From Hwanghaeella grinnelliae (GTDB lineage Bacteria > Pseudomonadota > Alphaproteobacteria > UBA8366 > Aestuariispiraceae), in assembly GCF_004005845.1 (NCBI RefSeq), contig NZ_SADE01000003.1, positions 248,001-312,000 on the forward strand: a stretch of DNA of 64,000 nt, given 5' to 3'. The translations under genes were made by a program, and so were the position numbers. The notes under the pieces were generated by a model. That model had not been told where the DNA came from. It did not search any database and saw only the letters and a program-made list of their open reading frames with translations. Positions 1 to 64,000 of this stretch are shown here, in pieces (the first letter of the stretch is position 1; each line of letters begins with the position of its first letter).

Positions 1-2
1 GC

Positions 3-1694
3 CTGCCGCTGCCGTCTGGGATGAAGGCGGACATTTCGGGTGGGTTCGAATTCGACAAGGGCAATCGAACAAGCATCGCGCTTGCGAAAGGGTTTAAGGT
101 ATCGCTCGATGTGTCGGCCTCCCCCACCCTGGCCGATCTTCCCCAAGCCGCGCAGGACATGCTCGGCGACACCCTGTCCTTGGCGACCCAAAGCAAGGTC
201 GAAGCCGTGCTTGCGGAAAGCGAAGACGCAATCGTCGGCGAAGGGGCCATGACGCTGAGCAGCGGCGCGGTGACCGCAGGCCTGCCATCCGGTTTCGCGC
301 TGGAACTGACGCCAAAGAACGAAATGAAAGCGAGCACGGAAGCCTTCACACTCGCCCTATCCCAAAGCAAGGCGCCCATCGCGGTAACCGCCGATCTCAA
401 CACGCTTTCCATGACAGTCGCCGCGGACGGCACCATGCGGGCACAGGCCGGTTATCGGATCGAGACCGATCAAGGCCAGTCGTCTGGGTCCTTTTCCGTG
501 GCAAGAACGGATGACGAAACGACGGTCGACATCACGGACGCCGAAATAGCTTTGCCGGGATCGGACATGACGATCCCCTCCTTCCGCGCCACGGGCCGCA
601 TGGCCGGCGATGGTGTCGAGCTGTCCGCAACCGTTGATGAAATTCGTCAGGGAGAATTACGGGCCTTGAAACGCCCCTTGTCCCTGACCGGAAAGATGAA
701 ACTTGAGGATCCGGGTTTCGATTTCAACATGTCGGGCGCGGTCGACGAGATCATTTCCGTGTCCGCGAAGGGCACCTATGCCGACGGCGACATTGTCATG
801 ACGTTCGGATCGAAGGACATCCCCCTTGGCCCTGACGGCTTGGATCTGAGCGAGTTGACCGACCTGGTCGACCTGGGCCGATCCGACCCCAACGGATCAA
901 TCCGCGTCGAAGGTGAATTGACCTATCAACATGACGCGATCAGCGGCTATGCGGACCTGCATATCGCGGAGATCGGCTCCGTCCTCACCGACGGAACGGA
1001 AGTGTCCATTCTGGGCACTGTGACCTTCGACCTTTCCCGGTTGCCGGCAACCATGAGCCCGGCAACCCTGACCGGGACGCTTTCCTCCGACATCCTGGGC
1101 AATATCCCGTTTGAGGAGACCTTCACACTGCGTGAAACGGGGGAAATGGTCGTTCAGTCGCTGGAGGCGCAATTCCTGGGCGGCACCATCACCCTCAGTG
1201 AGGGCCTTGCCAGCGCTTCGGCAGGAACATTGGATGGACTTATCCATGCTTCGGCGATCGACCTTAACGCCCTTGCCGTCATGATGAATATCGAAGGGCT
1301 CGGCGGGACAGGCCGCTTGACCGGCGATCTGAAATTCAAGGTGAAAGAAGACGCCGTCATCGTAGAGGGCGGAGAGTTGAGCGCCGAAGAGCCCGGCATG
1401 TTGCGCTATAAGGGCGAAGCATTAAGCGCCGCCGCCAACGGCAACGAAAACCTCGCCCTGCTCGTCCAGGCCCTGGAGAATTTCCACTACAAGGTCCTGA
1501 CCCTGGGCATCGATATCCCGGAATATGGTGAAGGGGTCGTGACCCTCCATCTGGAAGGCAACAACCCGGATGTCCTGGAAGGGTATCCCTTCGACGTCAC
1601 GATCAACTTGGAAAGCGAATATGGACGGCTGATCAAGACCTTCCTGAACCTGTACAACGAAATGGACGTCATTCTGCAAGGGGCGCTTCGCTAA
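3..1694 (+). CDS. ydbH: YdbH-family intermembrane lipid-transport protein (C-terminal part, 5' end outside window)
   Basis: The frame is open to the window edge, so only the last ~564 codons are present; E. coli YdbH is about 880 residues. The visible part is a long beta-rich AsmA-like protein with alternating hydrophobic and polar strands and few cysteines. It ends in a conserved C-terminal block (ENFHYKVLTLGIDIPEYGEG) that matches YdbH proteins as I know them. YdbH is an inner-membrane-anchored periplasmic bridge that, with the lipoprotein YnbE, moves phospholipid to the outer membrane. Identification is strengthened by the next two genes, YnbE-like and YdbL-like, in the same order as in E. 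coli. The first in-frame ATG seen (position 21) is internal, not the true start. Confidence 0.85.
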   Translation: MPLPSGMKADISGGFEFDKGNRTSIALAKGFKVSLDVSASPTLADLPQAAQDMLGDTLSLATQSKVEAVLAESEDAIVGEGAMTLSSGAVTAGLPSGFALELTPKNEMKASTEAFTLALSQSKAPIAVTADLNTLSMTVAADGTMRAQAGYRIETDQGQSSGSFSVARTDDETTVDITDAEIALPGSDMTIPSFRATGRMAGDGVELSATVDEIRQGELRALKRPLSLTGKMKLEDPGFDFNMSGAVDEIISVSAKGTYADGDIVMTFGSKDIPLGPDGLDLSELTDLVDLGRSDPNGSIRVEGELTYQHDAISGYADLHIAEIGSVLTDGTEVSILGTVTFDLSRLPATMSPATLTGTLSSDILGNIPFEETFTLRETGEMVVQSLEAQFLGGTITLSEGLASASAGTLDGLIHASAIDLNALAVMMNIEGLGGTGRLTGDLKFKVKEDAVIVEGGELSAEEPGMLRYKGEALSAAANGNENLALLVQALENFHYKVLTLGIDIPEYGEGVVTLHLEGNNPDVLEGYPFDVTINLESEYGRLIKTFLNLYNEMDVILQGALR

Positions 1695-1808
1695 GCCTTC
1701 GAGAAAAATCAACATCGCCATAATTTCGCCGTCTTTGCCTGTTCCTATCGGACGGTTCCGGCTAAGCTACCACCGGTACGGATTGATGGATCAGCCAAGG
1801 ACGGCAGA

Positions 1809-2000
1809 ATGAAAGCCTATCGGCTAGTGTTATTTGGGATCGTGGCGCCCCTGGTGATGGCGGGGTGCACACCGACCGTTAAGGTCGAGGCACCGTCGGA
1901 GCCGATCACCATCAATCTCAACGTCAAGCTGGACGCGGAAGTCCGTGTGAAACTAGAGGAGAAGGCACAGGAAGATGTTGCTAAAAACCCAATCTTCTAG
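1809..2000 (+). CDS. ynbE: YnbE-family outer-membrane lipoprotein
   Basis: A 63-residue lipoprotein. It has a short signal peptide ending in the lipobox VMAGC, then a conserved YnbE core (PITINLNVKLDAEVRV) and a charged helical tail. In E. coli, YnbE stacks on the end of YdbH to complete a periplasmic lipid bridge. It starts 114 bp after ydbH, with AAGGACGG ahead of the ATG. Its last 26 bases overlap the start of the YdbL-like gene, which indicates translational coupling. Confidence 0.85.
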   Translation: MKAYRLVLFGIVAPLVMAGCTPTVKVEAPSEPITINLNVKLDAEVRVKLEEKAQEDVAKNPIF

Positions 2001-2367
2001 CCCGCGACCGGCTTTTCTTTTGGCGCTGCGTGCCCCGCTATTCCTTTTTGCGATGGTGTGCGCCGTTCTTTTAGCAAGCGGTCAGTCGGCAGTGGCGGAC
2101 CCCCTCGACGCCCCGCGGGAGGCGGGCCTGGTCGGCGAGCGCTATGACGGATATGCCGAAATTCGCGATTCTGCCGCGCCCGCGGATGTCGCCGCGCTTG
2201 TCCGGTCAATCAACCGGCAACGACGGGACTATTACGATCAGTTGGCGAAGAAAGAGAATGTCAGCCCCGCAGAGGTCGGCAAGCTCTACGCCAACAAGAT
2301 ATTTCAGTCGGCGCCGCGCGGCTATTGGTTCAAGGACCAATCCGGCCAATGGAAGCGCAAATTCTAG
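1975..2367 (+). CDS. ydbL: YdbL-family (DUF1318) periplasmic protein
   Basis: A 130-residue protein with a Sec signal peptide ending near SAVADP. The mature domain has the DUF1318 pattern: a region near GLVGERYDGYAEI, a helix with SINRQRRDYYDQLAKKENVS, then VGKLYANKIFQSAPRGYWF. YdbL is thought to modulate the YdbH-YnbE interaction. The ATG lies inside the end of ynbE, directly after an AGGA ribosome-binding site, so the three genes form one translationally coupled operon. A hairpin with a T-rich tail follows about 130 bp downstream. Confidence 0.85.
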   Translation: MLLKTQSSSPRPAFLLALRAPLFLFAMVCAVLLASGQSAVADPLDAPREAGLVGERYDGYAEIRDSAAPADVAALVRSINRQRRDYYDQLAKKENVSPAEVGKLYANKIFQSAPRGYWFKDQSGQWKRKF

Positions 2368-2496
2368 AACCCTGTTCATAAAGCCCAACGCACCCGGCGC
2401 TGGATTTTCATCCGTTGGGCCGGGATGATGTTCCCGGAATGGCCCTTGTTCCATACCGGCTGGGACGTAATATCTTAACCAAACCTTGGCCGTCCT

Positions 2497-2536
2497 CCCC
2501 ACGGATCTTACCTGTGGGGTCTGTTTTCCTTTTCGA
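2497..2536 (+). terminator. Candidate Rho-independent terminator after the ydbH-ynbE-ydbL operon
   Basis: CCCCAC (2497-2502) pairs with GTGGGG (2514-2519) around an 11-nt loop and is followed by a T-rich run (TCTGTTTTCCTTTTC). It lies between ydbL and the moxR start at 2627. The stem is only 6 bp, so termination may be partial. Confidence 0.5.
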
Positions 2537-2626
2537 ACCTGGCAATCGTCTCTTCACGCCTGCGAAAACAAGAAACGGGATCGGTCGGGTAAACATGTTC
2601 GGATTCAGAAACACGGTGATGAAACA

Positions 2627-3550
2627 ATGACCAATAGCCTGCCCAAGAATGTCGACGACACCATGACCCTTCTGGGCGAAGGCAATTACGTGGCCGACCG
2701 CAGTCTGGCGACGGCGCTTTTTCTTTCCTTGGAACTGAAGCGCCCCCTTTTCCTGGAAGGCGAAGCCGGCGTCGGGAAAACGGAAATCGCGAAGGTGTTG
2801 AGCAACACGCTCGGCCGGGATCTGATCCGCCTGCAATGCTATGAAGGGCTCGATGTCTCCGCGGCGGTCTATGAATGGAACTATGCCCGGCAAATGCTGG
2901 AAATCCGGATGGCCGAGGCTTCCGGCGGCGCCGACCGGCAGACGCTGGAATCGGAACTTTTTTCCGAACGCTTTCTGACGAAACGCCCGATCCTGCGCGC
3001 ATTGGAACCCCATGCGGGTGGCCCGCCGGTCTTGCTGATCGACGAGTTGGACCGGACCGACGAACCCTTCGAAGCCTTTCTGCTGGAAGTCTTGTCGGAC
3101 TATCAGGTAACCGTGCCGGAAATGGGCACCGTCAAGGCGGAAACGCCGCCGCTGGTCATCATCACGTCGAACCGTACGCGTGAAATCCATGACGCTATCA
3201 AACGCCGCTGCTTCTATTATTGGGTCGATTACCCGAACGCGGAACGCGAATTCGAGATCCTGAAGATCAAGGCGCCCAACGCGTCGGAAGACCTGTCACG
3301 ACAGATCGTGGCCTTCGTTCAAAAGATCCGCAGTCTGGATCTGTTCAAGCTGCCCGGCGTCGCGGAGACCATCGACTGGGCCCAGGCGCTGACGCAATTG
3401 GACCGCCTGACGCTTGACCCGGATACCATCAACGACACGCTGGGCACCTTGCTGAAGTACCAGGACGATATCGCGAAAATTCAGGGGTCCGAGGCGGCCC
3501 GCATCCTGGACGAAGTCAAGGCGGAGATGAGCCAGAAGGAAAGCGTATGA
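2627..3550 (+). CDS. MoxR-family AAA+ ATPase (CoxD-like)
   Basis: A 307-residue AAA+ ATPase. Walker A is GEAGVGKTE at residues 45-53, Walker B is LLIDELD near residue 139, and sensor 1 is ITSNRTRE near residue 180. MoxR/CoxD ATPases work with VWA-domain partners as chaperones that insert metal or sulfur into large enzymes; CoxD helps mature the Mo/Cu site of CO dehydrogenase. The ATG at 2627 is preferred because the protein then begins at the conserved helix before Walker A; the open frame runs further upstream to 2486 without family similarity. The stop overlaps the next start as ATGA, showing coupling to the CoxE-like gene. Confidence 0.9.
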   Translation: MTNSLPKNVDDTMTLLGEGNYVADRSLATALFLSLELKRPLFLEGEAGVGKTEIAKVLSNTLGRDLIRLQCYEGLDVSAAVYEWNYARQMLEIRMAEASGGADRQTLESELFSERFLTKRPILRALEPHAGGPPVLLIDELDRTDEPFEAFLLEVLSDYQVTVPEMGTVKAETPPLVIITSNRTREIHDAIKRRCFYYWVDYPNAEREFEILKIKAPNASEDLSRQIVAFVQKIRSLDLFKLPGVAETIDWAQALTQLDRLTLDPDTINDTLGTLLKYQDDIAKIQGSEAARILDEVKAEMSQKESV

Positions 3551-4875
3551 CGGCGGGGCCTTCCGACGACAAACGGGATGAAAACACGCTCGCCGAAGGT
3601 GATGTAAAAACGGACGAGCAGCATGTCGCCCCCAACTTTTTCGTGGGCGAAGCGGATGGCGGCCGTCTGGCCGACAATATCATGCATTTTGCGCGGGTGC
3701 TGCGCCGGGCGGGACTGCCTGTCGGCCCCGGAAAAGTGCTAGAGGCGGTGAAGGCCGTCTCGGCCGTCGGCGTTTCATCCCGCAAGGATTTCTATTGGAC
3801 TTTGCATGCGGTCTTCGTGAACCGTCGCGACCAACGCGAAGTGTTCGATCAAGCTTTTCACTTTTTCTGGCGAAACCCCAACCTGCTGGAAAAAATGATG
3901 GGAATGATGCTGCCATCGACCAAGATGGACGAGGCCGCCGCCCCCCCGAAGGACGAAATGTCCAGGCGGGTCGCCGACGCCCTGGCCGGCGACAAGCCCG
4001 GCGACGAACAGGACGAGGCCAGCGAGCCCGACGAAGACTTGATCGAGATGGACGCGACGCTCACCTTCTCCCGCGATGAGGTGTTGAGTGAGAAGGACTT
4101 CGAAAAGATGTCCTCGGCCGAACTGGCCGAAGCGCGGTCCGCGATTCAGAAACTGACCTTGCCGATCCGACAGGTGCCGAACCGCCGTTTTCAACCCCAC
4201 CCCCAAGGCCGCCGCGTCGACATGCGCGCCACGCTGCGGGAAGCCGCCCGCTTCGGCGGGGACTTGGCCGCCCTGAAACGGCGAAAGCACACGCGCCGCC
4301 CGCCTCCCTTGGTGGTCCTCTGCGACATTTCCGGTTCGATGGACCGTTACGCCCGGATGCTGCTGCATTTCATGCATGCCCTGACCAACGACCGGGACCG
4401 GGTTCACACTTTTCTGTTCGGCACACGACTGACGAACATCACGCGCTATCTGCGCTACAAAGACCCCGATGCCGCGGTGGATACGATTTCCGAGGCGGTG
4501 GAGGATTGGTCGGGCGGTACCCGCATCGGTCATGCGCTGCACGACTTCAACGTCAATTGGTCGCGCCGCGTCCTGGGCCAGGGCGCCGTCGTCATTCTGA
4601 TCACCGATGGGTTGGACCGAGAGGGCGCGGAGGGCGTCGCCGAAGAGATGGAGCGTCTTCACAAATCGTGCAGACGTTTGATTTGGCTGAACCCGCTTCT
4701 TAGATATGACGCCTATGAGCCGCGGGCCGCAGGTGCCCGCGCGATGATGCCGCATGTGGACGAGTTTCGCGCCGTGCACAATTTGGGCAGCTTGGCTGAA
4801 TTAGCGGAAGCGCTGGGCAAGGACGCATCCTTGAGCCGCCGGGAAATGGCCCGGTGGCGCGCCGCCGCCGCTTGA
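3547..4875 (+). CDS. CoxE-like VWA-domain protein
   Basis: A 442-residue protein. The N-terminal half is helical with an acidic linker (residues ~125-165). The C-terminal half is a von Willebrand A domain with a MIDAS motif DISGSM starting at residue 260 and a second acidic motif ITDGLD at ~354. This is the CoxE type, the obligate partner of MoxR/CoxD ATPases in assembly of molybdenum hydroxylases. It overlaps the MoxR gene by four bases and is followed by XdhC genes, so the set is likely one operon. Confidence 0.9.
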   Translation: MTAGPSDDKRDENTLAEGDVKTDEQHVAPNFFVGEADGGRLADNIMHFARVLRRAGLPVGPGKVLEAVKAVSAVGVSSRKDFYWTLHAVFVNRRDQREVFDQAFHFFWRNPNLLEKMMGMMLPSTKMDEAAAPPKDEMSRRVADALAGDKPGDEQDEASEPDEDLIEMDATLTFSRDEVLSEKDFEKMSSAELAEARSAIQKLTLPIRQVPNRRFQPHPQGRRVDMRATLREAARFGGDLAALKRRKHTRRPPPLVVLCDISGSMDRYARMLLHFMHALTNDRDRVHTFLFGTRLTNITRYLRYKDPDAAVDTISEAVEDWSGGTRIGHALHDFNVNWSRRVLGQGAVVILITDGLDREGAEGVAEEMERLHKSCRRLIWLNPLLRYDAYEPRAAGARAMMPHVDEFRAVHNLGSLAELAEALGKDASLSRREMARWRAAAA

Positions 4876-4915
4876 TCGACCCGGCCCCGTGGCCGGTACA
4901 GGAGAGGATCCCTTC

Positions 4916-5260
4916 ATGACGACTGATATCTTGCCCGAAAGCAGCCAAGACGACGTCCTGGCACAGGCGGATGCATGGCTCGACGCCGGCGACAAAGTCG
5001 CCCTGGCGACCGTGGTGCGGACCTGGGGGTCTTCGCCCCGCCCGATCGGCAGCCAATTGGCGATCAATGCCGATGGCCGTTTCGCGGGTTCCGTTTCCGG
5101 CGGCTGTATCGAAGGCGCGGTGATTACCGAAGCCTTGGAGACGATGGAGGACGGCAAACCACGCAAGCTGGAATTCGGCGTTTCCGATGCGATGGCCTGG
5201 GAAGTCGGCCTTGCTTGCGGTGGCGAGATCGAGGTTTTCGTCGAAAAGCTGGATGCCTAG
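4916..5260 (+). CDS. XdhC/CoxI family protein, N-terminal domain only
   Basis: 114 residues covering only the XdhC_CoxI domain, including the core VALATVVRTWGSSPRPIGSQ, GRFAGSVSGGCIEG and the tail ACGGEIEVFVE. XdhC binds molybdenum cofactor, protects it and supports its sulfuration before insertion into xanthine dehydrogenase-type enzymes. The ATG at 4916 follows AGGAGAGG at good spacing; an earlier in-frame start at 4889 would place the ribosome-binding site inside the gene. The Rossmann half is encoded separately by the next gene, 3 bp away. Confidence 0.88.
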   Translation: MTTDILPESSQDDVLAQADAWLDAGDKVALATVVRTWGSSPRPIGSQLAINADGRFAGSVSGGCIEGAVITEALETMEDGKPRKLEFGVSDAMAWEVGLACGGEIEVFVEKLDA

Positions 5261-5263
5261 AAA

Positions 5264-5971
5264 ATGAAACGCATCGTTCTGAAGGAATTGCGCCGGGCCC
5301 GGGATAGCAGGGTCCCGGCAACCCTGGTGACCGACCTCTCGACCGGCGCGCAAACGCTTATCGTCGGTGAAGCTTTCTATGGCGACCCCCTGCCCGACGC
5401 GTCTGAGTTGGAACAAGTGATCGACCAGGTAATGGTCAAGGACAAGGGGCGCACGATCGAAGCGGGCGACAGCCGGATTTTCATCCAGCCCTTCAATCCG
5501 CCGCTACGCATGATGATCATTGGCGCGGTGCATATCTCACAGGCCTTGGCACCGATGGCCAAGATTACCGGTTATGACGTGACGGTGATTGATCCCCGCA
5601 CCGCCTGGGCGACCGAAGAAAGGTTTCCCGGTGTGGTGCTTGATCAGCGCTGGCCGGACGAGGTGATGGAAGAAACACCACCCGACCGCGGCACGGCCGT
5701 TGTGACCCTGACCCACGACCCAAAGATCGACGACCCCGCCTTGGAAGTCGCCCTGCGTAGCGATGCCTTTTATATCGGCGCCTTGGGCGGCAGTAAGACA
5801 AATGCCAAGCGCGAGGAGCGGCTGAAGGAATCCGGTTTGACCGCGGAACAGATCGCCCGCCTGCACGCGCCCGTTGGGCTCGACCTCGGTTCCGTCTCAC
5901 CCGCCGAGATCGCCGTGGCGACCCTGGCCCAGGCGACACTCGCCTTGCGCGGGCCACGCCGGAAAGGGTGA
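5264..5971 (+). CDS. XdhC Rossmann-domain protein (C-terminal half of XdhC)
   Basis: 235 residues. The N-terminal ~80 residues are a small beta domain; the rest is the XdhC C-terminal Rossmann fold, starting IIGAVHISQAL near residue 85. Conserved blocks are VVTLTHDPKIDDPAL, YIGALGGSKTNAKR and GLDLGSVSPAEIAVATLA. It starts 3 bp after the N-terminal XdhC gene, so the two proteins probably act together as a split XdhC. It may supply Moco to a molybdenum hydroxylase matured by the upstream MoxR/CoxE pair. Confidence 0.88.
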   Translation: MKRIVLKELRRARDSRVPATLVTDLSTGAQTLIVGEAFYGDPLPDASELEQVIDQVMVKDKGRTIEAGDSRIFIQPFNPPLRMMIIGAVHISQALAPMAKITGYDVTVIDPRTAWATEERFPGVVLDQRWPDEVMEETPPDRGTAVVTLTHDPKIDDPALEVALRSDAFYIGALGGSKTNAKREERLKESGLTAEQIARLHAPVGLDLGSVSPAEIAVATLAQATLALRGPRRKG

Positions 5972-5983
5972 TCGGAACCAGCC

Positions 5984-7654
5984 ATGCGGTTTGGCGATAT
6001 TTCCATCGATAAGGCTTTGGGCAGCATCCTGGTCCATTCGACGCGGGCCGGGTCCAAACGCCTAAAGAAGGGGCGCATCCTGGCCCAGTCCGATCTGGAT
6101 GCCCTGCGGGAAGCGGGTATCGCGTCGGTCATCGTCGTGACCTTGGATGCGGACGACGTTCACGAAGACTTGGCCGCAAAGCGTATCGCCGAGGCAGCCG
6201 CGGGTCCTGGCGGTTTCGAAGCAGGTTCAGCGCAATCGATCAGCGCGCCTTTCACAGGGCGGGTCAATTTGATCGCGGAAGCCGCCGGGATCGCTAAAAT
6301 CGATACCACTGCCGTCGACATGTTGAACCTCGTAGACGAAGCGATCACCATCGCGACCGTGCCGCCCTTCGCCGTCGTTCAGCCCGGTCAGATGGTTGCC
6401 ACCATCAAAATCATCCCCTTCGCCGCACCGGAAGACCTGGTCGCGCGCTGCGAGGATATTGCACGCCAGGCAAGCCCAATGATTGCCGTCGCCCCATTCG
6501 CGGCGAAACGCACCGCCTTCATCCAAACCCGGCTGAAGGACACGAAGGAAAGCGTGCTGGACAAGACAACGGCCGTGATGACGGCCCGGCTGGAAAAGGT
6601 CGGTGCGTCCTTGGCAGGGGAAGTTCGGGTTCCACATGAGGTTTCCGTGCTGGCTCAGGCGATCACTGATTTGGCAGCCAAGGAGACCCCTGACCTGATC
6701 TTCATCGCCGGGGCCTCGGCGATCACCGATCGCCGGGACGTCATTCCGTCGGCCATAGAACAGGCCGGCGGCACAGTCGATCATTTCGGCATGCCGGTCG
6801 ACCCAGGCAACCTGTTGCTGTTCGGCAATCTGTCCGGCGTTCCGGTCGTGGGTATGCCGGGCTGTGCGCGGTCTCCCAAGCTGAACGGCTTCGACTGGGT
6901 ATTGGAGCGGCTGGCGGCGGATATCCCCGTTACCCGGGCCGATATCATGAAAATGGGGGCCGGCGGGCTTTTGAAGGAAATCGAGACCAGACCACAGCCC
7001 CGTTCGGCGCCAAGCGCCCCTCAATCGCCCGCGCCGCAGGTTCCGCGCGCGCCCCGCATCGCCGCGATCCTGTTGGCAGCAGGGCGGTCTACCCGGATGG
7101 GGGACCGGAACAAGCTTTTGGCCGATGTGGACGGCCGCCCCATGGTGCGCCGCGTCGCCGAAACGCTTGCGGCTTCGAAGGTCATCGGTATCACCGCCGT
7201 CCTTGGTCATGAAGCGGACACGGTCCGGGGCGCTTTGGGCGACCTGTCGGTAAACTTCGTCGACAACCCCGATTTTGCCCAGGGGCTGTCGACCTCGGTC
7301 AAGGCGGGGGTTTCGATGCTGCCGGAGGACTGCGACGGTTTCATCGTCTGCTTGGGCGACATGCCAACCGTGCGGACGGCGGATATCGACCGGTTGATCG
7401 CCGCTTTCAATCCGGTGGAAGGCCGGGCCATCTGCATGCCGGTGCATCACGGCAAACGCGGCAACCCGGTTCTGTTTGCCCGCCGCCTTGCGGCCGAAAT
7501 GGCGGCGTTGGAGGGCGATACCGGGGCCAAGCGCTTGATCGGTGCCCATGAGGACGAGGTTTGCGAAGTCGAGACGGATAGCGGCGTCCTGTTGGACATA
7601 GACACGCCCGACGCTTTATCCCGTTTCACATCGTCCCAATTCAAGGACGCCTAG
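5984..7654 (+). CDS. Molybdopterin-binding domain fused to a MobA/MocA-like nucleotidyltransferase
   Basis: A 556-residue two-domain protein. Residues 1-~335 are a MoeA/MoaB-like molybdopterin-binding domain (IFIAGASAITDRRDVIPSAI, then LSGVPVVGMPGCARSPKLNG). A Pro/Ala-rich linker with many PQ and AP pairs (~340-355) leads to a nucleotidyltransferase domain with AAILLAAGRSTRMG and VCLGDMPTV. This pairing would bind Mo-MPT and transfer CMP or GMP to make the dinucleotide cofactor used by xanthine dehydrogenase/CODH-type enzymes; CTP is the more likely substrate from the context. It ends the maturation cassette and overlaps the convergent hydrolase gene by 14 bp. Confidence 0.88.
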   Translation: MRFGDISIDKALGSILVHSTRAGSKRLKKGRILAQSDLDALREAGIASVIVVTLDADDVHEDLAAKRIAEAAAGPGGFEAGSAQSISAPFTGRVNLIAEAAGIAKIDTTAVDMLNLVDEAITIATVPPFAVVQPGQMVATIKIIPFAAPEDLVARCEDIARQASPMIAVAPFAAKRTAFIQTRLKDTKESVLDKTTAVMTARLEKVGASLAGEVRVPHEVSVLAQAITDLAAKETPDLIFIAGASAITDRRDVIPSAIEQAGGTVDHFGMPVDPGNLLLFGNLSGVPVVGMPGCARSPKLNGFDWVLERLAADIPVTRADIMKMGAGGLLKEIETRPQPRSAPSAPQSPAPQVPRAPRIAAILLAAGRSTRMGDRNKLLADVDGRPMVRRVAETLAASKVIGITAVLGHEADTVRGALGDLSVNFVDNPDFAQGLSTSVKAGVSMLPEDCDGFIVCLGDMPTVRTADIDRLIAAFNPVEGRAICMPVHHGKRGNPVLFARRLAAEMAALEGDTGAKRLIGAHEDEVCEVETDSGVLLDIDTPDALSRFTSSQFKDA

Positions 7655-8450
7655 CGGGCAAATCCGACAGGAAATCCAAAACCAGCTTTCCCATTCCATA
7701 GTCATAGAGGTTGGTGTGGTGCGCCTCGTCGATCAGCAGGAACTGCTTCGGCTCCACTGCCGCCGCGAACAGGCGGTCGGCGAAACGGACCGGGATGACG
7801 CGGTCCCGCGTGCCGTGAACGATCAACAGCGGCGCCTGGATATCCTTGATTATCGCAGTCGTATCGTAGCGATCCTTCAGAAGATACCGAACCGGCACGT
7901 ACCAATAAATCGACGCGGCAACATCGGCCACGGATGAATAAGGGGCTTCCAACACAACAGCCCGATATCGTTGCTCCGTCGCCAGTTTCACGACAAGCCC
8001 CGTCCCGAGCGACTCGCCATATAGCACAATGCTGTCATCCGACACGCCCTGCGCCTTGAGGAAGGCAAGCGCGGTCCGGCCGTCTTCCGTCAAACCCGCT
8101 TCGCTTGGCGTACCGCCTGCCCCGGCATTGTATCGGTAGGTCACCAGCAACACGCCGAAACCAGCATCAAGATAGGGACGCACCTTTTCCGCCCGGTCCC
8201 CCAGATGCCCGGCATTGCCGTGCAGATACAACAGAACCGGCGCGTCAGCCGTCGTCGGCGGCCTCCACCAGGCAAGCAATGGAAACCCATCCGGTGTCGG
8301 CAGACGTTCCGCCTTCATTTCAGGGACGCCGAAAGATTGCGGTGTCGCGATCGTTTGATTTGGGTGATACATCAAGTTGCGCTGGAAGACGTATAATCCG
8401 CCGACCACCGACAAGTATCCCGCCAACAATATTCCCACGAAATAGATCAT
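7641..8450 (-). CDS. BEM46/ABHD13-like alpha/beta hydrolase, membrane anchored
   Basis: 269 residues. One N-terminal membrane helix (residues ~2-22) is followed by an alpha/beta hydrolase domain. It has the oxyanion region LYLHGNAGHLGDR, nucleophile elbow GESLGTG, an acid near HGTRDRVIPV and the catalytic His in DEAHHTNLYDYG. This is the Bem46/ABHD12-13 type; the substrate, possibly a lipid or ester, is unknown. The gene is convergent with the molybdopterin fusion gene and overlaps its last 14 bases. Confidence 0.85.
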   Translation of the reverse strand: MIYFVGILLAGYLSVVGGLYVFQRNLMYHPNQTIATPQSFGVPEMKAERLPTPDGFPLLAWWRPPTTADAPVLLYLHGNAGHLGDRAEKVRPYLDAGFGVLLVTYRYNAGAGGTPSEAGLTEDGRTALAFLKAQGVSDDSIVLYGESLGTGLVVKLATEQRYRAVVLEAPYSSVADVAASIYWYVPVRYLLKDRYDTTAIIKDIQAPLLIVHGTRDRVIPVRFADRLFAAAVEPKQFLLIDEAHHTNLYDYGMGKLVLDFLSDLPARRP

Positions 8451-8548
8451 GCGTTTGATTAACGCGGCTCGGTGTTTTGCGAAAGCGGGTTTCGGCTGAC
8501 GCGGATGCTTGAATTCGACAATACCGCTGGATTTCTTAGGGTTTCACC

Positions 8549-8603
8549 GGAATTTTCTGGGAATTTTCTGGGAGTATTCATGGGGTTTTCATGGGCTCTC
8601 GAT
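8549..8603 (+). repeat. 11-bp tandem repeat upstream of a DUF1194 gene
   Basis: Two exact copies of GGAATTTTCTG (8549-8559 and 8560-8570) are followed in register by GGAGTATTCAT (8571-8581), GGGGTTTTCAT (8582-8592) and a decayed fifth copy. A related 14-bp element, GAGTATTC-T/A-TGGGG, occurs at 8572-8585 and again at 8616-8629. The array sits 70-120 bp before the DUF1194 start. Confidence 0.8.
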
Positions 8604-8671
8604 GCGGTTTCCCGCGAGTATTCTTGGGGATTGCTATTGAACCCCCCCTCAATACCGCGTCTAATCCCGTG

Positions 8672-9406
8672 ATGCTCAGCCCGACACGACGGACTTTCCT
8701 TGCATCCGCCCTTGCCGGCGCAGGTTCCGCCCTTCTTCCCCGTTCCGCGATGGCGTTGCAGGTTGTGGACCTGCAGCTAATCCTGGCGATCGACTGCTCT
8801 TACAGCGTGGATCAACGGGAGTACAACCTTCAGGTCGGCGCGATCGGCGATGCCTTGGGCCAGCCTGAGATACGGCAAGCGATCGGCGAAGGCCCAAGCG
8901 GATCGATCGCCCTGTCGCTGGTTCAATGGTCCAGCGAATACAGTCAGATCATGGCCCTGCCATGGACCCTGGTGACAGAAGGCAATGCCGCCGCTGTCGG
9001 CCAGCGCATCTCTAAACTGCCCCGTATGACCGCCGACGGCGCGACCTCTATGGCTGCGGCGGTCTATACCTCGATGGATTATTTCAATCAGTCCGCCTAT
9101 CAGTCGGCCCGCCGGACCATCGATATTTCCGCCGATGGCCGGAACAATAACGGACCCTATATGCCCCAGGCCAGGGACGTTGCCACGGCGAACGGCATCA
9201 CCATCAACGGCTTGCCCATCCTGTTGGAAGATCCGACCCTGGATTATTACTTCAAACACAATGTCGTCGGAGGACCGGGTTCATTCGTTGAAAAAGCGAT
9301 CGATTACGAAGACTTTCGACGCGCAATCCGACGCAAGTTGCTGCGTGAAATCCAATTCGTTCCGGTGGCTTTGCTTGACGATCCGAACGGACACTACTTC
9401 CGTTAA
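8672..9406 (+). CDS. DUF1194 VWA-like exported protein (Tat-type signal)
   Basis: 244 residues from the ATG at 8672. The N-terminus carries a twin-arginine motif (TRRTFLAS), a hydrophobic stretch and an AMA cleavage site, suggesting Tat export. The DUF1194 domain follows, with a MIDAS-like AIDCSYSVD near residue 38 and the family blocks VQWSS, TIDISADGRNN and NGLPIL. The role of DUF1194 proteins is unknown. An upstream ATG at 8591 in the same frame would add 27 residues that bury the signal peptide, so 8672 is preferred although its ribosome-binding site is weak. A second DUF1194 gene lies at 16801. Confidence 0.85.
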   Translation: MLSPTRRTFLASALAGAGSALLPRSAMALQVVDLQLILAIDCSYSVDQREYNLQVGAIGDALGQPEIRQAIGEGPSGSIALSLVQWSSEYSQIMALPWTLVTEGNAAAVGQRISKLPRMTADGATSMAAAVYTSMDYFNQSAYQSARRTIDISADGRNNNGPYMPQARDVATANGITINGLPILLEDPTLDYYFKHNVVGGPGSFVEKAIDYEDFRRAIRRKLLREIQFVPVALLDDPNGHYFR

Positions 9407-9610
9407 TAGCATGTCAAATAGCTATTCAGCCGGCTTTTACTTGGACCAGGACAGGTAATACTTACGGCGGGCCGCCTCAAATTTTGTTGAAGTCGGTTCG
9501 TCTTTTTGCTTTTCTCGCCTATGAGTACGGCTTCCTGCCGTGGGAAAAGGCGGCCAATCCGCAAGTGACGGTCCGGACATACGGGCTGGGCGAAAAGGGT
9601 TTTTGAATAG

Positions 9611-10039
9611 ATGTCCGATCTGTCCCGTGAAGAGCTTCGCGCTCATCTGTCGGCCGTGGAAGCGCAAGTTCGCGCTGCCCTTCGGATCATCGCCGCCGAA
9701 TCCAAATCGGTTCAGCAAGCGCATGGCGCTTTGCGGGCCGACCTTTCAGCCGCCCTGATCCGGCTGCAATCGGAAATGAGTGAGGGGCAGAGCGAGATCC
9801 AGACGAAACTGGACCGAAGCTTGGCCGAAATCGACGCCCTGCACCGAAACCGGAAGCTGACGACCGCGATCATGGCGGCGCTTGTCCTGGTCTTCGGCGT
9901 TACGGTCGGCGTTCTCGCCGGCGGAAGTTGGTTCTTCCTGCAGCAATCGTCAGGGAACACAACGGCCATGACCGCCCCGAATCAATCATCGGCCGATGCC
10001 GGCGACTCTGACCAGGGCTTTATCGTCAATTCCCAATAG
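9611..10039 (+). CDS. Small membrane protein with N-terminal coiled coil, unknown function
   Basis: 142 residues. Residues 1-80 are a charged, heptad-like helix (coiled coil) rich in Ala, Glu and Arg. Residues ~83-110 form one membrane helix, and the C-terminal ~30 residues are polar and disordered. I recognise no family. It lies alone between a DUF1194 gene and a convergent SPOR-domain gene. Codon use resembles the neighbours. Confidence 0.7.
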   Translation: MSDLSREELRAHLSAVEAQVRAALRIIAAESKSVQQAHGALRADLSAALIRLQSEMSEGQSEIQTKLDRSLAEIDALHRNRKLTTAIMAALVLVFGVTVGVLAGGSWFFLQQSSGNTTAMTAPNQSSADAGDSDQGFIVNSQ

Positions 10040-10079
10040 GGAAAGCCGGAAATTTGGTTTTAAGCGGCGGTGCCTGGCT

Positions 10080-11366
10080 TCAAGGCTTGGATGGCATGCA
10101 ATAGACGCCGCGCTGCTTGAATGCTGCGCATAGTTTTTTCGCGTCTTCCGCATTCGCCACAGGACCGGCATAGAGCCTGTGGAAAATCCCTTTCGTGCCC
10201 AAATCGGCACGCATGACCGTCGGCGACAGGCCTGAAAGCAGGTTGGGGAAACGACCTTTCAGGTTCGCCCAGCCGCTATCCGCGTTCTTGGGATTCTTGT
10301 ATGACGCCAAGTGAACCAGATAGCTGCCCGTTGCGGGCGCGGCGGCGACTTGTTTTGGCGCAGCAGTGGCAGCCTGGGAAGCGGCCGGCGCGGCAGATGT
10401 ACCCGCCGTTTCCTGCTTTGGCGCCCCTGTGTTTTGCGCCGCCGACAGGTTCGTCGGCGCTGACTGCTGACCCCCTGCTTTCTGGCCATTTTTCAAATCA
10501 GCCATGGCGTCGGAAACCTGAACCGGCAGCGGTTGAACACCGGCATAGGGTTCGGCGGGCGGCGGCGGTGTCTCGGGATCTGTTTGTTTGAACCCGGGTT
10601 GGTAGTCTTCCCCGCCGGAGGAAACGATGCGCGTGCCGTCCTGCAGGTAGGCCACCCGCTCGAAAGACAACAGGTCCCGCCTGATGATGCCGCTGCCTTT
10701 TGTATTCGCAGCATCAAGCCGCACATAATTGCCGACGCGCGGCGCGTAATAGAACGTGACCTCGTCCGGCCGCTGCCGGCCACAGGGAACTTCATAGGTG
10801 TTATAGGTTCCCGCCGGCCCAACGACCTGGGTCTCCGATGAAATCTCGCAAACCCATTGGAATTCCCAGGCGTAGGGTGGTTTGTCGGTGCTGACGGTCG
10901 ATTTGAAGGTCATCCGTTGCCCGACCTGGAGCGGGAACAGCGCGCCATTCACGTCGCTGATCAGGCGGCGGCCGCTCCCACGGCCTTCGCTCGCCCAGGC
11001 CAATGCGGGCATTAAAGGGTTATGGCCTGTTGTCTGGGTTTCCCCACTATCGGCGACCCAGTCGACCTCATCGCCGCGCACCGCGACGACACGCCAGGTC
11101 ACTGCCGGATTGTCATAGCGGAACCAATCGCCGACTTGAAATTTCGGCGCCGTTTGCGCCAGCAACCGTTCTTCCGGCGAGAAGCCAACTTGTTTTTCTG
11201 CCTTAGGCTTGCTTTCGAAAAGCCCCCCGTCAGCCCCATTCTGCCCCCCTTGAGAGCAAGCGGCCAACAGCATGACGGCGGCGGAAACCGCCGCGATGCG
11301 GACTGGGATCGCATTTCTATTGGCCCTCAGGCCTGGGTTTTCGGCTGCCGGTACGTTTTTAAGCAT
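10080..11366 (-). CDS. SPOR-domain lipoprotein
   Basis: 428 residues from the ATG at 11366. The signal peptide has a lipobox (VMLLAACS), so the protein is probably lipidated. A middle domain (~60-270) with a GDWFRYDNP start is not one I recognise. A Pro/Ala/Gln-rich linker leads to a C-terminal SPOR domain (~350-428, from SYLVHLASYKNPKNADSGW to GVYCMPSKP), which binds denuded peptidoglycan glycan at division sites. The middle domain may be envelope-related. An upstream in-frame start at 11432 exists, but neither start has a clear ribosome-binding site. Confidence 0.82.
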   Translation of the reverse strand: MLKNVPAAENPGLRANRNAIPVRIAAVSAAVMLLAACSQGGQNGADGGLFESKPKAEKQVGFSPEERLLAQTAPKFQVGDWFRYDNPAVTWRVVAVRGDEVDWVADSGETQTTGHNPLMPALAWASEGRGSGRRLISDVNGALFPLQVGQRMTFKSTVSTDKPPYAWEFQWVCEISSETQVVGPAGTYNTYEVPCGRQRPDEVTFYYAPRVGNYVRLDAANTKGSGIIRRDLLSFERVAYLQDGTRIVSSGGEDYQPGFKQTDPETPPPPAEPYAGVQPLPVQVSDAMADLKNGQKAGGQQSAPTNLSAAQNTGAPKQETAGTSAAPAASQAATAAPKQVAAAPATGSYLVHLASYKNPKNADSGWANLKGRFPNLLSGLSPTVMRADLGTKGIFHRLYAGPVANAEDAKKLCAAFKQRGVYCMPSKP

Positions 11367-11509
11367 GGAGTAACCGTAATTGAGTCGCGGTTTTTCGCCA
11401 GTCAAATTCGTTAAAATACTACGGTCACACAAGTATCTGGCTACCAGTTCCCCAAAATCGCCAGTAAATTTCGCAAGACGAGCGCGAAAACTGCCGCTAC
11501 ACTGCCGCC

Positions 11510-13936
11510 ATGGTCGACGCTACTCTAGAACGGAGGGATGCTTCGAACGGCACCGGAAGCGGTGGGCTGTTCGCACGCCTACGCGGCGTTTTCAGCCGCG
11601 GCTCCGACAAAAAGAAATCGAAAAAATCCCGCGGTCCTTGGTGGAAGCTGACCCGTGTGACGCTGCTCGGTCTTGCCGTGCTTGCCAGCATGGTGACCTT
11701 GCGGGTACTGGACCCGGAACCCGTCGAAGCGCTGCGGCTGAAGACTTTCGACGCTTTTAACCGGATTAAACCGCGCGTCCCGGCAGAACAAAGCCCGGTC
11801 GTCATTATCGACATTGATGAGCGCACCTTGAACGAATTGGGGCTATGGCCCTGGCCCCGGACGCTTGTCGCGGACCTTATTGCCGCCACGCGTGACTACG
11901 GTATGGCCGTGATCGGTTTTGACGCCGTCTTCTCCGAAGTCGACAAGACAAGTCCGTCCGCGCTGGTGAAAACCATGCGGGGCGCGGATCCGGAGCTGCT
12001 TTCCCGGATTGAGACCCTACCCAACAACGAAACCATCATGGCCGATACCATGCGCACGATGCGGACCGTTGTGGGGCAGGCCGGCACGCGCAACAAGCCG
12101 CTTTCGACACCGCCGCCGGAAGCGCAGCAGACCTCTGTGAAAGCCTTCCTGAAGGACAAGACAGCCCGGCATTTCCAGCCGCAGCTGGATGGCGAGATCA
12201 TATCCGACGAAGCATTCGCCAGAAGCTTTATGCTGAACTTCTCTGAATTGATCTCAAACGTGCCGGAGCTTGAGGCGGCGGCTTCAGGCCGGGCGTTCTT
12301 CTCGGTCGATGAAGAGTTCGACGGCATTGTCCGCCGGGTGCCGGTCATGAAGATCATTCAGGACGTCGTTAAACCCACATTGGCGCTGGAGATGCTGCGC
12401 GTCGGGTTCAACGGCAATTCGATTCTCGCCCGGGTAGATCCGGGCGGACTGAAGGATGTCGTGCTGCAGGTGAAGGGCACCCCCGGCTTTGCCATTCCAA
12501 CCGACGAAAAAGGCCGCGTCTGGGTTTATTTCGCCGAAGAGGATCGGTTCAACACGGAGGACAATGCCGGGCGCCTGTATGTATCCGCGACGGATGTTAT
12601 CAACAAACGCGTCCCGCCCGAGCGGCTGGCCGGCAGGCTTGCCCTGGTCGGCACCTCCGCCGTCGGCCTTCTCGATATTCGGTCGACCCCGATCAGCCCA
12701 CGCTTGCCGGGGGTCGAGGTCCACGCGAACCTGATAGAAACGATCATACAGGGCTCGATTTTGAAGCATCCCGTGCAGATGCATATTTTCGAGATCCTGG
12801 TCTTCGCGATCGCCGGGTTGATCCTGATCGTCAGCGTGCCGCGCTTGGGGCCGTTCGTATCTCTGGCCTTTGTCGCCGTCGTTTGCGGCGGGTTGGTCTG
12901 GACAAGTTGGCATCTGTTTTCCGAGGAACTCACCTTCCTGGATCCCGCCTATCCCAGTGCCGCGACGATCCTGCTCTATGCGGTGCTCGCCTTCTCCAAC
13001 TACGCCCGTGACGCACAGGAGAAGAAGCAGGTTCGCGGCGCTTTCGCGCAATATCTCTCCCCGGATCTGGTCGAGCAGTTGGCGGAGAACCCGGACCAAC
13101 TTGTGCTTGGCGGTGAAACGAAGAAGATGACGATGCTGTTCTGCGATGTCCGCGGCTTCACATCGATCTCCGAACTCTACAAGGCCGATCCGCAGGGCCT
13201 GACCATCCTGATCAACCGATTGCTGACGCCCCTGACCGACTCGATCCTGAAAAAGGGCGGCACGATCGACAAATATATGGGCGACTGCATCATGGCGTTC
13301 TGGAATGCGCCGCTTGATGTACCCCAACAGGAAATCGATTCCTGCGAATCTGCGCTCGACATGTATGACCAGTTGGATGCGCTCAACACGGTTCGCAAAA
13401 AGGAAGCCGAAGAAAGCGGTATGAAATACCTGCCGCTGAATATCGGGATTGGAATCAATACCGGCGACGTCGTGGTCGGGAATATGGGTTCGGAACAGCG
13501 CTTCGACTATTCGGTCCTGGGCGACGCCGTGAACCTTGCCGCCCGCCTGGAAGGGCAATCGAAGAGTTATGGCGTCAAGACCGTCATCGGCGACACGACG
13601 AACGAATACGCGAAAGAACAATTCGCAACGCTGGAATTGGACCTGATCGCGGTGAAGGGTAAATCCGAAGCCGTTCGCATCTTCACCCTGCTGGGCCGGA
13701 AAGACATGCTGGACAGCGAAGAATTCAAGACGCTGCGCCATTATCACGTAGACTTCCTGAAAGCCTACCGGTCCCAGGAATGGGAGCACGCCGAGGAAAT
13801 CGCGGAAACGGCCAAGGGGCATTTGAACGGTTTGATGGACGAGTTCTATTCCATCTACCGCGACCGCATCACCGAATTCCGCGAAAACCCGCCGCCTGCG
13901 GATTGGGACGGCGTCTACGTGGCGACCACCAAGTAA
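11510..13936 (+). CDS. CHASE2-domain class III adenylate cyclase
   Basis: 808 residues. One N-terminal membrane helix (~46-66), an extracytoplasmic CHASE2 sensor (~75-410), three closely spaced membrane helices (~425-510), then a class III cyclase domain (~540-720). Metal-binding aspartates are D546 in LFCDVRGFTS and D592 in YMGDCIMAF. The K of DKYMGD and the D of YSVLGDAVNLAARLE fit adenylate rather than guanylate specificity, and the NLAAR block supplies the transition-state Asn and Arg. It should convert ATP to cAMP in response to an unknown periplasmic signal. A ~70-residue helical tail follows the catalytic domain. Confidence 0.92.
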   Translation: MVDATLERRDASNGTGSGGLFARLRGVFSRGSDKKKSKKSRGPWWKLTRVTLLGLAVLASMVTLRVLDPEPVEALRLKTFDAFNRIKPRVPAEQSPVVIIDIDERTLNELGLWPWPRTLVADLIAATRDYGMAVIGFDAVFSEVDKTSPSALVKTMRGADPELLSRIETLPNNETIMADTMRTMRTVVGQAGTRNKPLSTPPPEAQQTSVKAFLKDKTARHFQPQLDGEIISDEAFARSFMLNFSELISNVPELEAAASGRAFFSVDEEFDGIVRRVPVMKIIQDVVKPTLALEMLRVGFNGNSILARVDPGGLKDVVLQVKGTPGFAIPTDEKGRVWVYFAEEDRFNTEDNAGRLYVSATDVINKRVPPERLAGRLALVGTSAVGLLDIRSTPISPRLPGVEVHANLIETIIQGSILKHPVQMHIFEILVFAIAGLILIVSVPRLGPFVSLAFVAVVCGGLVWTSWHLFSEELTFLDPAYPSAATILLYAVLAFSNYARDAQEKKQVRGAFAQYLSPDLVEQLAENPDQLVLGGETKKMTMLFCDVRGFTSISELYKADPQGLTILINRLLTPLTDSILKKGGTIDKYMGDCIMAFWNAPLDVPQQEIDSCESALDMYDQLDALNTVRKKEAEESGMKYLPLNIGIGINTGDVVVGNMGSEQRFDYSVLGDAVNLAARLEGQSKSYGVKTVIGDTTNEYAKEQFATLELDLIAVKGKSEAVRIFTLLGRKDMLDSEEFKTLRHYHVDFLKAYRSQEWEHAEEIAETAKGHLNGLMDEFYSIYRDRITEFRENPPPADWDGVYVATTK

Positions 13937-14030
13937 ACTCTCTCCTGTCCCCACAAAGCGGACACCTTGGCATTTCCCCCCGAGTCTTGAACACTCCACC
14001 CCAGTTGAGACTGTTTAACGGGAGCGGACG

Positions 14031-14825
14031 ATGGGTGACGGCGACTACCGAATGATCAAGGTTGAGGCCCCGGCGGAGCATGTGCTGCTGGTGACCCTGA
14101 ACCGGCCCGAGGTCGCAAACGCCTTCAACACCCGCATGGCCGAAGAACTGCTGGATGTCTGGACAGGCATCGCCGCCGCCCCCGAAACCCGCTGCGCCGT
14201 GCTGACCGGTGCGGGCGACCGCGCCTTTTGCGCCGGGGCGGATTTGAAAGAACGCAACGGTATGTCGCCGGCGGACTGGCACAAGCAGCACGACCTTTTC
14301 GAACGGATGGCCTATGCCCTGATGGACTGCCCCAATCCCATCATCGCCGCGGTGAACGGGGCGGCCTATGCTGGTGGTTTCGAATTGGTCCTGGGCGCGG
14401 ATTTTGCTTATGGCGCGCCGTCGTCGCGCTTCGCCCTGACGGAAGTGACGCTGGGCCTAATCCCAGGCGTCGGCGGCACACAGAACTTGCCCCGCGCCAT
14501 CGGGCTTCGACGCGCGAAGGAACTTCTGCTCTGCGGCCGCCCGTTCAGTTCGGAACAAGCCCTGGATTGGGGTGTCCTCAACCGGATTTGCGACCGCGAG
14601 ACCTTGTTGGCCGATGCCTTGGCGACCGCCCGGCAGATTGCCGGCAACGCCCCCTTGGCGGTCCGCCAGGCCATGGCCGCAATGGACGAGGGCATCGACC
14701 AGCCCCTGCCCCAAGCCCGCCGGACCGAGATCGAGCGCTATACCCCGCTGATCGACACGGAAGACCGGCGCGAAGGCATCGCGGCCTTCAATGAAAAGCG
14801 CAAACCGGATTTCAAGGGGCGCTGA
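14031..14825 (+). CDS. Enoyl-CoA hydratase/isomerase (crotonase) family protein
   Basis: 264 residues with the crotonase fold. The oxyanion-hole block AFCAGADLKE, the first catalytic Glu region AYAGGFELVLGADFAYG and the second TEVTLGLIPGVGGTQNLPR are all present, so hydratase activity is plausible. The likely role is hydration of a 2-enoyl-CoA in fatty-acid or branched-chain catabolism; the substrate cannot be set from sequence. GGAGCGG precedes the ATG. The 3' end overlaps the convergent Maf-like gene by 14 bp. Confidence 0.9.
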   Translation: MGDGDYRMIKVEAPAEHVLLVTLNRPEVANAFNTRMAEELLDVWTGIAAAPETRCAVLTGAGDRAFCAGADLKERNGMSPADWHKQHDLFERMAYALMDCPNPIIAAVNGAAYAGGFELVLGADFAYGAPSSRFALTEVTLGLIPGVGGTQNLPRAIGLRRAKELLLCGRPFSSEQALDWGVLNRICDRETLLADALATARQIAGNAPLAVRQAMAAMDEGIDQPLPQARRTEIERYTPLIDTEDRREGIAAFNEKRKPDFKGR

Positions 14826-16785
14826 CCCCACCGCCTTCGGCGTCGCGTATCGCTGCATCGGTAAGCGCGCCCATCCAAGCGATGCTATCCCGCAGCGCCG
14901 CACGGCAAAAGCCGTCGAAAGCCTCCCGCTCATCCCCGGCCAGCCTGCGATAATGCGCGAAGGCATAATGCAGCATCAACGATGTGGTTCCGCCGTAACA
15001 CGCACTTGCGGCCCGGCTGTTACCGGCGTCCGGCCCGTCGCCTTGAAGAACAAGTTCTTGAAACCGCTCGATTGCCACATCAAGGCCGTAACTCTGTTCC
15101 AACACGGACAGCGCCTCATGGCGCCACGCGGCAAGGTCCTGCGCATAGGCAGACAAGCCCGATTTCCGGGTCGACGCGGGTAGGACTTTCCCGGTCGCCG
15201 GAAGAGCATCGATCAGCGATTCGATCACCGCGCGTGGGTCACCGCCTGCCGGTTCGAGCACCAGTTCCCCCGGTGGGCATGTAATCGTACCGTCGATCCG
15301 CGCGCCGTCGCTGCAATTGGAAACCGCAATCCCCGGATGCGCCGCCGCGAAGGTACTGAAGAAGGCTTTGTTGAACAGGAAGGTCTTGTTGGTGAAAACC
15401 TTATCCCGGAAATTGCCGGGCACGGCGATGTCGAAGCGATCCATATTCGCGCCGGAACGCCAATAGGCGTCGTCACCGGAACCGGCTTCCCATGCGTAGA
15501 ACGACGCATCGGAATGATGTTTTTCCTTTTCCGCCGTCCCCATATCCACGCCGAACAGATAGACCCGGCGTGCCCCGGCCCAGGCGGCCGCGCGCATCGC
15601 CAGGTTCGTCACCGTCGGGCCGGCATGGTTCCATGGCCCCACATCGCCGCCGAACAGCAAAGTGGGCGTGAGCCCTTCCCGGAAAAAACCCACCACGCGC
15701 CGGAAATAGGGCGGGATGCGCGGGTCCACGGTCAACGGACACAGCAGAGGGATATCGCTGATATCATAGCGTTCCGCGACACCGGCGATAACCGTGTGGA
15801 TATCCTCGACATTCTCGATCTCGCAATGAAGGTCGGGTTTCAACCCATATCCCAACAGGGCGCTCAATGCCGTACCACCGCTGATCAGCAGCGCGCGGTC
15901 GCGCAGCCGGCGGATTTCTTCGATGGAGCCATCCAGCGACGGTCCACTGCCGACGACAATGGCCGGAATGGCATGGGGGGCGAAATCCTGCGGCGGCGCG
16001 ACTTTGATGCTGTCTTGGCGCATTACCCCCACGGCGTTACGCAGCATCAGGCATTCATCCTCGACGAACCCGTGGGAACTGCCCAGGGTCGGCAGCATTT
16101 CCGAAAATTGCCGATGCGCGTCGTCCAGCACGGGACTGGCATAGTGGCGAAGCCCATAGGACCCATCCATTGTCAGGGCACAATGGCGCCGCATACCCTC
16201 AAAGACACGGGCCGCAAGGACGATCGGGCTGGCATCCAGGTAAAGGTGCAGGCGCCCGCCTGCGGCTTCCAACCCGTCGATCACCGCGGCCCAATCCGTG
16301 ACCCGCAGGCTGAGCGAGACGAATTCGGGAAATTGTTCAGCCAGAAAGACGTCACGCACCGATATCGATTTCAGCAGCAGCGGAATATGCAATCCCAGGC
16401 CGACGCCAAAACTGATTAGCGCCCCCGGACGCACACCGGGGCTCACGCCGGGTTCACCACTTTCCGGGTCAGGTAGCGGGCCGAAGCGCTCGATGAGCGC
16501 CTCGTAAAAAGGCTTTTCCCCCTTCACCCAATCGGAGTCGAGAGGCGGCGGGTTGACGAAAAGGCGGCTGGGCTTTGCCAAATATCGGGCGACCTGCCCG
16601 GCCGCATAAGCCGCCGCGCCGCCCGCATAAAGCCTTGTATGGCCAAGGTCGATATTGATGTCGCCGCCACCCTCTTCCGCCACAAGGGCTGGAAACGCCA
16701 CCGGACGGTCTATCTTTTCAACAGTAGCGGGCGGCAGATGCCGCCTCAGCGCGTCGATATTCCTGTGATATAGTTCGACAGACAT
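14812..16785 (-). CDS. Maf/DUF115 family (MptE-like) putative motility-associated glycosyltransferase
   Basis: 657 residues. The central DUF115 domain shows VVGSGPSLDGSIEEIRRLRD, TALSALLGYGLKPDLHCEIEN and the later block LFGVDMGTAEKEKHHSD. This is the family of Maf proteins, which attach pseudaminic or legionaminic acid to flagellins, and of archaeal MptE diphosphokinases. In a bacterium with chemotaxis genes the Maf role is the better guess, but no flagellin or nonulosonate genes are in view. It is transcribed divergently from the second DUF1194 gene, with 15 bp between the starts. Confidence 0.8.
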   Translation of the reverse strand: MSVELYHRNIDALRRHLPPATVEKIDRPVAFPALVAEEGGGDINIDLGHTRLYAGGAAAYAAGQVARYLAKPSRLFVNPPPLDSDWVKGEKPFYEALIERFGPLPDPESGEPGVSPGVRPGALISFGVGLGLHIPLLLKSISVRDVFLAEQFPEFVSLSLRVTDWAAVIDGLEAAGGRLHLYLDASPIVLAARVFEGMRRHCALTMDGSYGLRHYASPVLDDAHRQFSEMLPTLGSSHGFVEDECLMLRNAVGVMRQDSIKVAPPQDFAPHAIPAIVVGSGPSLDGSIEEIRRLRDRALLISGGTALSALLGYGLKPDLHCEIENVEDIHTVIAGVAERYDISDIPLLCPLTVDPRIPPYFRRVVGFFREGLTPTLLFGGDVGPWNHAGPTVTNLAMRAAAWAGARRVYLFGVDMGTAEKEKHHSDASFYAWEAGSGDDAYWRSGANMDRFDIAVPGNFRDKVFTNKTFLFNKAFFSTFAAAHPGIAVSNCSDGARIDGTITCPPGELVLEPAGGDPRAVIESLIDALPATGKVLPASTRKSGLSAYAQDLAAWRHEALSVLEQSYGLDVAIERFQELVLQGDGPDAGNSRAASACYGGTTSLMLHYAFAHYRRLAGDEREAFDGFCRAALRDSIAWMGALTDAAIRDAEGGGVSAP

Positions 16786-16800
16786 CAGTGGAGACGGCGA

Positions 16801-17574
16801 ATGATTGGAAGACAGTGCATTGTTTTACCGATTCTAGCGCTCGCGGCCATGCTGACCGTTGGAATGACCCCTCCCGGACCGGCCAATGCCCAAGAAAAAG
16901 TGGATCTGGAACTGGTTATAGCGGCCGACGGGTCCGGTTCCATCGATGACGAAGAACTGGCCCTGCAACGGCGCGGCTATGCCAATGCGGTCACCGACCC
17001 CACATTGCTCAGCCTGATGACCGGCGGCCTCTATGGCAAGACGGCCATTCTTTACGTGGAATGGGGCGCCGCGGATTCGGTCCATACGATTGTCGACTGG
17101 ACGATCATCGCAAACAAGGAGGATGCGGAAGGCTTCGCCCAGCGCCTGCAGACCGCCCCCCGGAAAGCATTCGGCTACAACGCCATCAGCGCCGCCATCG
17201 ACTATGCCGTCCTACAGTTCGAGGTGAATGGCATAGAGGGGTTGCGGCGGATCATCGACGTATCCGGCGACGGGCCGAACATGAACGCCCGCCCGGTGAC
17301 GATGGCGCGCGACGAAGCCGTCGCGCAAGGAATCACGATCAACGCCCTTGTGGTGAAGACCCGCGGCGGCGGATATAGAGGCCCCGGCGGGATGCCGCTG
17401 GACGAACATTACAGGCAACATGTCATCGGCGGTATCGGTGCTTTCGTGAGGATCGCGGACAAGGACACGAGTTTCGCCGAAGCGGTACGGAACAAGATGC
17501 TTCTGGAGGTAGCCCGGGGCGTTCCACAGACCGCCGCGGGACCCGCGGACGAGAATCGGACGATCATCGACTGA
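16801..17574 (+). CDS. DUF1194 VWA-like exported protein (Sec-type signal)
   Basis: 257 residues. A Sec signal peptide cleaved near ANAQ is followed by a DUF1194 domain with MIDAS residues in AADGSGSID (~residue 40), then VEWGAADS, IIDVSGDGPNMN, GITINALVV and the HVIGG block. It is a paralogue of the gene at 8672, with a different signal type and closer to the family consensus. GGAGACGG precedes the ATG. Function is unknown; a secreted metal-dependent binding protein is the structural expectation. Confidence 0.87.
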   Translation: MIGRQCIVLPILALAAMLTVGMTPPGPANAQEKVDLELVIAADGSGSIDDEELALQRRGYANAVTDPTLLSLMTGGLYGKTAILYVEWGAADSVHTIVDWTIIANKEDAEGFAQRLQTAPRKAFGYNAISAAIDYAVLQFEVNGIEGLRRIIDVSGDGPNMNARPVTMARDEAVAQGITINALVVKTRGGGYRGPGGMPLDEHYRQHVIGGIGAFVRIADKDTSFAEAVRNKMLLEVARGVPQTAAGPADENRTIID

Positions 17575-17606
17575 CGGCGTATTCTAGATTGGAAAGGTTG
17601 TCCGAA

Positions 17607-19022
17607 ATGACCGGCAAGACAGATCTGGCCCTGGCATCGGCCACCGAGCTCATGGACCTTTATCGCAGCGGCGGCGCCTCCCCGGTTGAGGCGGTACAAG
17701 CGGCTGTCGACCGGTACGAACGGTTTGAGGAATCCGTCAACGCCTTCGTCCACTTCGATGCGGAGGGCGCCCTGAGCGCCGCCAAGGCATCGGAGGAACG
17801 ATGGCGGAAAGGCGAGCCGCTGGGACTGGTCGACGGCGTTCCAGCCACCATCAAGGACCTTGTCCTGATGAAGGGCGTGCCGACACGGCGCGGCTCGCTC
17901 ACCAGCGACACCGCACCGGCAGTCGAAGATGCCCCGGTCACCGCCCGCCTGCGCGAACACGGTGCGGTCCTTCTGGGCAAGACAACAACGCCGGAATTCG
18001 GCTGGAAGCCGCTGACGGACTCGCCCTTGACCGGCATCACCCGCAACCCGTGGAATACCAGCCGAACACCCGGCGGCAGCAGCGGTGGCGCTGCATCGGC
18101 CTGTGCACTCGGGATCGGGGCCTTGCATATCGGAACCGACGGCGGCGGATCGATCCGCATCCCAGCGGCTTTCAGCGGCATTTTCGGAATCAAGCAGACC
18201 TTCGGTCTGGTCCCGGCATATCCCTTGTCCCCAATGGGAACGGTTGCCCATGTCGGCCCAATGACCCGCACAGTCACGGATTCAGCCTTGATGCTGAACG
18301 TCATCACTCAGCCGGATATCCGAGATTGGTATGCGGTTACCGACGGCGCGGAAGATTACACCGAAACATTGGGAGCCGGTGTCGCGCAAATGCGGATCGC
18401 CTTCAGCATGGACCTGGGTTACGCGAAGGTCATGCCGGACGTCCAAGCCAAGGTCAGGGCGGCGGTGAAAGTCTTCGAGGATCTGGGCGCCACGGTGGAA
18501 GAAGTCGATCCCGGCTTCGCCTGTCCGGATGTCACCTTCAACACGCATTGGTACGCCGGTGCGGCTTCCATCTCCCGCAATTTTACCGACAAGCAGATGG
18601 CGATGATCGATCCCGGCCTGCGGGAAGTCATGTATACCGGCCGTACCTATCCGCTGTTTCACTACATGGACGTCACAAAACAGCGGGAGGACCTCGCCTA
18701 TCATATGGCGAAATTCCACGAGACCTATGACCTGCTTCTTACGCCGATGATGCCGGTGACGGCGGTCTCGGTGGACAACGTCCTGCCGGCCCCGGACATG
18801 TCCAACTGGCTGGACTGGACGCCGTTCAGCTATCCGTTCAACCTGACCCAGCAGCCTGCCGCGACGGTTCCCTGCGGCTTCGGTGATGATGGATTGCCTG
18901 TCGGTTTGCAAATCGTCGGGCCGAAATTCGCCGACAATCTGGTGCTGACCGCAGCCAAGGCTTTTGAAAACGTCTGCCCGTTCGTAATGCCGGACGCACC
19001 GAACGTCACGCATGGGTCCTAG
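17607..19022 (+). CDS. Amidase signature family enzyme
   Basis: 471 residues from the ATG at 17607, which follows GGAAAGG; an in-frame TTG at 17589 is less likely. The amidase signature triad is present: Lys in ATIKDLV, cis-Ser in TPGGSSGG and the nucleophile Ser in GTDGGGSIRIPAAF. The C-terminal region VPCGFGDDGLPVGLQIVGP is typical of the family. It hydrolyses a carboxamide to acid and ammonia; the substrate is unknown and the protein is not GatA, since no gatB or gatC is nearby. Confidence 0.9.
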   Translation: MTGKTDLALASATELMDLYRSGGASPVEAVQAAVDRYERFEESVNAFVHFDAEGALSAAKASEERWRKGEPLGLVDGVPATIKDLVLMKGVPTRRGSLTSDTAPAVEDAPVTARLREHGAVLLGKTTTPEFGWKPLTDSPLTGITRNPWNTSRTPGGSSGGAASACALGIGALHIGTDGGGSIRIPAAFSGIFGIKQTFGLVPAYPLSPMGTVAHVGPMTRTVTDSALMLNVITQPDIRDWYAVTDGAEDYTETLGAGVAQMRIAFSMDLGYAKVMPDVQAKVRAAVKVFEDLGATVEEVDPGFACPDVTFNTHWYAGAASISRNFTDKQMAMIDPGLREVMYTGRTYPLFHYMDVTKQREDLAYHMAKFHETYDLLLTPMMPVTAVSVDNVLPAPDMSNWLDWTPFSYPFNLTQQPAATVPCGFGDDGLPVGLQIVGPKFADNLVLTAAKAFENVCPFVMPDAPNVTHGS

Positions 19023-19080
19023 CAATTAACCGCGCCAGGAAGCCCCACTATGCATGACGGCGTTGGGGCGGGGCCTCGCC

Positions 19081-20010
19081 CTATTTGCCCACGGTCTGGC
19101 CGGGAACGACGGGGGCCGTCACACGCCGGCCGACAATTTGTTCGCGGTAGAGCATATACAGGCCGCTCGCCACGATGATCGACGCGCCGATCACCGTCGG
19201 CAGATCGGGAATGTCGCCGAAGAAGACAAAGCCGAAAATCGCCGCCCATACCAGGATCGTGTACTGGTAGGGCTGCAGCACCGCGGCGGGCGCTTCCTTC
19301 AACGCCATCACGAAAAGCACATGACCGGTGATCGACGTGCAAGCCAAGGCGAACAGCATGAGCCAGCCTTCGAGGTCTGGCCATGTCCAAAAGAACGGAC
19401 CGACCGTCACACTGAAAGCAAAGCCGACCCAAGCCATATAAAAAAGAGATGTCTCGGAACTGTCGCTTCTGCTGACCAGTCGGGTGAGAACCACGTAGAG
19501 CGCGAACATCAACGCGCCAAGCAGCACCAGCATGGCAACCGGCTGAACGGCCGTGATTCCGGGCCGCAGAATAATCAGGACACCGACAAAACCGACCCCG
19601 ACCGCCGTCCACCGGCGGATCCCGACCACCTCGCCCAACAAGACAACCGATAGAGCGGTGATCATCAAAGGGGCGGAAGAAAACAATGCATGCACGTCCG
19701 CCAGAGGCATGTAGTGCACGATCCAGGCAAACAGACCGATCTCAACCGCGATCAAAAGGCAGCGGACGACCTGCAAGACCGGCCGTTTGGTTGCCGCCGC
19801 TTTCTTGACCCCGCCCCGTTTGGCGACCCAGGCAGTTACGAATAGGGCAAAGGCCGCGAAACGAACCAGCAGGATCTGCGGCGCCTCGTATTGGCCGATT
19901 AGCGTTTTAGTGATCCCGTCCTGACTGGCGAAAATAAACACGGCCAGAAGCATCAAAACGATGCCCCGAACGGAGGACGTATCGGCGTTGGCGGATGCTG
20001 TGTTTGTCAT
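19081..20010 (-). CDS. DMT superfamily transporter (EamA)
   Basis: 309 residues with ten predicted membrane helices in two EamA repeats. The first begins IVLMLLAVFIFASQDGITK and the second near ALMFALYVVLTRLVS. EamA proteins usually export amino acids or metabolites. It stands alone, convergent with the amidase gene. A second DMT gene is at 34789. Confidence 0.88.
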   Translation of the reverse strand: MTNTASANADTSSVRGIVLMLLAVFIFASQDGITKTLIGQYEAPQILLVRFAAFALFVTAWVAKRGGVKKAAATKRPVLQVVRCLLIAVEIGLFAWIVHYMPLADVHALFSSAPLMITALSVVLLGEVVGIRRWTAVGVGFVGVLIILRPGITAVQPVAMLVLLGALMFALYVVLTRLVSRSDSSETSLFYMAWVGFAFSVTVGPFFWTWPDLEGWLMLFALACTSITGHVLFVMALKEAPAAVLQPYQYTILVWAAIFGFVFFGDIPDLPTVIGASIIVASGLYMLYREQIVGRRVTAPVVPGQTVGK

Positions 20011-20104
20011 CGGACATCGCTATCCCAGTGCCGGATCGGGTGCAATCGCCTACGCGGCACAGCTCCCATGCAGAATATGCAAGGGATCGACAATTCCTCA
20101 CCGA

Positions 20105-21919
20105 TTACTCTGGGGCCAGCTCAAACGCGCCTCGGCACATGCCAATAGTCAAAGGGTTCCAGAACTTGCCGGTGATCTTTCCGTCCTTAACATAGCCGCT
20201 GACAGACCAGGCGCTCAGGTAAAACATCTTCCCGTGAAAGCGTCCCGATGGCTGAACGGTCGCCCGTATTGAGACCGAACCCAGTTCGGGTGAGGTGATT
20301 GCTCCGTTCAACGCGCCGCCCGCCACCTGCATTTTAATCGTGTGGGACGCTTCGTTGTTACATAGCAAGGACGGCTGCCCACCAGAATCCAACTGCCAGG
20401 TTTTACCAGCCCAGTTCAACGCCCGCGATGCCCCCGCACCAGATGTCGAGGACGACGTGACCGCCGGTGCCGCGGCCACTTGCTGCGGCGGAGATTGGGG
20501 TGTCGTCACGGACGGCGCTTGGGTGGGAGCTGGGGCCGGCGCTTGGGCGGAATGCCCGGCTTGCGCGACCTTATTGCTGTCCAAATCGGCCAGCCGTGCC
20601 CTGGCGAGCGTGACGAATTGCCCGTTAGGGAATTTCTGCAGATAGGCTAGGTAGTCGCCGCGACGATTGCTGTTTCCGATGGCTTCCCAGAATCGAAGAT
20701 CAACTTCGATTTGATCCTGGTCGGGGGATTGCCGGGATATCACGGCAGGCGGCTGCGATTGCGCCGTCGCTTGCGCGGAGGCCGCGCCCAACTGGTCCAG
20801 CCGTGCCCTAGCCAACCGTGCGTAAAAGCCATCCGGGAATTCAGCAAGGAAAGCCTGGAAAATGGTGGGATCGTCGCTGTTCTTGATCGTCTCCCAAAGC
20901 GGGCCCGGGGATTGCCCGCCCAAGGTCTGTTGAGGCTGCGCATTGCCCAAACCGGCGCCGTTGAGAGCAGCGATGCGTTTTTCGGCGATCGAGGCGAAGA
21001 GACCGTTCGGAAAGGCGCTGAGGTAGCTTTGAAACAAATCGGGATTGTCGCTGCTGGAAATTGATTTCCAGTATTCAATTTCCACGGCTTGGTCGGTTGA
21101 CGTCCGGCCTTGGGATTCCGCCGTTGGGATTGCTACCTGACCGCCCTGCCCGTCATCGACAAAATAAAAGTCGCCGGTCAGCGATGAAGACTCCCAGGGA
21201 ACCTGCCTGTTGTTCGTCCTTTCCATCACCGCGACGCGGACCCGTTTGAAGACGTCTTCGACCTTCGCACCCTGCGTCCGCATGGATTGAGCAAGCGCCT
21301 GTGTATAGGGACTGTTCCGGCCGGTGCCGTCCTCAGCCACATTGCCGGGCGAAGTGGAATAGGCGAGCAGCGTGCCGCTGGGCGCGTCCATCCTGGCCAA
21401 GCCGCCGCGAACCGCCCGGGTGCCAGACTGGAAAGGATTGTTCCGGCACGCGTCGAGAATGACGATGTTCAGGCTGTTCCCGGCCCGTTCCAAGGCGGAC
21501 AATACGATCGAAGCGCGAACGCCTTCGATATCCACATCCAATTCGTCGCGGATATGCGCGCCGATGGGGATAAGGTAGTTTTCGCCGTTAACCTGCACGC
21601 CATGGCCGGCATAATAGAACAGGCCGACCGCGTCTTTCCCGCCTTGTTCCAACTTTCGGCCGAAATCGACCACCGCGCGCTTCAAGTCCCGCTGCGGGAC
21701 ATCCTGATACAAGGAAACGTCGAACCCCAAGACCCGCAAGGTCGCCGCCATCAGGGACGCGTCCTGGGCCGGATTGCGAAGCGGCGCGAAAGAATAGTTG
21801 CTGTTGCCGATCACCAACGCATAACGCCCCGCCGCATGGGCCTTTTCGGAAAGGACTGCGGCGAAGGCAAGGGTGATCGCCAATATGGCGGCCGTCAGGA
21901 ATTGTTTTTTGTTGACCAT
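20105..21919 (-). CDS. Caspase-like (peptidase C14) protein with three C-terminal repeats
   Basis: 604 residues. A Sec signal peptide (1-29, ending AHA) precedes a caspase p20 domain. It has GRYALVIGNSNY at 30-41, catalytic His106 in FYYAGHG and catalytic Cys158 in ILDACRNN, so both dyad residues are present. Three ~40-residue repeats follow at ~279-319, 340-377 and 405-446, each with an aromatic W, then F/Y-x-x-YL or FL, FPNG or FPDG, and ARARL or similar. A Pro/Gln/Ala linker leads to a ~95-residue C-terminal domain (~510-604). It is a periplasmic or exported orthocaspase. Start 21919 is preferred; a GTG at 21928 is also open. Confidence 0.87.
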   Translation of the reverse strand: MVNKKQFLTAAILAITLAFAAVLSEKAHAAGRYALVIGNSNYSFAPLRNPAQDASLMAATLRVLGFDVSLYQDVPQRDLKRAVVDFGRKLEQGGKDAVGLFYYAGHGVQVNGENYLIPIGAHIRDELDVDIEGVRASIVLSALERAGNSLNIVILDACRNNPFQSGTRAVRGGLARMDAPSGTLLAYSTSPGNVAEDGTGRNSPYTQALAQSMRTQGAKVEDVFKRVRVAVMERTNNRQVPWESSSLTGDFYFVDDGQGGQVAIPTAESQGRTSTDQAVEIEYWKSISSSDNPDLFQSYLSAFPNGLFASIAEKRIAALNGAGLGNAQPQQTLGGQSPGPLWETIKNSDDPTIFQAFLAEFPDGFYARLARARLDQLGAASAQATAQSQPPAVISRQSPDQDQIEVDLRFWEAIGNSNRRGDYLAYLQKFPNGQFVTLARARLADLDSNKVAQAGHSAQAPAPAPTQAPSVTTPQSPPQQVAAAPAVTSSSTSGAGASRALNWAGKTWQLDSGGQPSLLCNNEASHTIKMQVAGGALNGAITSPELGSVSIRATVQPSGRFHGKMFYLSAWSVSGYVKDGKITGKFWNPLTIGMCRGAFELAPE

Positions 21920-22083
21920 GATGCCCACCTGACTACCTGAATATGAACATTAGCAGACTTTATAAGTCTTTGACCATACTGCCTGTGCTTGCCCTCACAC
22001 CTGGGGACCGGTAGAAACGCGCCGAATTTCCTTGTTTTCCCGCCATCGGGCCGGAACGAACAACCGACCGTCAGGTTCTCAAC

Positions 22084-23667
22084 ATGAACGCGCTTACCCC
22101 CGCCGCCGCCGCCGCAAACCGGCGCACCTTCGCGATAATCAGCCACCCGGACGCCGGTAAGACGACGTTGACGGAAAAACTGCTGTTGCTGGGTGGCGCC
22201 ATTCACCTTGCGGGTGAGGTCAAGGCGAAGGGCGAGCGCCGGCGCGCCCGGTCTGACTGGATGAAGATCGAACAGGAACGCGGCATTTCGGTCACAACCT
22301 CGGTCATGACCTTCGAACGGCAGGGGATTACCTATAACCTGCTGGACACGCCGGGCCACGAAGACTTCTCGGAAGATACCTATCGGACGCTTACGGCGGT
22401 CGACAGTGCGGTGATGGTCATCGATGCCGCACGCGGTATCGAAACCCAGACCCTTAAGCTTTTTGAGGTCTGCCGGCTTCGCGACATCCCAATCACGACC
22501 TTCGTCAACAAGATGGACCGTGAAGCCCGCGACCCGTTCGAGATCATGGACGAAGTCGCCGAGACGCTTGCGCTGGATGTCACACCGCTATCCTGGCCGA
22601 TCGGCATGGGACGCGAATTTCTGGGGTGCTACGACCTAGTCCGCGACCGGTTGATCCTGATGAAGAAGGATGGCGGCGGCGAGATCATCGACGTAACGGG
22701 CCTGGACGATCCCGCGCTTGAAAAACATCTGCCCGCGGAACGGGTCGAAGCCCTGCGGGACGAAGCAGGACTGGCCAAGGAAGCCTGCCCGCCCTTCGAC
22801 ATGGAATCCTATCGCGCCGGCCATTTGACGCCCGTTTTCTTCGGCAGCGCGTTGCGCAATTTCGGTGTCGCGGAACTGCTGCAAGGCATCGGCGACAACG
22901 CGCCGCCGCCGCGGACGCAGTCAACGGACAAACGCGAAATCGCACCCGGTGAAGACAAGGTCACCGGCTTCGTCTTCAAGGTGCAGGCGAATATGGACCC
23001 GAAACACCGCGACCGGATCGCCTTCATGCGGATTTGCTCCGGCCGGTTCAATCGGGGCATGAAGATGAACCATATCCGCTCGGGAAAGCAGATGGCGATC
23101 CACAACCCCATCCTTTTCTTCGCCGAAGACCGGGAGTTGGCCGACGAGGCTTGGCCGGGCGATATCATTGGCGTCCCGAACCACGGAACCTTGCGTGTAG
23201 GCGATACCTTGAGCGAGTCCGAGGATATCCGCTTCACCGGCATTCCGAACTTCGCGCCGGAAATCCTCCGCCGCGTTCGCCTGGACGATCCGATGAAGTC
23301 CAAACATCTCGGTCGGGCTTTGATCAGTCTGGCGGAGGAAGGCGTCACCCAGGTGTTCAAACGCACCATGGGCGGGGACTGGATCGTCGGCGTGGTCGGC
23401 CAGCTTCAGTTGGACGTTCTCGTCACCCGGGTCGAGCAGGAATACGGGGTGAAGATCAGCCTTGAGCCGGCCCCCTTCCAAACCGCGCGCTGGGTCTATG
23501 CCGACGACAAGGCAACGCTCGACAAACTGATCAAGGCGAACACCACCGCGATGGCGGAAGACGGTGACGGTCAGCCGGTATTCCTGGCCCGGAACAGCTG
23601 GGAGCTGAACTATCAGCAGGAACAGAACCCCAAGGTCCAATTCAGCGCCACGAAGGAGCGCGCCTAG
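22084..23667 (+). CDS. prfC: Peptide chain release factor 3
   Basis: 527 residues, the usual length for RF3. GTPase motifs are HPDAGKTT (21-28), DTPGHEDF and NKMDRE. The early block AIHLAGEVKAKGERRRARSDWM distinguishes it from EF-G. RF3 removes RF1 and RF2 from the ribosome after termination. It is monocistronic, between the caspase gene and a convergent acetyltransferase gene. Confidence 0.97.
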   Translation: MNALTPAAAAANRRTFAIISHPDAGKTTLTEKLLLLGGAIHLAGEVKAKGERRRARSDWMKIEQERGISVTTSVMTFERQGITYNLLDTPGHEDFSEDTYRTLTAVDSAVMVIDAARGIETQTLKLFEVCRLRDIPITTFVNKMDREARDPFEIMDEVAETLALDVTPLSWPIGMGREFLGCYDLVRDRLILMKKDGGGEIIDVTGLDDPALEKHLPAERVEALRDEAGLAKEACPPFDMESYRAGHLTPVFFGSALRNFGVAELLQGIGDNAPPPRTQSTDKREIAPGEDKVTGFVFKVQANMDPKHRDRIAFMRICSGRFNRGMKMNHIRSGKQMAIHNPILFFAEDRELADEAWPGDIIGVPNHGTLRVGDTLSESEDIRFTGIPNFAPEILRRVRLDDPMKSKHLGRALISLAEEGVTQVFKRTMGGDWIVGVVGQLQLDVLVTRVEQEYGVKISLEPAPFQTARWVYADDKATLDKLIKANTTAMAEDGDGQPVFLARNSWELNYQQEQNPKVQFSATKERA

Positions 23668-23693
23668 GCGCGCCCCTTACGCTTGGCCCGCCC

Positions 23694-24377
23694 TTACCAG
23701 AGCGCGCGGGTCAAGGTGCTGAGCGCGGTCTTCTGCCCGCCCCCCTCGTCGAAATTGCCGTCCTCCAGCCACGTCTGGAAGGCCTCCCGGACCGCCGGCC
23801 ATTCTTCCGCGGTGATAGAATACCAAGCCGTATCGCGGTTCCGCCCCCTGATGATGTAGTGGTTCAGGAACACCCCTTCGAAACGGAACCCGAACCGCAA
23901 GGCGGCCGCGCGCGACGGTGCGTTCATGGCATCGCATTTCCATTCAACGCGGCGATAGCCGAGCTTGTCGAATGCATGGACCATCATCAGAAAGATGGCT
24001 TCGGTGGTTCGGACAGATCCGCGCCATGCGGGCCTGAACCAGATATGCCCCAATTCGACGGTCCCGTTCTGGGGAACGATATTCAGGTAGCTGACCATGC
24101 CGCCGGCTTCGTCGCCTTCGGGTGTCAGCAACGCATAGAAGGACGGTTCCGCGGAACCCGCACATTGCTTCAGCCAAGCCATGGTCCCAGCCTCGTCGCC
24201 TGAGGGCATCAGGGGCATGAAACGCCATGATGTCTCCACCGTCAGCGAATCCACAACCGCTTCCTGCAGCAGGGCGCCGTGCTCTATGGGGTTCAGCGGC
24301 GCCAGGACCACATGGTCGCCCCGCAACGCCGTACGACCGGGATGAACGCCCGACGGCAGGGTCGTCAGATCGTCCAT
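23694..24377 (-). CDS. GNAT family N-acetyltransferase (RimJ/RimL type)
   Basis: 227 residues. The start is set at the ATG at 24377, preceded by AGGGGACC; longer in-frame starts add a sequence without similarity. The GNAT core is visible: VELGHIWFRPAWRGS, then AFDKLGYRRVEWKCDAMNAPSRAAALRFGFRFEG, the classic motif of proteins that acetylate amino groups of proteins or small molecules. The substrate is unknown. Confidence 0.88.
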   Translation of the reverse strand: MDDLTTLPSGVHPGRTALRGDHVVLAPLNPIEHGALLQEAVVDSLTVETSWRFMPLMPSGDEAGTMAWLKQCAGSAEPSFYALLTPEGDEAGGMVSYLNIVPQNGTVELGHIWFRPAWRGSVRTTEAIFLMMVHAFDKLGYRRVEWKCDAMNAPSRAAALRFGFRFEGVFLNHYIIRGRNRDTAWYSITAEEWPAVREAFQTWLEDGNFDEGGGQKTALSTLTRALW

Positions 24378-24531
24378 TTGCGGTCCCCTGCGGTTCCGGC
24401 AGCTGGCTGTGTCTTCCGGGGTCATCGATTTCATCCGCCTATCCTTCCAGGTATCAGGACGCGTCCATGCATCCCATTAGCGTTTTGCGACATAAGTTGG
24501 TACATATTCCGAGGGGGACTGATCTGATACA

Positions 24532-27500
24532 GTGACCAGCATGTCCAAGGTTGAAACATTCCACGGTATCGACGCGTCGCTAAGGTCCATTTTGGCCGGA
24601 ACGACAGATCCGTCTTGCGTCATCCGGATTGAAACCGATGGCGATGCCGCCGTGGTTTGGTTCAACGATGGTTTCGCATCGCTGCCGCTTGCCATACCGC
24701 CGGAGCCAGGTGTCAGCCTGCGGGACCTGATCCCGGACGGGCACACGGAAACGACCGTGCGCCTGTGTATCGAGACGGGACATTCCCACACCTTCAAGCA
24801 GCCGCTGCAGACCACCGGCAAGCCCGGTATTTCCCATAGTCTGCATGCCATTCGCCTGAACGACAGCTTTGGGCCGATCGCCTTGCTGACGGCGTCGCCT
24901 TCCGAACCGGACAATACGGTCCATGCCCAGGGCAGGGTCTCTGAGCGCAATATCGTTCTGAAACAGGCCATGGACGCGTCGCCGGCGATGATCGCCGTGT
25001 TCGACCGACGGCACCGTTTTATCGACGCCAACCGGGCCTACCGGAACCGTTGGCAAATCCCGCATGACCAGGATATCGCGGGAATAAGCCTGGAAACCAT
25101 CATTGGCCGCGACCGGTATTTCATCGTGAAACCCATGCTGGATTCGGCTCGTTCCGACGGTGCCGTGACTTTCGAGGTAAACTTCGAAGTTGATGGCAAA
25201 AGACCGCTGTTGCGTTCCACCGCCATGCCGCTTCGGCTGGGTCAGGACGACGCGGCCGGCATCATCGTCGCGGCCGAGGACATCACGGAAAATACCGCGA
25301 CAAGCGCCGCGCTGGCGGGCACGGAAGACCTGCTGCGCCTGGTTACCGATTCCACGCCGAACCTGCTGACCTATCTCGACACGGATTTGATCTTCAAGTT
25401 CTGCAGCCGGGCCTATGCCGAATTCTTCGGCGGCACGCAGGAAGAACTTGAAGGCAAGCATATTTCCGACGTTATTCCGCGTGAGCGGTATGAAGCCGTC
25501 ATCCCGGACCTGAAGCGGGCCTTTTCCGGCCAAACCAGGATCAATATCGGCAGGCATGCGCACAAGGATGGCGGGGAGGAATTGGTTGAATGGACATGGA
25601 CACCCCATCACGATGCGTCCGGCAAGGTCGTCGGTCTGATCGCCTCAGGCCACGTGATTACGTCACGGTTAAAAACTGAAAACGCGCTGCGCGAAAGCGA
25701 GGGGCTGCTGCGCACCGTGACTGAGGCGACCCCCACCCTGATCGCCTATATCGACGATCAGCAATCGCTGACCTTTGCCAACCGAGCCTTCCTGGACAGC
25801 ACCGGAAACCTGTATTCGGGCGTTATCGGTAAGAAGATTGAGGACGTCATCCCCCCTGCGCAGTATGACGTTCTAAAAGCTCGGCTTTTGCGCGCCTTCG
25901 TCAGCGGGTCGCTGGAAAGACTTCGGGTCGATTGGACGGATAGCAACGGAACTCTGCGATGCGAGGATTGGTCTATGGCCCCGCATCTCGGGTCGGATGG
26001 CAACGTTGCCGGTGTGGTTCTGGTCGGCTTGGACGTAGTCGACAGCGTCAGGAGCGAAGCGGCAGTCCGCGAGAGCGAAGCGACTTTGAGCCTAGTGCTC
26101 GATACGGCACCGACCTTGATCGCCAGCATCGATTCCGATCTGCGCTACCGTTTCGTGAACCCCGCATTCACGGAATTCTCAGGCATTTCCCAAGCAGATC
26201 TACGGGGCCAGGAAATCTCGGTGACGATGACTCCGGAACGATTCAACATCGTAAAGAAGATCGCGGAACGGGCGCTTGCGGGAGAGACCTTCAACTACAC
26301 CGTCGGAATCATGAACGATCAAGGTGTGATGAAGGCGGTGGAATGGACGAGCAAGCCACAATTCTATCGAAACGGCACCAAGATCAAATACGTCGACTGG
26401 ACCTATACGCCGCAGTATGACGAAACAGGCAAGGTCATCGGATATGTGACGTCCGGCGTCGACATTACCGATCGCCTGGAAAAAGAGCAGGCCCTGCGCG
26501 AGAGCGAGGAACGGTTCGAGCTCGCCACCGCCGGGTCCGCCGCGGGACTGTGGATATGGAATATCGGGGAGGACATGGTGTTTACCTCCCCCCGGTTCCG
26601 GGAAATCCTTGAGATTGAATCCAACAGTTCGGTCCATCCTTCCAACCTTGCCCTGGACAGGCTTTGTCGCGAAGACATGGAACGCCTGGACCGAGCAACC
26701 CGTGACCATATCGTCGACAACAAACCGCTGAACCTGGAAGCGCTTGCGCGAATGGAAAATGGGCGGGAGGTTTGGATTCATATCCGGGCATCTGCCGAAC
26801 GCAAGCCGGACGGCAAGGCAACCAGGCTGGCAGGGTCCATCCACGATATCTCCGACCGCAAGGCAGCGGAGCAGAAGCTGGAAGAATCCATTCGCGACTT
26901 GGCCGCTGCCAATATGGAACTGGAACGTCAGGCCGAACAGATGGCCAAACTGGCGGCGGACTATGCGGCGGAACGCGACCGCGCGGAAGCGGCCAACAAG
27001 GCCAAGTCCGATTTCCTGGCGAATATGAGTCATGAGATACGCACACCGATGAACGGCGTGATCGGCGGCGCACAACTTCTTGCCACGACGGGTCTGCGCA
27101 CTGAACAGGCAGGATACCTGGATGCAATTACCACATCGTCGGAAACACTTCTGTCGCTGATCGACGACCTGTTGGACCTGGCCAAGATCGAAGCGGGACA
27201 TGTCGACATAGAAGAAGTCGATTTCGACCTCGCCGAATTGCTGCAAAGCATGAAAAAGATCTTTGGCCCGCGCGCTGCGGCGAAAGGTCTGGAATTCGCC
27301 CAACGACCAATCGAAAACAACCCCGGCATCGTGCATGGCGACCCGACTCGATTGCGCCAGATCATCATCAACCTGCTGGGCAATGCGGTGAAGTTTACGA
27401 AGACCGGTTCCGTCACGCTGTCCGCCAAGGTGGTCGAACAGACGGATGGCGGGCTGAGCGTGACGTTCGATGTCGTGGATACCGGTCTGGGTGTTCCGAA

Positions 27501-28188
27501 AAATCAACAGCACCGCCTGTTCGAGAAATTCTCGCAAGCAGACAGCTCCACGACCCGGCAGTTCGGCGGAACCGGCCTGGGCCTTGCAATTTGCCGCGAA
27601 CTTGTCGCGCTGATGGATGGGGAAATCGGCTTCAAGAGCGAGTACGGGAAAGGAAGCCGCTTCTGGTTCACCGTTCCCTTGCAACCTGGCAAGGCCGGTC
27701 CCGCCGAAAAAGAAAAAGGCGCCGACGCGCCTTACCTGCGCCTTCCCGCCAGAACGCTGCGAGTCCTGATCGCAGAGGATCGGGAAATCAACCAGCACCT
27801 GATCAAGGCGTTCCTAGTGAAGGCGGGGCATGAAACCACCTTGGTCGGCAATGGCCGGGATGCTCTGAAGGCGTGTCGTGAAAGCAATTTCGACATCATC
27901 CTGATGGATGTTCAAATGCCCGATATCGACGGTTTGACCGCAACCAAACTGATCCGCGAGACCGAGTGGGAATCTGGGCGTCACACCCCCATCATCGGCG
28001 TCACGGCGAACGCCATGCGCGGCAGCCGGGAACAATACCTTCAATGCGGGATGGACGACTTCGTATCGAAACCCGTATTGCCGGACCTTCTGTTCGATGC
28101 CATCGGCCGCTGCACGGGGTTTCGCGGGCCCAACCAGGACGGCCGCAGCCGCGGCGGCGACAAAAGCCGCCCGACGGCGGCCGAATAA
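24532..28188 (+). CDS. Multi-PAS hybrid sensor histidine kinase
   Basis: 1218 residues, cytoplasmic, no membrane helix. After ~140 unrecognised residues come five PAS domains (~145-260, 265-385, 390-510, 515-655, 660-785), a coiled coil, a HisKA domain with phospho-His834 in MSHEIRTPMNG, a HATPase domain (N, G1 DTGLGVP and G2 GGTGLGL boxes) and a C-terminal receiver with phospho-acceptor Asp1126 in ILMDVQMPD. Three PAS units share an ESE-x-L...ATPTLIA.ID opening. The fourth has a short internal duplication of its EWT-x-x-PQ strand. The start is a GTG at 24532 or an ATG at 24541. No cognate regulator is adjacent. Confidence 0.93.
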   Translation: MTSMSKVETFHGIDASLRSILAGTTDPSCVIRIETDGDAAVVWFNDGFASLPLAIPPEPGVSLRDLIPDGHTETTVRLCIETGHSHTFKQPLQTTGKPGISHSLHAIRLNDSFGPIALLTASPSEPDNTVHAQGRVSERNIVLKQAMDASPAMIAVFDRRHRFIDANRAYRNRWQIPHDQDIAGISLETIIGRDRYFIVKPMLDSARSDGAVTFEVNFEVDGKRPLLRSTAMPLRLGQDDAAGIIVAAEDITENTATSAALAGTEDLLRLVTDSTPNLLTYLDTDLIFKFCSRAYAEFFGGTQEELEGKHISDVIPRERYEAVIPDLKRAFSGQTRINIGRHAHKDGGEELVEWTWTPHHDASGKVVGLIASGHVITSRLKTENALRESEGLLRTVTEATPTLIAYIDDQQSLTFANRAFLDSTGNLYSGVIGKKIEDVIPPAQYDVLKARLLRAFVSGSLERLRVDWTDSNGTLRCEDWSMAPHLGSDGNVAGVVLVGLDVVDSVRSEAAVRESEATLSLVLDTAPTLIASIDSDLRYRFVNPAFTEFSGISQADLRGQEISVTMTPERFNIVKKIAERALAGETFNYTVGIMNDQGVMKAVEWTSKPQFYRNGTKIKYVDWTYTPQYDETGKVIGYVTSGVDITDRLEKEQALRESEERFELATAGSAAGLWIWNIGEDMVFTSPRFREILEIESNSSVHPSNLALDRLCREDMERLDRATRDHIVDNKPLNLEALARMENGREVWIHIRASAERKPDGKATRLAGSIHDISDRKAAEQKLEESIRDLAAANMELERQAEQMAKLAADYAAERDRAEAANKAKSDFLANMSHEIRTPMNGVIGGAQLLATTGLRTEQAGYLDAITTSSETLLSLIDDLLDLAKIEAGHVDIEEVDFDLAELLQSMKKIFGPRAAAKGLEFAQRPIENNPGIVHGDPTRLRQIIINLLGNAVKFTKTGSVTLSAKVVEQTDGGLSVTFDVVDTGLGVPKNQQHRLFEKFSQADSSTTRQFGGTGLGLAICRELVALMDGEIGFKSEYGKGSRFWFTVPLQPGKAGPAEKEKGADAPYLRLPARTLRVLIAEDREINQHLIKAFLVKAGHETTLVGNGRDALKACRESNFDIILMDVQMPDIDGLTATKLIRETEWESGRHTPIIGVTANAMRGSREQYLQCGMDDFVSKPVLPDLLFDAIGRCTGFRGPNQDGRSRGGDKSRPTAAE

Positions 28189-28375
28189 CGCATAGCCGGA
28201 GCCGCCGGTCATTTCCGAGCCCCCAGGTCGAACTGCGCCGGATCCAGCCGTACTGCGCCACCGTCTCTCGCGAATGTGACATGAATTCAGCCCCTGCCGC
28301 ATCGACACAACCCGACACATGGTACAGTAGGAGACCGAGGGTCACGATGCTTTGCCCGATCGGAAAGGAATATTG

Positions 28376-29554
28376 ATGGCCGTATCGGCCGAGACCTCCC
28401 GCAGTCATGCGAAAAACCGGTTCGCGATCGTATTGGCGGTTCTGATGGCGGCGCTGATCCTTTTGGATGTCGGTCTTGACCAGGGCGCTCGCAAGGCAGC
28501 CCTGTTCAGCATCGGCCTGGCAATGGGGATTACCCTCTACGCATCCAGCTTTGGGTTCTCGGGAAGCTGGCGCGCTTTCCTGTCCGAGGGACACGGCGCC
28601 GGGCTGCGCGGTCAGATGTTGATGCTGGCCATCGCCTGTCTGCTGTTCTTCCCCGCGATCGAAGCCCGTGAATTGTTCGGACACAGGGTCGGCGGATTCG
28701 TCGCCCCCGTGGGCCTGTCGGTCGCCGTTGGCGCCTTTCTGTTCGGCATCGGCATGCAGCTGGGCGGCGCCTGCGCCAGCGGAACCTTGTTCACGGTCGG
28801 CGGCGGCAACAGCCGTATGGCGATTACCTTGCTGTTCTTTGTCATAGGTTCAGTCGCGGCAACGCATCATCTGGGCTGGTGGCTGGCGCTGCCTTCCTTC
28901 GGTCCGGTTTCCGTCATCCGAATTTTCGGCGCGTGGCCGGCCTTGGTGATGGCCCTGGCCTTGTTCGGCGGTATCGCCGCCTTGTCGGTCTGGATCGAAC
29001 ATCGGAAACACGGGCGGCTCATATCCCACCAACGCGATGGCGATGCGCTACGCCACCCGCTATGGCGCGGCGCCTGGCCTTGGATATGGGGCGCCATTGC
29101 GCTCGCCCTGTTGAACTACGCGACCCTGGCGCTCGCCGGGCGGCCCTGGGGCATTACATCCGCCTTCGCCCTATGGGGCGCGCAAGGGGCGGATACATTG
29201 GGTATTCCCGTTGGGGATTGGGACTATTGGCAAAGGCGAACGGGAGCCCTCTCGCAAAACCTGCTGGCGGATACGACCTCGCTGATGAATTTCGGCATCA
29301 TGATCGGCGCATTGGCCGCCGCCGGTATCGCCGGCAAATTTTCCCCCGGATTCAGGATAGGTGTCCGGCCCGCCGCTGCGGCCGTCATCGGCGGCCTGCT
29401 GTTGGGTTACGGTGCGCGCCTCGCCTTCGGCTGCAATATCGGCAGTTTCTTCAGCGGCACCGCTTCGGGCAGCCTTCACGGCATCTTGTGGTTGGCATGC
29501 GCCGGTGTCGGCAATCTTCTGGCCTTGCGGCTGCGCCCCCTGTTCGGGCTTTAG
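28376..29554 (+). CDS. YeeE/YedE family transporter (TsuA-like)
   Basis: 392 residues with about ten membrane helices. Conserved cysteine motifs LGGACASGTLF (~residue 132) and FGCNIGSFFSG (near the C-terminus) identify the YeeE/YedE family, whose studied member TsuA imports thiosulfate. AAGGAA precedes the ATG at 28376. No tusA-like sulfur-carrier gene is adjacent, so the substrate could be thiosulfate or another sulfur or selenium species. It is convergent with the FAD oxidoreductase gene, with 4 bp of overlap. Confidence 0.88.
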   Translation: MAVSAETSRSHAKNRFAIVLAVLMAALILLDVGLDQGARKAALFSIGLAMGITLYASSFGFSGSWRAFLSEGHGAGLRGQMLMLAIACLLFFPAIEARELFGHRVGGFVAPVGLSVAVGAFLFGIGMQLGGACASGTLFTVGGGNSRMAITLLFFVIGSVAATHHLGWWLALPSFGPVSVIRIFGAWPALVMALALFGGIAALSVWIEHRKHGRLISHQRDGDALRHPLWRGAWPWIWGAIALALLNYATLALAGRPWGITSAFALWGAQGADTLGIPVGDWDYWQRRTGALSQNLLADTTSLMNFGIMIGALAAAGIAGKFSPGFRIGVRPAAAAVIGGLLLGYGARLAFGCNIGSFFSGTASGSLHGILWLACAGVGNLLALRLRPLFGL

Positions 29555-30669
29555 ACTCTGAAACGCGAAGGCGAAACCTCGGCTGCGATCACACCGGCCG
29601 CGGCATGACCTTCCGGCAAGGGCTCACCCCTGATCGTCGTCGCGGCGAATTCAGCCATCGCGGGAGCGGATTGAATACCGTATCCCCCCTGACCGACCAG
29701 CCAGTAGAAGCCTTCCGCATCCGGGTCGAAGCCGTTTACCAGAACGCCATCGGGCGCAAAGGTCCGCAGGCCTGCCCAGGTATTCTCGACACGGGTCACC
29801 TCAAGCTCAGTGAAGGTCTGCATCCGGTCGATGCCGACCGCCACGTCGAAATCCTCGGCGAAGGCGTCGCAGGGATCGGACGGTGTTTCATCTGCCGGCG
29901 ATACCATCAACCGGCCACCATCCGGACGGATATAGAAACTCATATCCACCGCCGCGCAGAGCGGCCAGTCCCGGACATCGGGGTTGCCCGCTAGCGTCAC
30001 CATGGCCGCCGATCGGCGTTTCGGTACCAGCCCGACCGGGGCGACCCCCGCCAGTTCTGCAACCACATCGCCCCAAGCACCGGCCGCGTTGACCACGATC
30101 CCGGCCTGATAATCGACGCCGCCGGCGCTGACCGTCCACCCCTTGTCCTGCTTGGCAATGCCGGTCACGCGCGCGTCGCAGACAAGCTGTCCGTCCCGCC
30201 GCTTGAACAGCCGCAAATAGCCCTGATGCAGCATGTCCACATCGATATCCTGGGCATCCGGGTCATAGGCGGCCCCGTCGATCATATCCGTTTTCAAAGC
30301 GGGAATCAGCGCCTTGGCCTGTTCCGGTGACAGCCATTGCATGCCGGGCGCATTGGCGATTTCCTCCTTCAGAAGATCCGCCTGTCCCTTCGCGCCAATC
30401 AACATTTCGCCACGCCGTTTCAACAACGGTCCGTCGCAGAAGCCTTCCGGCGGCGTATCCAGAAAAGTCCAGCTCGCCTTGGTCATCGCCCGGACCGGCT
30501 GTGGCCCATAATACTGAATCCAGGTCGCCGCCGAACGTCCCGTCGTGTGGTATCCGGGGCGGTCCTCCGCTTCGAGTAGAATTACGGTGGCCTCCTCCGC
30601 CAGCAGCCCGGCCGCGGAAGCGCCGGCGATGCCGGCACCGATGACGAGAATATCTGCCGTTTCGGCCAT
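29551..30669 (-). CDS. FAD-dependent amine/D-amino-acid oxidoreductase (DAO family)
   Basis: 372 residues from the ATG at 30669, which follows AGAGGTGGG. The N-terminal dinucleotide-binding motif is DILVIGAGIAGASAA, followed by ILLEAEDRPGYHTTGRSAATW, a DAO-family FAD contact region. The C-terminus has the second FAD-binding block NGFDPDAEGFYWLVGQGGYGIQ. It oxidises an amine or amino acid to an imine. It lies ~80 bp downstream of the BKACE gene on the same strand and may be cotranscribed with BKACE and the TRAP operon. Confidence 0.87.
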   Translation of the reverse strand: MAETADILVIGAGIAGASAAGLLAEEATVILLEAEDRPGYHTTGRSAATWIQYYGPQPVRAMTKASWTFLDTPPEGFCDGPLLKRRGEMLIGAKGQADLLKEEIANAPGMQWLSPEQAKALIPALKTDMIDGAAYDPDAQDIDVDMLHQGYLRLFKRRDGQLVCDARVTGIAKQDKGWTVSAGGVDYQAGIVVNAAGAWGDVVAELAGVAPVGLVPKRRSAAMVTLAGNPDVRDWPLCAAVDMSFYIRPDGGRLMVSPADETPSDPCDAFAEDFDVAVGIDRMQTFTELEVTRVENTWAGLRTFAPDGVLVNGFDPDAEGFYWLVGQGGYGIQSAPAMAEFAATTIRGEPLPEGHAAAGVIAAEVSPSRFRV

Positions 30670-30747
30670 GTACCCACCTCTACATAAAACACAAAAAGAA
30701 ACGGCGCCCATCCCGAGCCAGCAGGCCCTGGACGGACGCCGTCAGCA

Positions 30748-31680
30748 TCAAAATTTGACGGTGTCGCCGCCCTTCAGGCTTAGGATTTCACGCGCCTCGT
30801 CCGGTTCCGCGACTTCCAGCGAAAGGCTCTCGATAATGCTGCGGACCTTTTTCACCTGTTCCGCGTTCGAGACGGCCAGTTTCCCGCGGCTGATCAGAAG
30901 ACTGTCTTCAAGTCCGACGCGCACATTGCCGCCCATGCCCGCGGCGACCGCCGCCAAGGGCATCTGCATGCGGCCGGCACCCAGGATCGACCAACGGTAT
31001 TGATCGCCAAACAGCTTGTCCGCCGTCTTTTTCATGAAGACCAGATTTTCCGTATCGGCCCCGATACCGCCCAGGATACCCATGACGAACTGGATGAACA
31101 CCGGCGCCTTTACCAGGCCACGGTCGAAGAAGTGGCGCAGTGTATAGAGATGACCGACATCGTAGCATTCGAATTCGAAACGCGTTCCCTTGTCGCCCAT
31201 CCGGGTCAGGATGCTCTCAATATCGCGGAACGTATTCTTGAAGATGAAATCCTTGGTGTTTTCCAAGTATTCCGGTTCCCAATCGTACTTCCATTCGTCG
31301 TATTTCTCGAGCATCGGGAAGATCCCGAAATTCATCGACCCCATATTGAGGGAGCAGACCTCAGGCTCGGCAACGAGGGAGGGCGCGAGCCGCTCTTCCA
31401 CCGACATGCCCAGCCCGCCGCCGGTCGTGATGTTCACCACGGCGTTGGTCGACTGTTTGATGCGCGGCAGGAACTTCATATAGACGTCCGGGTCCTGGGT
31501 CGGACGGCCGTCTTCCGGCATGCGGGCATGCAGATGCAGAATCGACGCGCCGGCTTCCGCCGCTTCGATTGCCTGCGTCGCGATTTCGTCCGGTGTGATC
31601 GGCAGATGTTCCGACATCGTCGGCGTGTGGATGGACCCTGTGACGGCACAGGTGATGATCACTTTGTTACGGCTGGCCAT
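30748..31680 (-). CDS. BKACE family (DUF849) beta-keto acid cleavage enzyme
   Basis: 310 residues. The DUF849/BKACE pattern is present: ITCAVTGSIHTPTMSEHLPITPDEI, the zinc-ligand block ASILHLHARMPEDGRPTQDP and GGNVRVGLEDSL near the C-terminus. BKACE enzymes condense a beta-keto acid with acetyl-CoA, giving acetoacetate and a new acyl-CoA; the first one found acts on 3-keto-5-aminohexanoate in lysine fermentation. AGGGGGAAA precedes the ATG. Between an amine oxidase and a TRAP importer, it probably acts on a keto acid from an imported compound; dehydrocarnitine is a known BKACE substrate and one option. Confidence 0.9.
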   Translation of the reverse strand: MASRNKVIITCAVTGSIHTPTMSEHLPITPDEIATQAIEAAEAGASILHLHARMPEDGRPTQDPDVYMKFLPRIKQSTNAVVNITTGGGLGMSVEERLAPSLVAEPEVCSLNMGSMNFGIFPMLEKYDEWKYDWEPEYLENTKDFIFKNTFRDIESILTRMGDKGTRFEFECYDVGHLYTLRHFFDRGLVKAPVFIQFVMGILGGIGADTENLVFMKKTADKLFGDQYRWSILGAGRMQMPLAAVAAGMGGNVRVGLEDSLLISRGKLAVSNAEQVKKVRSIIESLSLEVAEPDEAREILSLKGGDTVKF

Positions 31681-31786
31681 GGTTTCCCCCTGGGATACTG
31701 TTTTTGTCGATACGCGGATTTCGTTGGTGCGCAGAACGTTGGTGCGCAGAATAGGCGGCGGCGCACCCGCTCGGCAAGGGGAGCGC

Positions 31787-33091
31787 CTAGTTCACGTATT
31801 TCGGCATTATCAGGCGGGGAATGGCCATAACGACATCGGGAAAAACAATGATGACTCCAAGAACCAGAAGCATGGGGAATAGAATGACGCACACATCCCT
31901 CAACGCATCGATGAGACGGATCTTGCCGATCGCGGCTGAGATCAACAGGCAAATGCCATAGGGCGGCGTCACCAAGCCGAAGGCAAGGCTGATCACCCCG
32001 ATTATGGCGAAATGAATCGGGTGCATGCCGACATGCTGTGTCACCGGATAGAGCACAGTGCCGAGAATGATGATCGCCGGAATCGCGTCGATGAACATGC
32101 CGATCAGCAGGAAGGCAAGGGCGCACATTACCCCTGTCCCGATGATGCCCAGGCCCATCATCTCAATCTGCGCGACAAGGGCAGCCGGGATTTTGAAATA
32201 GGCGAGGCACCACCCGAAGGCCGAGGCCGTTCCGATGCAGAAGAGCGAAATCGCCGCGAAGCGTGCACTGTCGTAAAGGATTTTCGGCAACCGCTTCAGT
32301 TCGACGGAACGATAGACCATGACCCCCAAGATCAGCGAGTAGATGACGGCGACGACGGATGCTTCCGTCGGCGTGAAGAAGCCGCCAACGATACCGCCGA
32401 CGATGATCAACGGGGTCATCAGCGCCAATGAAGCGCTGGCCGTCGCCACCATCAATTCCTTGAAAGTGGAGCGATCGTAAACCGGATATCCGCGGCGTTT
32501 GGCATAGACATAGACGGTCAGCATCTGCGACCCGGCGATCAAGACGCCCGGCACGACACCGGCCAGGAACAGGCCGCCGATCGAAACCGACATCAACCCA
32601 CCCCAGACGACCATAAGAATAGACGGCGGAATGATAACGCCCATGACGCTGGAACAGGCCGTGATCGCGACCGCGAACGAAGTGTCATACCCCTGCTTTT
32701 TCATTTGCGGGATCAAAAGGGAACCGATACCGGCCGCATCCGCCGTCGAACTGCCGGAAATGCCGGCGAACAACATGCTGACGACAACGTTCACATGCCC
32801 CAACCCGCCCGGCAAATGGCCGACAAGGGCGCGGGCGAGGCGGATCAAACGGTCGGTGATGCCCGCGGAATTCATCAGATTGGCCGCCAGCAAAAAGAAC
32901 GGCACGGCCAGAAGAACGAAAGCATTGTAGCTCTTGAACATTTCCCGCAGCAGAAGAACCGGCGTCAACCGTTCCTCAATGAAGAAGACGGGCACGACCG
33001 CCAGGGCCAAAGCGAATGCCACCGGTACGCGAACCAAAACAAGAATACCGAACAAACCGAACAATACAGCGGCGACTTCACCCGGCCCCAT
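31787..33091 (-). CDS. dctM: TRAP transporter large permease (DctM)
   Basis: 434 residues, very hydrophobic, ~12 membrane helices. DctM blocks are visible, such as VPFFLLAANLMNSAGITDRLIRLA, GHLPGGLGHVNVVVSMLFAGISGSSTADAAGIGS and FGLVTPPYGICLLI. It carries the ion-coupled transport pathway of a TRAP importer. The start overlaps the DctQ gene by 14 bp and is preceded by AGGGGAAG. Confidence 0.95.
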   Translation of the reverse strand: MGPGEVAAVLFGLFGILVLVRVPVAFALALAVVPVFFIEERLTPVLLLREMFKSYNAFVLLAVPFFLLAANLMNSAGITDRLIRLARALVGHLPGGLGHVNVVVSMLFAGISGSSTADAAGIGSLLIPQMKKQGYDTSFAVAITACSSVMGVIIPPSILMVVWGGLMSVSIGGLFLAGVVPGVLIAGSQMLTVYVYAKRRGYPVYDRSTFKELMVATASASLALMTPLIIVGGIVGGFFTPTEASVVAVIYSLILGVMVYRSVELKRLPKILYDSARFAAISLFCIGTASAFGWCLAYFKIPAALVAQIEMMGLGIIGTGVMCALAFLLIGMFIDAIPAIIILGTVLYPVTQHVGMHPIHFAIIGVISLAFGLVTPPYGICLLISAAIGKIRLIDALRDVCVILFPMLLVLGVIIVFPDVVMAIPRLIMPKYVN

Positions 33092-33602
33092 GATCTTCCC
33101 CTGCGATGTACTGAATAGGGCTCTGTTTGCCGGTCCGGAATTCGACGGTGGCGTCGTAGACCTTCTCTATCAGGAAGATCGTCCAGGTAAAGCCGGCCAC
33201 GGGCCAGGCAATGTAGATCGTCAACATCGGCAAGCCTGAAATCTCGGACAACTGGCGGGACCCTAAGATCGCGAAGTCACGCCCGTAATAGATAAACGTC
33301 ATCGCCACGACGAACATGGCGACGTAGCAGAGTATCTTGAACAGGAACTCAACCGCCGGATTGCGACTGTGTGGAAGGACATCAACATCGAAATGCGTTC
33401 CATCCCGCACGGCAATCATGGCGCCAATCAGGATGATCCAGACGAAACAGAATCGTGCGATCTCCTCGGTCCAGATGAACCGTGGAATCAGCCCCGTATA
33501 CCGGCTGAGAATCTGCATGCCGACCGGAACGATCAACACGCCCATCAGTACGGTCAGAATGACTTTAAGCAGCCTATAATATGCGTTTAAAACGCTGCGC
33601 AT
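33078..33602 (-). CDS. dctQ: TRAP transporter small permease (DctQ)
   Basis: 174 residues with four membrane helices. The DctQ core RFIWTEEIARFCFVWIILIGAMIAVRDGTHFDVDV is clear. It stabilises DctM and receives the binding protein. It overlaps dctM by 14 bp and is separated from the upstream dctP gene by 76 bp that hold a perfect hairpin. Confidence 0.95.
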   Translation of the reverse strand: MRSVLNAYYRLLKVILTVLMGVLIVPVGMQILSRYTGLIPRFIWTEEIARFCFVWIILIGAMIAVRDGTHFDVDVLPHSRNPAVEFLFKILCYVAMFVVAMTFIYYGRDFAILGSRQLSEISGLPMLTIYIAWPVAGFTWTIFLIEKVYDATVEFRTGKQSPIQYIAGEDHGAG

Positions 33603-33630
33603 GAACTCGGTCCAAACGATTGGGTAAAAG

Positions 33631-33666
33631 AAGTCCGGCAGGATGCTTCAACATCCTGCCGGACTT
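33631..33666 (-). terminator. Perfect 15-bp hairpin between dctP and dctQM
   Basis: AAGTCCGGCAGGATG at 33631-33645 is the exact complement of CATCCTGCCGGACTT at 33652-33666, with a 6-nt loop. On the transcribed minus strand it begins 12 bp after the dctP stop and is followed by CTTTTACCC. It could act as an attenuator or as a 3' stability element that leaves dctP mRNA in excess over the permeases. Confidence 0.7.
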
Positions 33667-33678
33667 GCGGGACGTTGA

Positions 33679-34662
33679 CTATTTGACCGCTTCGATGGCC
33701 TTCAGGACATCGGTTGCGCCAAGTTCCGCCGCGTAGGCTTCCTTGACCGGTCCAGCCAATTCCAGAAGCTTTTCGCGTTCAGTGAAGGCATGGGTGGTCA
33801 ACCAGCCCTTTTCCTCCATGGCCTTGAGTTTGGCGGAATCCTGACCGGATTCGATATCCCGGCCGAGTTTCCCGCCCATCTTGCCGGCTTTCAGGACACA
33901 TTCCTGTTCCGCGGGCGTCAGACGCTCGAAGGTCGCGTTCGAGAAGGCGATCGGGCGAACGGTGATCGCATGCGCGGTCAACGCGATATGCGGCCCGACT
34001 TCGTAGAACTTCATCTGCTCAATACCGGCGGCTTCGTTTTCCGCGGCATCGATAACGCCGGTCTGGATGGCGTTATAGACCTCGGAATAGGCAATAACGG
34101 ACGGTTGCGCCTGGATCGCCTCGAAAATCCGGGTTTGGATCGGGGCCCCCATGACACGCATGGGCAATCCTTCCAACTCCGACATGTTGGTGACCGGGCG
34201 GTTCACGATGAGCTGCCGCGTTCCGCCACCGGCATAGCCGATCAGCCGCACGTTCGCGGTTTTCAACACATCCGCGGCGAGCGGCGCCAGCGCATCGACT
34301 TCCATGACCTTGTTCCAATGATCCAGGTCACGGAACAGGAACGGCATGTCCATCAACGGCGCCTTCTGGGAAAAGGTCGACATATGCGACGGGCTGACGA
34401 TCGCATAATCGACCGCGATGCCCTGGCTCATGTTTTCGAAATAGTCCTTTTCCAGGCCAAGCTCGGAATTCAGGTGCAGATCGAACTTGAGAGATCCGCC
34501 CGAACAGGAAGCGGCTTCTTCCTCGAACTTACGCAATGCCTTGGTAAATGCATGGGTTTCGTCGAACTGCACAGCGCCGACGAGGGTGGTTTCCGCATTG
34601 GCCGGTAGGGCCGCGAACACAGTAAGGGCACACCCCAAACCCAGGGTTTTCAGTACGTTCAT
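33679..34662 (-). CDS. dctP: TRAP transporter substrate-binding protein (DctP)
   Basis: 327 residues with a Sec signal peptide ending PANA. DctP features include DYAIVSPSHMSTF, MDMPFLFRDLDHWNKV, the Arg-containing substrate-binding block LEGLPMRVMGAP and VYNAIQTGVIDAAENE. The conserved Arg indicates a carboxylate ligand. It is first in the TRAP operon, with GGGAGG before the ATG. The divergent region upstream has no obvious regulator. Confidence 0.93.
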   Translation of the reverse strand: MNVLKTLGLGCALTVFAALPANAETTLVGAVQFDETHAFTKALRKFEEEAASCSGGSLKFDLHLNSELGLEKDYFENMSQGIAVDYAIVSPSHMSTFSQKAPLMDMPFLFRDLDHWNKVMEVDALAPLAADVLKTANVRLIGYAGGGTRQLIVNRPVTNMSELEGLPMRVMGAPIQTRIFEAIQAQPSVIAYSEVYNAIQTGVIDAAENEAAGIEQMKFYEVGPHIALTAHAITVRPIAFSNATFERLTPAEQECVLKAGKMGGKLGRDIESGQDSAKLKAMEEKGWLTTHAFTEREKLLELAGPVKEAYAAELGATDVLKAIEAVK

Positions 34663-34788
34663 ATTTTCCTCCCGTCTAACCAGCGGCTTTTTGACTTACG
34701 GTTATTTAAGGATGCCGCGGTAGCTCAATAGTAACTGTTCGGCAAAAACCGCCGCGAGTCCACAGGAGAAATGTTAGCGAGTTAACAC

Positions 34789-35715
34789 TTATTGATCAGG
34801 CTGTTGTGACTTGGGCACAACCAAAGGAACTTTTCGCCGCCAACTGATCAAGAAGATCCCCGCGCCGACCATCACCAGCGCCAGCACAATCGATAGTGAC
34901 AATTTTTCGTCCAGTATGACCCAGCTTGCCAAGACACCGAACACGGGTGCGAGGAAACTGAAAGACGTCATGTCGGAGGCGGGGTAGATCCGCAAAATCG
35001 CGAACCAGCACAAAAACCCGATACTGACGACGACAAGGACCTGAAAGGCGAACAACCCAAGGATCACCGCGGTCGGTTCGCGGATGGGGTTGCCGATATA
35101 CAAGGCGGCAGCCAGCAATATGGGCGCGGAAACGACTAGTTGATAGGTCAATTGCATCTCGGGTGAGGATTTCGACAGTTTCGTCGTTCGCGCGGTGAGC
35201 GCGATTCCCGCCCAGCACATCGCGCCGGCGATACACATCATGTCGCCCAACAAGGCGTTCGGTGTCCAACTCGGCGGTTCGTCCAGCATCGCAACACCGA
35301 CGCCGAGGACCGCCAGGACAAGGCCCAGCGCCCGTCGCGGTGTCAGATGTTCGCCCGGAATCAGGAAATGGGCGCCGATGGCGACCCAAACCGGCATCGT
35401 ATACATGAAGATAGAGGCCCTGGAGACCGCAGTGTATTCCAGCGCCGTGAAAAGCAGCATGAATTCTACGGCAAACAGACTTCCGCTGAATAGCCCCGGC
35501 AGCAAGGAGCCGTCTCGCACGGAGAGTTTTCTGCGCATGATGAGCGCGAAAAGGACGACCGGAATCAAGGCGCAAGCGGACCGCAAACCGGCCTGAAACA
35601 CCGGCGAGAAGCCGGCATTCACCAGCTTGATCATCACCTGATTGAGTCCCATCAGCATGGAAAAGCCAAGAAGCACGGCGGCGCCGAACGCATCAATCCG
35701 GTCTTTCTTCTCCAT
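34789..35715 (-). CDS. DMT superfamily transporter (EamA)
   Basis: 308 residues with two EamA repeats and ten membrane helices. The first repeat begins AAVLLGFSMLMGLNQVMIK; the second starts near LGDMMCIAGAMCWAGIALTART. AAAGGATT precedes the ATG. It lies upstream of the TRAP operon on the same strand, 126 bp from dctP, so it could be a separate unit. Substrate unknown. Confidence 0.88.
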   Translation of the reverse strand: MEKKDRIDAFGAAVLLGFSMLMGLNQVMIKLVNAGFSPVFQAGLRSACALIPVVLFALIMRRKLSVRDGSLLPGLFSGSLFAVEFMLLFTALEYTAVSRASIFMYTMPVWVAIGAHFLIPGEHLTPRRALGLVLAVLGVGVAMLDEPPSWTPNALLGDMMCIAGAMCWAGIALTARTTKLSKSSPEMQLTYQLVVSAPILLAAALYIGNPIREPTAVILGLFAFQVLVVVSIGFLCWFAILRIYPASDMTSFSFLAPVFGVLASWVILDEKLSLSIVLALVMVGAGIFLISWRRKVPLVVPKSQQPDQ

Positions 35716-35915
35716 CGCTGCAATCCTTTCGGGGATACGGGAAAATCTTGGATCCGTACATGCCAGACGTCACCCAAACATGCACTACCGGCTTATGCAA
35801 AAACACCTATGCAGGGAATGGACTTCAAGCCTGCGGTCGTGACCGATACCCTGGCAGCCATGGGTCAAGATGATGCCTTGGGTTTGGCGGGAATTGGATT
35901 GAAGGAAAAGGCGAG

Positions 35916-37253
35916 ATGGGGAAGCTCAACGAATTGACTGCGGTCGACGCAGCCGCCGGCATCGCAGCCGGCGATTTCACCGCGGAAGACTTGATGGCCG
36001 ATTGCCTCGACCGTGTCGCCGCACGGGACAATGAGGTGGAAGCCTGGGCCTATCTCAACCCCAATTATGCGATTCGTCAGGCGCGGGATGCCGATGCGGC
36101 CCTGAAAGTCCAAAAGGCGCGGGGCGAGAAACCTGCGCCGCTTCACGGCGTGCCGGTCGGAATCAAGGATGTCATCGACACCGTGGATATGCCGACGGAA
36201 AACGGCTCGCCGGCCTATCAGGGCCGACGGCCGCAGGCGGACGCCGCTTGTGTCGCCGCCCTGCGCGCCGCCGGCGCGGTCATCATGGGAAAGACGGTCA
36301 CGACAGAACTGGCCAATATCGCACCATCGAAAACCCGAAACCCGCATGACCTGGACCGTTCCCCTGGTGGGTCTTCAGCGGGGTCCGGTGCTGGGGTCGC
36401 CGACGGCCAAGTGACACTGGCCCTTGGAACGCAAACCGGGGGATCGGTCATCAGGCCAGCTTCCTTCAACGGTATCCACGGCTTCAAGCCGACGCTTGGG
36501 ATGATCCCGCGTTCGGGTGTTTTGATGCAGTCCCACACGCTGGATACCGTCGGGGTTTACGGGCGGAGCCTGGAAGATCTTGCACTGATCGCCGACGTGC
36601 TCTCCTTGCCCGATCCCGGCGATGCCCACAGCTATCGCGGCAGCCGGGCGCCCTTGATGCCGGGCCTGCGGGCCGAGCGGGAAGAACCGCCGCGGCTGGC
36701 TTTCATCAAGACGCCGGCATGGCCCCAAGCGGATGACGAGGCACAGAAGGCGATTTCGGCTTTCGTCGCATCCTTGGGCGAAACCTGCGTGGAAACGGAA
36801 ATGCCCGCCCCCTTCGACGACATCCTGTCCCTGCACGCGACCGTCATGGCCGTTGAAGACCTGGCGCATTACGGACCGCTCCTGGAAAACAGCCCGGAAT
36901 TGGTCAGCGATATGCTGAAATCCAGAATGGCGGAGGCAGAAAAGATCCGTGGTGACGATTATGTCAAAGCACTGCTGGCACGGGAAAAGCTGCAGCAGGA
37001 CTTCGCCGCCCTGTTCGAAAACATCGACGCCGTCATCGCTTTATCGGCTGCCGGGACTGCCCCGCGCGGTTTCGAGACGACAGGAAACCCAGCCTTCAAC
37101 GGACCTTGGACCTATCTGGGTCTGCCCTGCGTGTCCCTGCCGTTATTGACCGTAAGCGACATGCCGCTTGGCGTGCAGGTCATCGGACCCTTCGGGGCGG
37201 ATGCGGCGACACTCAATACGGCGCGCTGGGTCGAACGGAACGGCACATCCTGA
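35916..37253 (+). CDS. Amidase signature family enzyme
   Basis: 445 residues. Catalytic residues are Lys in GIKDVIDT, cis-Ser in SPGGSSAGSGAG and the nucleophile Ser in TQTGGSVIRPASF. AAGGAAAAGG precedes the ATG. It is not close to the amidase at 17607. A 10-bp hairpin spans the stop codon. Its position divergent from the DMT/TRAP genes and near a carbamoylase suggests amide-nitrogen catabolism (inference). Confidence 0.9.
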   Translation: MGKLNELTAVDAAAGIAAGDFTAEDLMADCLDRVAARDNEVEAWAYLNPNYAIRQARDADAALKVQKARGEKPAPLHGVPVGIKDVIDTVDMPTENGSPAYQGRRPQADAACVAALRAAGAVIMGKTVTTELANIAPSKTRNPHDLDRSPGGSSAGSGAGVADGQVTLALGTQTGGSVIRPASFNGIHGFKPTLGMIPRSGVLMQSHTLDTVGVYGRSLEDLALIADVLSLPDPGDAHSYRGSRAPLMPGLRAEREEPPRLAFIKTPAWPQADDEAQKAISAFVASLGETCVETEMPAPFDDILSLHATVMAVEDLAHYGPLLENSPELVSDMLKSRMAEAEKIRGDDYVKALLAREKLQQDFAALFENIDAVIALSAAGTAPRGFETTGNPAFNGPWTYLGLPCVSLPLLTVSDMPLGVQVIGPFGADAATLNTARWVERNGTS

Positions 37254-37270
37254 CCCATCGGGATGTGCCG
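37241..37270 (+). terminator. 10-bp perfect hairpin spanning the amidase stop codon
   Basis: CGGCACATCC (37241-37250) pairs with GGATGTGCCG (37261-37270) around a 10-nt loop that includes the TGA stop. There is no following T-run, so it may be an mRNA 3'-end stabiliser or a weak terminator. Confidence 0.4.
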
Positions 37271-37362
37271 GAACCGACATGACGATGAAGACTGCGTGCA
37301 TGACGGGGCCAATGCGATAACATCGGGAAAACACGCGCATTCAGACGGGGAGGATTGCAGCA

Positions 37363-38334
37363 ATGGACTATAAACTTCTGGGACGGACCGGCCTTAACGT
37401 GTCCAAACTCTGCTTCGGCACAATGTCTTTCGGCGGCGACGCCGACGAAGCGCAATCGGCGCGGATGTACACGGCCTGCCGGGATGCCGGGATCAATTTC
37501 TTCGACTGCGCCGACGTCTATTCCAAGGGTGCCGCGGAAAAGATCCTAGGCAAGTTCATGGCGGGGCATCGCGACGAGTTGGTGATCACCTCAAAATGCT
37601 GGGGCAAGATGGCGGACGACGTTAACGGCGGTGGGTCCAATCGCCGGCACATCGTCCGCGCGGTCGAAGACAGCCTGAAGCGTCTCGGCACGGACCGTTT
37701 GGACATTCTTTTTATGCATCGCTGGGATCCGCGCGTGCCGTTGGAAGAAACCCTGCGCGCGCTGGATTCCCTCGTTTCCAGCGGCAAGGTCGTCCATATC
37801 GGCGCCAGCAACTATGCGGCCTGGCAGGTTGCCAAGGGGCTCGGCATTTCCGAACGACGCGGCTGGCCCCGGTTCGACGTGATCCAGCCGATGTATTCTC
37901 TGGTAAAGCGGCAGGTGGAATCAGAAATCCTGCCACTGGCAATGGAAGAAGGCCTGGGCGTGATCTCGTATTCGCCGATCGGCGGCGGATTGTTAAGCGG
38001 CAAATACACCAAGGAAAACCGTCCCGCCGGCGGCCGCCTTGTCACCAACAAGGAATACACCGCCCGCTATGGCGAGGACTGGGTCTTCGAAACGGCGGAG
38101 GCGTTTTCAGCCTTCGCGGGAAAGAAGAACATTCATCCCGTATCGCTCGCGGTGGCCTGGGTCGCGGCCAATCCGGCGATCACTTGCCCGATCATCGGTG
38201 GGCGCAGCCTGGAACAGCTTGAGCCTTCGTTGAAGTCGGTCGAGGTCGAAATGACGCCGGAACTCTACGCGGAAATGTGCGCGCTTACGCGCACGCCCCC
38301 GCCCGCAACCGATCGCCTGGAGGAACGGCGCTGA
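37363..38334 (+). CDS. Aldo/keto reductase
   Basis: 323 residues, a (beta/alpha)8 AKR. The tetrad is visible: Asp and Tyr in NFFDCADVYSKGAAE, Lys in LVITSKCWG and His in DILFMHRWDP. The C-terminal cofactor loop ITCPIIGGRSLEQLEPSL fits NADPH use. GGGAGG precedes the ATG. It resembles the YajO/Tas-like AKR branch rather than a sugar-specific enzyme. It follows the amidase gene on the same strand. Confidence 0.92.
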   Translation: MDYKLLGRTGLNVSKLCFGTMSFGGDADEAQSARMYTACRDAGINFFDCADVYSKGAAEKILGKFMAGHRDELVITSKCWGKMADDVNGGGSNRRHIVRAVEDSLKRLGTDRLDILFMHRWDPRVPLEETLRALDSLVSSGKVVHIGASNYAAWQVAKGLGISERRGWPRFDVIQPMYSLVKRQVESEILPLAMEEGLGVISYSPIGGGLLSGKYTKENRPAGGRLVTNKEYTARYGEDWVFETAEAFSAFAGKKNIHPVSLAVAWVAANPAITCPIIGGRSLEQLEPSLKSVEVEMTPELYAEMCALTRTPPPATDRLEERR

Positions 38335-38372
38335 GCCTTCCTCCGGCGGCCGGATGCTAGCGTCGTTTCACT

Positions 38373-39608
38373 CTAGCTGTTCTTCGCAAGATCAATGATC
38401 GCTGCGGTCAAGGGCACCGCAGGATCTGTCAGTGCCTCGACGATCGAGAAGTGGTGGTGCCCCTCCATCACCGCTTCCGAGACGGGGCAACCATGGGCGC
38501 GCATATGGTCGGCGAATAGCGCGCTTTGCCGGTGAAATTCCGGGCTTTCCAAGCTGCCCACGGACAATACGACCGGGATCGCGGTAACCGGCTTCATGTT
38601 GATGGGACTCAAACCGGCGATATCGTCCGCCGTGAACCGGAAGACAGGCTGCATTCCGGTCTTCGACAGGGGTTCCAAGTCGAACAGGCCTGAAATCGGC
38701 ACCGCCCCTTTCAGTAGATCGGCCGGCAGGTCGTCCCGGAAATCCGCCCAATCCGTGCAGGCCAGCGCGCCGGAAAGGTGACCGCCCGCGCTGTGGCCGG
38801 AAACCGTCAACCGGTCACGGTCATAGCCGTAATCCGCAGCCACGTCATAGGCACGCGCGACCGCGGCACGACATTGACGCAGGATTTCCGAAAGATCGAC
38901 ATCGGGCATCAGATCGTAGTTCACCATCGCGACAGCGATCCCGGCCTTCAACATCGCGTCCGCCATATGGGCGTGATTGCGTTTGTCGAGCGCCTGCCAA
39001 TAACCGCCGTGAATGAACAGATGCAGCGGCGGGTTTTCCACCCCGTCCGGGAGGAACAGGTCGAAACTCTGCCCTGGAGTTTCCCCGAACCAAACCTCCG
39101 CCACGCGGTTTTTCTGATAGGCCGGGCCCGAGAGTCGCCACAGCTCAAAATATTTATCGTGATCGGGCGCCTGCGCCCGCGGGCTGTATTGGAAATTGAT
39201 CTCGGCCTGCGTGAAATCCCCATAAACTTTCGCATCCGGGTCGCCAGCCGGCGGCACCACGGCGGAAAGGGCGATTTTCGGACCTGTCAGATCCCTGTCT
39301 TCAACCACGGTGATTGCAGGAAAATTCCCCGCCAGCGTTTCACGGAACGCCAGGTCATAATCTATCAGCCGATCCTGCAGGACGCCGATATCCGGCAGCC
39401 ACAGCACCATCCGGCTTAAATGCGGCGGCATGGCGCCTTGCGCCATCACCGCCCCCGCGGCCCGCGTCAGGGCCAAGCGATACGCCGTTACCGGATCGTC
39501 CGGCATGTCAGCGCCGGCATCGAAAACATCCGTCACGACCAACCGGCCGCCCGCGGGAGTATCCTGTTCTTTCAGGTTTGGCGCGTCCGTCGCCTGAGTA
39601 AAATGCAT
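38373..39608 (-). CDS. RidA-like domain fused to a kynurenine formamidase-like esterase
   Basis: 411 residues from the ATG at 39608, preceded by AGGGGGAAGGA. Residues ~1-125 resemble a RidA/YjgF unit: RAAGAVMAQGAMPPHLSRMVLWLPDIG, then a PAITVVEDRDL tail. The C-terminal ~280 residues are an alpha/beta hydrolase with LFIHGGYWQ, the formamidase/esterase oxyanion motif, nucleophile elbow SGHSAGGHLSG and a catalytic His in EGHHHFSI. RidA proteins deaminate reactive enamines and imines. The fusion could couple ester or formamide hydrolysis to handling of an unstable amine product (inference). It is divergent from the carbamoylase gene. Confidence 0.75.
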   Translation of the reverse strand: MHFTQATDAPNLKEQDTPAGGRLVVTDVFDAGADMPDDPVTAYRLALTRAAGAVMAQGAMPPHLSRMVLWLPDIGVLQDRLIDYDLAFRETLAGNFPAITVVEDRDLTGPKIALSAVVPPAGDPDAKVYGDFTQAEINFQYSPRAQAPDHDKYFELWRLSGPAYQKNRVAEVWFGETPGQSFDLFLPDGVENPPLHLFIHGGYWQALDKRNHAHMADAMLKAGIAVAMVNYDLMPDVDLSEILRQCRAAVARAYDVAADYGYDRDRLTVSGHSAGGHLSGALACTDWADFRDDLPADLLKGAVPISGLFDLEPLSKTGMQPVFRFTADDIAGLSPINMKPVTAIPVVLSVGSLESPEFHRQSALFADHMRAHGCPVSEAVMEGHHHFSIVEALTDPAVPLTAAIIDLAKNS

Positions 39609-39825
39609 TCCTTCCCCCTTGCACCATGCGGAAGGCCAACATGTGCCCACCGAAAACCTCTGTCACCCGTCTTTGCGGGTGGACCGAAACCGGTATAGTG
39701 ACGCCATCAACGGACGTCAGAGTCCAGCAATTGTTCCGGTAGGGGTATCCGGTTCCGCCGCCGCCTGCATGCAAGACCCGCATGGAATACAAAGGGGCGT
39801 GCGACCGGCAATAGGGGATGACAAA

Positions 39826-41085
39826 ATGAGTGCACCGACAGTCAACGGCGATCGTCTTTGGCAAAGCCTTATGGATATGGCGCAACACGGCGCGACGCCG
39901 AAGGGCGGCGTCTGCCGCCTGGCCTTGACGGATATCGACAAGGCGGGCCGTGACCTGTTCGTCGAATGGTGCCGTCAGGCCGGCATGACGACCCGGGTCG
40001 ACAAGGTCGGCAACATCTTCGCCCGCCGTCCCGGACGCGATCCGAAGGCCGATCCTGTGGTCACCGGCAGCCATCTGGACAGCCAGCCGACGGGCGGACG
40101 GTTCGACGGCGTCTATGGCGTGCTGGCGGGACTGGAAGTGGTCCGCAGTCTGAACGATCAAGCGATCGAAACCGATGCCCCGATCGAGGTCGCGGTTTGG
40201 ACCAATGAGGAAGGCAGCCGGTTTTCCCCCGCCATGATGGGGTCGGGTGTCTATGGCGGTGCTTTCACGCTTGAGGAAATCCTGGACAAGCAAGACATCG
40301 ACGGCAAACGATTCGGCGATGAGCTTGAGCGGATCGGCTATGCCGGCGAAGACGACCCGACGGACCATCCGATGAGAGCCTATTTCGAGGCGCATATTGA
40401 ACAGGGACCGATTCTGGAGGCTGCCGGACTGCCGGTCGGGGTGGTCACCGGCGCCCAGGGCCAGCGCTGGCATGAAATAACCGTGACCGGGATGGAAGCG
40501 CATGCCGGGCCGACCCCGATGGCGATCCGCAAGGACGCGCTTGTGGCCGCGGCAAAGATCATCCAGTGCGTCAACGAAATCGGCCATGAACATCAGCCGG
40601 GCGCCTGCGCCACCGTCGGCTTCATCCAGTCCAAACCGAATTCCAGGAATGTCATTCCGGGTGAGGTTTTCCTCACCACCGACTTGCGCCATCCCGACGA
40701 CGCCCAATTGACCAAGATGGACGCGGCGCTGAAGGAATGCTGCGCGAACGTTGCCGAGGAATCCGGCGTCACGGTGGACGTTGTCGATTTTTGGTATTTC
40801 GCGCCCACCCCCTTCGACGAAAAGCTGGTAACGCTGGTGCGCCACGGGGCGGATCTTCACGGTTATCAAACCCAACCGATCGTTTCCGGTGCCGGGCATG
40901 ACGCGGTCTATGTGGCACGGCGCGCGCCGACGGCTATGATCTTCACGCCATGCGAGGACGGTATCAGTCATAACGAGGTGGAGAACGCAAAGCCGGAGGA
41001 CCTGGAAGCCGGCTGCAACGTCCTGTATCACGCGATGCTGGAAGCGGCCGGATGGCATCGCGGCGGGCATAACGAAGCGGAATAG
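39826..41085 (+). CDS. M20-family Zn-dependent hydrolase (N-carbamoyl amino acid amidohydrolase type)
   Basis: 419 residues from the ATG at 39826, preceded by AGGGGATG; the frame is open 207 bp further upstream without similarity. Metal ligands are His and Asp in GSHLDSQPTGGRFDG, the Glu pair in VWTNEEGSRF, His in FEAHIEQGP and His in GISHNEVENA. GQRWHEITVTGMEAHAGPTPM is the dimerisation and substrate region typical of L-carbamoylases, beta-ureidopropionases and allantoate amidohydrolases. It releases CO2 and ammonia from a carbamoyl or ureido compound. The next gene is 27 bp away. Confidence 0.9.
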   Translation: MSAPTVNGDRLWQSLMDMAQHGATPKGGVCRLALTDIDKAGRDLFVEWCRQAGMTTRVDKVGNIFARRPGRDPKADPVVTGSHLDSQPTGGRFDGVYGVLAGLEVVRSLNDQAIETDAPIEVAVWTNEEGSRFSPAMMGSGVYGGAFTLEEILDKQDIDGKRFGDELERIGYAGEDDPTDHPMRAYFEAHIEQGPILEAAGLPVGVVTGAQGQRWHEITVTGMEAHAGPTPMAIRKDALVAAAKIIQCVNEIGHEHQPGACATVGFIQSKPNSRNVIPGEVFLTTDLRHPDDAQLTKMDAALKECCANVAEESGVTVDVVDFWYFAPTPFDEKLVTLVRHGADLHGYQTQPIVSGAGHDAVYVARRAPTAMIFTPCEDGISHNEVENAKPEDLEAGCNVLYHAMLEAAGWHRGGHNEAE

Positions 41086-41112
41086 CAGTCGTTCTCTGAA
41101 GGAGGGCAAGAC

Positions 41113-41724
41113 GTGTCCAAGATCGAAACAATCGAACAGTTGCGTACGCTCTATCCGCCGGCCAAAGGTCTTGCGGTCGACAAGCAATTGACCCGGCTGG
41201 ACCCGCATTGCCGCCGTTTCATCTCGCTTTCTCCGTTCGCTGTATTGGCGACGAAAGGACAGGATGGCCTGGTCGATATTTCCCCGCGCGGCGGGGATCC
41301 GGGCTTCATCCTGATCGAGGACGACGAAACCCTGCTGCTTCCCGATTGGCCGGGCAACAACCGCCTGGACAATTTGGAGAACATTCTGGCCGACCCTGCG
41401 ATCAGCCTGATATTCCTGATCCCCGGCGTGGACGAGACTTTGCGGGTTCACGGGTTGGCCGAAATCAACACGGACGAGGCTTTGATCCAACAATTCGCGA
41501 TCGGTCCCAAACTGCCGAAAACGGTTCTTCGTATCTCGGTCAAGGAAGCCTATCTGCACTGCGCCAAAGCGTTGATGCGGTCGCGCCTATGGGATGCTGA
41601 CGCCCAGATCGAGCGCGGGGATCTTCCATCGATCGCAAAAATGATTCAGGATCAGGCGGGGCTTGGCGGACCGGCAGAATCGCAGCCCGACATGGTGGCC
41701 AGATATCGCAAATTGCTATACTGA
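41113..41724 (+). CDS. Pyridoxamine 5'-phosphate oxidase-like flavin-binding protein (MSMEG_1061-like)
   Basis: 203 residues from a GTG start preceded by AAGGAGGG. The split-barrel core is SPFAVLATKGQDGLVDISPRGGDPGF and LLLPDWPGNNRLDNLENILADP, as in the MSMEG_1061-like branch of PNPOx-type proteins. It probably binds FMN or F420 and reduces a small substrate. It forms an operon with the carbamoylase gene. Confidence 0.85.
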   Translation: MSKIETIEQLRTLYPPAKGLAVDKQLTRLDPHCRRFISLSPFAVLATKGQDGLVDISPRGGDPGFILIEDDETLLLPDWPGNNRLDNLENILADPAISLIFLIPGVDETLRVHGLAEINTDEALIQQFAIGPKLPKTVLRISVKEAYLHCAKALMRSRLWDADAQIERGDLPSIAKMIQDQAGLGGPAESQPDMVARYRKLLY

Positions 41725-41817
41725 CAGATGGTCGAAATGGCCCCTCGGCAGCAAAGTTGCATTTGGGTCAGCGCGAATACTCTGACAGTGTTTGATTAAC
41801 CCCTGACCGGATACGGA

Positions 41818-43350
41818 ATGGTGGCGAGCAGCGAAACCTCCGCATCGGTGATCTTTGCCGGCATCGATTCAAGATTGCGCGACATGGTCGAACATGCCGG
41901 CGTGGGTCTTTATGCGATCGACATCCAGGGTCGGTATCTTTTCGTGAACCGCCATTTCGCCGAGATGCTGGGCTATGCATCGCCACAGGACTGTCTGCAG
42001 GCGGACCTACAGGTTCTGGACATTTTCGAGGATCCGAACGACCGGGAAATCTCGCGGGAGCGCTGCCTGCGCGAACAGCATATCGTCGACTTTCTTTTCA
42101 AGGCCAAGCGGCAAGACGGATCCAACCTGTGGGTCAGCGAAAATTGCTCGGTCATTCGCGAGGCAAACGGCGAAGTGTCGGGCTTCGTCGGGTCGATCGC
42201 GGACGTGACGTCCTATGTCGAAGCAACGGAGAAGCTGCAGGCTGCCGAGCTGGACTTTCGCCGCTTCGTCGAGCGTGCGCCCGAGGGGATCTATCGGTCT
42301 TCTTTGGACGGCAAACAGTTGATGGCGAACCCGGCCCTGGTAAAGCTGAACGGCTATGACTCCGAAGAAGAACAGCTTAAAGCCGTCAAGGATATCAGCC
42401 TCGAGTGGTATGTGGACCCGAAGCGGCGCGAACAGTTTATCGAACGGCTTGAGAAAGACGGCTTCGTCGAAAACTTCGAATCGGAAATCTACGCGCATAA
42501 AACACGCGAACGGATTTGGATTTCTGAAAACGCCTATATCGTCCGCGACGACGACGGGAAGCCTTTATTTTACGAAGGCACCGTGCGTGACATCACAGAG
42601 AAGAAATTGTCGGAACGGCAGTTACGGAAGGCGTTGCATACGGCCGAGGAAGCGGATCGCGCCAAGGCCCGTTTCCTGGCACATATGAGCCACGAGCTCC
42701 GCACACCCTTGAATGCCATCCTGGGCTTTTCGGACCTTATCCGAAAACTGGTCACCGATGGCATGCCGCCCGAGAAAATTGTCGAATACTCGACCGATAT
42801 CCACGAAAGCGGCAAGCACCTGCTGGACCTGATCAACGACGTGCTCGACCTGTCGCGTATCGAGAGCGATGCGATGAAGGTGGAGATCGAGCCCGTAGAT
42901 ACCAAGCGCGCGATGGAAACGGCCATCGAAGTCGTACGGCCCATGGCGCTGCAAAAGTCGATCGACCTGGTGTTGGAAACGCGTGGCGCGGCATTCGTGG
43001 TGGCCGACCCCAGGCGTCTTCATCAATGTCTGCTCAATCTGTTGTCCAACGCCATCAAATTTTCTCATGAAGCAGGCAAGGTCACCCTGAAAGCCGAAGC
43101 GACGGACATAGATGTCAGTTTGGGCGTGGCGGATGAAGGCATGGGGATTCCGAAGGAATTGCTGCCCACCATCGGCCAGCCCTTCGTCACGCTGGACGAT
43201 CCGACAGACAAGGCCCAGAAGGGCACCGGCCTTGGCCTGACGATCACGCATTCATTGGCCAAGCTGATGAACGGAAGCATGGTTGTGGAAAGCACGTTTG
43301 GCGAGGGGACATGCGTGACGATCACCCTACCCCGCTTCATCCGCGATTGA
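41818..43350 (+). CDS. Two-PAS sensor histidine kinase
   Basis: 510 residues, soluble. PAS domains at ~20-135 and ~145-265, then a HisKA domain with phospho-His292 in MSHELRTPLNAILGF, and a HATPase domain with VADEGMGIP and GTGLGLTITHSLAKLM. There is no receiver domain and no adjacent response regulator, so the partner is encoded elsewhere. The 13-bp tandem repeat lies just after the stop. Confidence 0.92.
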   Translation: MVASSETSASVIFAGIDSRLRDMVEHAGVGLYAIDIQGRYLFVNRHFAEMLGYASPQDCLQADLQVLDIFEDPNDREISRERCLREQHIVDFLFKAKRQDGSNLWVSENCSVIREANGEVSGFVGSIADVTSYVEATEKLQAAELDFRRFVERAPEGIYRSSLDGKQLMANPALVKLNGYDSEEEQLKAVKDISLEWYVDPKRREQFIERLEKDGFVENFESEIYAHKTRERIWISENAYIVRDDDGKPLFYEGTVRDITEKKLSERQLRKALHTAEEADRAKARFLAHMSHELRTPLNAILGFSDLIRKLVTDGMPPEKIVEYSTDIHESGKHLLDLINDVLDLSRIESDAMKVEIEPVDTKRAMETAIEVVRPMALQKSIDLVLETRGAAFVVADPRRLHQCLLNLLSNAIKFSHEAGKVTLKAEATDIDVSLGVADEGMGIPKELLPTIGQPFVTLDDPTDKAQKGTGLGLTITHSLAKLMNGSMVVESTFGEGTCVTITLPRFIRD

Positions 43351-43375
43351 ATCGGGGTCGCGCATCCACATCCCG

Positions 43376-43440
43376 GCCAGTTTACCGGGCATGTGTACCG
43401 GGCCAGTTTTCCGGGCCAGTTTACCGGGTCAGATTACCGT
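43376..43440. repeat. 13-bp tandem repeat, five copies
   Basis: Copies start at 43376, 43389, 43402, 43415 and 43428. Copies 1 and 4 are GCCAGTTTACCGG, copy 3 differs by one base, and copies 2 and 5 by several. It fills the gap between the PAS kinase stop and the convergent TetR gene stop, so it is in the 3' region of both. Confidence 0.85.
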
Positions 43441-43446
43441 GCGGAT

Positions 43447-44064
43447 TTATGTCGCGGCATAGGGTTTCAGAACGAAATCCATATCCGACCGAACGGCCGC
43501 CTGATATTCCGCAAATGTCATCCGCTCGCTTGAGGCCAATTCGATGTAGTGCATAGTCTCGATCCGGAAGAGGATGCCGCCCAATTTTTCCGTATCGCAA
43601 TCGACGCGCAGCACGCCTTGTTCCTGAAGAACATTCAGCATCCGTATCACGCGGGTGCGCAGCCGGTCATTGAACGTCGCAAAACGGTTTCCCAGGACGG
43701 TCTGGCGTTGCACGATGGAAAGGCCGAAGAGGTGCCGCCAATTTTCCTTCCCCAGATGGTTCAGGGAATGGGAGGTCATGGCAAAAAAGACGCCGCAGAC
43801 CCCGTCGACAAGGTTCGTCGGCGGATTGCCGATCAATTCCTCGATCTCGCGCTCGACGAAACGGTCATGCAGCGTCACCAGCGTCAACAACAGGTCGGAC
43901 TTGTTCTGGAAATAGTTATAGACGGTTCCGACGGATACCTCAGCCGCGCGCGCGATGATTTCCATCTTGGCTTCTTCATAGCCCACCGTGCGAAACTGTT
44001 CAGCAGCCGCTTCGATGATCCGGCGTTCCCTGTCGGCTTTTTTTCGTTCTCTCAATCCAGTCAT
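43447..44064 (-). CDS. TetR family transcriptional regulator
   Basis: 205 residues. The N-terminal HTH is RRIIEAAAEQFRTVGYEEAKMEIIARAAEVSVGTVYNYFQNKSDLL, spanning residues ~13-58; the rest is a helical ligand-binding domain. It is divergent from the Pot-like ABC operon, with two inverted repeats in the 122-bp gap, so it probably represses that operon and itself. The ligand may be the transported amine or a related compound (inference). Confidence 0.9.
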   Translation of the reverse strand: MTGLRERKKADRERRIIEAAAEQFRTVGYEEAKMEIIARAAEVSVGTVYNYFQNKSDLLLTLVTLHDRFVEREIEELIGNPPTNLVDGVCGVFFAMTSHSLNHLGKENWRHLFGLSIVQRQTVLGNRFATFNDRLRTRVIRMLNVLQEQGVLRVDCDTEKLGGILFRIETMHYIELASSERMTFAEYQAAVRSDMDFVLKPYAAT

Positions 44065-44075
44065 GACGATCAGTT

Positions 44076-44099
44076 TGACTCATTTCGGGATCAGAGTCA
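44076..44099. promoter_or_regulatory. Inverted repeat TGACTC-N12-GAGTCA near the TetR start
   Basis: TGACTC at 44076-44081 and GAGTCA at 44094-44099 are exact complements, 12 bp from the TetR ATG. It may be a second operator or part of the TetR promoter region. Confidence 0.4.
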
Positions 44100-44101
44100 T
44101 A

Positions 44102-44125
44102 AAAAAATGAACTGGTTCATTTTTT
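44102..44125. promoter_or_regulatory. 24-bp palindrome, likely TetR operator
   Basis: The left arm AAAAAATGAAC (44102-44112) and right arm GTTCATTTTTT (44115-44125) are perfect complements around a 2-bp centre. The site lies 38 bp before the TetR ATG and ~62 bp before the binding-protein ATG, where it could control both. TetR operators are commonly short palindromes in the divergent gap. Confidence 0.75.
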
Positions 44126-44186
44126 AGAATGAAACCATAAAAATAAGGGTGGGCTAAAATCGATTGGTACAACGTGGGAGACCGAG

Positions 44187-45275
44187 ATGAAGAATAGTCG
44201 AATTCTGAGAACCCTTTCCACCGCGCTTCGGCGCGCCGCATATGGCCTTCCCCTTGCGATGACGCTAACCGCGACGAGCGGCCAGGCCGCGGACGAATTG
44301 AATGCCCTGGTGTGGTGCGATCATACGGACCCGGCCCTGATCCAACCCTTCGAAGAGAAGTTCGGCGTTAAGGTGAACCTGAAGGAATACGAAGGTACCG
44401 GCGCGGCGCTTGCCATCATCGAACAGTCGCAGCCAGGCGATTGGGATGTCTTGGTGCTGGACGGCGTTGACGTTCCGCGCGTCGCCGAAACGGGTCTGCT
44501 GGCCGAATTGCCGCAGGACCAGATGCCCTTGGACGATGTCTTCGACGCCGTTCAGATGCGCGATATGACGTTCAAGGATGGCAAGATGTACGCCATCATG
44601 GAAAAGTTTGGCTACAACGTCATCAGCTACAACAAGGAAAAGGTCGACCCGGCGGATATGCGGGACCTCTCGATGTTGTGGTCGGATAAATACAAGGGAC
44701 GTATCGCCGTCTACGATTATTACATTCCGCTGATGGATCTTGTCGCCCTTAAGATGGGTGTGAAGCCGTCGGACATTACCGCCGATATTCTTCCGGAGAT
44801 GAAGAAAGAGCTGTTCAAGCTGAAGGAAAACTCGGTCATGGTCGGCGACGTCGTCGCCTCCTCCACCGCTTTGGCTGTCGGCGAAGCCGATATCTTGGTC
44901 GGCGGCGGCGAATGGGCGGTCTCTGTCCTGTCGGCCGAGCAGCCGGAACTTGATTGGGTTCTTCCGGAACAGGGCGGCATGCTGTGGAGCCAGGCGCTGG
45001 CCGTGTTCGACTCTTCCGAAAAGAAAGACCTGGCGGTCGAGTTCGTTAAATACATCATGAGCCCGGAAGGACAGGCGCGCCTGGCAACGTCTTCCTGTTT
45101 CTGGGGCATGCCGGCCAACGCCAAGGCGCGGGACGCTTTGACGGAACAACAACGCACGGCCCTACGCTGGGACGAACAGGAAGGATTCCTGGCCAATTCC
45201 CATCGTTATTTCATTCCCGATGCGGATTTGGACGGCCAGATGCTGGACACCTGGACCGAGTTCCTACAGCACTAA
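44187..45275 (+). CDS. PotD/PotF-like ABC transporter substrate-binding protein
   Basis: 362 residues with a Sec signal peptide ending SGQAAD. The family 1 solute-binding fold has ALVWCDHTDPALIQPFEEKFGVKVNL, DWDVLVLDG and VKYIMSPEGQARLA. It resembles spermidine/putrescine binding proteins, but the acidic ligand residues cannot be confirmed by eye. GGGAGACC precedes the ATG. It is the first gene of a five-gene operon with two permeases, an ATPase and an MBL hydrolase. Confidence 0.88.
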   Translation: MKNSRILRTLSTALRRAAYGLPLAMTLTATSGQAADELNALVWCDHTDPALIQPFEEKFGVKVNLKEYEGTGAALAIIEQSQPGDWDVLVLDGVDVPRVAETGLLAELPQDQMPLDDVFDAVQMRDMTFKDGKMYAIMEKFGYNVISYNKEKVDPADMRDLSMLWSDKYKGRIAVYDYYIPLMDLVALKMGVKPSDITADILPEMKKELFKLKENSVMVGDVVASSTALAVGEADILVGGGEWAVSVLSAEQPELDWVLPEQGGMLWSQALAVFDSSEKKDLAVEFVKYIMSPEGQARLATSSCFWGMPANAKARDALTEQQRTALRWDEQEGFLANSHRYFIPDADLDGQMLDTWTEFLQH

Positions 45276-45277
45276 GC

Positions 45278-45291
45278 CGGTCTGAAGACCG
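45278..45291 (+). other. Short stem-loop after the binding-protein gene
   Basis: CGGTC and GACCG pair around a TGAA tetraloop, just after the stop of the binding-protein gene. It may stabilise the upstream message relative to the permease genes; the stem is only 5 bp. Confidence 0.35.
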
Positions 45292-45313
45292 AACAGGCGG
45301 CGTGTAGAACACG

Positions 45314-46210
45314 ATGCAACGGCAACTCCCCAGGCACGCCAATTCAAGGCCGGCCCGTTCCCGCTTCGGTGGCGACGGGCTGCGTGCCTGGGGATTTCTG
45401 TTGCCGGCACTGTGCTGGACCCTTGCCTTCTTCGTTCTGCCCTTGGCGATCATGGCGGTCTATTCGCTGTGGCAGCGGGTCGGCTACAAGGTGGTCACCG
45501 ACATTTCGGTGCAGAACTACACGGCCTTTTTTGAGAAATCCTTCCTGTACGAGTCGTTGATCAACTCGCTTGAAGTGACTGTCATGGTCACTTTGATCAG
45601 CATCCTGCTTGCCTATCCGTTGGCCTATATTCTGGCGGAAAAGGTGCCCCCGCGCTGGCAGCGAATCGCCTTGATCCTGGCAATCCTGCCGTTCTGGACA
45701 TCCTATGTAGTGCGGTCCTACAGCTGGATTCTGGTGCTGTCGGAAGGGGGCATCCTGTCCAATTTCCTGCTCGATATCGGATTGACGAGCGAGCCCGTCT
45801 CTTTCGCCAACAGCCGGGGCGCGACCGTCATCGGCTTTGTGCATTTCTTCGTCATGCTGCTGACGCTGACCATTTTCGCCAATCTGGTCCAACTGCCGAA
45901 GAACTACCGGCGGGCCGCCGCCGATCTGGGTGCCGGGCCGATCCGAACCTTTATTCATATCATCCTGCCCCTGACCCTGCCCGGCATCATGGTCGGCGCT
46001 TTCCTGACCTTCGTGCTGTGCATCGGGGACTACATCACACCCGCCATCCTGGGCGGAAAGCGGGAATTACTGCTGCCGCAGACGATCATGCTGCAGATCG
46101 AACGGCGGTCCGATTTCCCGACGGCCTCGGCCCTTGCCATGATCCTGATGGCTGTGGTCAGCGTGGTTTATGCCGCCTGCGCGCGTTGGCTGAAATTGGA
46201 CCGGATGTAG
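45314..46210 (+). CDS. PotB-like ABC transporter permease
   Basis: 298 residues with six membrane helices. The ABC permease EAA loop is RRAAADLGAGPIRTFIHIILPLTLPGI. The first helix begins WGFLLPALCWTLAFFVLPLAIM, as in PotB/PotH permeases of polyamine-type importers. It is 38 bp after the binding-protein gene. Confidence 0.92.
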   Translation: MQRQLPRHANSRPARSRFGGDGLRAWGFLLPALCWTLAFFVLPLAIMAVYSLWQRVGYKVVTDISVQNYTAFFEKSFLYESLINSLEVTVMVTLISILLAYPLAYILAEKVPPRWQRIALILAILPFWTSYVVRSYSWILVLSEGGILSNFLLDIGLTSEPVSFANSRGATVIGFVHFFVMLLTLTIFANLVQLPKNYRRAAADLGAGPIRTFIHIILPLTLPGIMVGAFLTFVLCIGDYITPAILGGKRELLLPQTIMLQIERRSDFPTASALAMILMAVVSVVYAACARWLKLDRM

Positions 46211-46213
46211 GGG

Positions 46214-46993
46214 ATGGCGATGCGCAATATACCCGCCCTTATCTATAGCTTGGCCATCTACGGCTTCATCTATCTGCCGGTCGCCGTCCTGGTCCTGTTC
46301 TCGTTCCAGGAATCGCGCGTACCGATCCCCCCCTTCAACGGGCCCAGCCTGAAATGGTACGCGGCGCTGATGGCCGATACACGGGTGACCGACGCGCTTT
46401 TGAACTCCGTCATCGTGGCCTTCGCTTCCTCCGCCGTCTCCGTCGTGCTGGGGTTCCTCGCCGCCTATGCCCTGGCGCGACACAAGGTTCGCTTCGGCGG
46501 CGTGTTGCAGGCCTTGCTGACCGCGCCCTTAACCGTCAGCTATCTGATCATCGCCATGGGGTTGCTGATCACCTTCAACAATCTCGGCATTCCCAAATCC
46601 CTGTTGACCATCGGCATCGGCCATGTGGTGATCAACATGCCGCTATGCTTCGCCATCATCTTCAGCCAGATGGGCGCGCATCAGGCCAATATGGAACGCG
46701 CGGCGCGCGACTTGGGCGCGGCGGAATGGCAGGTCATCCTGATGGTCAGCGTGCCGCTGCTTTGGCCGGCGCTGTTCGCCGCCTTCTTCCTATCCGTCAC
46801 CTTTTCCTGGGATGAGTTCATCATCGCCTTCCTGGTCAGCCGGTTCGACGTGACCCTGCCGGTGGAAATCTGGAGCATGCTGCGCACCGGGCTGAACCCA
46901 AAGACCAACGCGGTCGGCAGCTTCGTCTTCCTGGTTTCCGTCGTGGTCGTGCTGGCGGCCGACCTGATCCTGTTCCGAAAGAAGAAAGCATGA
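46214..46993 (+). CDS. PotC-like ABC transporter permease
   Basis: 259 residues with six membrane helices. The EAA loop is ERAARDLGAAEWQVILMVSVPLLWP. It starts 3 bp after the PotB-like stop and ends in an ATGA overlap with the ATPase gene, so it is translationally coupled to both. Confidence 0.92.
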   Translation: MAMRNIPALIYSLAIYGFIYLPVAVLVLFSFQESRVPIPPFNGPSLKWYAALMADTRVTDALLNSVIVAFASSAVSVVLGFLAAYALARHKVRFGGVLQALLTAPLTVSYLIIAMGLLITFNNLGIPKSLLTIGIGHVVINMPLCFAIIFSQMGAHQANMERAARDLGAAEWQVILMVSVPLLWPALFAAFFLSVTFSWDEFIIAFLVSRFDVTLPVEIWSMLRTGLNPKTNAVGSFVFLVSVVVVLAADLILFRKKKA

Positions 46994-48063
46994 GCGTTCC
47001 GGCAGTAGAGTTCCGCGGCATCGGTATGAATTTCGGTGAGAAGCAGGCCGTCAGCGATATCGACCTGACGATCGGCAAGGGCGAATTCGTCGTGTTGCTG
47101 GGCCCATCCGGCGGCGGCAAGACCACTCTGCTGAATATCCTGGGCGGCTTTCTGACGCCGACCGCGGGCGCGGTTTTCATCGACGGCGCGGATGTCACAG
47201 AGATCCCGCCCGCCAAACGCCCGACCACGACCGTCTTTCAGGACTATGCCCTGTTCCCGCATATGTCCGTCGGCGGCAATGTCGGTTTCGGGCTGAAGAT
47301 GCGGAAGTTTCCCAAATCCGAACACGCGAAACGGACCGCCGGCGCGTTGGAGATGGTCGGCCTGGCCCATCTTTCCGAACGGCGAATCCACGAACTGTCC
47401 GGCGGCCAGCGGCAGCGCATCGCACTGGCCCGGGCCTTGGCGGTCGAGCCCTCCGTATTACTGCTCGACGAGCCGCTCGGTGCGCTGGACATGAAACTGC
47501 GCCGCCAGATGCAGGAGGAACTGAAAGCGATCCAACGCCGCGTCGGCACCACCTTCGTGCATGTGACCCATGATCAGGAAGAGGCGATGGCCATCGCGGA
47601 CCGGATCGTGGTGATGAACGAGGGCAGTATCGAGGACCAGGGCCCGCCGGAGCGGATTTATCTGCGGCCGGCCTCCCGCTTCACCGCCGCCTTCATGGGC
47701 GAAAGCAATCTGTTCGACGGGCGCATAGCGGGGTCAGACGGTGACACCGCCACGGTGGAGACGAGCCTGGGCGCTTTTTCGGTTTCCTGCCCCGCTTCCG
47801 GCGCACCTAATCCCGGTGACGTAGCCGGCCTGGTTATCCGCCCCGAACATATGCATATCGAAGCGGGCGAGAACCGCCTGCCCCTCGGCGCGGCCACGGT
47901 GTCGGAAACCGGCTTCTTCGGCACGCATCATCAATGCCTGGCCAAACTACCGGGGCATGAAGGCCCGCTTCGCATTCGGCTGCCGCAGCGCTTTTCGCCC
48001 GAAGCGGGCACGGTACTGCCCCTGTTCGCCGACCCGGCGGATATGGTGCTGGTGACGCGCTAG
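46990..48063 (+). CDS. PotA-like ABC transporter ATPase
   Basis: 357 residues. Walker A is GPSGGGKTTLLN, the signature is LSGGQRQRIALARAL and Walker B is VLLLDEPLGALD, with H-loop VTHDQEEAMA. The C-terminal ~110 residues are a TOBE domain, as in PotA/CysA/UgpC. With the two permeases and binding protein it makes a complete importer for an amine-like substrate. Confidence 0.94.
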   Translation: MSVPAVEFRGIGMNFGEKQAVSDIDLTIGKGEFVVLLGPSGGGKTTLLNILGGFLTPTAGAVFIDGADVTEIPPAKRPTTTVFQDYALFPHMSVGGNVGFGLKMRKFPKSEHAKRTAGALEMVGLAHLSERRIHELSGGQRQRIALARALAVEPSVLLLDEPLGALDMKLRRQMQEELKAIQRRVGTTFVHVTHDQEEAMAIADRIVVMNEGSIEDQGPPERIYLRPASRFTAAFMGESNLFDGRIAGSDGDTATVETSLGAFSVSCPASGAPNPGDVAGLVIRPEHMHIEAGENRLPLGAATVSETGFFGTHHQCLAKLPGHEGPLRIRLPQRFSPEAGTVLPLFADPADMVLVTR

Positions 48064-48094
48064 GCGCCCCGTGAAACAGGAGAAGGATAGAGCG

Positions 48095-48823
48095 ATGGAA
48101 ACCGCATCCGCCGATCAATGGTACCGGACCCGCACGGTCGGCGAAGGCGTGACCTGGATCGATGAGCCCTTCATTCAAGAATTCTATCGCTGCAACATCT
48201 GGCATGTGCGCGGACGCGACCGGGACATGCTGGTGGATAGCGGGATGGGCGTCGTCAGCCTGCGCGAACAGATTCCACTGGTGACCGAAAAGCCCTGCGC
48301 AGCCATCGCAAGCCATACCCATTTCGACCATATCGGCTGTCATCATGAATTCGAGGACCGCCGCGTTCATGCCGACGAGGCCGCGATCCTGGCCGAGCCG
48401 ACGCGCGCCAATACGCTGGCCCATCCCTATGTGGAAGACGGCATCTTCACCAAACTACCGCCCGCCCCCTATGCTTCCACGGAATACGCGGTGCGCGCCG
48501 CGCCGGCGACGACCGTGCTGCGGGCGGGTGACGTGATAGACCTGGGCGACCGGGTGTTCGAGGTGATGCACACGCCCGGCCATTCACCCGGCGGCATCAT
48601 GCTGTTCGAAAAGGCAAGCGGCATCCTGTTTTCCGGCGACACGGTCTATGACGGGCCGTTGATCGACGATGCCTATCATTCCGATCTGGCGGACTATATC
48701 GCCTCCATGAAACGGATTCTGGATCTGCCGGTTCGGGTCATCCATGGCGGGCATTTCCCCAGCTTCGACGGGGAGAAATACCGTGATCTGATCCGCGCCT
48801 TCCTGGCGGAGAAGGACCGCTAG
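48095..48823 (+). CDS. MBL-fold metallo-hydrolase
   Basis: 242 residues from the ATG at 48095, preceded by AAGGAT. The metallo-beta-lactamase motif is SHTHFDHIG, with HTPGHSPGG, FSGDTVYDG and a final GGHFPSF. It is the last gene of the ABC operon, 31 bp after the ATPase. It probably hydrolyses a thioester, lactone or phosphoester related to the transported compound (inference). It overlaps the convergent GST gene by 4 bp. Confidence 0.88.
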   Translation: METASADQWYRTRTVGEGVTWIDEPFIQEFYRCNIWHVRGRDRDMLVDSGMGVVSLREQIPLVTEKPCAAIASHTHFDHIGCHHEFEDRRVHADEAAILAEPTRANTLAHPYVEDGIFTKLPPAPYASTEYAVRAAPATTVLRAGDVIDLGDRVFEVMHTPGHSPGGIMLFEKASGILFSGDTVYDGPLIDDAYHSDLADYIASMKRILDLPVRVIHGGHFPSFDGEKYRDLIRAFLAEKDR

Positions 48824-49503
48824 GCTGCTCCTTGGTTTTTCTCGCGCGGTTCGACCGTGAATTTCGGGGTGTAGTTCTTGAACGGGTCCTGGTCGGGATC
48901 GACCGCCTGGCATCGCTTGAACCCGTCGCGCGCCCGTAGCCGTTCCAGATAAGCGGTGACTTGCGGTGAGAAATGCTCGGCCATACCGACGATATCCGCA
49001 AGATGAAGCGCATAGCCGACCGCGATATCGGCGATGGTGAAGCGCCCGGCGCAAAGAAAATCGCGGCCGTCGATATGCCGGTCCAGCCAGCGCAGCCGGC
49101 CCAGGAACCATTTGGCGTAGTCCTGCACCACTTGCGGCTGGCGCCGTTCCCTCGGCTCCATGGCCGAATAGCGCAGCGCGATCGCGGTCGGGAAGGTCAG
49201 CGTCGCGTCGCTTTGAAACAGCCAGTTCAGGTAATCGCCATAGTCGGGATGGTCCGACGCCAGGCCGAAGTCCGGCTTGCCGTGTGCCTCAACCAGATAG
49301 AGGCAGATGGCCGTCGACTCCGTCATCGCGACGTCGCCATCGACGAAATAGGGCACGGTTCCCAGCGGGTTCACATCCAGGAAGTCTTTCTGGAAGACGC
49401 GCGGCGGAAAGGGGATCGTTTCCACCTCATAGTCGAAGCCCATTTCTTCGAGCGCCCAGAGCACCCGAACCGACCGGCTGTTGTAACAATGCCAAAGTTT
49501 CAT
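48820..49503 (-). CDS. Glutathione S-transferase family protein
   Basis: 227 residues. The N-terminal thioredoxin-like domain is MKLWHCYNSRSVRVLWALEE with the cis-Pro block NPLGTVPYFVD and the GSH-binding TESTAICLYL; the all-helical C-terminal domain follows. The Ser of YNSRSVR is a candidate catalytic residue. It lies at the edge of the toxin island but has normal composition. Confidence 0.9.
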   Translation of the reverse strand: MKLWHCYNSRSVRVLWALEEMGFDYEVETIPFPPRVFQKDFLDVNPLGTVPYFVDGDVAMTESTAICLYLVEAHGKPDFGLASDHPDYGDYLNWLFQSDATLTFPTAIALRYSAMEPRERRQPQVVQDYAKWFLGRLRWLDRHIDGRDFLCAGRFTIADIAVGYALHLADIVGMAEHFSPQVTAYLERLRARDGFKRCQAVDPDQDPFKNYTPKFTVEPREKNQGAA

Positions 49504-49586
49504 GGCTCTCCCCGTTAGTCTTTTGCCGACAGGGTAGACTGTTCGTGAGATAGGGGAAGCTTGTTTTCAGGTGACACTGGCCAACG

Positions 49587-50216
49587 TCACTCAACAAGAT
49601 CATCCATGTAGTCTTTGAGAATTTCCTTTTCCAAGAACCTCAGGCGGCTATCCAATTGTTCGGCCCATTCAAGCGTGGGCGGCACATTGATGGGATAAAG
49701 GCCGACAACGGGCTTCCCTTCTTTCACCGCATCGACCCACTCTTTGGCCAAGCCAATGTAGAGGTTCAGTGCCCAAGCGGCATTCGGCGCGTAGTCCGTC
49801 ACCAGGTATCCTGGCGGCACGTCGCCGACCACAATCCACAGCCACTCATCGACAAAATCCTCGGTATGGTCGATCCGAAACAGAAAGACGGAAACGATCC
49901 GCGGCACGAACATTCCGATACGGGATTCGACAATGTCCGTGCACCATCGATGCCCCATTAGGAAACTTCTTGCGTGTTCCAGCACCTCGTCAAACGCATT
50001 CATCTCATCGGCGTCTTCACTAGTCTCAACTACAGCCCGTCGTGCGATCGATACGTCAGGTGCTTTTTCGAATTGCAATCGGGTTGCTCCCAATGCGGCT
50101 TCATCCTGATCATCACTGAGACCGTCACTGTGGTTTGGCAAATTTTCTGCCTGCATCACCTCAACGGAAGAATTCCGGCTCCCCAAAAGCGTATTGAAAA
50201 GTTTTTTTAACACCAT
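49587..50216 (-). CDS. Unknown protein, candidate second immunity gene
   Basis: 209 residues from the ATG at 50216, preceded by GGGGAAG; a longer start at 50291 is open. It has no signal peptide. The C-terminal half is conserved-looking: FRIDHTEDFVDEWLWIVVGD, then PPGYLVTDYAPNAAWALNLYIG and a final helix PPTLEWAEQLDSRLRFLE. I do not recognise a named domain. It follows a Tdi1-type immunity gene and a polymorphic toxin, all on the minus strand, so immunity is the contextual guess. The region is less GC-rich than its surroundings. Confidence 0.65.
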   Translation of the reverse strand: MVLKKLFNTLLGSRNSSVEVMQAENLPNHSDGLSDDQDEAALGATRLQFEKAPDVSIARRAVVETSEDADEMNAFDEVLEHARSFLMGHRWCTDIVESRIGMFVPRIVSVFLFRIDHTEDFVDEWLWIVVGDVPPGYLVTDYAPNAAWALNLYIGLAKEWVDAVKEGKPVVGLYPINVPPTLEWAEQLDSRLRFLEKEILKDYMDDLVE

Positions 50217-50629
50217 CCGCTGCTTCCCCAGAGGTGACCGCCTAAACGTTCTGCTGAACCATTGACTGTCGGCGACGCATGCGGTTGCCAATCCTTATCG
50301 GCCAACGTGCCAAAACCTGGATGCGCGTTCCGGTACCAATTGGAAGAACGCAATTATCCAACCTGCCAACAACCGCACGGAGACGTCTGCCCCCACGCCC
50401 TCCCTTTTGGCGAGTATTTTAGTTGATTTAGTGCATGAATGATTGCGCAAATAAAGAACAAAAGAGGACCATGCAGGTTTTTGGCTACTGTGGGCCGCGT
50501 ATGGCTCTGCATAAGCGCCAAAACTGCGAACTATCGCAAAGCGGGTATCGCTGCCAGTATTCGAGAAACATGTGGTGGGGCTAGGCCATTTCCGTCCGGA
50601 CATAACAATCAGCGAGCAGCCAGTTCCGC
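50217..50629. other. 413-bp gap without a supported gene
   Basis: AT-richer than the flanks. Only short frames without coding character are present, including one of ~100 codons on the minus strand (50295-50603). I see no terminator, IS end or repeat. It may be a decayed gene between the two immunity-type genes. Confidence 0.5.
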
Positions 50630-51220
50630 CTAAGACTTCCCTTTGACCTGTTGCAGCACTTGCCCAAGGACGACCCAGTAAACTTCCATGTCGGACAGCT
50701 CGAGATTTTCAATGGTGTCTTTTCCACTGAGAAACAGAGGCACTATATACCCAGCACATTTATCATGCGAAATAGGTTCATTCCCAGCGTTGAGCCATTC
50801 GTTGTAAAATCCCACTGCTAAACATTCGTCCTTGTGGATTTCGACCTCTGACTCATGAAATTCGACAAAGTTTACCTCAATATCCAACGCGTACCCTGTT
50901 CCGGGTTCGAACATCAGCACCGAAGGCTCGCTCGACTTGCCTCGACGGAGATCCAGCGCGAATTGCCGGCCGAGCCAATCGTACCCGAAGCACATGATGC
51001 GATTGGAAAACTCCGGGAACGCGATACACACAATGTCGTTCCATTCTTGGATCGCGCCCGCGCTATGGGTCCGATACAGCCCATTGTTGAACGAGCGCCC
51101 GGAAAACTCCGCGAAGAATTCGTTCCATCCCGTCGCGTTGATGCCCATCGACACGATAGTCTCTTCATTTTCGGATCGAGTTTCGTCTAATACGAAGTTT
51201 TTTCTGAATTCTTCGAACAT
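50630..51220 (-). CDS. Tdi1/DUF1851-type immunity protein
   Basis: 196 residues. The C-terminal block PLFLSGKDTIENLELSDMEVYWVVLGQVLQQV matches the T6SS immunity Tdi1 C-terminal domain (DUF1851, PF08906). The middle part (VCIAFPEFSNRIMCFGYDWLGRQFALD) fits the preceding GAD-like/SMI1-like region. Such proteins bind and block a cognate nuclease toxin in the cytoplasm. It starts 14 bp after the toxin stop on the same strand. The gene is AT-rich compared with neighbours, as is the toxin tip. Confidence 0.85.
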   Translation of the reverse strand: MFEEFRKNFVLDETRSENEETIVSMGINATGWNEFFAEFSGRSFNNGLYRTHSAGAIQEWNDIVCIAFPEFSNRIMCFGYDWLGRQFALDLRRGKSSEPSVLMFEPGTGYALDIEVNFVEFHESEVEIHKDECLAVGFYNEWLNAGNEPISHDKCAGYIVPLFLSGKDTIENLELSDMEVYWVVLGQVLQQVKGKS

Positions 51221-51234
51221 TGCCTGTTACCCAC

Positions 51235-53772
51235 CTATTCTATCGTGACTTTGTTGATAATAGTGCCTTGAGGCAAATCCTTAATCTGGTGCCATATTTG
51301 CGCGCCGAGGCTTCGGTTAACGCTTGCATCAAGGGTTGCCAGGTTGTCGAGCGTGGTTGTCCCGCCTAGCTGCAAATCCTTAATATGATCTACATCATGT
51401 CCTTCTGGAACTATGTGGCCAGCATCTTTGTATACCTTCGCACCTGATGACCCAGATCGATCCGACTTTGCGACAAAGGTGTCAAGATCGCATAGGGCCT
51501 TGCATTTCGCGTCAGCGGCCATTCGCTGCGTTTGATCCCATTTTTTCATATACTTTAGCTGTAAATTTACTCCATTTTCTTCATTACTTTTTTCCGGCAC
51601 AGGTTTACCGGCGATTTTCTCTACTTGAGTTTCATTGGCCTCCCATTCCTCTTGGGTCCCCCCCTCACGAAGAGTACTAGTCGGCTTTTTTGCGGCCTTT
51701 GTGTTTCGAACCGTCTGTCCTTGACGCGTAGCACGGGCGAAACTCTGTGCCGCACGCCCCGCACCGCCCCGCCCAAAACTCGGTCCGCCGCTGAGCCCGG
51801 CGAGTACGATGTGCTTGTAGTCCCCGAGCCGGACTTTCGCGTAATTGTCGAAGGCTTCGATCCCGTCGTGAAACAAGGCCGTGTGGGAGCCGGTGCGTTT
51901 CGACGTTTCCAGGGAATGCCAATAGTAGTTTCCGTCCGCCCCCAAAAAAGCCGAGTGACCCCTGTTCAGTCGGTAGTCGGACGGCTTGGCGCCTGGGTTC
52001 TCCCTTTGCCAAGCTTCGAACGCTTCCAGTTCCGCACCGGCGATCAGTTGATCGCGTGGGGGATTGAGATAAGCCTCCAACGAGACTTTTTGGTCCATGG
52101 CGCGGACCACATCGGCGTTCTCCGGCTTGTACAGCTCACCGAAATACCGTCGGCTGATTTCCAAGGATGCGTCGGGCCTGTCCTCCCGCGCGGCATCCAA
52201 GGCTTCATAGATCCGACGCCCCCACTGGTTCCACGTCTCGTCCTCTCGTTTGGCCAGATCCTCACGCGGCAGGGTTTCCGGCGCGAGTTCCGTTTCGGCG
52301 GATCGGCGCCTCTCCTTGATCCAAGCGCGCTCATCCTCCTCGTCTGTTTCAGTTGGGTCTGCGTTCGTTCCGGCGACGCCGCGTTGGTCGGCAACCCCAT
52401 CCGTCTCGGCAGTATCAGGAATTGTCGGCGCAGGCCTGTCGATTTGCCCGTCGGCCAGGTGACTGTCCTTCTGTTCGAAGACCTCGGGACTGGATTTGCG
52501 AAAAGCAACGACCTGATCGGGTGACGCGCCCGCGCCCACAAGGGAGAGCGCTTTCTTCAAACCGGGGGCATCAACAGCCTGTCCGACCTGTGTTCGCATC
52601 GCATCTGCGATGGCGAGTGCTTCGGTTCTATCGCGGTCGCTGCCCGCTTCCCATTGCGCGGCTATACGATTTTCCAGCATCGGTGGAATTGCGGCGGCGG
52701 CACGGGCATATTCAACGATGTCCGGCGTGGATGGCCAACCGGTCAAGACGTGCCGACAGCCCCCGTAGGGGTTGCTAGGTTGCGGCGGCAGATAGGAAGT
52801 GGACTTCAGGATACCTGCGGTCTTTGCCCCTCGCTTTTTCAACCACCATTCGAAATGGCAATCGAGCCAGGGATACTCCTCCGCCCAAGGCCGATCGCCC
52901 TCCACAATGCCCTGTCCGGTTGCCAGACCGTGTTGGCCGAAACCCCCACCGGCAATAACCTCATCGATCCTGGCCAGCGCCGCGTCACGTTCTCGTTCGA
53001 AGGAAAGCCGGCCCTCCAGGTCCCGGTCCAACCGGTCCAAAACCGCAGCGTCGAGCGTTTCGGAAGCCCGAGCGGTGTCCAAAACCTCTCGGGCATCGGC
53101 AGGCGTTTCTTCGCCGTCCAGCACATAGGAACGAAGTTTCGCCACGCGCTCGGCCCGGACAGCCCGTTCATCAGATGCCCGGCGGACGCGTTCGACGTCG
53201 TCCTGCCGTCGCCGATCCTGCAACCGACCCAGCAAGCGCGCTTGAACAGGCATGCGGCGCGATACCGCTTCCGATTCCGACGAGCCGGAAAAACTCTCAT
53301 CCAGACCAGTCAGAAAGGCTTCCATTCCCGGGATTCCGGCGCGTTCCCCCGCCGCATCGAAGCCGGCGAGCAGAACCTCGTTCGTTGCGTCCTCTCGTAA
53401 CCGCTCCACTTCGCGGGAACGGCCTTCCTCGTCCAGGTCGTCTCTGTCGGCCAAGACGCCTTCGAATTGGGAGAGCCCCGCTTCCAGGTCGAAATTCGGT
53501 TCGTCGGCAGAGCCGCCGATCGACGAAACATCTTCCCCGCCACGCCCATGGCGGATCGCTGCATCCAAGAGACGGGCGCGCATGCGCTCCGCATTTTCGA
53601 CTGCTTGAGCGTTTCGATCTTCGCTTGTCGGAAGGGAGAAAGAGTTAGACCCCCGCCTGCGGTGCAATGCGGAGGCTAGCGCCTTGCCGACTAAGTTTTC
53701 CGCAAACGGCCGCCGGCGGGGGCCCGCAGCAAAGCCAATAGAAGATGGACCGGGCGTACCGTTTCCACGCAT
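51235..53772 (-). CDS. Polymorphic toxin with C-terminal HNH-type nuclease domain
   Basis: 845 residues, no signal peptide. Residues ~1-690 form a GC-rich, charged body with helical stretches (~70-270), a block with DCHFEWWLKKRGAK and SNPYGGCRHVLTGW near residue 300-345, and an acidic linker (~460-490). I recognise no known delivery domain such as VgrG, PAAR, RHS or filamentous haemagglutinin. Residues ~790-845 are the nuclease tip: AGHIVPEGHDVDHIKDLQLGG, then NLATLD and SVNRSLGAQIWHQIK, a common tip of RHS, CDI and T6SS effectors. The DNA becomes AT-rich below ~51,700, marking the swapped tip. Confidence 0.8.
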   Translation of the reverse strand: MRGNGTPGPSSIGFAAGPRRRPFAENLVGKALASALHRRRGSNSFSLPTSEDRNAQAVENAERMRARLLDAAIRHGRGGEDVSSIGGSADEPNFDLEAGLSQFEGVLADRDDLDEEGRSREVERLREDATNEVLLAGFDAAGERAGIPGMEAFLTGLDESFSGSSESEAVSRRMPVQARLLGRLQDRRRQDDVERVRRASDERAVRAERVAKLRSYVLDGEETPADAREVLDTARASETLDAAVLDRLDRDLEGRLSFERERDAALARIDEVIAGGGFGQHGLATGQGIVEGDRPWAEEYPWLDCHFEWWLKKRGAKTAGILKSTSYLPPQPSNPYGGCRHVLTGWPSTPDIVEYARAAAAIPPMLENRIAAQWEAGSDRDRTEALAIADAMRTQVGQAVDAPGLKKALSLVGAGASPDQVVAFRKSSPEVFEQKDSHLADGQIDRPAPTIPDTAETDGVADQRGVAGTNADPTETDEEDERAWIKERRRSAETELAPETLPREDLAKREDETWNQWGRRIYEALDAAREDRPDASLEISRRYFGELYKPENADVVRAMDQKVSLEAYLNPPRDQLIAGAELEAFEAWQRENPGAKPSDYRLNRGHSAFLGADGNYYWHSLETSKRTGSHTALFHDGIEAFDNYAKVRLGDYKHIVLAGLSGGPSFGRGGAGRAAQSFARATRQGQTVRNTKAAKKPTSTLREGGTQEEWEANETQVEKIAGKPVPEKSNEENGVNLQLKYMKKWDQTQRMAADAKCKALCDLDTFVAKSDRSGSSGAKVYKDAGHIVPEGHDVDHIKDLQLGGTTTLDNLATLDASVNRSLGAQIWHQIKDLPQGTIINKVTIE

Positions 53773-53888
53773 CCCAAGACGCTCCTATGATTTTTCTGAT
53801 CGAAGGGAGACGGCGGGCGCGGCGCGCTCGGAGGGGGAAACCACTACAGGAAAGGGAGCCTTATATCGCGGCACCCGCCGATGTGGAA

Positions 53889-53917
53889 TTTATATACACT
53901 CTTTCTTTGAGTGTCAA
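53889..53917 (-). promoter_or_regulatory. Sigma70-like promoter of the toxin gene with internal dyad
   Basis: On the minus strand a perfect -35 TTGACA (53912-53917) and a -10 TATAAA (53889-53894) are separated by exactly 17 bp. Within and next to the spacer, ACACTC (53896-53901) and GAGTGT (53909-53914) form an inverted repeat with a 7-bp centre, well placed for a repressor. The toxin start is ~117 bp downstream. Confidence 0.75.
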
Positions 53918-54016
53918 TGTTTTTCCATTAATTGGAATATTGAATTCCACTCACTGGCTGCTATTAACGTGATTGTGCCGACAGGGATAGACACATGGAA
54001 GCGCACTAATGAATGC

Positions 54017-54044
54017 AAAACGGCCGATGGAAACCCACCGGCCG
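54017..54044 (-). terminator. Rho-independent terminator of kbl-tdh
   Basis: CGGCCG (54021-54026) pairs with CGGCCG (54039-54044), and inner TGG pairs with CCA across one mismatch, with an AAAC loop. On the minus strand the hairpin is followed by TTTT. It lies ~103 bp after the tdh stop. Confidence 0.65.
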
Positions 54045-54146
54045 CAGTAAAAAGAATTTCAGAACAGGATATGTATTTTTTATACCTAATCGCTGTGGAA
54101 GCTGATCGCTTTTATCGCACCACGCCGACCGGTGGATGAGCAGGTC

Positions 54147-55229
54147 CTACCCCCAATCCAAAACCACCTTGCCGCTTTTGCCCGACAGCATCGCCTCGAA
54201 CCCCTTTTCGAAATCGTCGACCTTGAAGCGGTGGGTGATGATGCGGGTTATGTCCAGGCCGTTTTCCAGCATGGCGATCATCTTGTACCAGGTTTCGAAC
54301 ATCTCCCGCCCATAGACGCCCTTGATGGTGATCGCCTTGAAGACGATGCGGGACCAGTCGACGGCGGACTTGCCGGGGCTGAAGCCCAGCATGGCAATGC
54401 GGCCGCCCATGACGAGCGCTTCCACCATTTGGTCCAGGGCGGGTTGCGCGCCGCTCATCTCCAGCCCGATGTCGAAGCCTTCCCGCATGCCGAGCCCGTG
54501 CATGACGGATTTCAAATCGGTCTCAGCCACGTTCACCGGCATCACATCGGCGACGTGACCGGCGAGGTCGAGGCGGTCCTGGTTCATATCGGTGATCACC
54601 ACATGGCGCGCGCCCACATGGCGGGCGACGGCGGCGGCCATGATGCCGATGGGCCCGGCGCCGGTGATCAGCACGTCCTCCCCGATCAAATCGAAGGAGA
54701 GCGCGGTGTGGACCGCATTGCCGAGCGGGTCGAGGATGGCGCCGATATCGTCTTCAATCACATCCGGCAAGGGGATGGCGTTGAAGGCGGGCAGGCGCAG
54801 ATAGTCCGCGAAGGCGCCGGCCACGTTGACGCCGATGCCCTTGGTTTCCGGGTCCAGATGGAAACGCCCGGCGCGGCTCTGCCGGCTGTGGCGGCCGATC
54901 AGATGGCCTTCGCCGGAGACACGCTGGCCGATGGTGAAATCGGTGACGTCCCGGCCCATCTCCACAATCTCACCGGCGAATTCATGGCCGGTGATGAGCG
55001 GCACGGGCACGGTCTTCTGCGCCCAGTCGTCCCAGTTCCAGATATGCACGTCCGTGCCGCAGATGCCGGTCTTGTGAATCTTGATCAGGACGTCGTCCGG
55101 GCCGATGTCCGGCACCGGCTCGCTTTGCATCCACAAGCCCCGTTCCTGTTTGGATTTGACGAGCGCCTTCATCGCCGGCGGGAAATTCGGCTTCAACGGG
55201 GCGGTGGCGGCGAGTTCGATATCGGTCAT
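54147..55229 (-). CDS. tdh: L-threonine 3-dehydrogenase (structural zinc site absent)
   Basis: 360 residues, a zinc medium-chain dehydrogenase. Catalytic-zinc ligands are in [15 protein letters not shown] and [10 protein letters not shown]. The NAD motif is [15 protein letters not shown]. It oxidises L-threonine to 2-amino-3-ketobutyrate, which Kbl cleaves to glycine and acetyl-CoA; kbl is 13 bp upstream. The structural-zinc loop, normally with four Cys (CGHCRNC...C), here reads [19 protein letters not shown] with none of them. SD AGGGAC precedes the ATG. Confidence 0.93.
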
Positions 55230-55242
55230 GTCTTGTCCCTGC

Positions 55243-56460
55243 CTAAATCGCGCCGACGGCTTTGCCGGCGCGTTCGAAAGCGGTGAGGGCGAAGTCCAGG
55301 TCCGCGTCGGTCAGCGCGGCGTTCATCTGGGTGCGGATGCGGGCCTGTCCCTTGGGCACGACGGGGAAGAAGAAGCCCGCGACATAGACGCCTTCGTCAT
55401 AGAGTTTGGCGGCCATGTCCTGCGCCAGGCGCGCATCGCCCAACATCACCGGCACGATCGGGTGTTCGCCCGGCAATAGGTCGAAGCCCAGCGCGTCCAG
55501 GCCCGCGCGCCATTTGGCGGTGTTGCGGAACAGTCCCGCGCGCAGATCGTCCCCCTGTTCGACAAGGTCGATGGCGGCCAGCCCCGCGGCGACGATGGCC
55601 GGCGGCAGGGAGTTGGAAAACAGATAGGGCCGCGCGCGCTGGCGCAACAGGTCGATGACCGGCTGCGGGCCGGCGATATACCCGCCGATGCTGCCGCCCA
55701 GCGCCTTGCCCAAAGTGCCGGTCAGAATGTGGATGCCGTCAGAGACGCCGGCATGGGCGGGCGTGCCGCGCCCTTGCGGCCCCATGAAGCCGGTGGCGTG
55801 GCAATCGTCGACCATTACCGTCGCGTCGTATTGCTTTGCCAGGGCGGAGATTTCCGTCAGTTTGGCGAGGTACCCATCCATGGAGAATACGCCGTCACTG
55901 GCGATCATGATGAACCGCGCGCCGTCGGCCCTGGCCTGTTTCAACTGGGCTTCCAGGTCATTCATGTCGGAATTGGCATAGCGGTAGCGCTTGGCCTTGC
56001 ACAGGCGGATGCCGTCGATGATCGACGCATGGTTGAGCGCGTCGGAAATCACCGCGTCTTCCGGCCCCAGCAGGGGTTCGAACAAGCCGCCATTGGCGTC
56101 GAAGCAAGCAGCGAAGAGGATTGCGTCATCCTTGCCCAGGAAGCTTGCCAGCCTTTGTTCCAATTCCCGATGCAGGTCCTGCGTCCCGCAGATGAAGCGC
56201 ACGCTGGCCATGCCGAAGCCGCGCGTGTCGAAGGCCTGCTTGGCGGCTTCAATCAGTTTCGGGTTGTCGGCCAGGCCCAGATAATTGTTGGCGCAGAGAT
56301 TGACGACACCGTCCCGGCTGGCGCCCCCCGGCTTGCCGTCCAGGTCGACGCCGATCCGCCCGGATTGAGGGGAGGTGATCAAGCGTTCCCGCTTGTACAG
56401 GCCTTCCGCCTCGATCCCGTTCAGGGTTTCGGTGATATGATCCAAAAAGCCGGTCGACAT
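55243..56460 (-). CDS. kbl: 2-amino-3-ketobutyrate CoA ligase (glycine C-acetyltransferase)
   Basis: 405 residues, alpha-oxoamine synthase family. [30 protein letters not shown] and the PLP-lysine block [15 protein letters not shown] are present. It splits 2-amino-3-ketobutyrate with CoA to glycine and acetyl-CoA. It is the first gene of the kbl-tdh operon, with a GGAAGGA site before the ATG and a short hairpin further upstream. Confidence 0.96.
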
Positions 56461-56473
56461 GGGTTCCGTCCTT

Positions 56474-56495
56474 CCCGGGTCCCCCGAAACCCGGG
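56474..56495 (-). other. Short stem-loop in the kbl leader
   Basis: CCCGGGT (56474-56480) pairs with ACCCGGG (56489-56495) around an 8-nt loop, ending 14 bp before the kbl ATG. It partly overlaps the region before the ribosome-binding site, so it may affect initiation. Confidence 0.35.
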
Positions 56496-56511
56496 GAAAC
56501 CGCCGCTGTTC

Positions 56512-56584
56512 GATAAATCAGACAATAATCCGCTATAACGGATTTATCGATATAGTGGAAGTTTTTCTTTTATAGCGGATTTAT
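56512..56584. promoter_or_regulatory. Repeated operator-like sites upstream of kbl
   Basis: A direct repeat TATA-A/G-CGGATTTAT occurs at 56534-56547 and 56571-56584 (13 of 14 bases equal, 37 bp apart). The inverted copy AATCCGCTATAA (56527-56538) is the exact complement of TTATAGCGGATT (56570-56581), and GATAAATC (56512-56519) faces GATTTATC (56541-56548). The AT-rich cluster lies between the kbl start and the regulator stop, and is a good candidate for binding by the cupin-XRE regulator. Confidence 0.65.
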
Positions 56585-56643
56585 TTTTTCGGGCTTGCCG
56601 CCGCACGATGCACCACGGCACCCGTACCGTAGCCGGCCGCAGT

Positions 56644-57213
56644 CTAGCTGTTTTCAACGATCAACAGTACCCGCGCCGCGCCGGTCTTGGCGCGGATGGC
56701 GTGCGACCGGTCGGCGGCATAGCGCGCCGTGTCGCCGGCGGCGAGGTCGACGGGCACCCCGTCGGACTCGGCGCAGACCGCGCCGTCGAGCACGGTGAGG
56801 TGTTCCCGGCAGCCGGGCCGGTGCGGATCGCTGATCAGCGCGCCACCCTTTTTGAAAGCGATGTCATAGACCTCATGCCGGCCGGCCTGATCGGGCGGGC
56901 TGAGGATACGAATGCGGCAGCCGTCGCCCTGGCTGTCGATGGTCGGCGTCCGGTCCGACCGCATCACTTCCGCGATCGGGCTTTCCGACCCGGCGGAACT
57001 GTCCAGCAGGCCCGCGAAATCCACCTGCAGCGCGCGGGTCAGGTTCCACAAAGTGGCGACCGTGGGGCTCGATTCCCCGCGCTCGATCTGCGACAGCATC
57101 GAGCGTGAAACACCGGAAAGCTTGGCCACCTGGTCCAGGCTGAGCCCCTTGGACTTGCGCGCGTCTTTCAGGCGCGGGGCCAGTTGGCTCATGATGTCGT
57201 TCTGTTGGTTCAT
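56644..57213 (-). CDS. XRE-cupin transcriptional regulator
   Basis: 189 residues. HTH_3 at ~10-65 (LKDARKSKGLSLDQVAKLSGVSRSMLSQIERGESSPTVATLWNLTRAL), then a cupin domain (~100-185) with HEVYDIAFKKGGALISDPHRPG and HLTVLDGAV. The family often senses an amino acid or amine. It lies upstream of kbl-tdh on the same strand with the repeated sites in between, so control of threonine breakdown is likely (inference). The SnoaL-like gene ends 31 bp upstream. Confidence 0.9.
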   Translation of the reverse strand: MNQQNDIMSQLAPRLKDARKSKGLSLDQVAKLSGVSRSMLSQIERGESSPTVATLWNLTRALQVDFAGLLDSSAGSESPIAEVMRSDRTPTIDSQGDGCRIRILSPPDQAGRHEVYDIAFKKGGALISDPHRPGCREHLTVLDGAVCAESDGVPVDLAAGDTARYAADRSHAIRAKTGAARVLLIVENS

Positions 57214-57244
57214 GGTCCTGGTTCGAGCCCCGGTTCACGCAATT

Positions 57245-57613
57245 TCAGAGAGCAGGCAAATCGCCGAAGAAACCAACGATCTGACGCAGTCGGCCGTCAT
57301 CCGCCAGGGTTCCGAAATCCACCCCTTTCAGGACGACCTTTCCGTCGCCCGCAGCCAAATGCCAGGAGAAATATATATGATCATGATGCCGGTTGACGCC
57401 GCTGGTATAGGCCAGGCTCGCGCCCGGCATGCGTTCATGTACCGTGCCGATATAATCCGACAGCGCGGCACGCCCCTCGGCTTCCATCTGCGGGTCCTTG
57501 TAGACGCCGTCCTCATGCCACGACTGGGCCAGCAATTGGGTCCGCCTTTCGGGTTCAGGCTCGCACCAAGCCTCGATATAGGCGGTCAAAACTTCCTGCA
57601 GCACTGCCGCCAT
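57245..57613 (-). CDS. SnoaL/NTF2-like protein
   Basis: 122 residues with the NTF2-like alpha+beta cone pattern: LTAYIEAWCEPEPERRTQLLAQSWHEDGVYKDPQ, GRAALSDYIGTVHERMPG and WHLAAGDGKVVLKGVDFG. Enzymatic role unknown. It is upstream of the XRE-cupin gene on the same strand, 31 bp apart, and may be cotranscribed. Confidence 0.85.
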   Translation of the reverse strand: MAAVLQEVLTAYIEAWCEPEPERRTQLLAQSWHEDGVYKDPQMEAEGRAALSDYIGTVHERMPGASLAYTSGVNRHHDHIYFSWHLAAGDGKVVLKGVDFGTLADDGRLRQIVGFFGDLPAL

Positions 57614-57786
57614 CGTCCCATTCCAGTAGTGTTTTCCAAGTCCGACGCTATCCGAATTGCCGGTTTTCGACCAGCCGGAACGTCAGATCCACGTCACGCG
57701 TTCGTCGCTCAGATGAAAGACAGGCCGCCCGATCTTTGATAGCCACGAACATCCCGCCTGCAACTCTATTATATGAGGAGTCCCAC

Positions 57787-59331
57787 ATGTCTTCCCCCGC
57801 CGCATCGAAAACCGGCCGCCCCAATATCCTGCTGATCATGGCCGACCAGCTCGCTGCTCAGTGTCTACCTTGCTACGGGCATCCCCTGGTGCAGGCGCCG
57901 GCTTTGTCGAAGCTGGCGGATGAAGGCGTGGTGTTCGACGCGGCCTATACCAATTCACCGCTTTGCGCGCCGAGCCGCTTCGTGATGATGTCAGGCCGGC
58001 TGCCGACCAAGATAGCATCCTGGGACAATGCGGTGGAATTTTCGTCGGAAGTGCCGACCTTCGCCCATTACCTGGAAGCCCTGGGCTATCGCACCTGCCT
58101 CAGCGGCAAGATGCATTTCGTCGGGCCGGACCAATTGCATGGCTATCGCGACCGGCTGACGACGGATGTCTATCCGTCCGACTTTACATGGCACCCGGAA
58201 TGGGACCGTCCGACGGCGCGCCTGGACTGGTTCCACAATATGGAAGTGGTGACGAAGGCTGGCCCCTGCATGCGGTCCATGTATCTGGACTATGACGACG
58301 AGGCGGTCTTCAAGGCCAAGCGCTATATCTTCGACCGGGCGCGCGATGCGGGCACAGGCGATGCCGAACCCTTCATGCTGACTGTTTCCATGATCCAGCC
58401 ACACGACCCCTATCTATGCCGACAGGACAAATGGGACCTGTATCCGGCAGAGGATATCGACCTGCCGAAAGTGCCGCTGGGTTCCCACAAGGCACATCCG
58501 ATGGAGGAACGCCTGCGGCACGGCTACGGCGCGACCGACATTGACCTGGACGAAGCGACCCTGCGCAATGCGCGCCGCGCCTATTACGGCAGCATTTCCG
58601 ATATCGACGACAAGGTGGCGGACCTGATGCAGACGCTCAAGGAAGCGGGCGTCGCGGACAACACCATCGTCATCTTCACCGGCGACCACGGCGACATGCT
58701 GGGCGAGCGCGGCATGTGGTTCAAAATGAGCTATCTGGAAAACTCGGCCCGCGTGCCGATGATCGTCCATGCACCCACAATGTTCTCCCCGGCCCGGGTA
58801 AAGGAAGCGGTTTCCCTTGTCGACCTTCTGCCGACCTTCGTGGAAGCCGCGCGCGATGGAAAAGAAGGCGACTATGCCAGCCCGATCGAAGGCCGTTCCC
58901 TGTTGCCGCATCTGTCGGGCGGCACCGGTCATGACGAGGTCATCGGGGAATATTTCGGCGAAGGCACGGATACGCCGGTCTTCATGATCCGCCGGGGCGA
59001 TATGAAACTGATCGATTCAGGCCCGAACGACCCGCTGCAATACTACAACGTCGCCGCCGATCCGACCGAGGTGAACAACCTTGCCGACGACCCCGCGCAC
59101 CAGGATAACGTCCAGCGCTTGGTCCAGGAAATCGCCGCCAAATACGATCGCCCGGGTCTGACGGAAAAAGTGCTGGAAAGCCAACGCCGCCGGAAGTTCC
59201 TGAAAGGCGTGATGCGCAAGCAGAATCTGGATTGGGATCACAACCCGGCCCAGGACGCCGCCCAGGAATACATCCGCAATTCCCTACCGATCTATGAGCT
59301 GGAAAAACGCGGGCGGTTTCCGGCGGTGTAA
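57787..59331 (+). CDS. betC: Choline-sulfatase
   Basis: 514 residues from the ATG at 57787, preceded by GAGGAG. A type I sulfatase with the formylglycine motif CAPSR in NSPLCAPSRFVMMSGRLP. The block KMHFVGPDQLHGYRDRLTTD and the C-terminal region VLESQRRRKFLKG...ELEKRGRFP are characteristic of BetC. Metal ligands are in LIMADQL and FTGDHGDMLGERG. It releases choline and sulfate from choline-O-sulfate. No betA, betB or betI is adjacent, and there is no signal peptide, so it is cytoplasmic. Confidence 0.93.
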   Translation: MSSPAASKTGRPNILLIMADQLAAQCLPCYGHPLVQAPALSKLADEGVVFDAAYTNSPLCAPSRFVMMSGRLPTKIASWDNAVEFSSEVPTFAHYLEALGYRTCLSGKMHFVGPDQLHGYRDRLTTDVYPSDFTWHPEWDRPTARLDWFHNMEVVTKAGPCMRSMYLDYDDEAVFKAKRYIFDRARDAGTGDAEPFMLTVSMIQPHDPYLCRQDKWDLYPAEDIDLPKVPLGSHKAHPMEERLRHGYGATDIDLDEATLRNARRAYYGSISDIDDKVADLMQTLKEAGVADNTIVIFTGDHGDMLGERGMWFKMSYLENSARVPMIVHAPTMFSPARVKEAVSLVDLLPTFVEAARDGKEGDYASPIEGRSLLPHLSGGTGHDEVIGEYFGEGTDTPVFMIRRGDMKLIDSGPNDPLQYYNVAADPTEVNNLADDPAHQDNVQRLVQEIAAKYDRPGLTEKVLESQRRRKFLKGVMRKQNLDWDHNPAQDAAQEYIRNSLPIYELEKRGRFPAV

Positions 59332-59387
59332 TCCCGACAAGGTATCTGCATATGTCTGTTTTTTAACAGAATTTACACCTATACATG

Positions 59388-59405
59388 CGAATGTATTTAC
59401 ATTCG
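59388..59405. promoter_or_regulatory. 18-bp palindrome upstream of the PAS_5 gene
   Basis: CGAATGTA (59388-59395) and TACATTCG (59398-59405) are exact complements around TT. A second, weaker inverted repeat TCTGTT/AACAGA lies at 59355-59370. The palindrome is ~105 bp before the PAS_5 start and could be an operator. Confidence 0.4.
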
Positions 59406-59420
59406 AAAATGAGCATGCAA

Positions 59421-59445
59421 AGCCGCGGCACTTGGTGCCGCGGCT
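59421..59445. terminator. 11-bp GC-rich perfect hairpin
   Basis: AGCCGCGGCAC (59421-59431) pairs with GTGCCGCGGCT (59435-59445) around TTG, between betC and the PAS_5 gene. It has no clear T-run on the plus strand, so it may act as a weak terminator for betC or an mRNA end stabiliser. Confidence 0.45.
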
Positions 59446-59510
59446 CGACCATTAACGTGCACGGTCGCAGAACAAAGCGCCCAAACAGACCTTTATTAGA
59501 ATGGTATTAA

Positions 59511-60038
59511 ATGAATAGTATTAAACCGAAATCCGAGCGTCTGCGGAGAATCCTGACACTTTGGAATACGCGACGGGGCGACAGAATACTGCCCGAACGC
59601 GCCGACTTGCCGCCAACGGATTTCGACCCCAAAGACCTGCCCTATCTGGTTTTACTCGATGTCTCCAACGAAGGGCAGGATTTTGCCTATCGGCTGGTCG
59701 GCACGGGCGTCGTCGGATTTGTCGGCCAGGAAATCACGGGCCTTAGCGTGTCCGCTTATCAGCGCAGGCATGAAGAACCTGAGATGGTCGAAGCCTATGC
59801 CGTTGCCGCAAAGCAAAATCGGCCTACCCTGTACGACGGTACCCTGAAGCGTTTCGACAAGGAATTCGTGGTCTACGAACGGCTCGCCCTGCCCCTGCAG
59901 GGCCGGCATAGGGACGGCGAAACCCACCAAATCCTGGCGGCCTTCGATTTCCAATATGCCAAAGCGCACCTCACCGGCAGCAAGACCAGCGTATGGCCCC
60001 ATGGGCCGCAAAGGCTGCCAGCCGTCAATTTCACTTAG
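59511..60038 (+). CDS. PAS_5-domain protein
   Basis: 175 residues that are almost wholly a PAS_5 (PF07310) domain: LWNTRRGDRILPERADLPPTDFDPKDLPYLVLLDVSNEG, then FAYRLVGTGVVGFVGQEITG and YERLALPLQG. These single-domain proteins are widespread in alphaproteobacteria, and their role is unknown. It ends near a GC hairpin (60074-60089) that separates it from the convergent coiled-coil gene. Confidence 0.88.
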   Translation: MNSIKPKSERLRRILTLWNTRRGDRILPERADLPPTDFDPKDLPYLVLLDVSNEGQDFAYRLVGTGVVGFVGQEITGLSVSAYQRRHEEPEMVEAYAVAAKQNRPTLYDGTLKRFDKEFVVYERLALPLQGRHRDGETHQILAAFDFQYAKAHLTGSKTSVWPHGPQRLPAVNFT

Positions 60039-60073
60039 GCGCTATCCGGGGATCCGTATCGCCAGTGATGGGC

Positions 60074-60089
60074 GCGGGGCTCGCCCCGC
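60074..60089. terminator. GC-rich hairpin between convergent genes
   Basis: GCGGGGC (60074-60080) pairs with GCCCCGC (60083-60089). It lies directly after the stop of the minus-strand gene. There is no T-run. Confidence 0.35.
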
Positions 60090-61115
60090 CTATGCCACCA
60101 CGTTAACCAAGCCGGTGGCGGCGGTGATACCGGCGAGACTGTTCGTCGAGATTTCCGAAAGCTCCCCGTCGATTTCCTTCAAGGCTTTTTCCGCGTCCTC
60201 AATCTCTTTGTCGAGGCTTGGATCAGAGTTCTTCTTCGCTTCCAGAGCCTTCTTCGCGGCCTCAATGATGCCTTTCAATGCGGTCTTGATCTGGCGGACT
60301 TCGTTGACGAATTCCTGATCGGCCTTGGCTGCGCCAAAGGCTTCCGCACCTTTCTGCAACTGCGCCTGCACCCGTTCACGAATGCTGTTTCCCTGACCGT
60401 CCCGGCCGCTCCCGTCGTCCTTGGCAAAAACGGGCTGGCTCTGTTCTTTCTCACTGCCCCCTTTCTGCTCACTAAATGGCGTGCCGTCGGCCTTTTCCCC
60501 CGGTTTCTGACCCGCCCCGGCTTTCGATTGGTTCCCCTGCGCCGCAACCGCCTTCGCCTGGGCTTCCGCTTGATTGGCGGATTGCACGACCGTGGCGTCT
60601 GCACCTTGGGTGCCTTGGGCAGCCCCTTCGGCCCCGGCCGTAACACCGCCAGCAGCAGCATCGGCACTCGGTTGCGCGGAGGGCGATACGGACGTGCCCC
60701 CAGCGCCGCCAATGCTGCCGGCATTCTGACCGCCGGCCGCTGCATAGGCTTTCACCGCGGAGGCAAGTTCTCTGGCCAGCCGGGCGGCAAGGCGGGCAGC
60801 GGCTTCGGGATTGGCCGAGGCCAATAGTTGGAGGGCCTTGATCTGCGCCTTGATGCGCGCGATTTTCTCCGCGGCGGCCGCTTTGCGTTGGTCCGAAGCG
60901 CTTTTCTTGACGGAGTCGAGATGCGCCTGCGCCTCCTTCGCTTCTTCCAACTTTTCTTTGAGGGTTTCGGCCTTTTCCGGATCCAGCTTATTCAGGATTC
61001 CCAAAAGAGAACTGTCTTCTCCGTCGTTCCGCTTTTCCCGCGCATCGGTTTGCGCGGTGATCGATTTCAGCAGTTGCAAGGAACCGTTTTGTCCCGTTAT
61101 CGAACTCACCATATC
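60090..61115 (-). CDS. Ala/Gln-rich coiled-coil protein, unknown function
   Basis: 341 residues from the ATG at 61115, preceded by AGGTGGGG; the frame is open upstream to 61358. It begins MVSSITGQNGSLQLLKSI. Residues ~45-140 are an E/K-rich coiled coil with an Ala-rich run, ~140-250 are low-complexity Ala/Gly/Gln, and ~250-330 a second charged helix. There is no signal peptide or membrane helix and no domain that I recognise. Its position beside a chemotaxis receptor gene gives no clear clue. Confidence 0.65.
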   Translation of the reverse strand, partial: DMVSSITGQNGSLQLLKSITAQTDAREKRNDGEDSSLLGILNKLDPEKAETLKEKLEEAKEAQAHLDSVKKSASDQRKAAAAEKIARIKAQIKALQLLASANPEAAARLAARLARELASAVKAYAAAGGQNAGSIGGAGGTSVSPSAQPSADAAAGGVTAGAEGAAQGTQGADATVVQSANQAEAQAKAVAAQGNQSKAGAGQKPGEKADGTPFSEQKGGSEKEQSQPVFAKDDGSGRDGQGNSIRERVQAQLQKGAEAFGAAKADQEFVNEVRQIKTALKGIIEAAKKALEAKKNSDPSLDKEIEDAEKALKEIDGELSEISTNSLAGITAATGLVNVVA

Positions 61116-61320
61116 CGCCCCACCTTTCGGTTTCTTCGGCCGACCTACTCGTTTTAGCCCCTCATCCATTGGGGGTACTAAACCAAAATAGGTTAACAAA
61201 AATTCATCCGAAAGAAGGTATTCAATATCCATGCCTGACGGGCGGAAACAGTGAATTTCCGCACATGGCCTCAACGGGAATGCACCGCCGAACGGTCGGC
61301 GTGTCGAACAGACGGGTGTC

Positions 61321-63039
61321 CTACGCCTCCCGCATTTGCGCGAAGAACGTCGCAACACTGTCGCGCAGTACGCGGGACCGGTCGCTCAATCCGTCGGCCG
61401 TGGCGTTGATCTGGGACGACGCCGTGCTGGTTTCCTTCGCCGCGGAAGACACCGTGGTGATGTTGCTCGTCACTTCGGAAGTCGCCTGGGACGCCTGGTC
61501 GATGTTTCGTGCGATCTCTCCCGTGGCGGCAGTTTGTTCCTCCACCGCCGCCGCGATGGATTCGCTGATTTCGTTCAGGTTGGAAACCGCATCCCCGATC
61601 TGCCGCACAGCATCGACGGCTGATTTGGCGTCATTCTGAACCGCCGCGATTTGGGCGGAAATACGCTCTGTCGCCTGTTGTGTCTGCCCGGCCAATTCCT
61701 TGACCTCATGCGCAACCACGGCAAAGCCTTTGCCTGCGTCCCCGGCCCGGGCGGATTCGATCGTCGCATTCAACGCAAGAAGGTTTGTCCGTTCAGCAAT
61801 CTCCTGGATCAACAGCGCGACCTCACCGATTTCCTGGGTCGATTGGGCCAGTTTCTCGATCTGCGCCGTGCTGATCTGAACTTTCTCGGAGGCGCCCACC
61901 GCCGAGCGGTGCGTCTCAGACGCCTGTGACGAAATCTCACCGATCGCAGCGGACAGTTCATCCGCCGCGGCGGAAACGGATTCAATATTTGCGGACAGCT
62001 CCTCCGACGCGGCCGCAACGGTATCGGCTTTCATATCGGCGTCCGCGGCAATCTGGGACATGGAGTCCGATGACGTCTTGAGTTGGGCCGCGCCGCTCGA
62101 CACATTCTCAACGACATCGCTGATGACCGCATCGAACTCGGCAATCGCCTTTTCCCGTTGTTCGGCCCGCCGCGCTTTTTCCTCGGACTCGGCCAAACGT
62201 TCCGCCGTCATCTGATCGGCTTCCCGCAAGCCGTCCTGAAAGGTCGAAACCGAGCGCGCCATGGAGCCAATTTCATCCTTGAGGCCGGTCCAGGTAATTT
62301 TTTCCTGTCGCGAGCCCTGGCCCATGCGGTCCATGACGCCGGCAAGCCCAATGATAGGCTGGCTGATGCCGCGCCCGATAAAGACTCCCGCGCCGATCCC
62401 GGCCGCACTGCCGACAACCGCGATCGCAATCATTAGCCACAGGCCTGTCTGCTCATGATCGATCGCGCGCGTATTCGCATCGTCGGTGAACTTCTCCAAT
62501 TCGCTCAAGAGACCCGCCAACTCGTGGTCAAGCGCCGCTCCTTTTGCCTCAATTGTCGCGACCATGCTCCTTGCCTGTTCCATGTTGCCGGCTTCGGCGG
62601 CCCGAATCAGGTCTGCCGCATAACTATCGAAATCGCTGTGTTGCTTTTGCACATCGGCGAGGACGATGGAGACCTTTTCGAACTCAGCCCGCGCGGCATC
62701 GTCCACTGCGCCGCCTCCCGCCAGGACAACGAGGGCTTCGCCTTCCTGAACTTCACGGTCCACTTTGCTCGCAAGCGCCATGAATGCATCCGAGTCGCGG
62801 CGGAGGTCTGTTTCCTCCGACAAGCCCGCCGAACGCAGGATCCGCTCCAACAGAATGGCTTGGTGCGCCTGGTCGACCGAGATTGCCATCACCTTTTCAA
62901 GCAATGGGATGTTGTTATGCGCGATCGCGCCCATTTCTTTGCCAACCTGGCGCATCGACAAGGCGCCGGTCACGGCGACAGCGCCCGCCGTCAAAACAAT
63001 CAACGACACAATCGAATATAGACGCACGGAAATAGACAT
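61321..63039 (-). CDS. Methyl-accepting chemotaxis protein
   Basis: 572 residues. Two membrane helices (~8-28 and ~205-228) frame a helical periplasmic sensor of the four-helix-bundle type, then a HAMP domain (~225-280) and a long signalling coil. The hairpin tip is [38 protein letters not shown]. It ends FFAQMREA, with no CheR/CheB pentapeptide. It is divergent from the dehydroquinase gene across 296 AT-rich bases. Confidence 0.95.
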
Positions 63040-63335
63040 TGCCTGTCCCTCGAAGTCTGCCGCGACGCTGAAATGGGTTGATGCGTCGCCGGAAGCGCCC
63101 TGCCGTAGCAGGACACCGCATAGGTGTAGTGGCTACATAACTACCTACCTTATATTACTAAAGAACTTATTAATATTAATGCTAGAATACACACCAATTC
63201 ACGCATGCCGCGATATGCGCGGCATGAGCCACGGCCTTCGGTCAAAACAGTTCTTCGAAACCGTCGCTTGCGGCCGCGTTCCGCCGGGAGCATCGTTTCC
63301 GCCAACAATGGCGACAAGGACTGGGAGGTCCCAAA

Positions 63336-63818
63336 ATGCACAATCGGTTCATGATCTTGAACGGCTCGAACCTGAACCTGCTGGGCGAGCGCGAACCGGA
63401 GCACTATGGCTATACGACGCTGGCGGCCATCGAACAGAGTTGTAAGGACTACGGCAAAATTCTGGGCGTCGAGGTCGACTTCCGCCAAACAAATCATGAA
63501 GGCGTGCTGGTCGATTCCATCCACGAGGCCCGCAAGACCTGTGACGTCATCGTCATCAACCCGGCCGGCTTTTCCTTCAAGTCGATCCCGGTGCTGGATG
63601 CCCTGAAGACCTACGACAATCCGATCTTCGAGGTCCATATCTCGAACATTCACGCGCGGGACAAACATCACCAGCATTCTATCCTGTCGGAAGTGTCGAC
63701 CGGTGTGATCTGCGGTTTGGGACCCTATGGCTACATGGTCGGCATGCAGGCCGCCGCCCAGAAGCTGGGCATCCTTCCCGACAGTCTGCCGGACCCGATT
63801 CGCATCGGCCCGCAATAA
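63336..63818 (+). CDS. Type II 3-dehydroquinate dehydratase-like protein (divergent)
   Basis: 160 residues, the type II dehydroquinase fold. Family blocks are ILNGSNLNLLGEREPEHYGY, FRQTNHEGVLVDSIHEA and FEVHISNIHARDKHHQHSILSEVSTGVICGLG. The substrate-loop block reads INPAGFSFKS where the classic enzyme has INPGAYTHTS, and other positions differ. The catalytic Tyr-equivalent (HYG) and His (VHISN) are kept. It could be AroQ or a catabolic paralogue. No shikimate genes are adjacent. Confidence 0.75.
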   Translation: MHNRFMILNGSNLNLLGEREPEHYGYTTLAAIEQSCKDYGKILGVEVDFRQTNHEGVLVDSIHEARKTCDVIVINPAGFSFKSIPVLDALKTYDNPIFEVHISNIHARDKHHQHSILSEVSTGVICGLGPYGYMVGMQAAAQKLGILPDSLPDPIRIGPQ

Positions 63819-63844
63819 CGGCGGTCGACCCCGCCCAACAGGGC

Positions 63845-64000
63845 CTAAGCGACGGCGCGGGCGGCGGCCAGGAATTTTTCCACGGCCGTCCGCAGGTCCG
63901 CCGATTGTTCGGATAGTTGATGCGCGGCGTCGAACACACCCGACGCCGTGCGCTCGGTCTGGTCTGAGGAGGACGCGACATCGACGATGCTGCGGCTGAC
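63845..64000 (-). CDS. Methyl-accepting chemotaxis protein, C-terminal fragment (cut by window edge)
   Basis: 51 codons and a TAG stop. The translation ends HQLSEQSADLRTAVEKFLAAARAVA, a typical MCP C-terminus after the signalling coil (ERTASGVFDAAHQLSEQS). The gene continues beyond the window. It is convergent with the dehydroquinase gene. Confidence 0.75.
   Translation of the reverse strand, partial: VSRSIVDVASSSDQTERTASGVFDAAHQLSEQSADLRTAVEKFLAAARAVA

Follow-up and report, generated by a model that had tools for sequence, protein, structure and literature searches.

The window that we analysed, a stretch of 64,000 nucleotides from the alphaproteobacterium Hwanghaeella grinnelliae, encodes a 411-residue protein in which a degenerate domain of the Rid superfamily (RidA/YjgF/YER057c/UK114; PF01042) is predicted to be joined to an α/β hydrolase of the arylformamidase/BD-FAE type (Table 1). 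We put the odds at roughly even that this protein is an amide or ester hydrolase freeing an aminobenzoate or a precursor of one, in which a non-catalytic Rid domain acts as a scaffold or ligand-binding module. The open frame begins with an ATG at 39608 and ends with a stop codon at 38375-38373; an in-frame GTG lies upstream at 39650, and the relative from the same genus begins at the ATG. The initial annotation had recognised a Rid-like and a formamidase-like part in one protein, and the single frame, with both predicted folds and with both HGGYWQ and GHSAGGH present, bears this out. The window's genome holds no second copy of the fusion, its other matches at E<=1e-3 being two weak matches to the hydrolase.

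Table 1. Features of the fusion gene and its divergent neighbour (positions in the window)
Feature	Position	Strand	Basis
Fusion gene, 411 aa, Rid-like domain plus arylformamidase/BD-FAE-type α/β hydrolase	38373..39608	-	single ORF
Predicted degenerate Rid (RidA/YjgF) domain, residues 1-119	39252..39608	-	AlphaFold2 model, structure matches
Predicted α/β hydrolase domain, residues 128-411	38376..39227	-	PF20434, PF07859, structure matches
I99, place of RidA catalytic Arg (Arg105, E. coli TdcF numbering)	39312..39314	-	58-domain Rid alignment
HGGYWQA (200-206), expected oxyanion-hole motif	38991..39011	-	invariant in alignments A1, A2
GHSAGGH (271-277), expected nucleophile S273	38778..38798	-	S273 invariant in 21-row alignment A4
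H386, expected catalytic His of hydrolase	38451-38453	-	invariant in 21-row alignment A4
217-bp region separating divergent fusion and M20 genes	39609..39825		coordinates of both genes
Divergent M20 hydantoinase/carbamoylase-family amidohydrolase	39826..41085	+	start taken as ATG 39826

Members of the Rid superfamily are homotrimers whose active sites lie between subunits. Public profiles overlook the kinship of residues 1-119 with this superfamily: Pfam and NCBIfam, at an E-value of 0.1, give no match to residues 1-125, PF01042 gives none to the window's N-terminal domain at E<=10, and among six fused N-terminal domains it matches one (E 0.13). The N-terminal part used as a query recovered ten stand-alone Rid ORFs in related genomes (E 1.9e-7 to 5.2e-4), a kinship borne out by a local comparison, and a profile of nine Rid proteins, eight of them abm-type and one canonical, recovered the window's ORF at 2e-6 and 5 of the 18 fusions at E<=1e-4. 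A profile of the six fused N-terminal domains yielded 19 weak rows against the PDB (best E 0.036), 13 of them Rid proteins, many being variants of goat RidA. The AlphaFold2 model of the whole protein, whose input of 21 rows included six with the N-terminal domain and no Rid protein, has a mean pLDDT of 93, and 74-93 per ten-residue block in the N-terminal part. Since the fold lists obtained with this model were filled by the hydrolase, the N-terminal domain was modelled (from the six fused rows, again with no Rid row; AlphaFold2, mean pLDDT 86) and searched alone. Of the 50 matches listed by VIA-align 2 (Z 9.5-11.0, rmsd 2.0-3.6 Å, 92-104 aligned residues), all but 1xrg (hypothetical) and 3k12 (uncharacterized) carry a title or an older family name that marks them as Rid proteins. 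Rid proteins also head the 50 rows listed by Foldseek (best E 1.5e-5); three ThiL kinases appear lower in that list. As the pairing of N-terminal domain and hydrolase is kept in 18 proteins, chance can be excluded, and we regard residues 1-119 as a real Rid domain, predicted from sequence and modelling, whose homology to abm-type Rids is detectable. An N-terminal part failing to fold as RidA, the outcome that the initial annotation had named as fatal to its proposal, did not materialise, given that the model made without Rid sequences matches Rid structures. PF01042 and the NCBIfam profiles can thus be expected to overlook other degenerate Rid domains of this type, which serves as a warning for genome surveys.

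Despite sharing this fold, the fused domain differs from Rid proteins in lacking the active-site arginine, the glutamate and the G-Q loop, in failing PF01042 and in being joined to a hydrolase. In an alignment of 58 Rid domains, comprising fused, abm-type and canonical rows and the neighbour Rid of locus L293, the place of the catalytic arginine is taken in the 18 fused domains by I (11), V (3), F, T, D and E (one each), and in none by arginine; the unfused abm-type Rids have Met (15/15), the unfused neighbour Rid of L293 has Cys, and arginine is kept in 20 of the 24 canonical rows from related genomes. The conserved glutamate (Glu120 in TdcF) is kept in every unfused row, including 15/15 abm-type and 24/24 canonical ones, and in 0/18 fused domains, the column being less certain in two Halomonas rows. 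The G-Q of the loop is found in 0/18 fused, 13/15 abm-type and 19/24 canonical rows. Here the canonical set comprises 23 of the 30 loci tried together with a row from L068 identical to that of L097, i.e. 23 different proteins, and the abm-type set includes four members (L075, L076, L077 and L080) kept for their sequence type, in whose fetched stretches neither a hydroxylase nor a ligase member of an abm cluster occurs. The arginine (Arg105) marks the imine deaminases of the superfamily (RidA, Rid1-3). Mutation of the RidA arginine nearly abolishes imine hydrolysis (PMC4433059), and the Rid4-7 groups are described there as lacking the arginine while retaining the glutamate. With both residues gone, the fused domain goes beyond Rid4-7 in its losses, and from their loss in 18/18 fusions we infer that it is a non-catalytic, worn-down copy of the RidA fold and not an imine deaminase.

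The C-terminal part exceeds the cut-offs of PF20434 (5.8e-18; 65.6 bits against 26.8) and PF07859 (1.2e-12; 48.5 bits against 25). Nine NCBIfam models of esterase/lipase type match it at E<=0.1, none reaching its own cut-off, and the KynB profile TIGR03035 is absent from the NCBIfam matches of the fusion protein at that threshold. In the predicted whole-protein model, the nearest solved structures to the hydrolase domain are 9n8r (Pseudomonas chlororaphis Lipase 1; Z 37.2) and 2pbl (TM1040_2492, a putative esterase/thioesterase; Z 34.8), which, in contrast to the two-domain fusion, are single-domain chains of 278 and 262 residues. The animal-type kynurenine formamidase of Drosophila (4e11/4e14/4e15) has the hydrolase fold in common with the fusion (Z 30.5-30.8, 4e15 at 30.8; 22% identity), but its aligned chains have no Rid domain, the aligned range of the fusion model beginning at residues 127-129. 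HGGYWQ and HS[AV]GGH are each kept in 18/18 fusions, and H200 G201 G202, S273 and H386 are invariant among the relatives aligned. The formamidase-like character first assigned to this part is upheld, and the domain appears to be an intact serine hydrolase with its predicted catalytic motifs in place.

The fusion is present in 12 of the 14 genomes of the window's family, being missing from G211 and G385, and in six loci beyond it: the plasmid of Chelatococcus sp. CO-6, Halomonas nitroreducens and H. organivorans, and three Hyphomicrobiales MAGs (assigned to Hyphomicrobiaceae, Beijerinckiaceae and Hyphomicrobiales). The architecture, whose conservation had been left as a point to check, is therefore kept well beyond one genome, and the six outside carriers rule out a restriction to the family. 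Among 385 sampled genomes of the class, listed matches reaching the N-terminal domain occur in four, all of the same family (E<=1e-80). One match beyond the family (G378) runs from residue 70 and crosses two stops, and the same place matches from position 109 in a second search. When plasmids were searched by tblastn, 4 of the 25 matches listed, out of 258 records, begin ahead of residue 100 (H1, H4, H5 and H12); H1 is the Chelatococcus plasmid, which proved to carry a fusion, annotated in its record as 'alpha/beta hydrolase' alone. The early-starting matches of L160, L165 and L227 were read as hydrolase alone, and that of L169 as two genes in different frames. In a quick tree of 89 rows (18 fused and 71 unfused; none holding an internal stop), made without bootstrap, a single clade (SH-aLRT 98) unites the hydrolase parts of the 18 fusions; four of the 80 loci (L164, L165, L203 and L226) were left out of this tree for frame breaks. 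The fusion, to judge from this tree, probably arose once. In the Rid tree the abm-type rows lie between the fused and the canonical rows; it has a midpoint root only, and its long branches make the placement of the fused clade unsure. That fused and abm-type Rids have gene clusters in common suggests descent of the former from the latter, a derivation with which the similarity search agrees and which the Rid tree cannot prove.

The commonest conserved neighbour of the fusion is the M20 gene (in the window, NF006769 662 bits against a cut-off of 452 and TIGR01879 438 against 204), which adjoins it in 9/12 family genomes of three genera. The two genes are divergent in the window and in the genome of the same genus (L064), and run in the same direction with a 4-base overlap in L070 and L074. 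No M20 gene stands beside the fusions of G387, G393 and G301 or at the four Hyphomicrobiales loci, and a dissimilar M20 (34-35% identity) is encoded a few kb from both Halomonas fusions. In five g2 genomes (G105, G390, G391, G392 and G379) an EamA transporter and an Ldh_2-family dehydrogenase are encoded upstream of the M20 gene, and G393 has both without M20. The EamA transporter of the window was considered as the counterpart of that in the g2 operon and discarded, as the two give no cross-match at E 1e-10. The window also carries a BKACE-type gene (30748-31680; 556 bits, NCBIfam cut-off 430), a gene of the same cluster coming after the fusion in G387 (L065), and a set of TRAP transporter genes (DctM, DctQ, DctP; 31787-34662).

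Some carriers place the fusion among genes of aminobenzoate breakdown: 3-hydroxyanthranilate dioxygenase (HAO) is encoded near 4 of the 18 fusions and anthranilate dioxygenase near 2. The fusion of G301 comes last in a set with HAO and muconic-semialdehyde dehydrogenase, both over their cut-offs, a separate Arg-bearing Rid, a branched-chain-type ABC transporter and an Amidohydro_2 protein that is ACMSD-like by eye and has no NCBIfam match. On the Chelatococcus plasmid and in L157 and L224, HAO is near and a branched-chain-type ABC transporter directly precedes the fusion; the HAO of L157 is under the cut-off, probably because the stretch ends within the gene. In the Halomonas locus L154 a dioxygenase fits anthranilate 1,2-dioxygenase, scoring 621 bits on that model (cut-off 671.9; 314 of 438 positions covered) and 315 bits on the one for benzoate dioxygenase. 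It is accompanied by catechol 1,2-dioxygenase and muconate cycloisomerase, each above its cut-off; next come a TRAP transporter and, behind it, the fusion. The gene order recurs in L175, as traced with phmmer for the two dioxygenases and with Pfam for the cycloisomerase-type gene. None of HAO, AntA, AbmA, TDO, KynU and KynB is found near the fusion in 11 of the 12 family loci, the window included, over scans of 9-20 kb per family locus and 64 kb for the window, nor in the stretch scanned of L182, from beyond the family. Of the genes sought, the fusion of G388 (L070) has beside it only an acyl-CoA synthetase of general type and a gene that weakly matches acyl-CoA dehydrogenase.

The unfused homologues offer further contexts, drawn from 80 loci picked by likeness to the query, so that they stand as examples and not as rates. 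In the betaproteobacterial MAG of L169 an abm-type Rid gene is followed, with a 4-base overlap, by a hydrolase gene, and the pair ends a cluster of 2-aminobenzoyl-CoA type that encodes proteins of the salicylyl-CoA-hydroxylase (AbmA) type and the benzoate-CoA-ligase family, both over cut-off. Three Halomonadaceae loci (L176, L191 and L208) have convergent Rid and hydrolase genes, and genes for ligase and acyl-CoA dehydrogenase lie no more than about 8 kb away. G211 and G385 are the family genomes that lack the fusion; in both, an unfused hydrolase gene adjoins the AbmA-type gene divergently and an abm-type Rid is encoded in the same cluster. Of the other unfused hydrolase homologues, that of L220 forms a tandem with KynU and TDO, and that of L172 adjoins TDO. 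An AbmA-type gene exceeds its cut-off in 14/14 family genomes, and in the window's genome the AbmA cluster includes a separate Rid. According to PMC3534580 and PMC4539516, AbmA yields an enamine CoA thioester, so the unfused abm-type Rids may be the deaminase of this compound. Abm-type genes accompany 11 of these 15 Rids in the stretches fetched; the abm-type Rid of the window's genome (L276, 13078-13488; contig C1) has Met for Arg and keeps the Glu.

The clusters of 3-hydroxyanthranilate, anthranilate/catechol and anthranilate/CoA-thioester type share only aminobenzoate, and the hydrolase, encoded in or beside all three, would hence most simply supply aminobenzoate. As the sole active site of the fusion it would cleave an amide or ester bond (formyl, another acyl, or an ester) to release either an aminobenzoate (anthranilate, 3-hydroxyanthranilate) or a compound that leads directly to one, for example kynurenine. 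The ancestor of the Rid domain would have been a Rid active in those aminobenzoate gene clusters; the domain itself would today either hold trimers together as a scaffold or bind the aromatic compound that the hydrolase uses or releases. For a Rid part without Arg and Glu, scaffolding or ligand binding appears most likely. In human hp14.5 the catalytic arginine binds benzoate within the Rid cleft (PMC4433059), making aromatic-acid binding chemically plausible, although the arginine needed is absent from the fusion. More narrowly, and only tentatively, the Rid part may be a pseudoenzyme, derived from the Rid of a 2-aminobenzoyl-CoA cluster, which would have retained the fold for binding and lost the chemistry, and which would give an aminobenzoate-releasing amidase its scaffold or its sensor of aromatic acids. 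Several points speak against aminobenzoate release: the genes sought are missing from the scanned stretches of 11 family loci and L182, the commonest neighbour, M20, is not an aminobenzoate gene, neither TDO nor kynureninase exceeds its cut-off in the fusion genomes G105, G388, G390 and G392, the abm association comes from the unfused homologues, and the fused clade is placed unsurely in the Rid tree. If M20 is taken as the guide, the fusion would belong with it in a ureide/N-carbamoyl or other amide pathway and the aminobenzoate contexts elsewhere would be later recruitments, as the adjacency in three genera, the operon-like overlap in L070 and L074 and the dissimilar M20 near the two Halomonas fusions might indicate; yet M20 is absent beside the fusions of three family genomes and the four Hyphomicrobiales ones. 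The M20 family, whose substrates include N-carbamoyl, ureido and other compounds, is moreover too wide for such a neighbour to name a pathway, and we consider this explanation doubtful.

Kynurenine formamidase activity, with the fusion replacing KynB to deformylate TDO-made N-formylkynurenine in tryptophan catabolism, is one case of aminobenzoate supply from an amide or ester. The genome of the window encodes TDO, kynureninase and the abm cluster and gives no KynB match at E<=1e-3, leaving N-formylkynurenine deformylation as a slot that the fusion, its only strong hydrolase of this family, could fill, and the unfused homologues of L220 and L172 keep company with the tryptophan genes. In that genome, however, the fusion gene is not linked to TDO and lies on a different contig from both TDO and KynU. 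It is also present in 5/5 family genomes without TDO and in 7/9 with it (5/12 fusion genomes thus lacking TDO), and G301 carries KynB as well as the fusion. As the fusion does not track TDO across the family, we regard this narrower role as rather unlikely. A place in the lower 2-aminobenzoyl-CoA pathway after AbmA, as a thioester or ring-opening hydrolase, would suit the unfused hydrolases of G211, G385 and L169 and the presence of AbmA-type genes throughout the family, but is improbable given that fusions occur in HAO and anthranilate-dioxygenase clusters, routes that bypass the 2-aminobenzoyl-CoA thioester. The initial annotation had suggested a bifunctional enzyme, in which the hydrolase yields a reactive enamine or imine that the Rid domain deaminates. 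The Rid fold is as it expected, and the unfused Rid and hydrolase genes repeatedly found side by side would fit consecutive steps; but the arginine that it wished to see checked is gone from every fusion together with its companion glutamate, and both G301, with its Arg-bearing Rid a few genes from the fusion, and the window's genome, with a Rid in its AbmA cluster, encode separate Rid proteins. Processing of a reactive amine by the fused Rid part thus seems very improbable.

Both domains are known, and it is their combination that is new among the open-licence papers searched. In uracil catabolism a Rid protein, RutC, and an α/β hydrolase, RutD, act in one pathway, but they are separate proteins, unlike the fusion, and RutD is of a different hydrolase family. 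Arthrobacter Rue61a reportedly has an N-acetylanthranilate amidase that is an α/β hydrolase releasing anthranilate from an amide, and the fusion, likened to it by description only, might work in the same way. Bacterial esterases of the EstDZ2 type, also likened by description, share the GHSAG motif and the kinship to formamidases, EstDZ2 itself being described as a protein of 272 residues (PMC5171882) against the 411 of the fusion. Fusions recorded for Rid domains include the tandem Rids of 3x-RidA (PMC4433059) and the YjgF-like domain of the chorismatase XanB2 (PMC6449761). A description of the Rid-hydrolase architecture was not found in the open-licence literature searched, which agrees with the remark in the initial annotation that it was not known as described, and no paper among the matches listed from that literature brings RidA together with 2-aminobenzoyl-CoA. 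PMC5053998, one of two listed papers that mention both RidA and kynurenine formamidase, is unrelated to the fusion. As fusions point to shared function, the fusion and the unfused Rid-hydrolase neighbours tie Arg-less Rids to aminobenzoate breakdown, and Rid proteins without the catalytic arginine, which are poorly understood, gain a candidate substrate class.

A few related arrangements were encountered along the way. A 402-aa open frame of G387 (C8:111676-112713) has three matches to PF01042, one of them under the cut-off, and resembles the known 3x-RidA arrangement. In L293 (8415-9661; G391) a gene for a distant hydrolase is followed on the same strand, with a 4-base overlap, by a Rid gene. 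Finally, a single open frame of L023 (1-2409; G279:C60) encodes a branched-chain permease, a LigB dioxygenase-like part and a hydrolase of the same kind as that of the fusion; the three genomes of one genus concerned (G279:C60, G357:C25 and G065:C136) show open frames that measure 1049, 1061 and 1076 aa.
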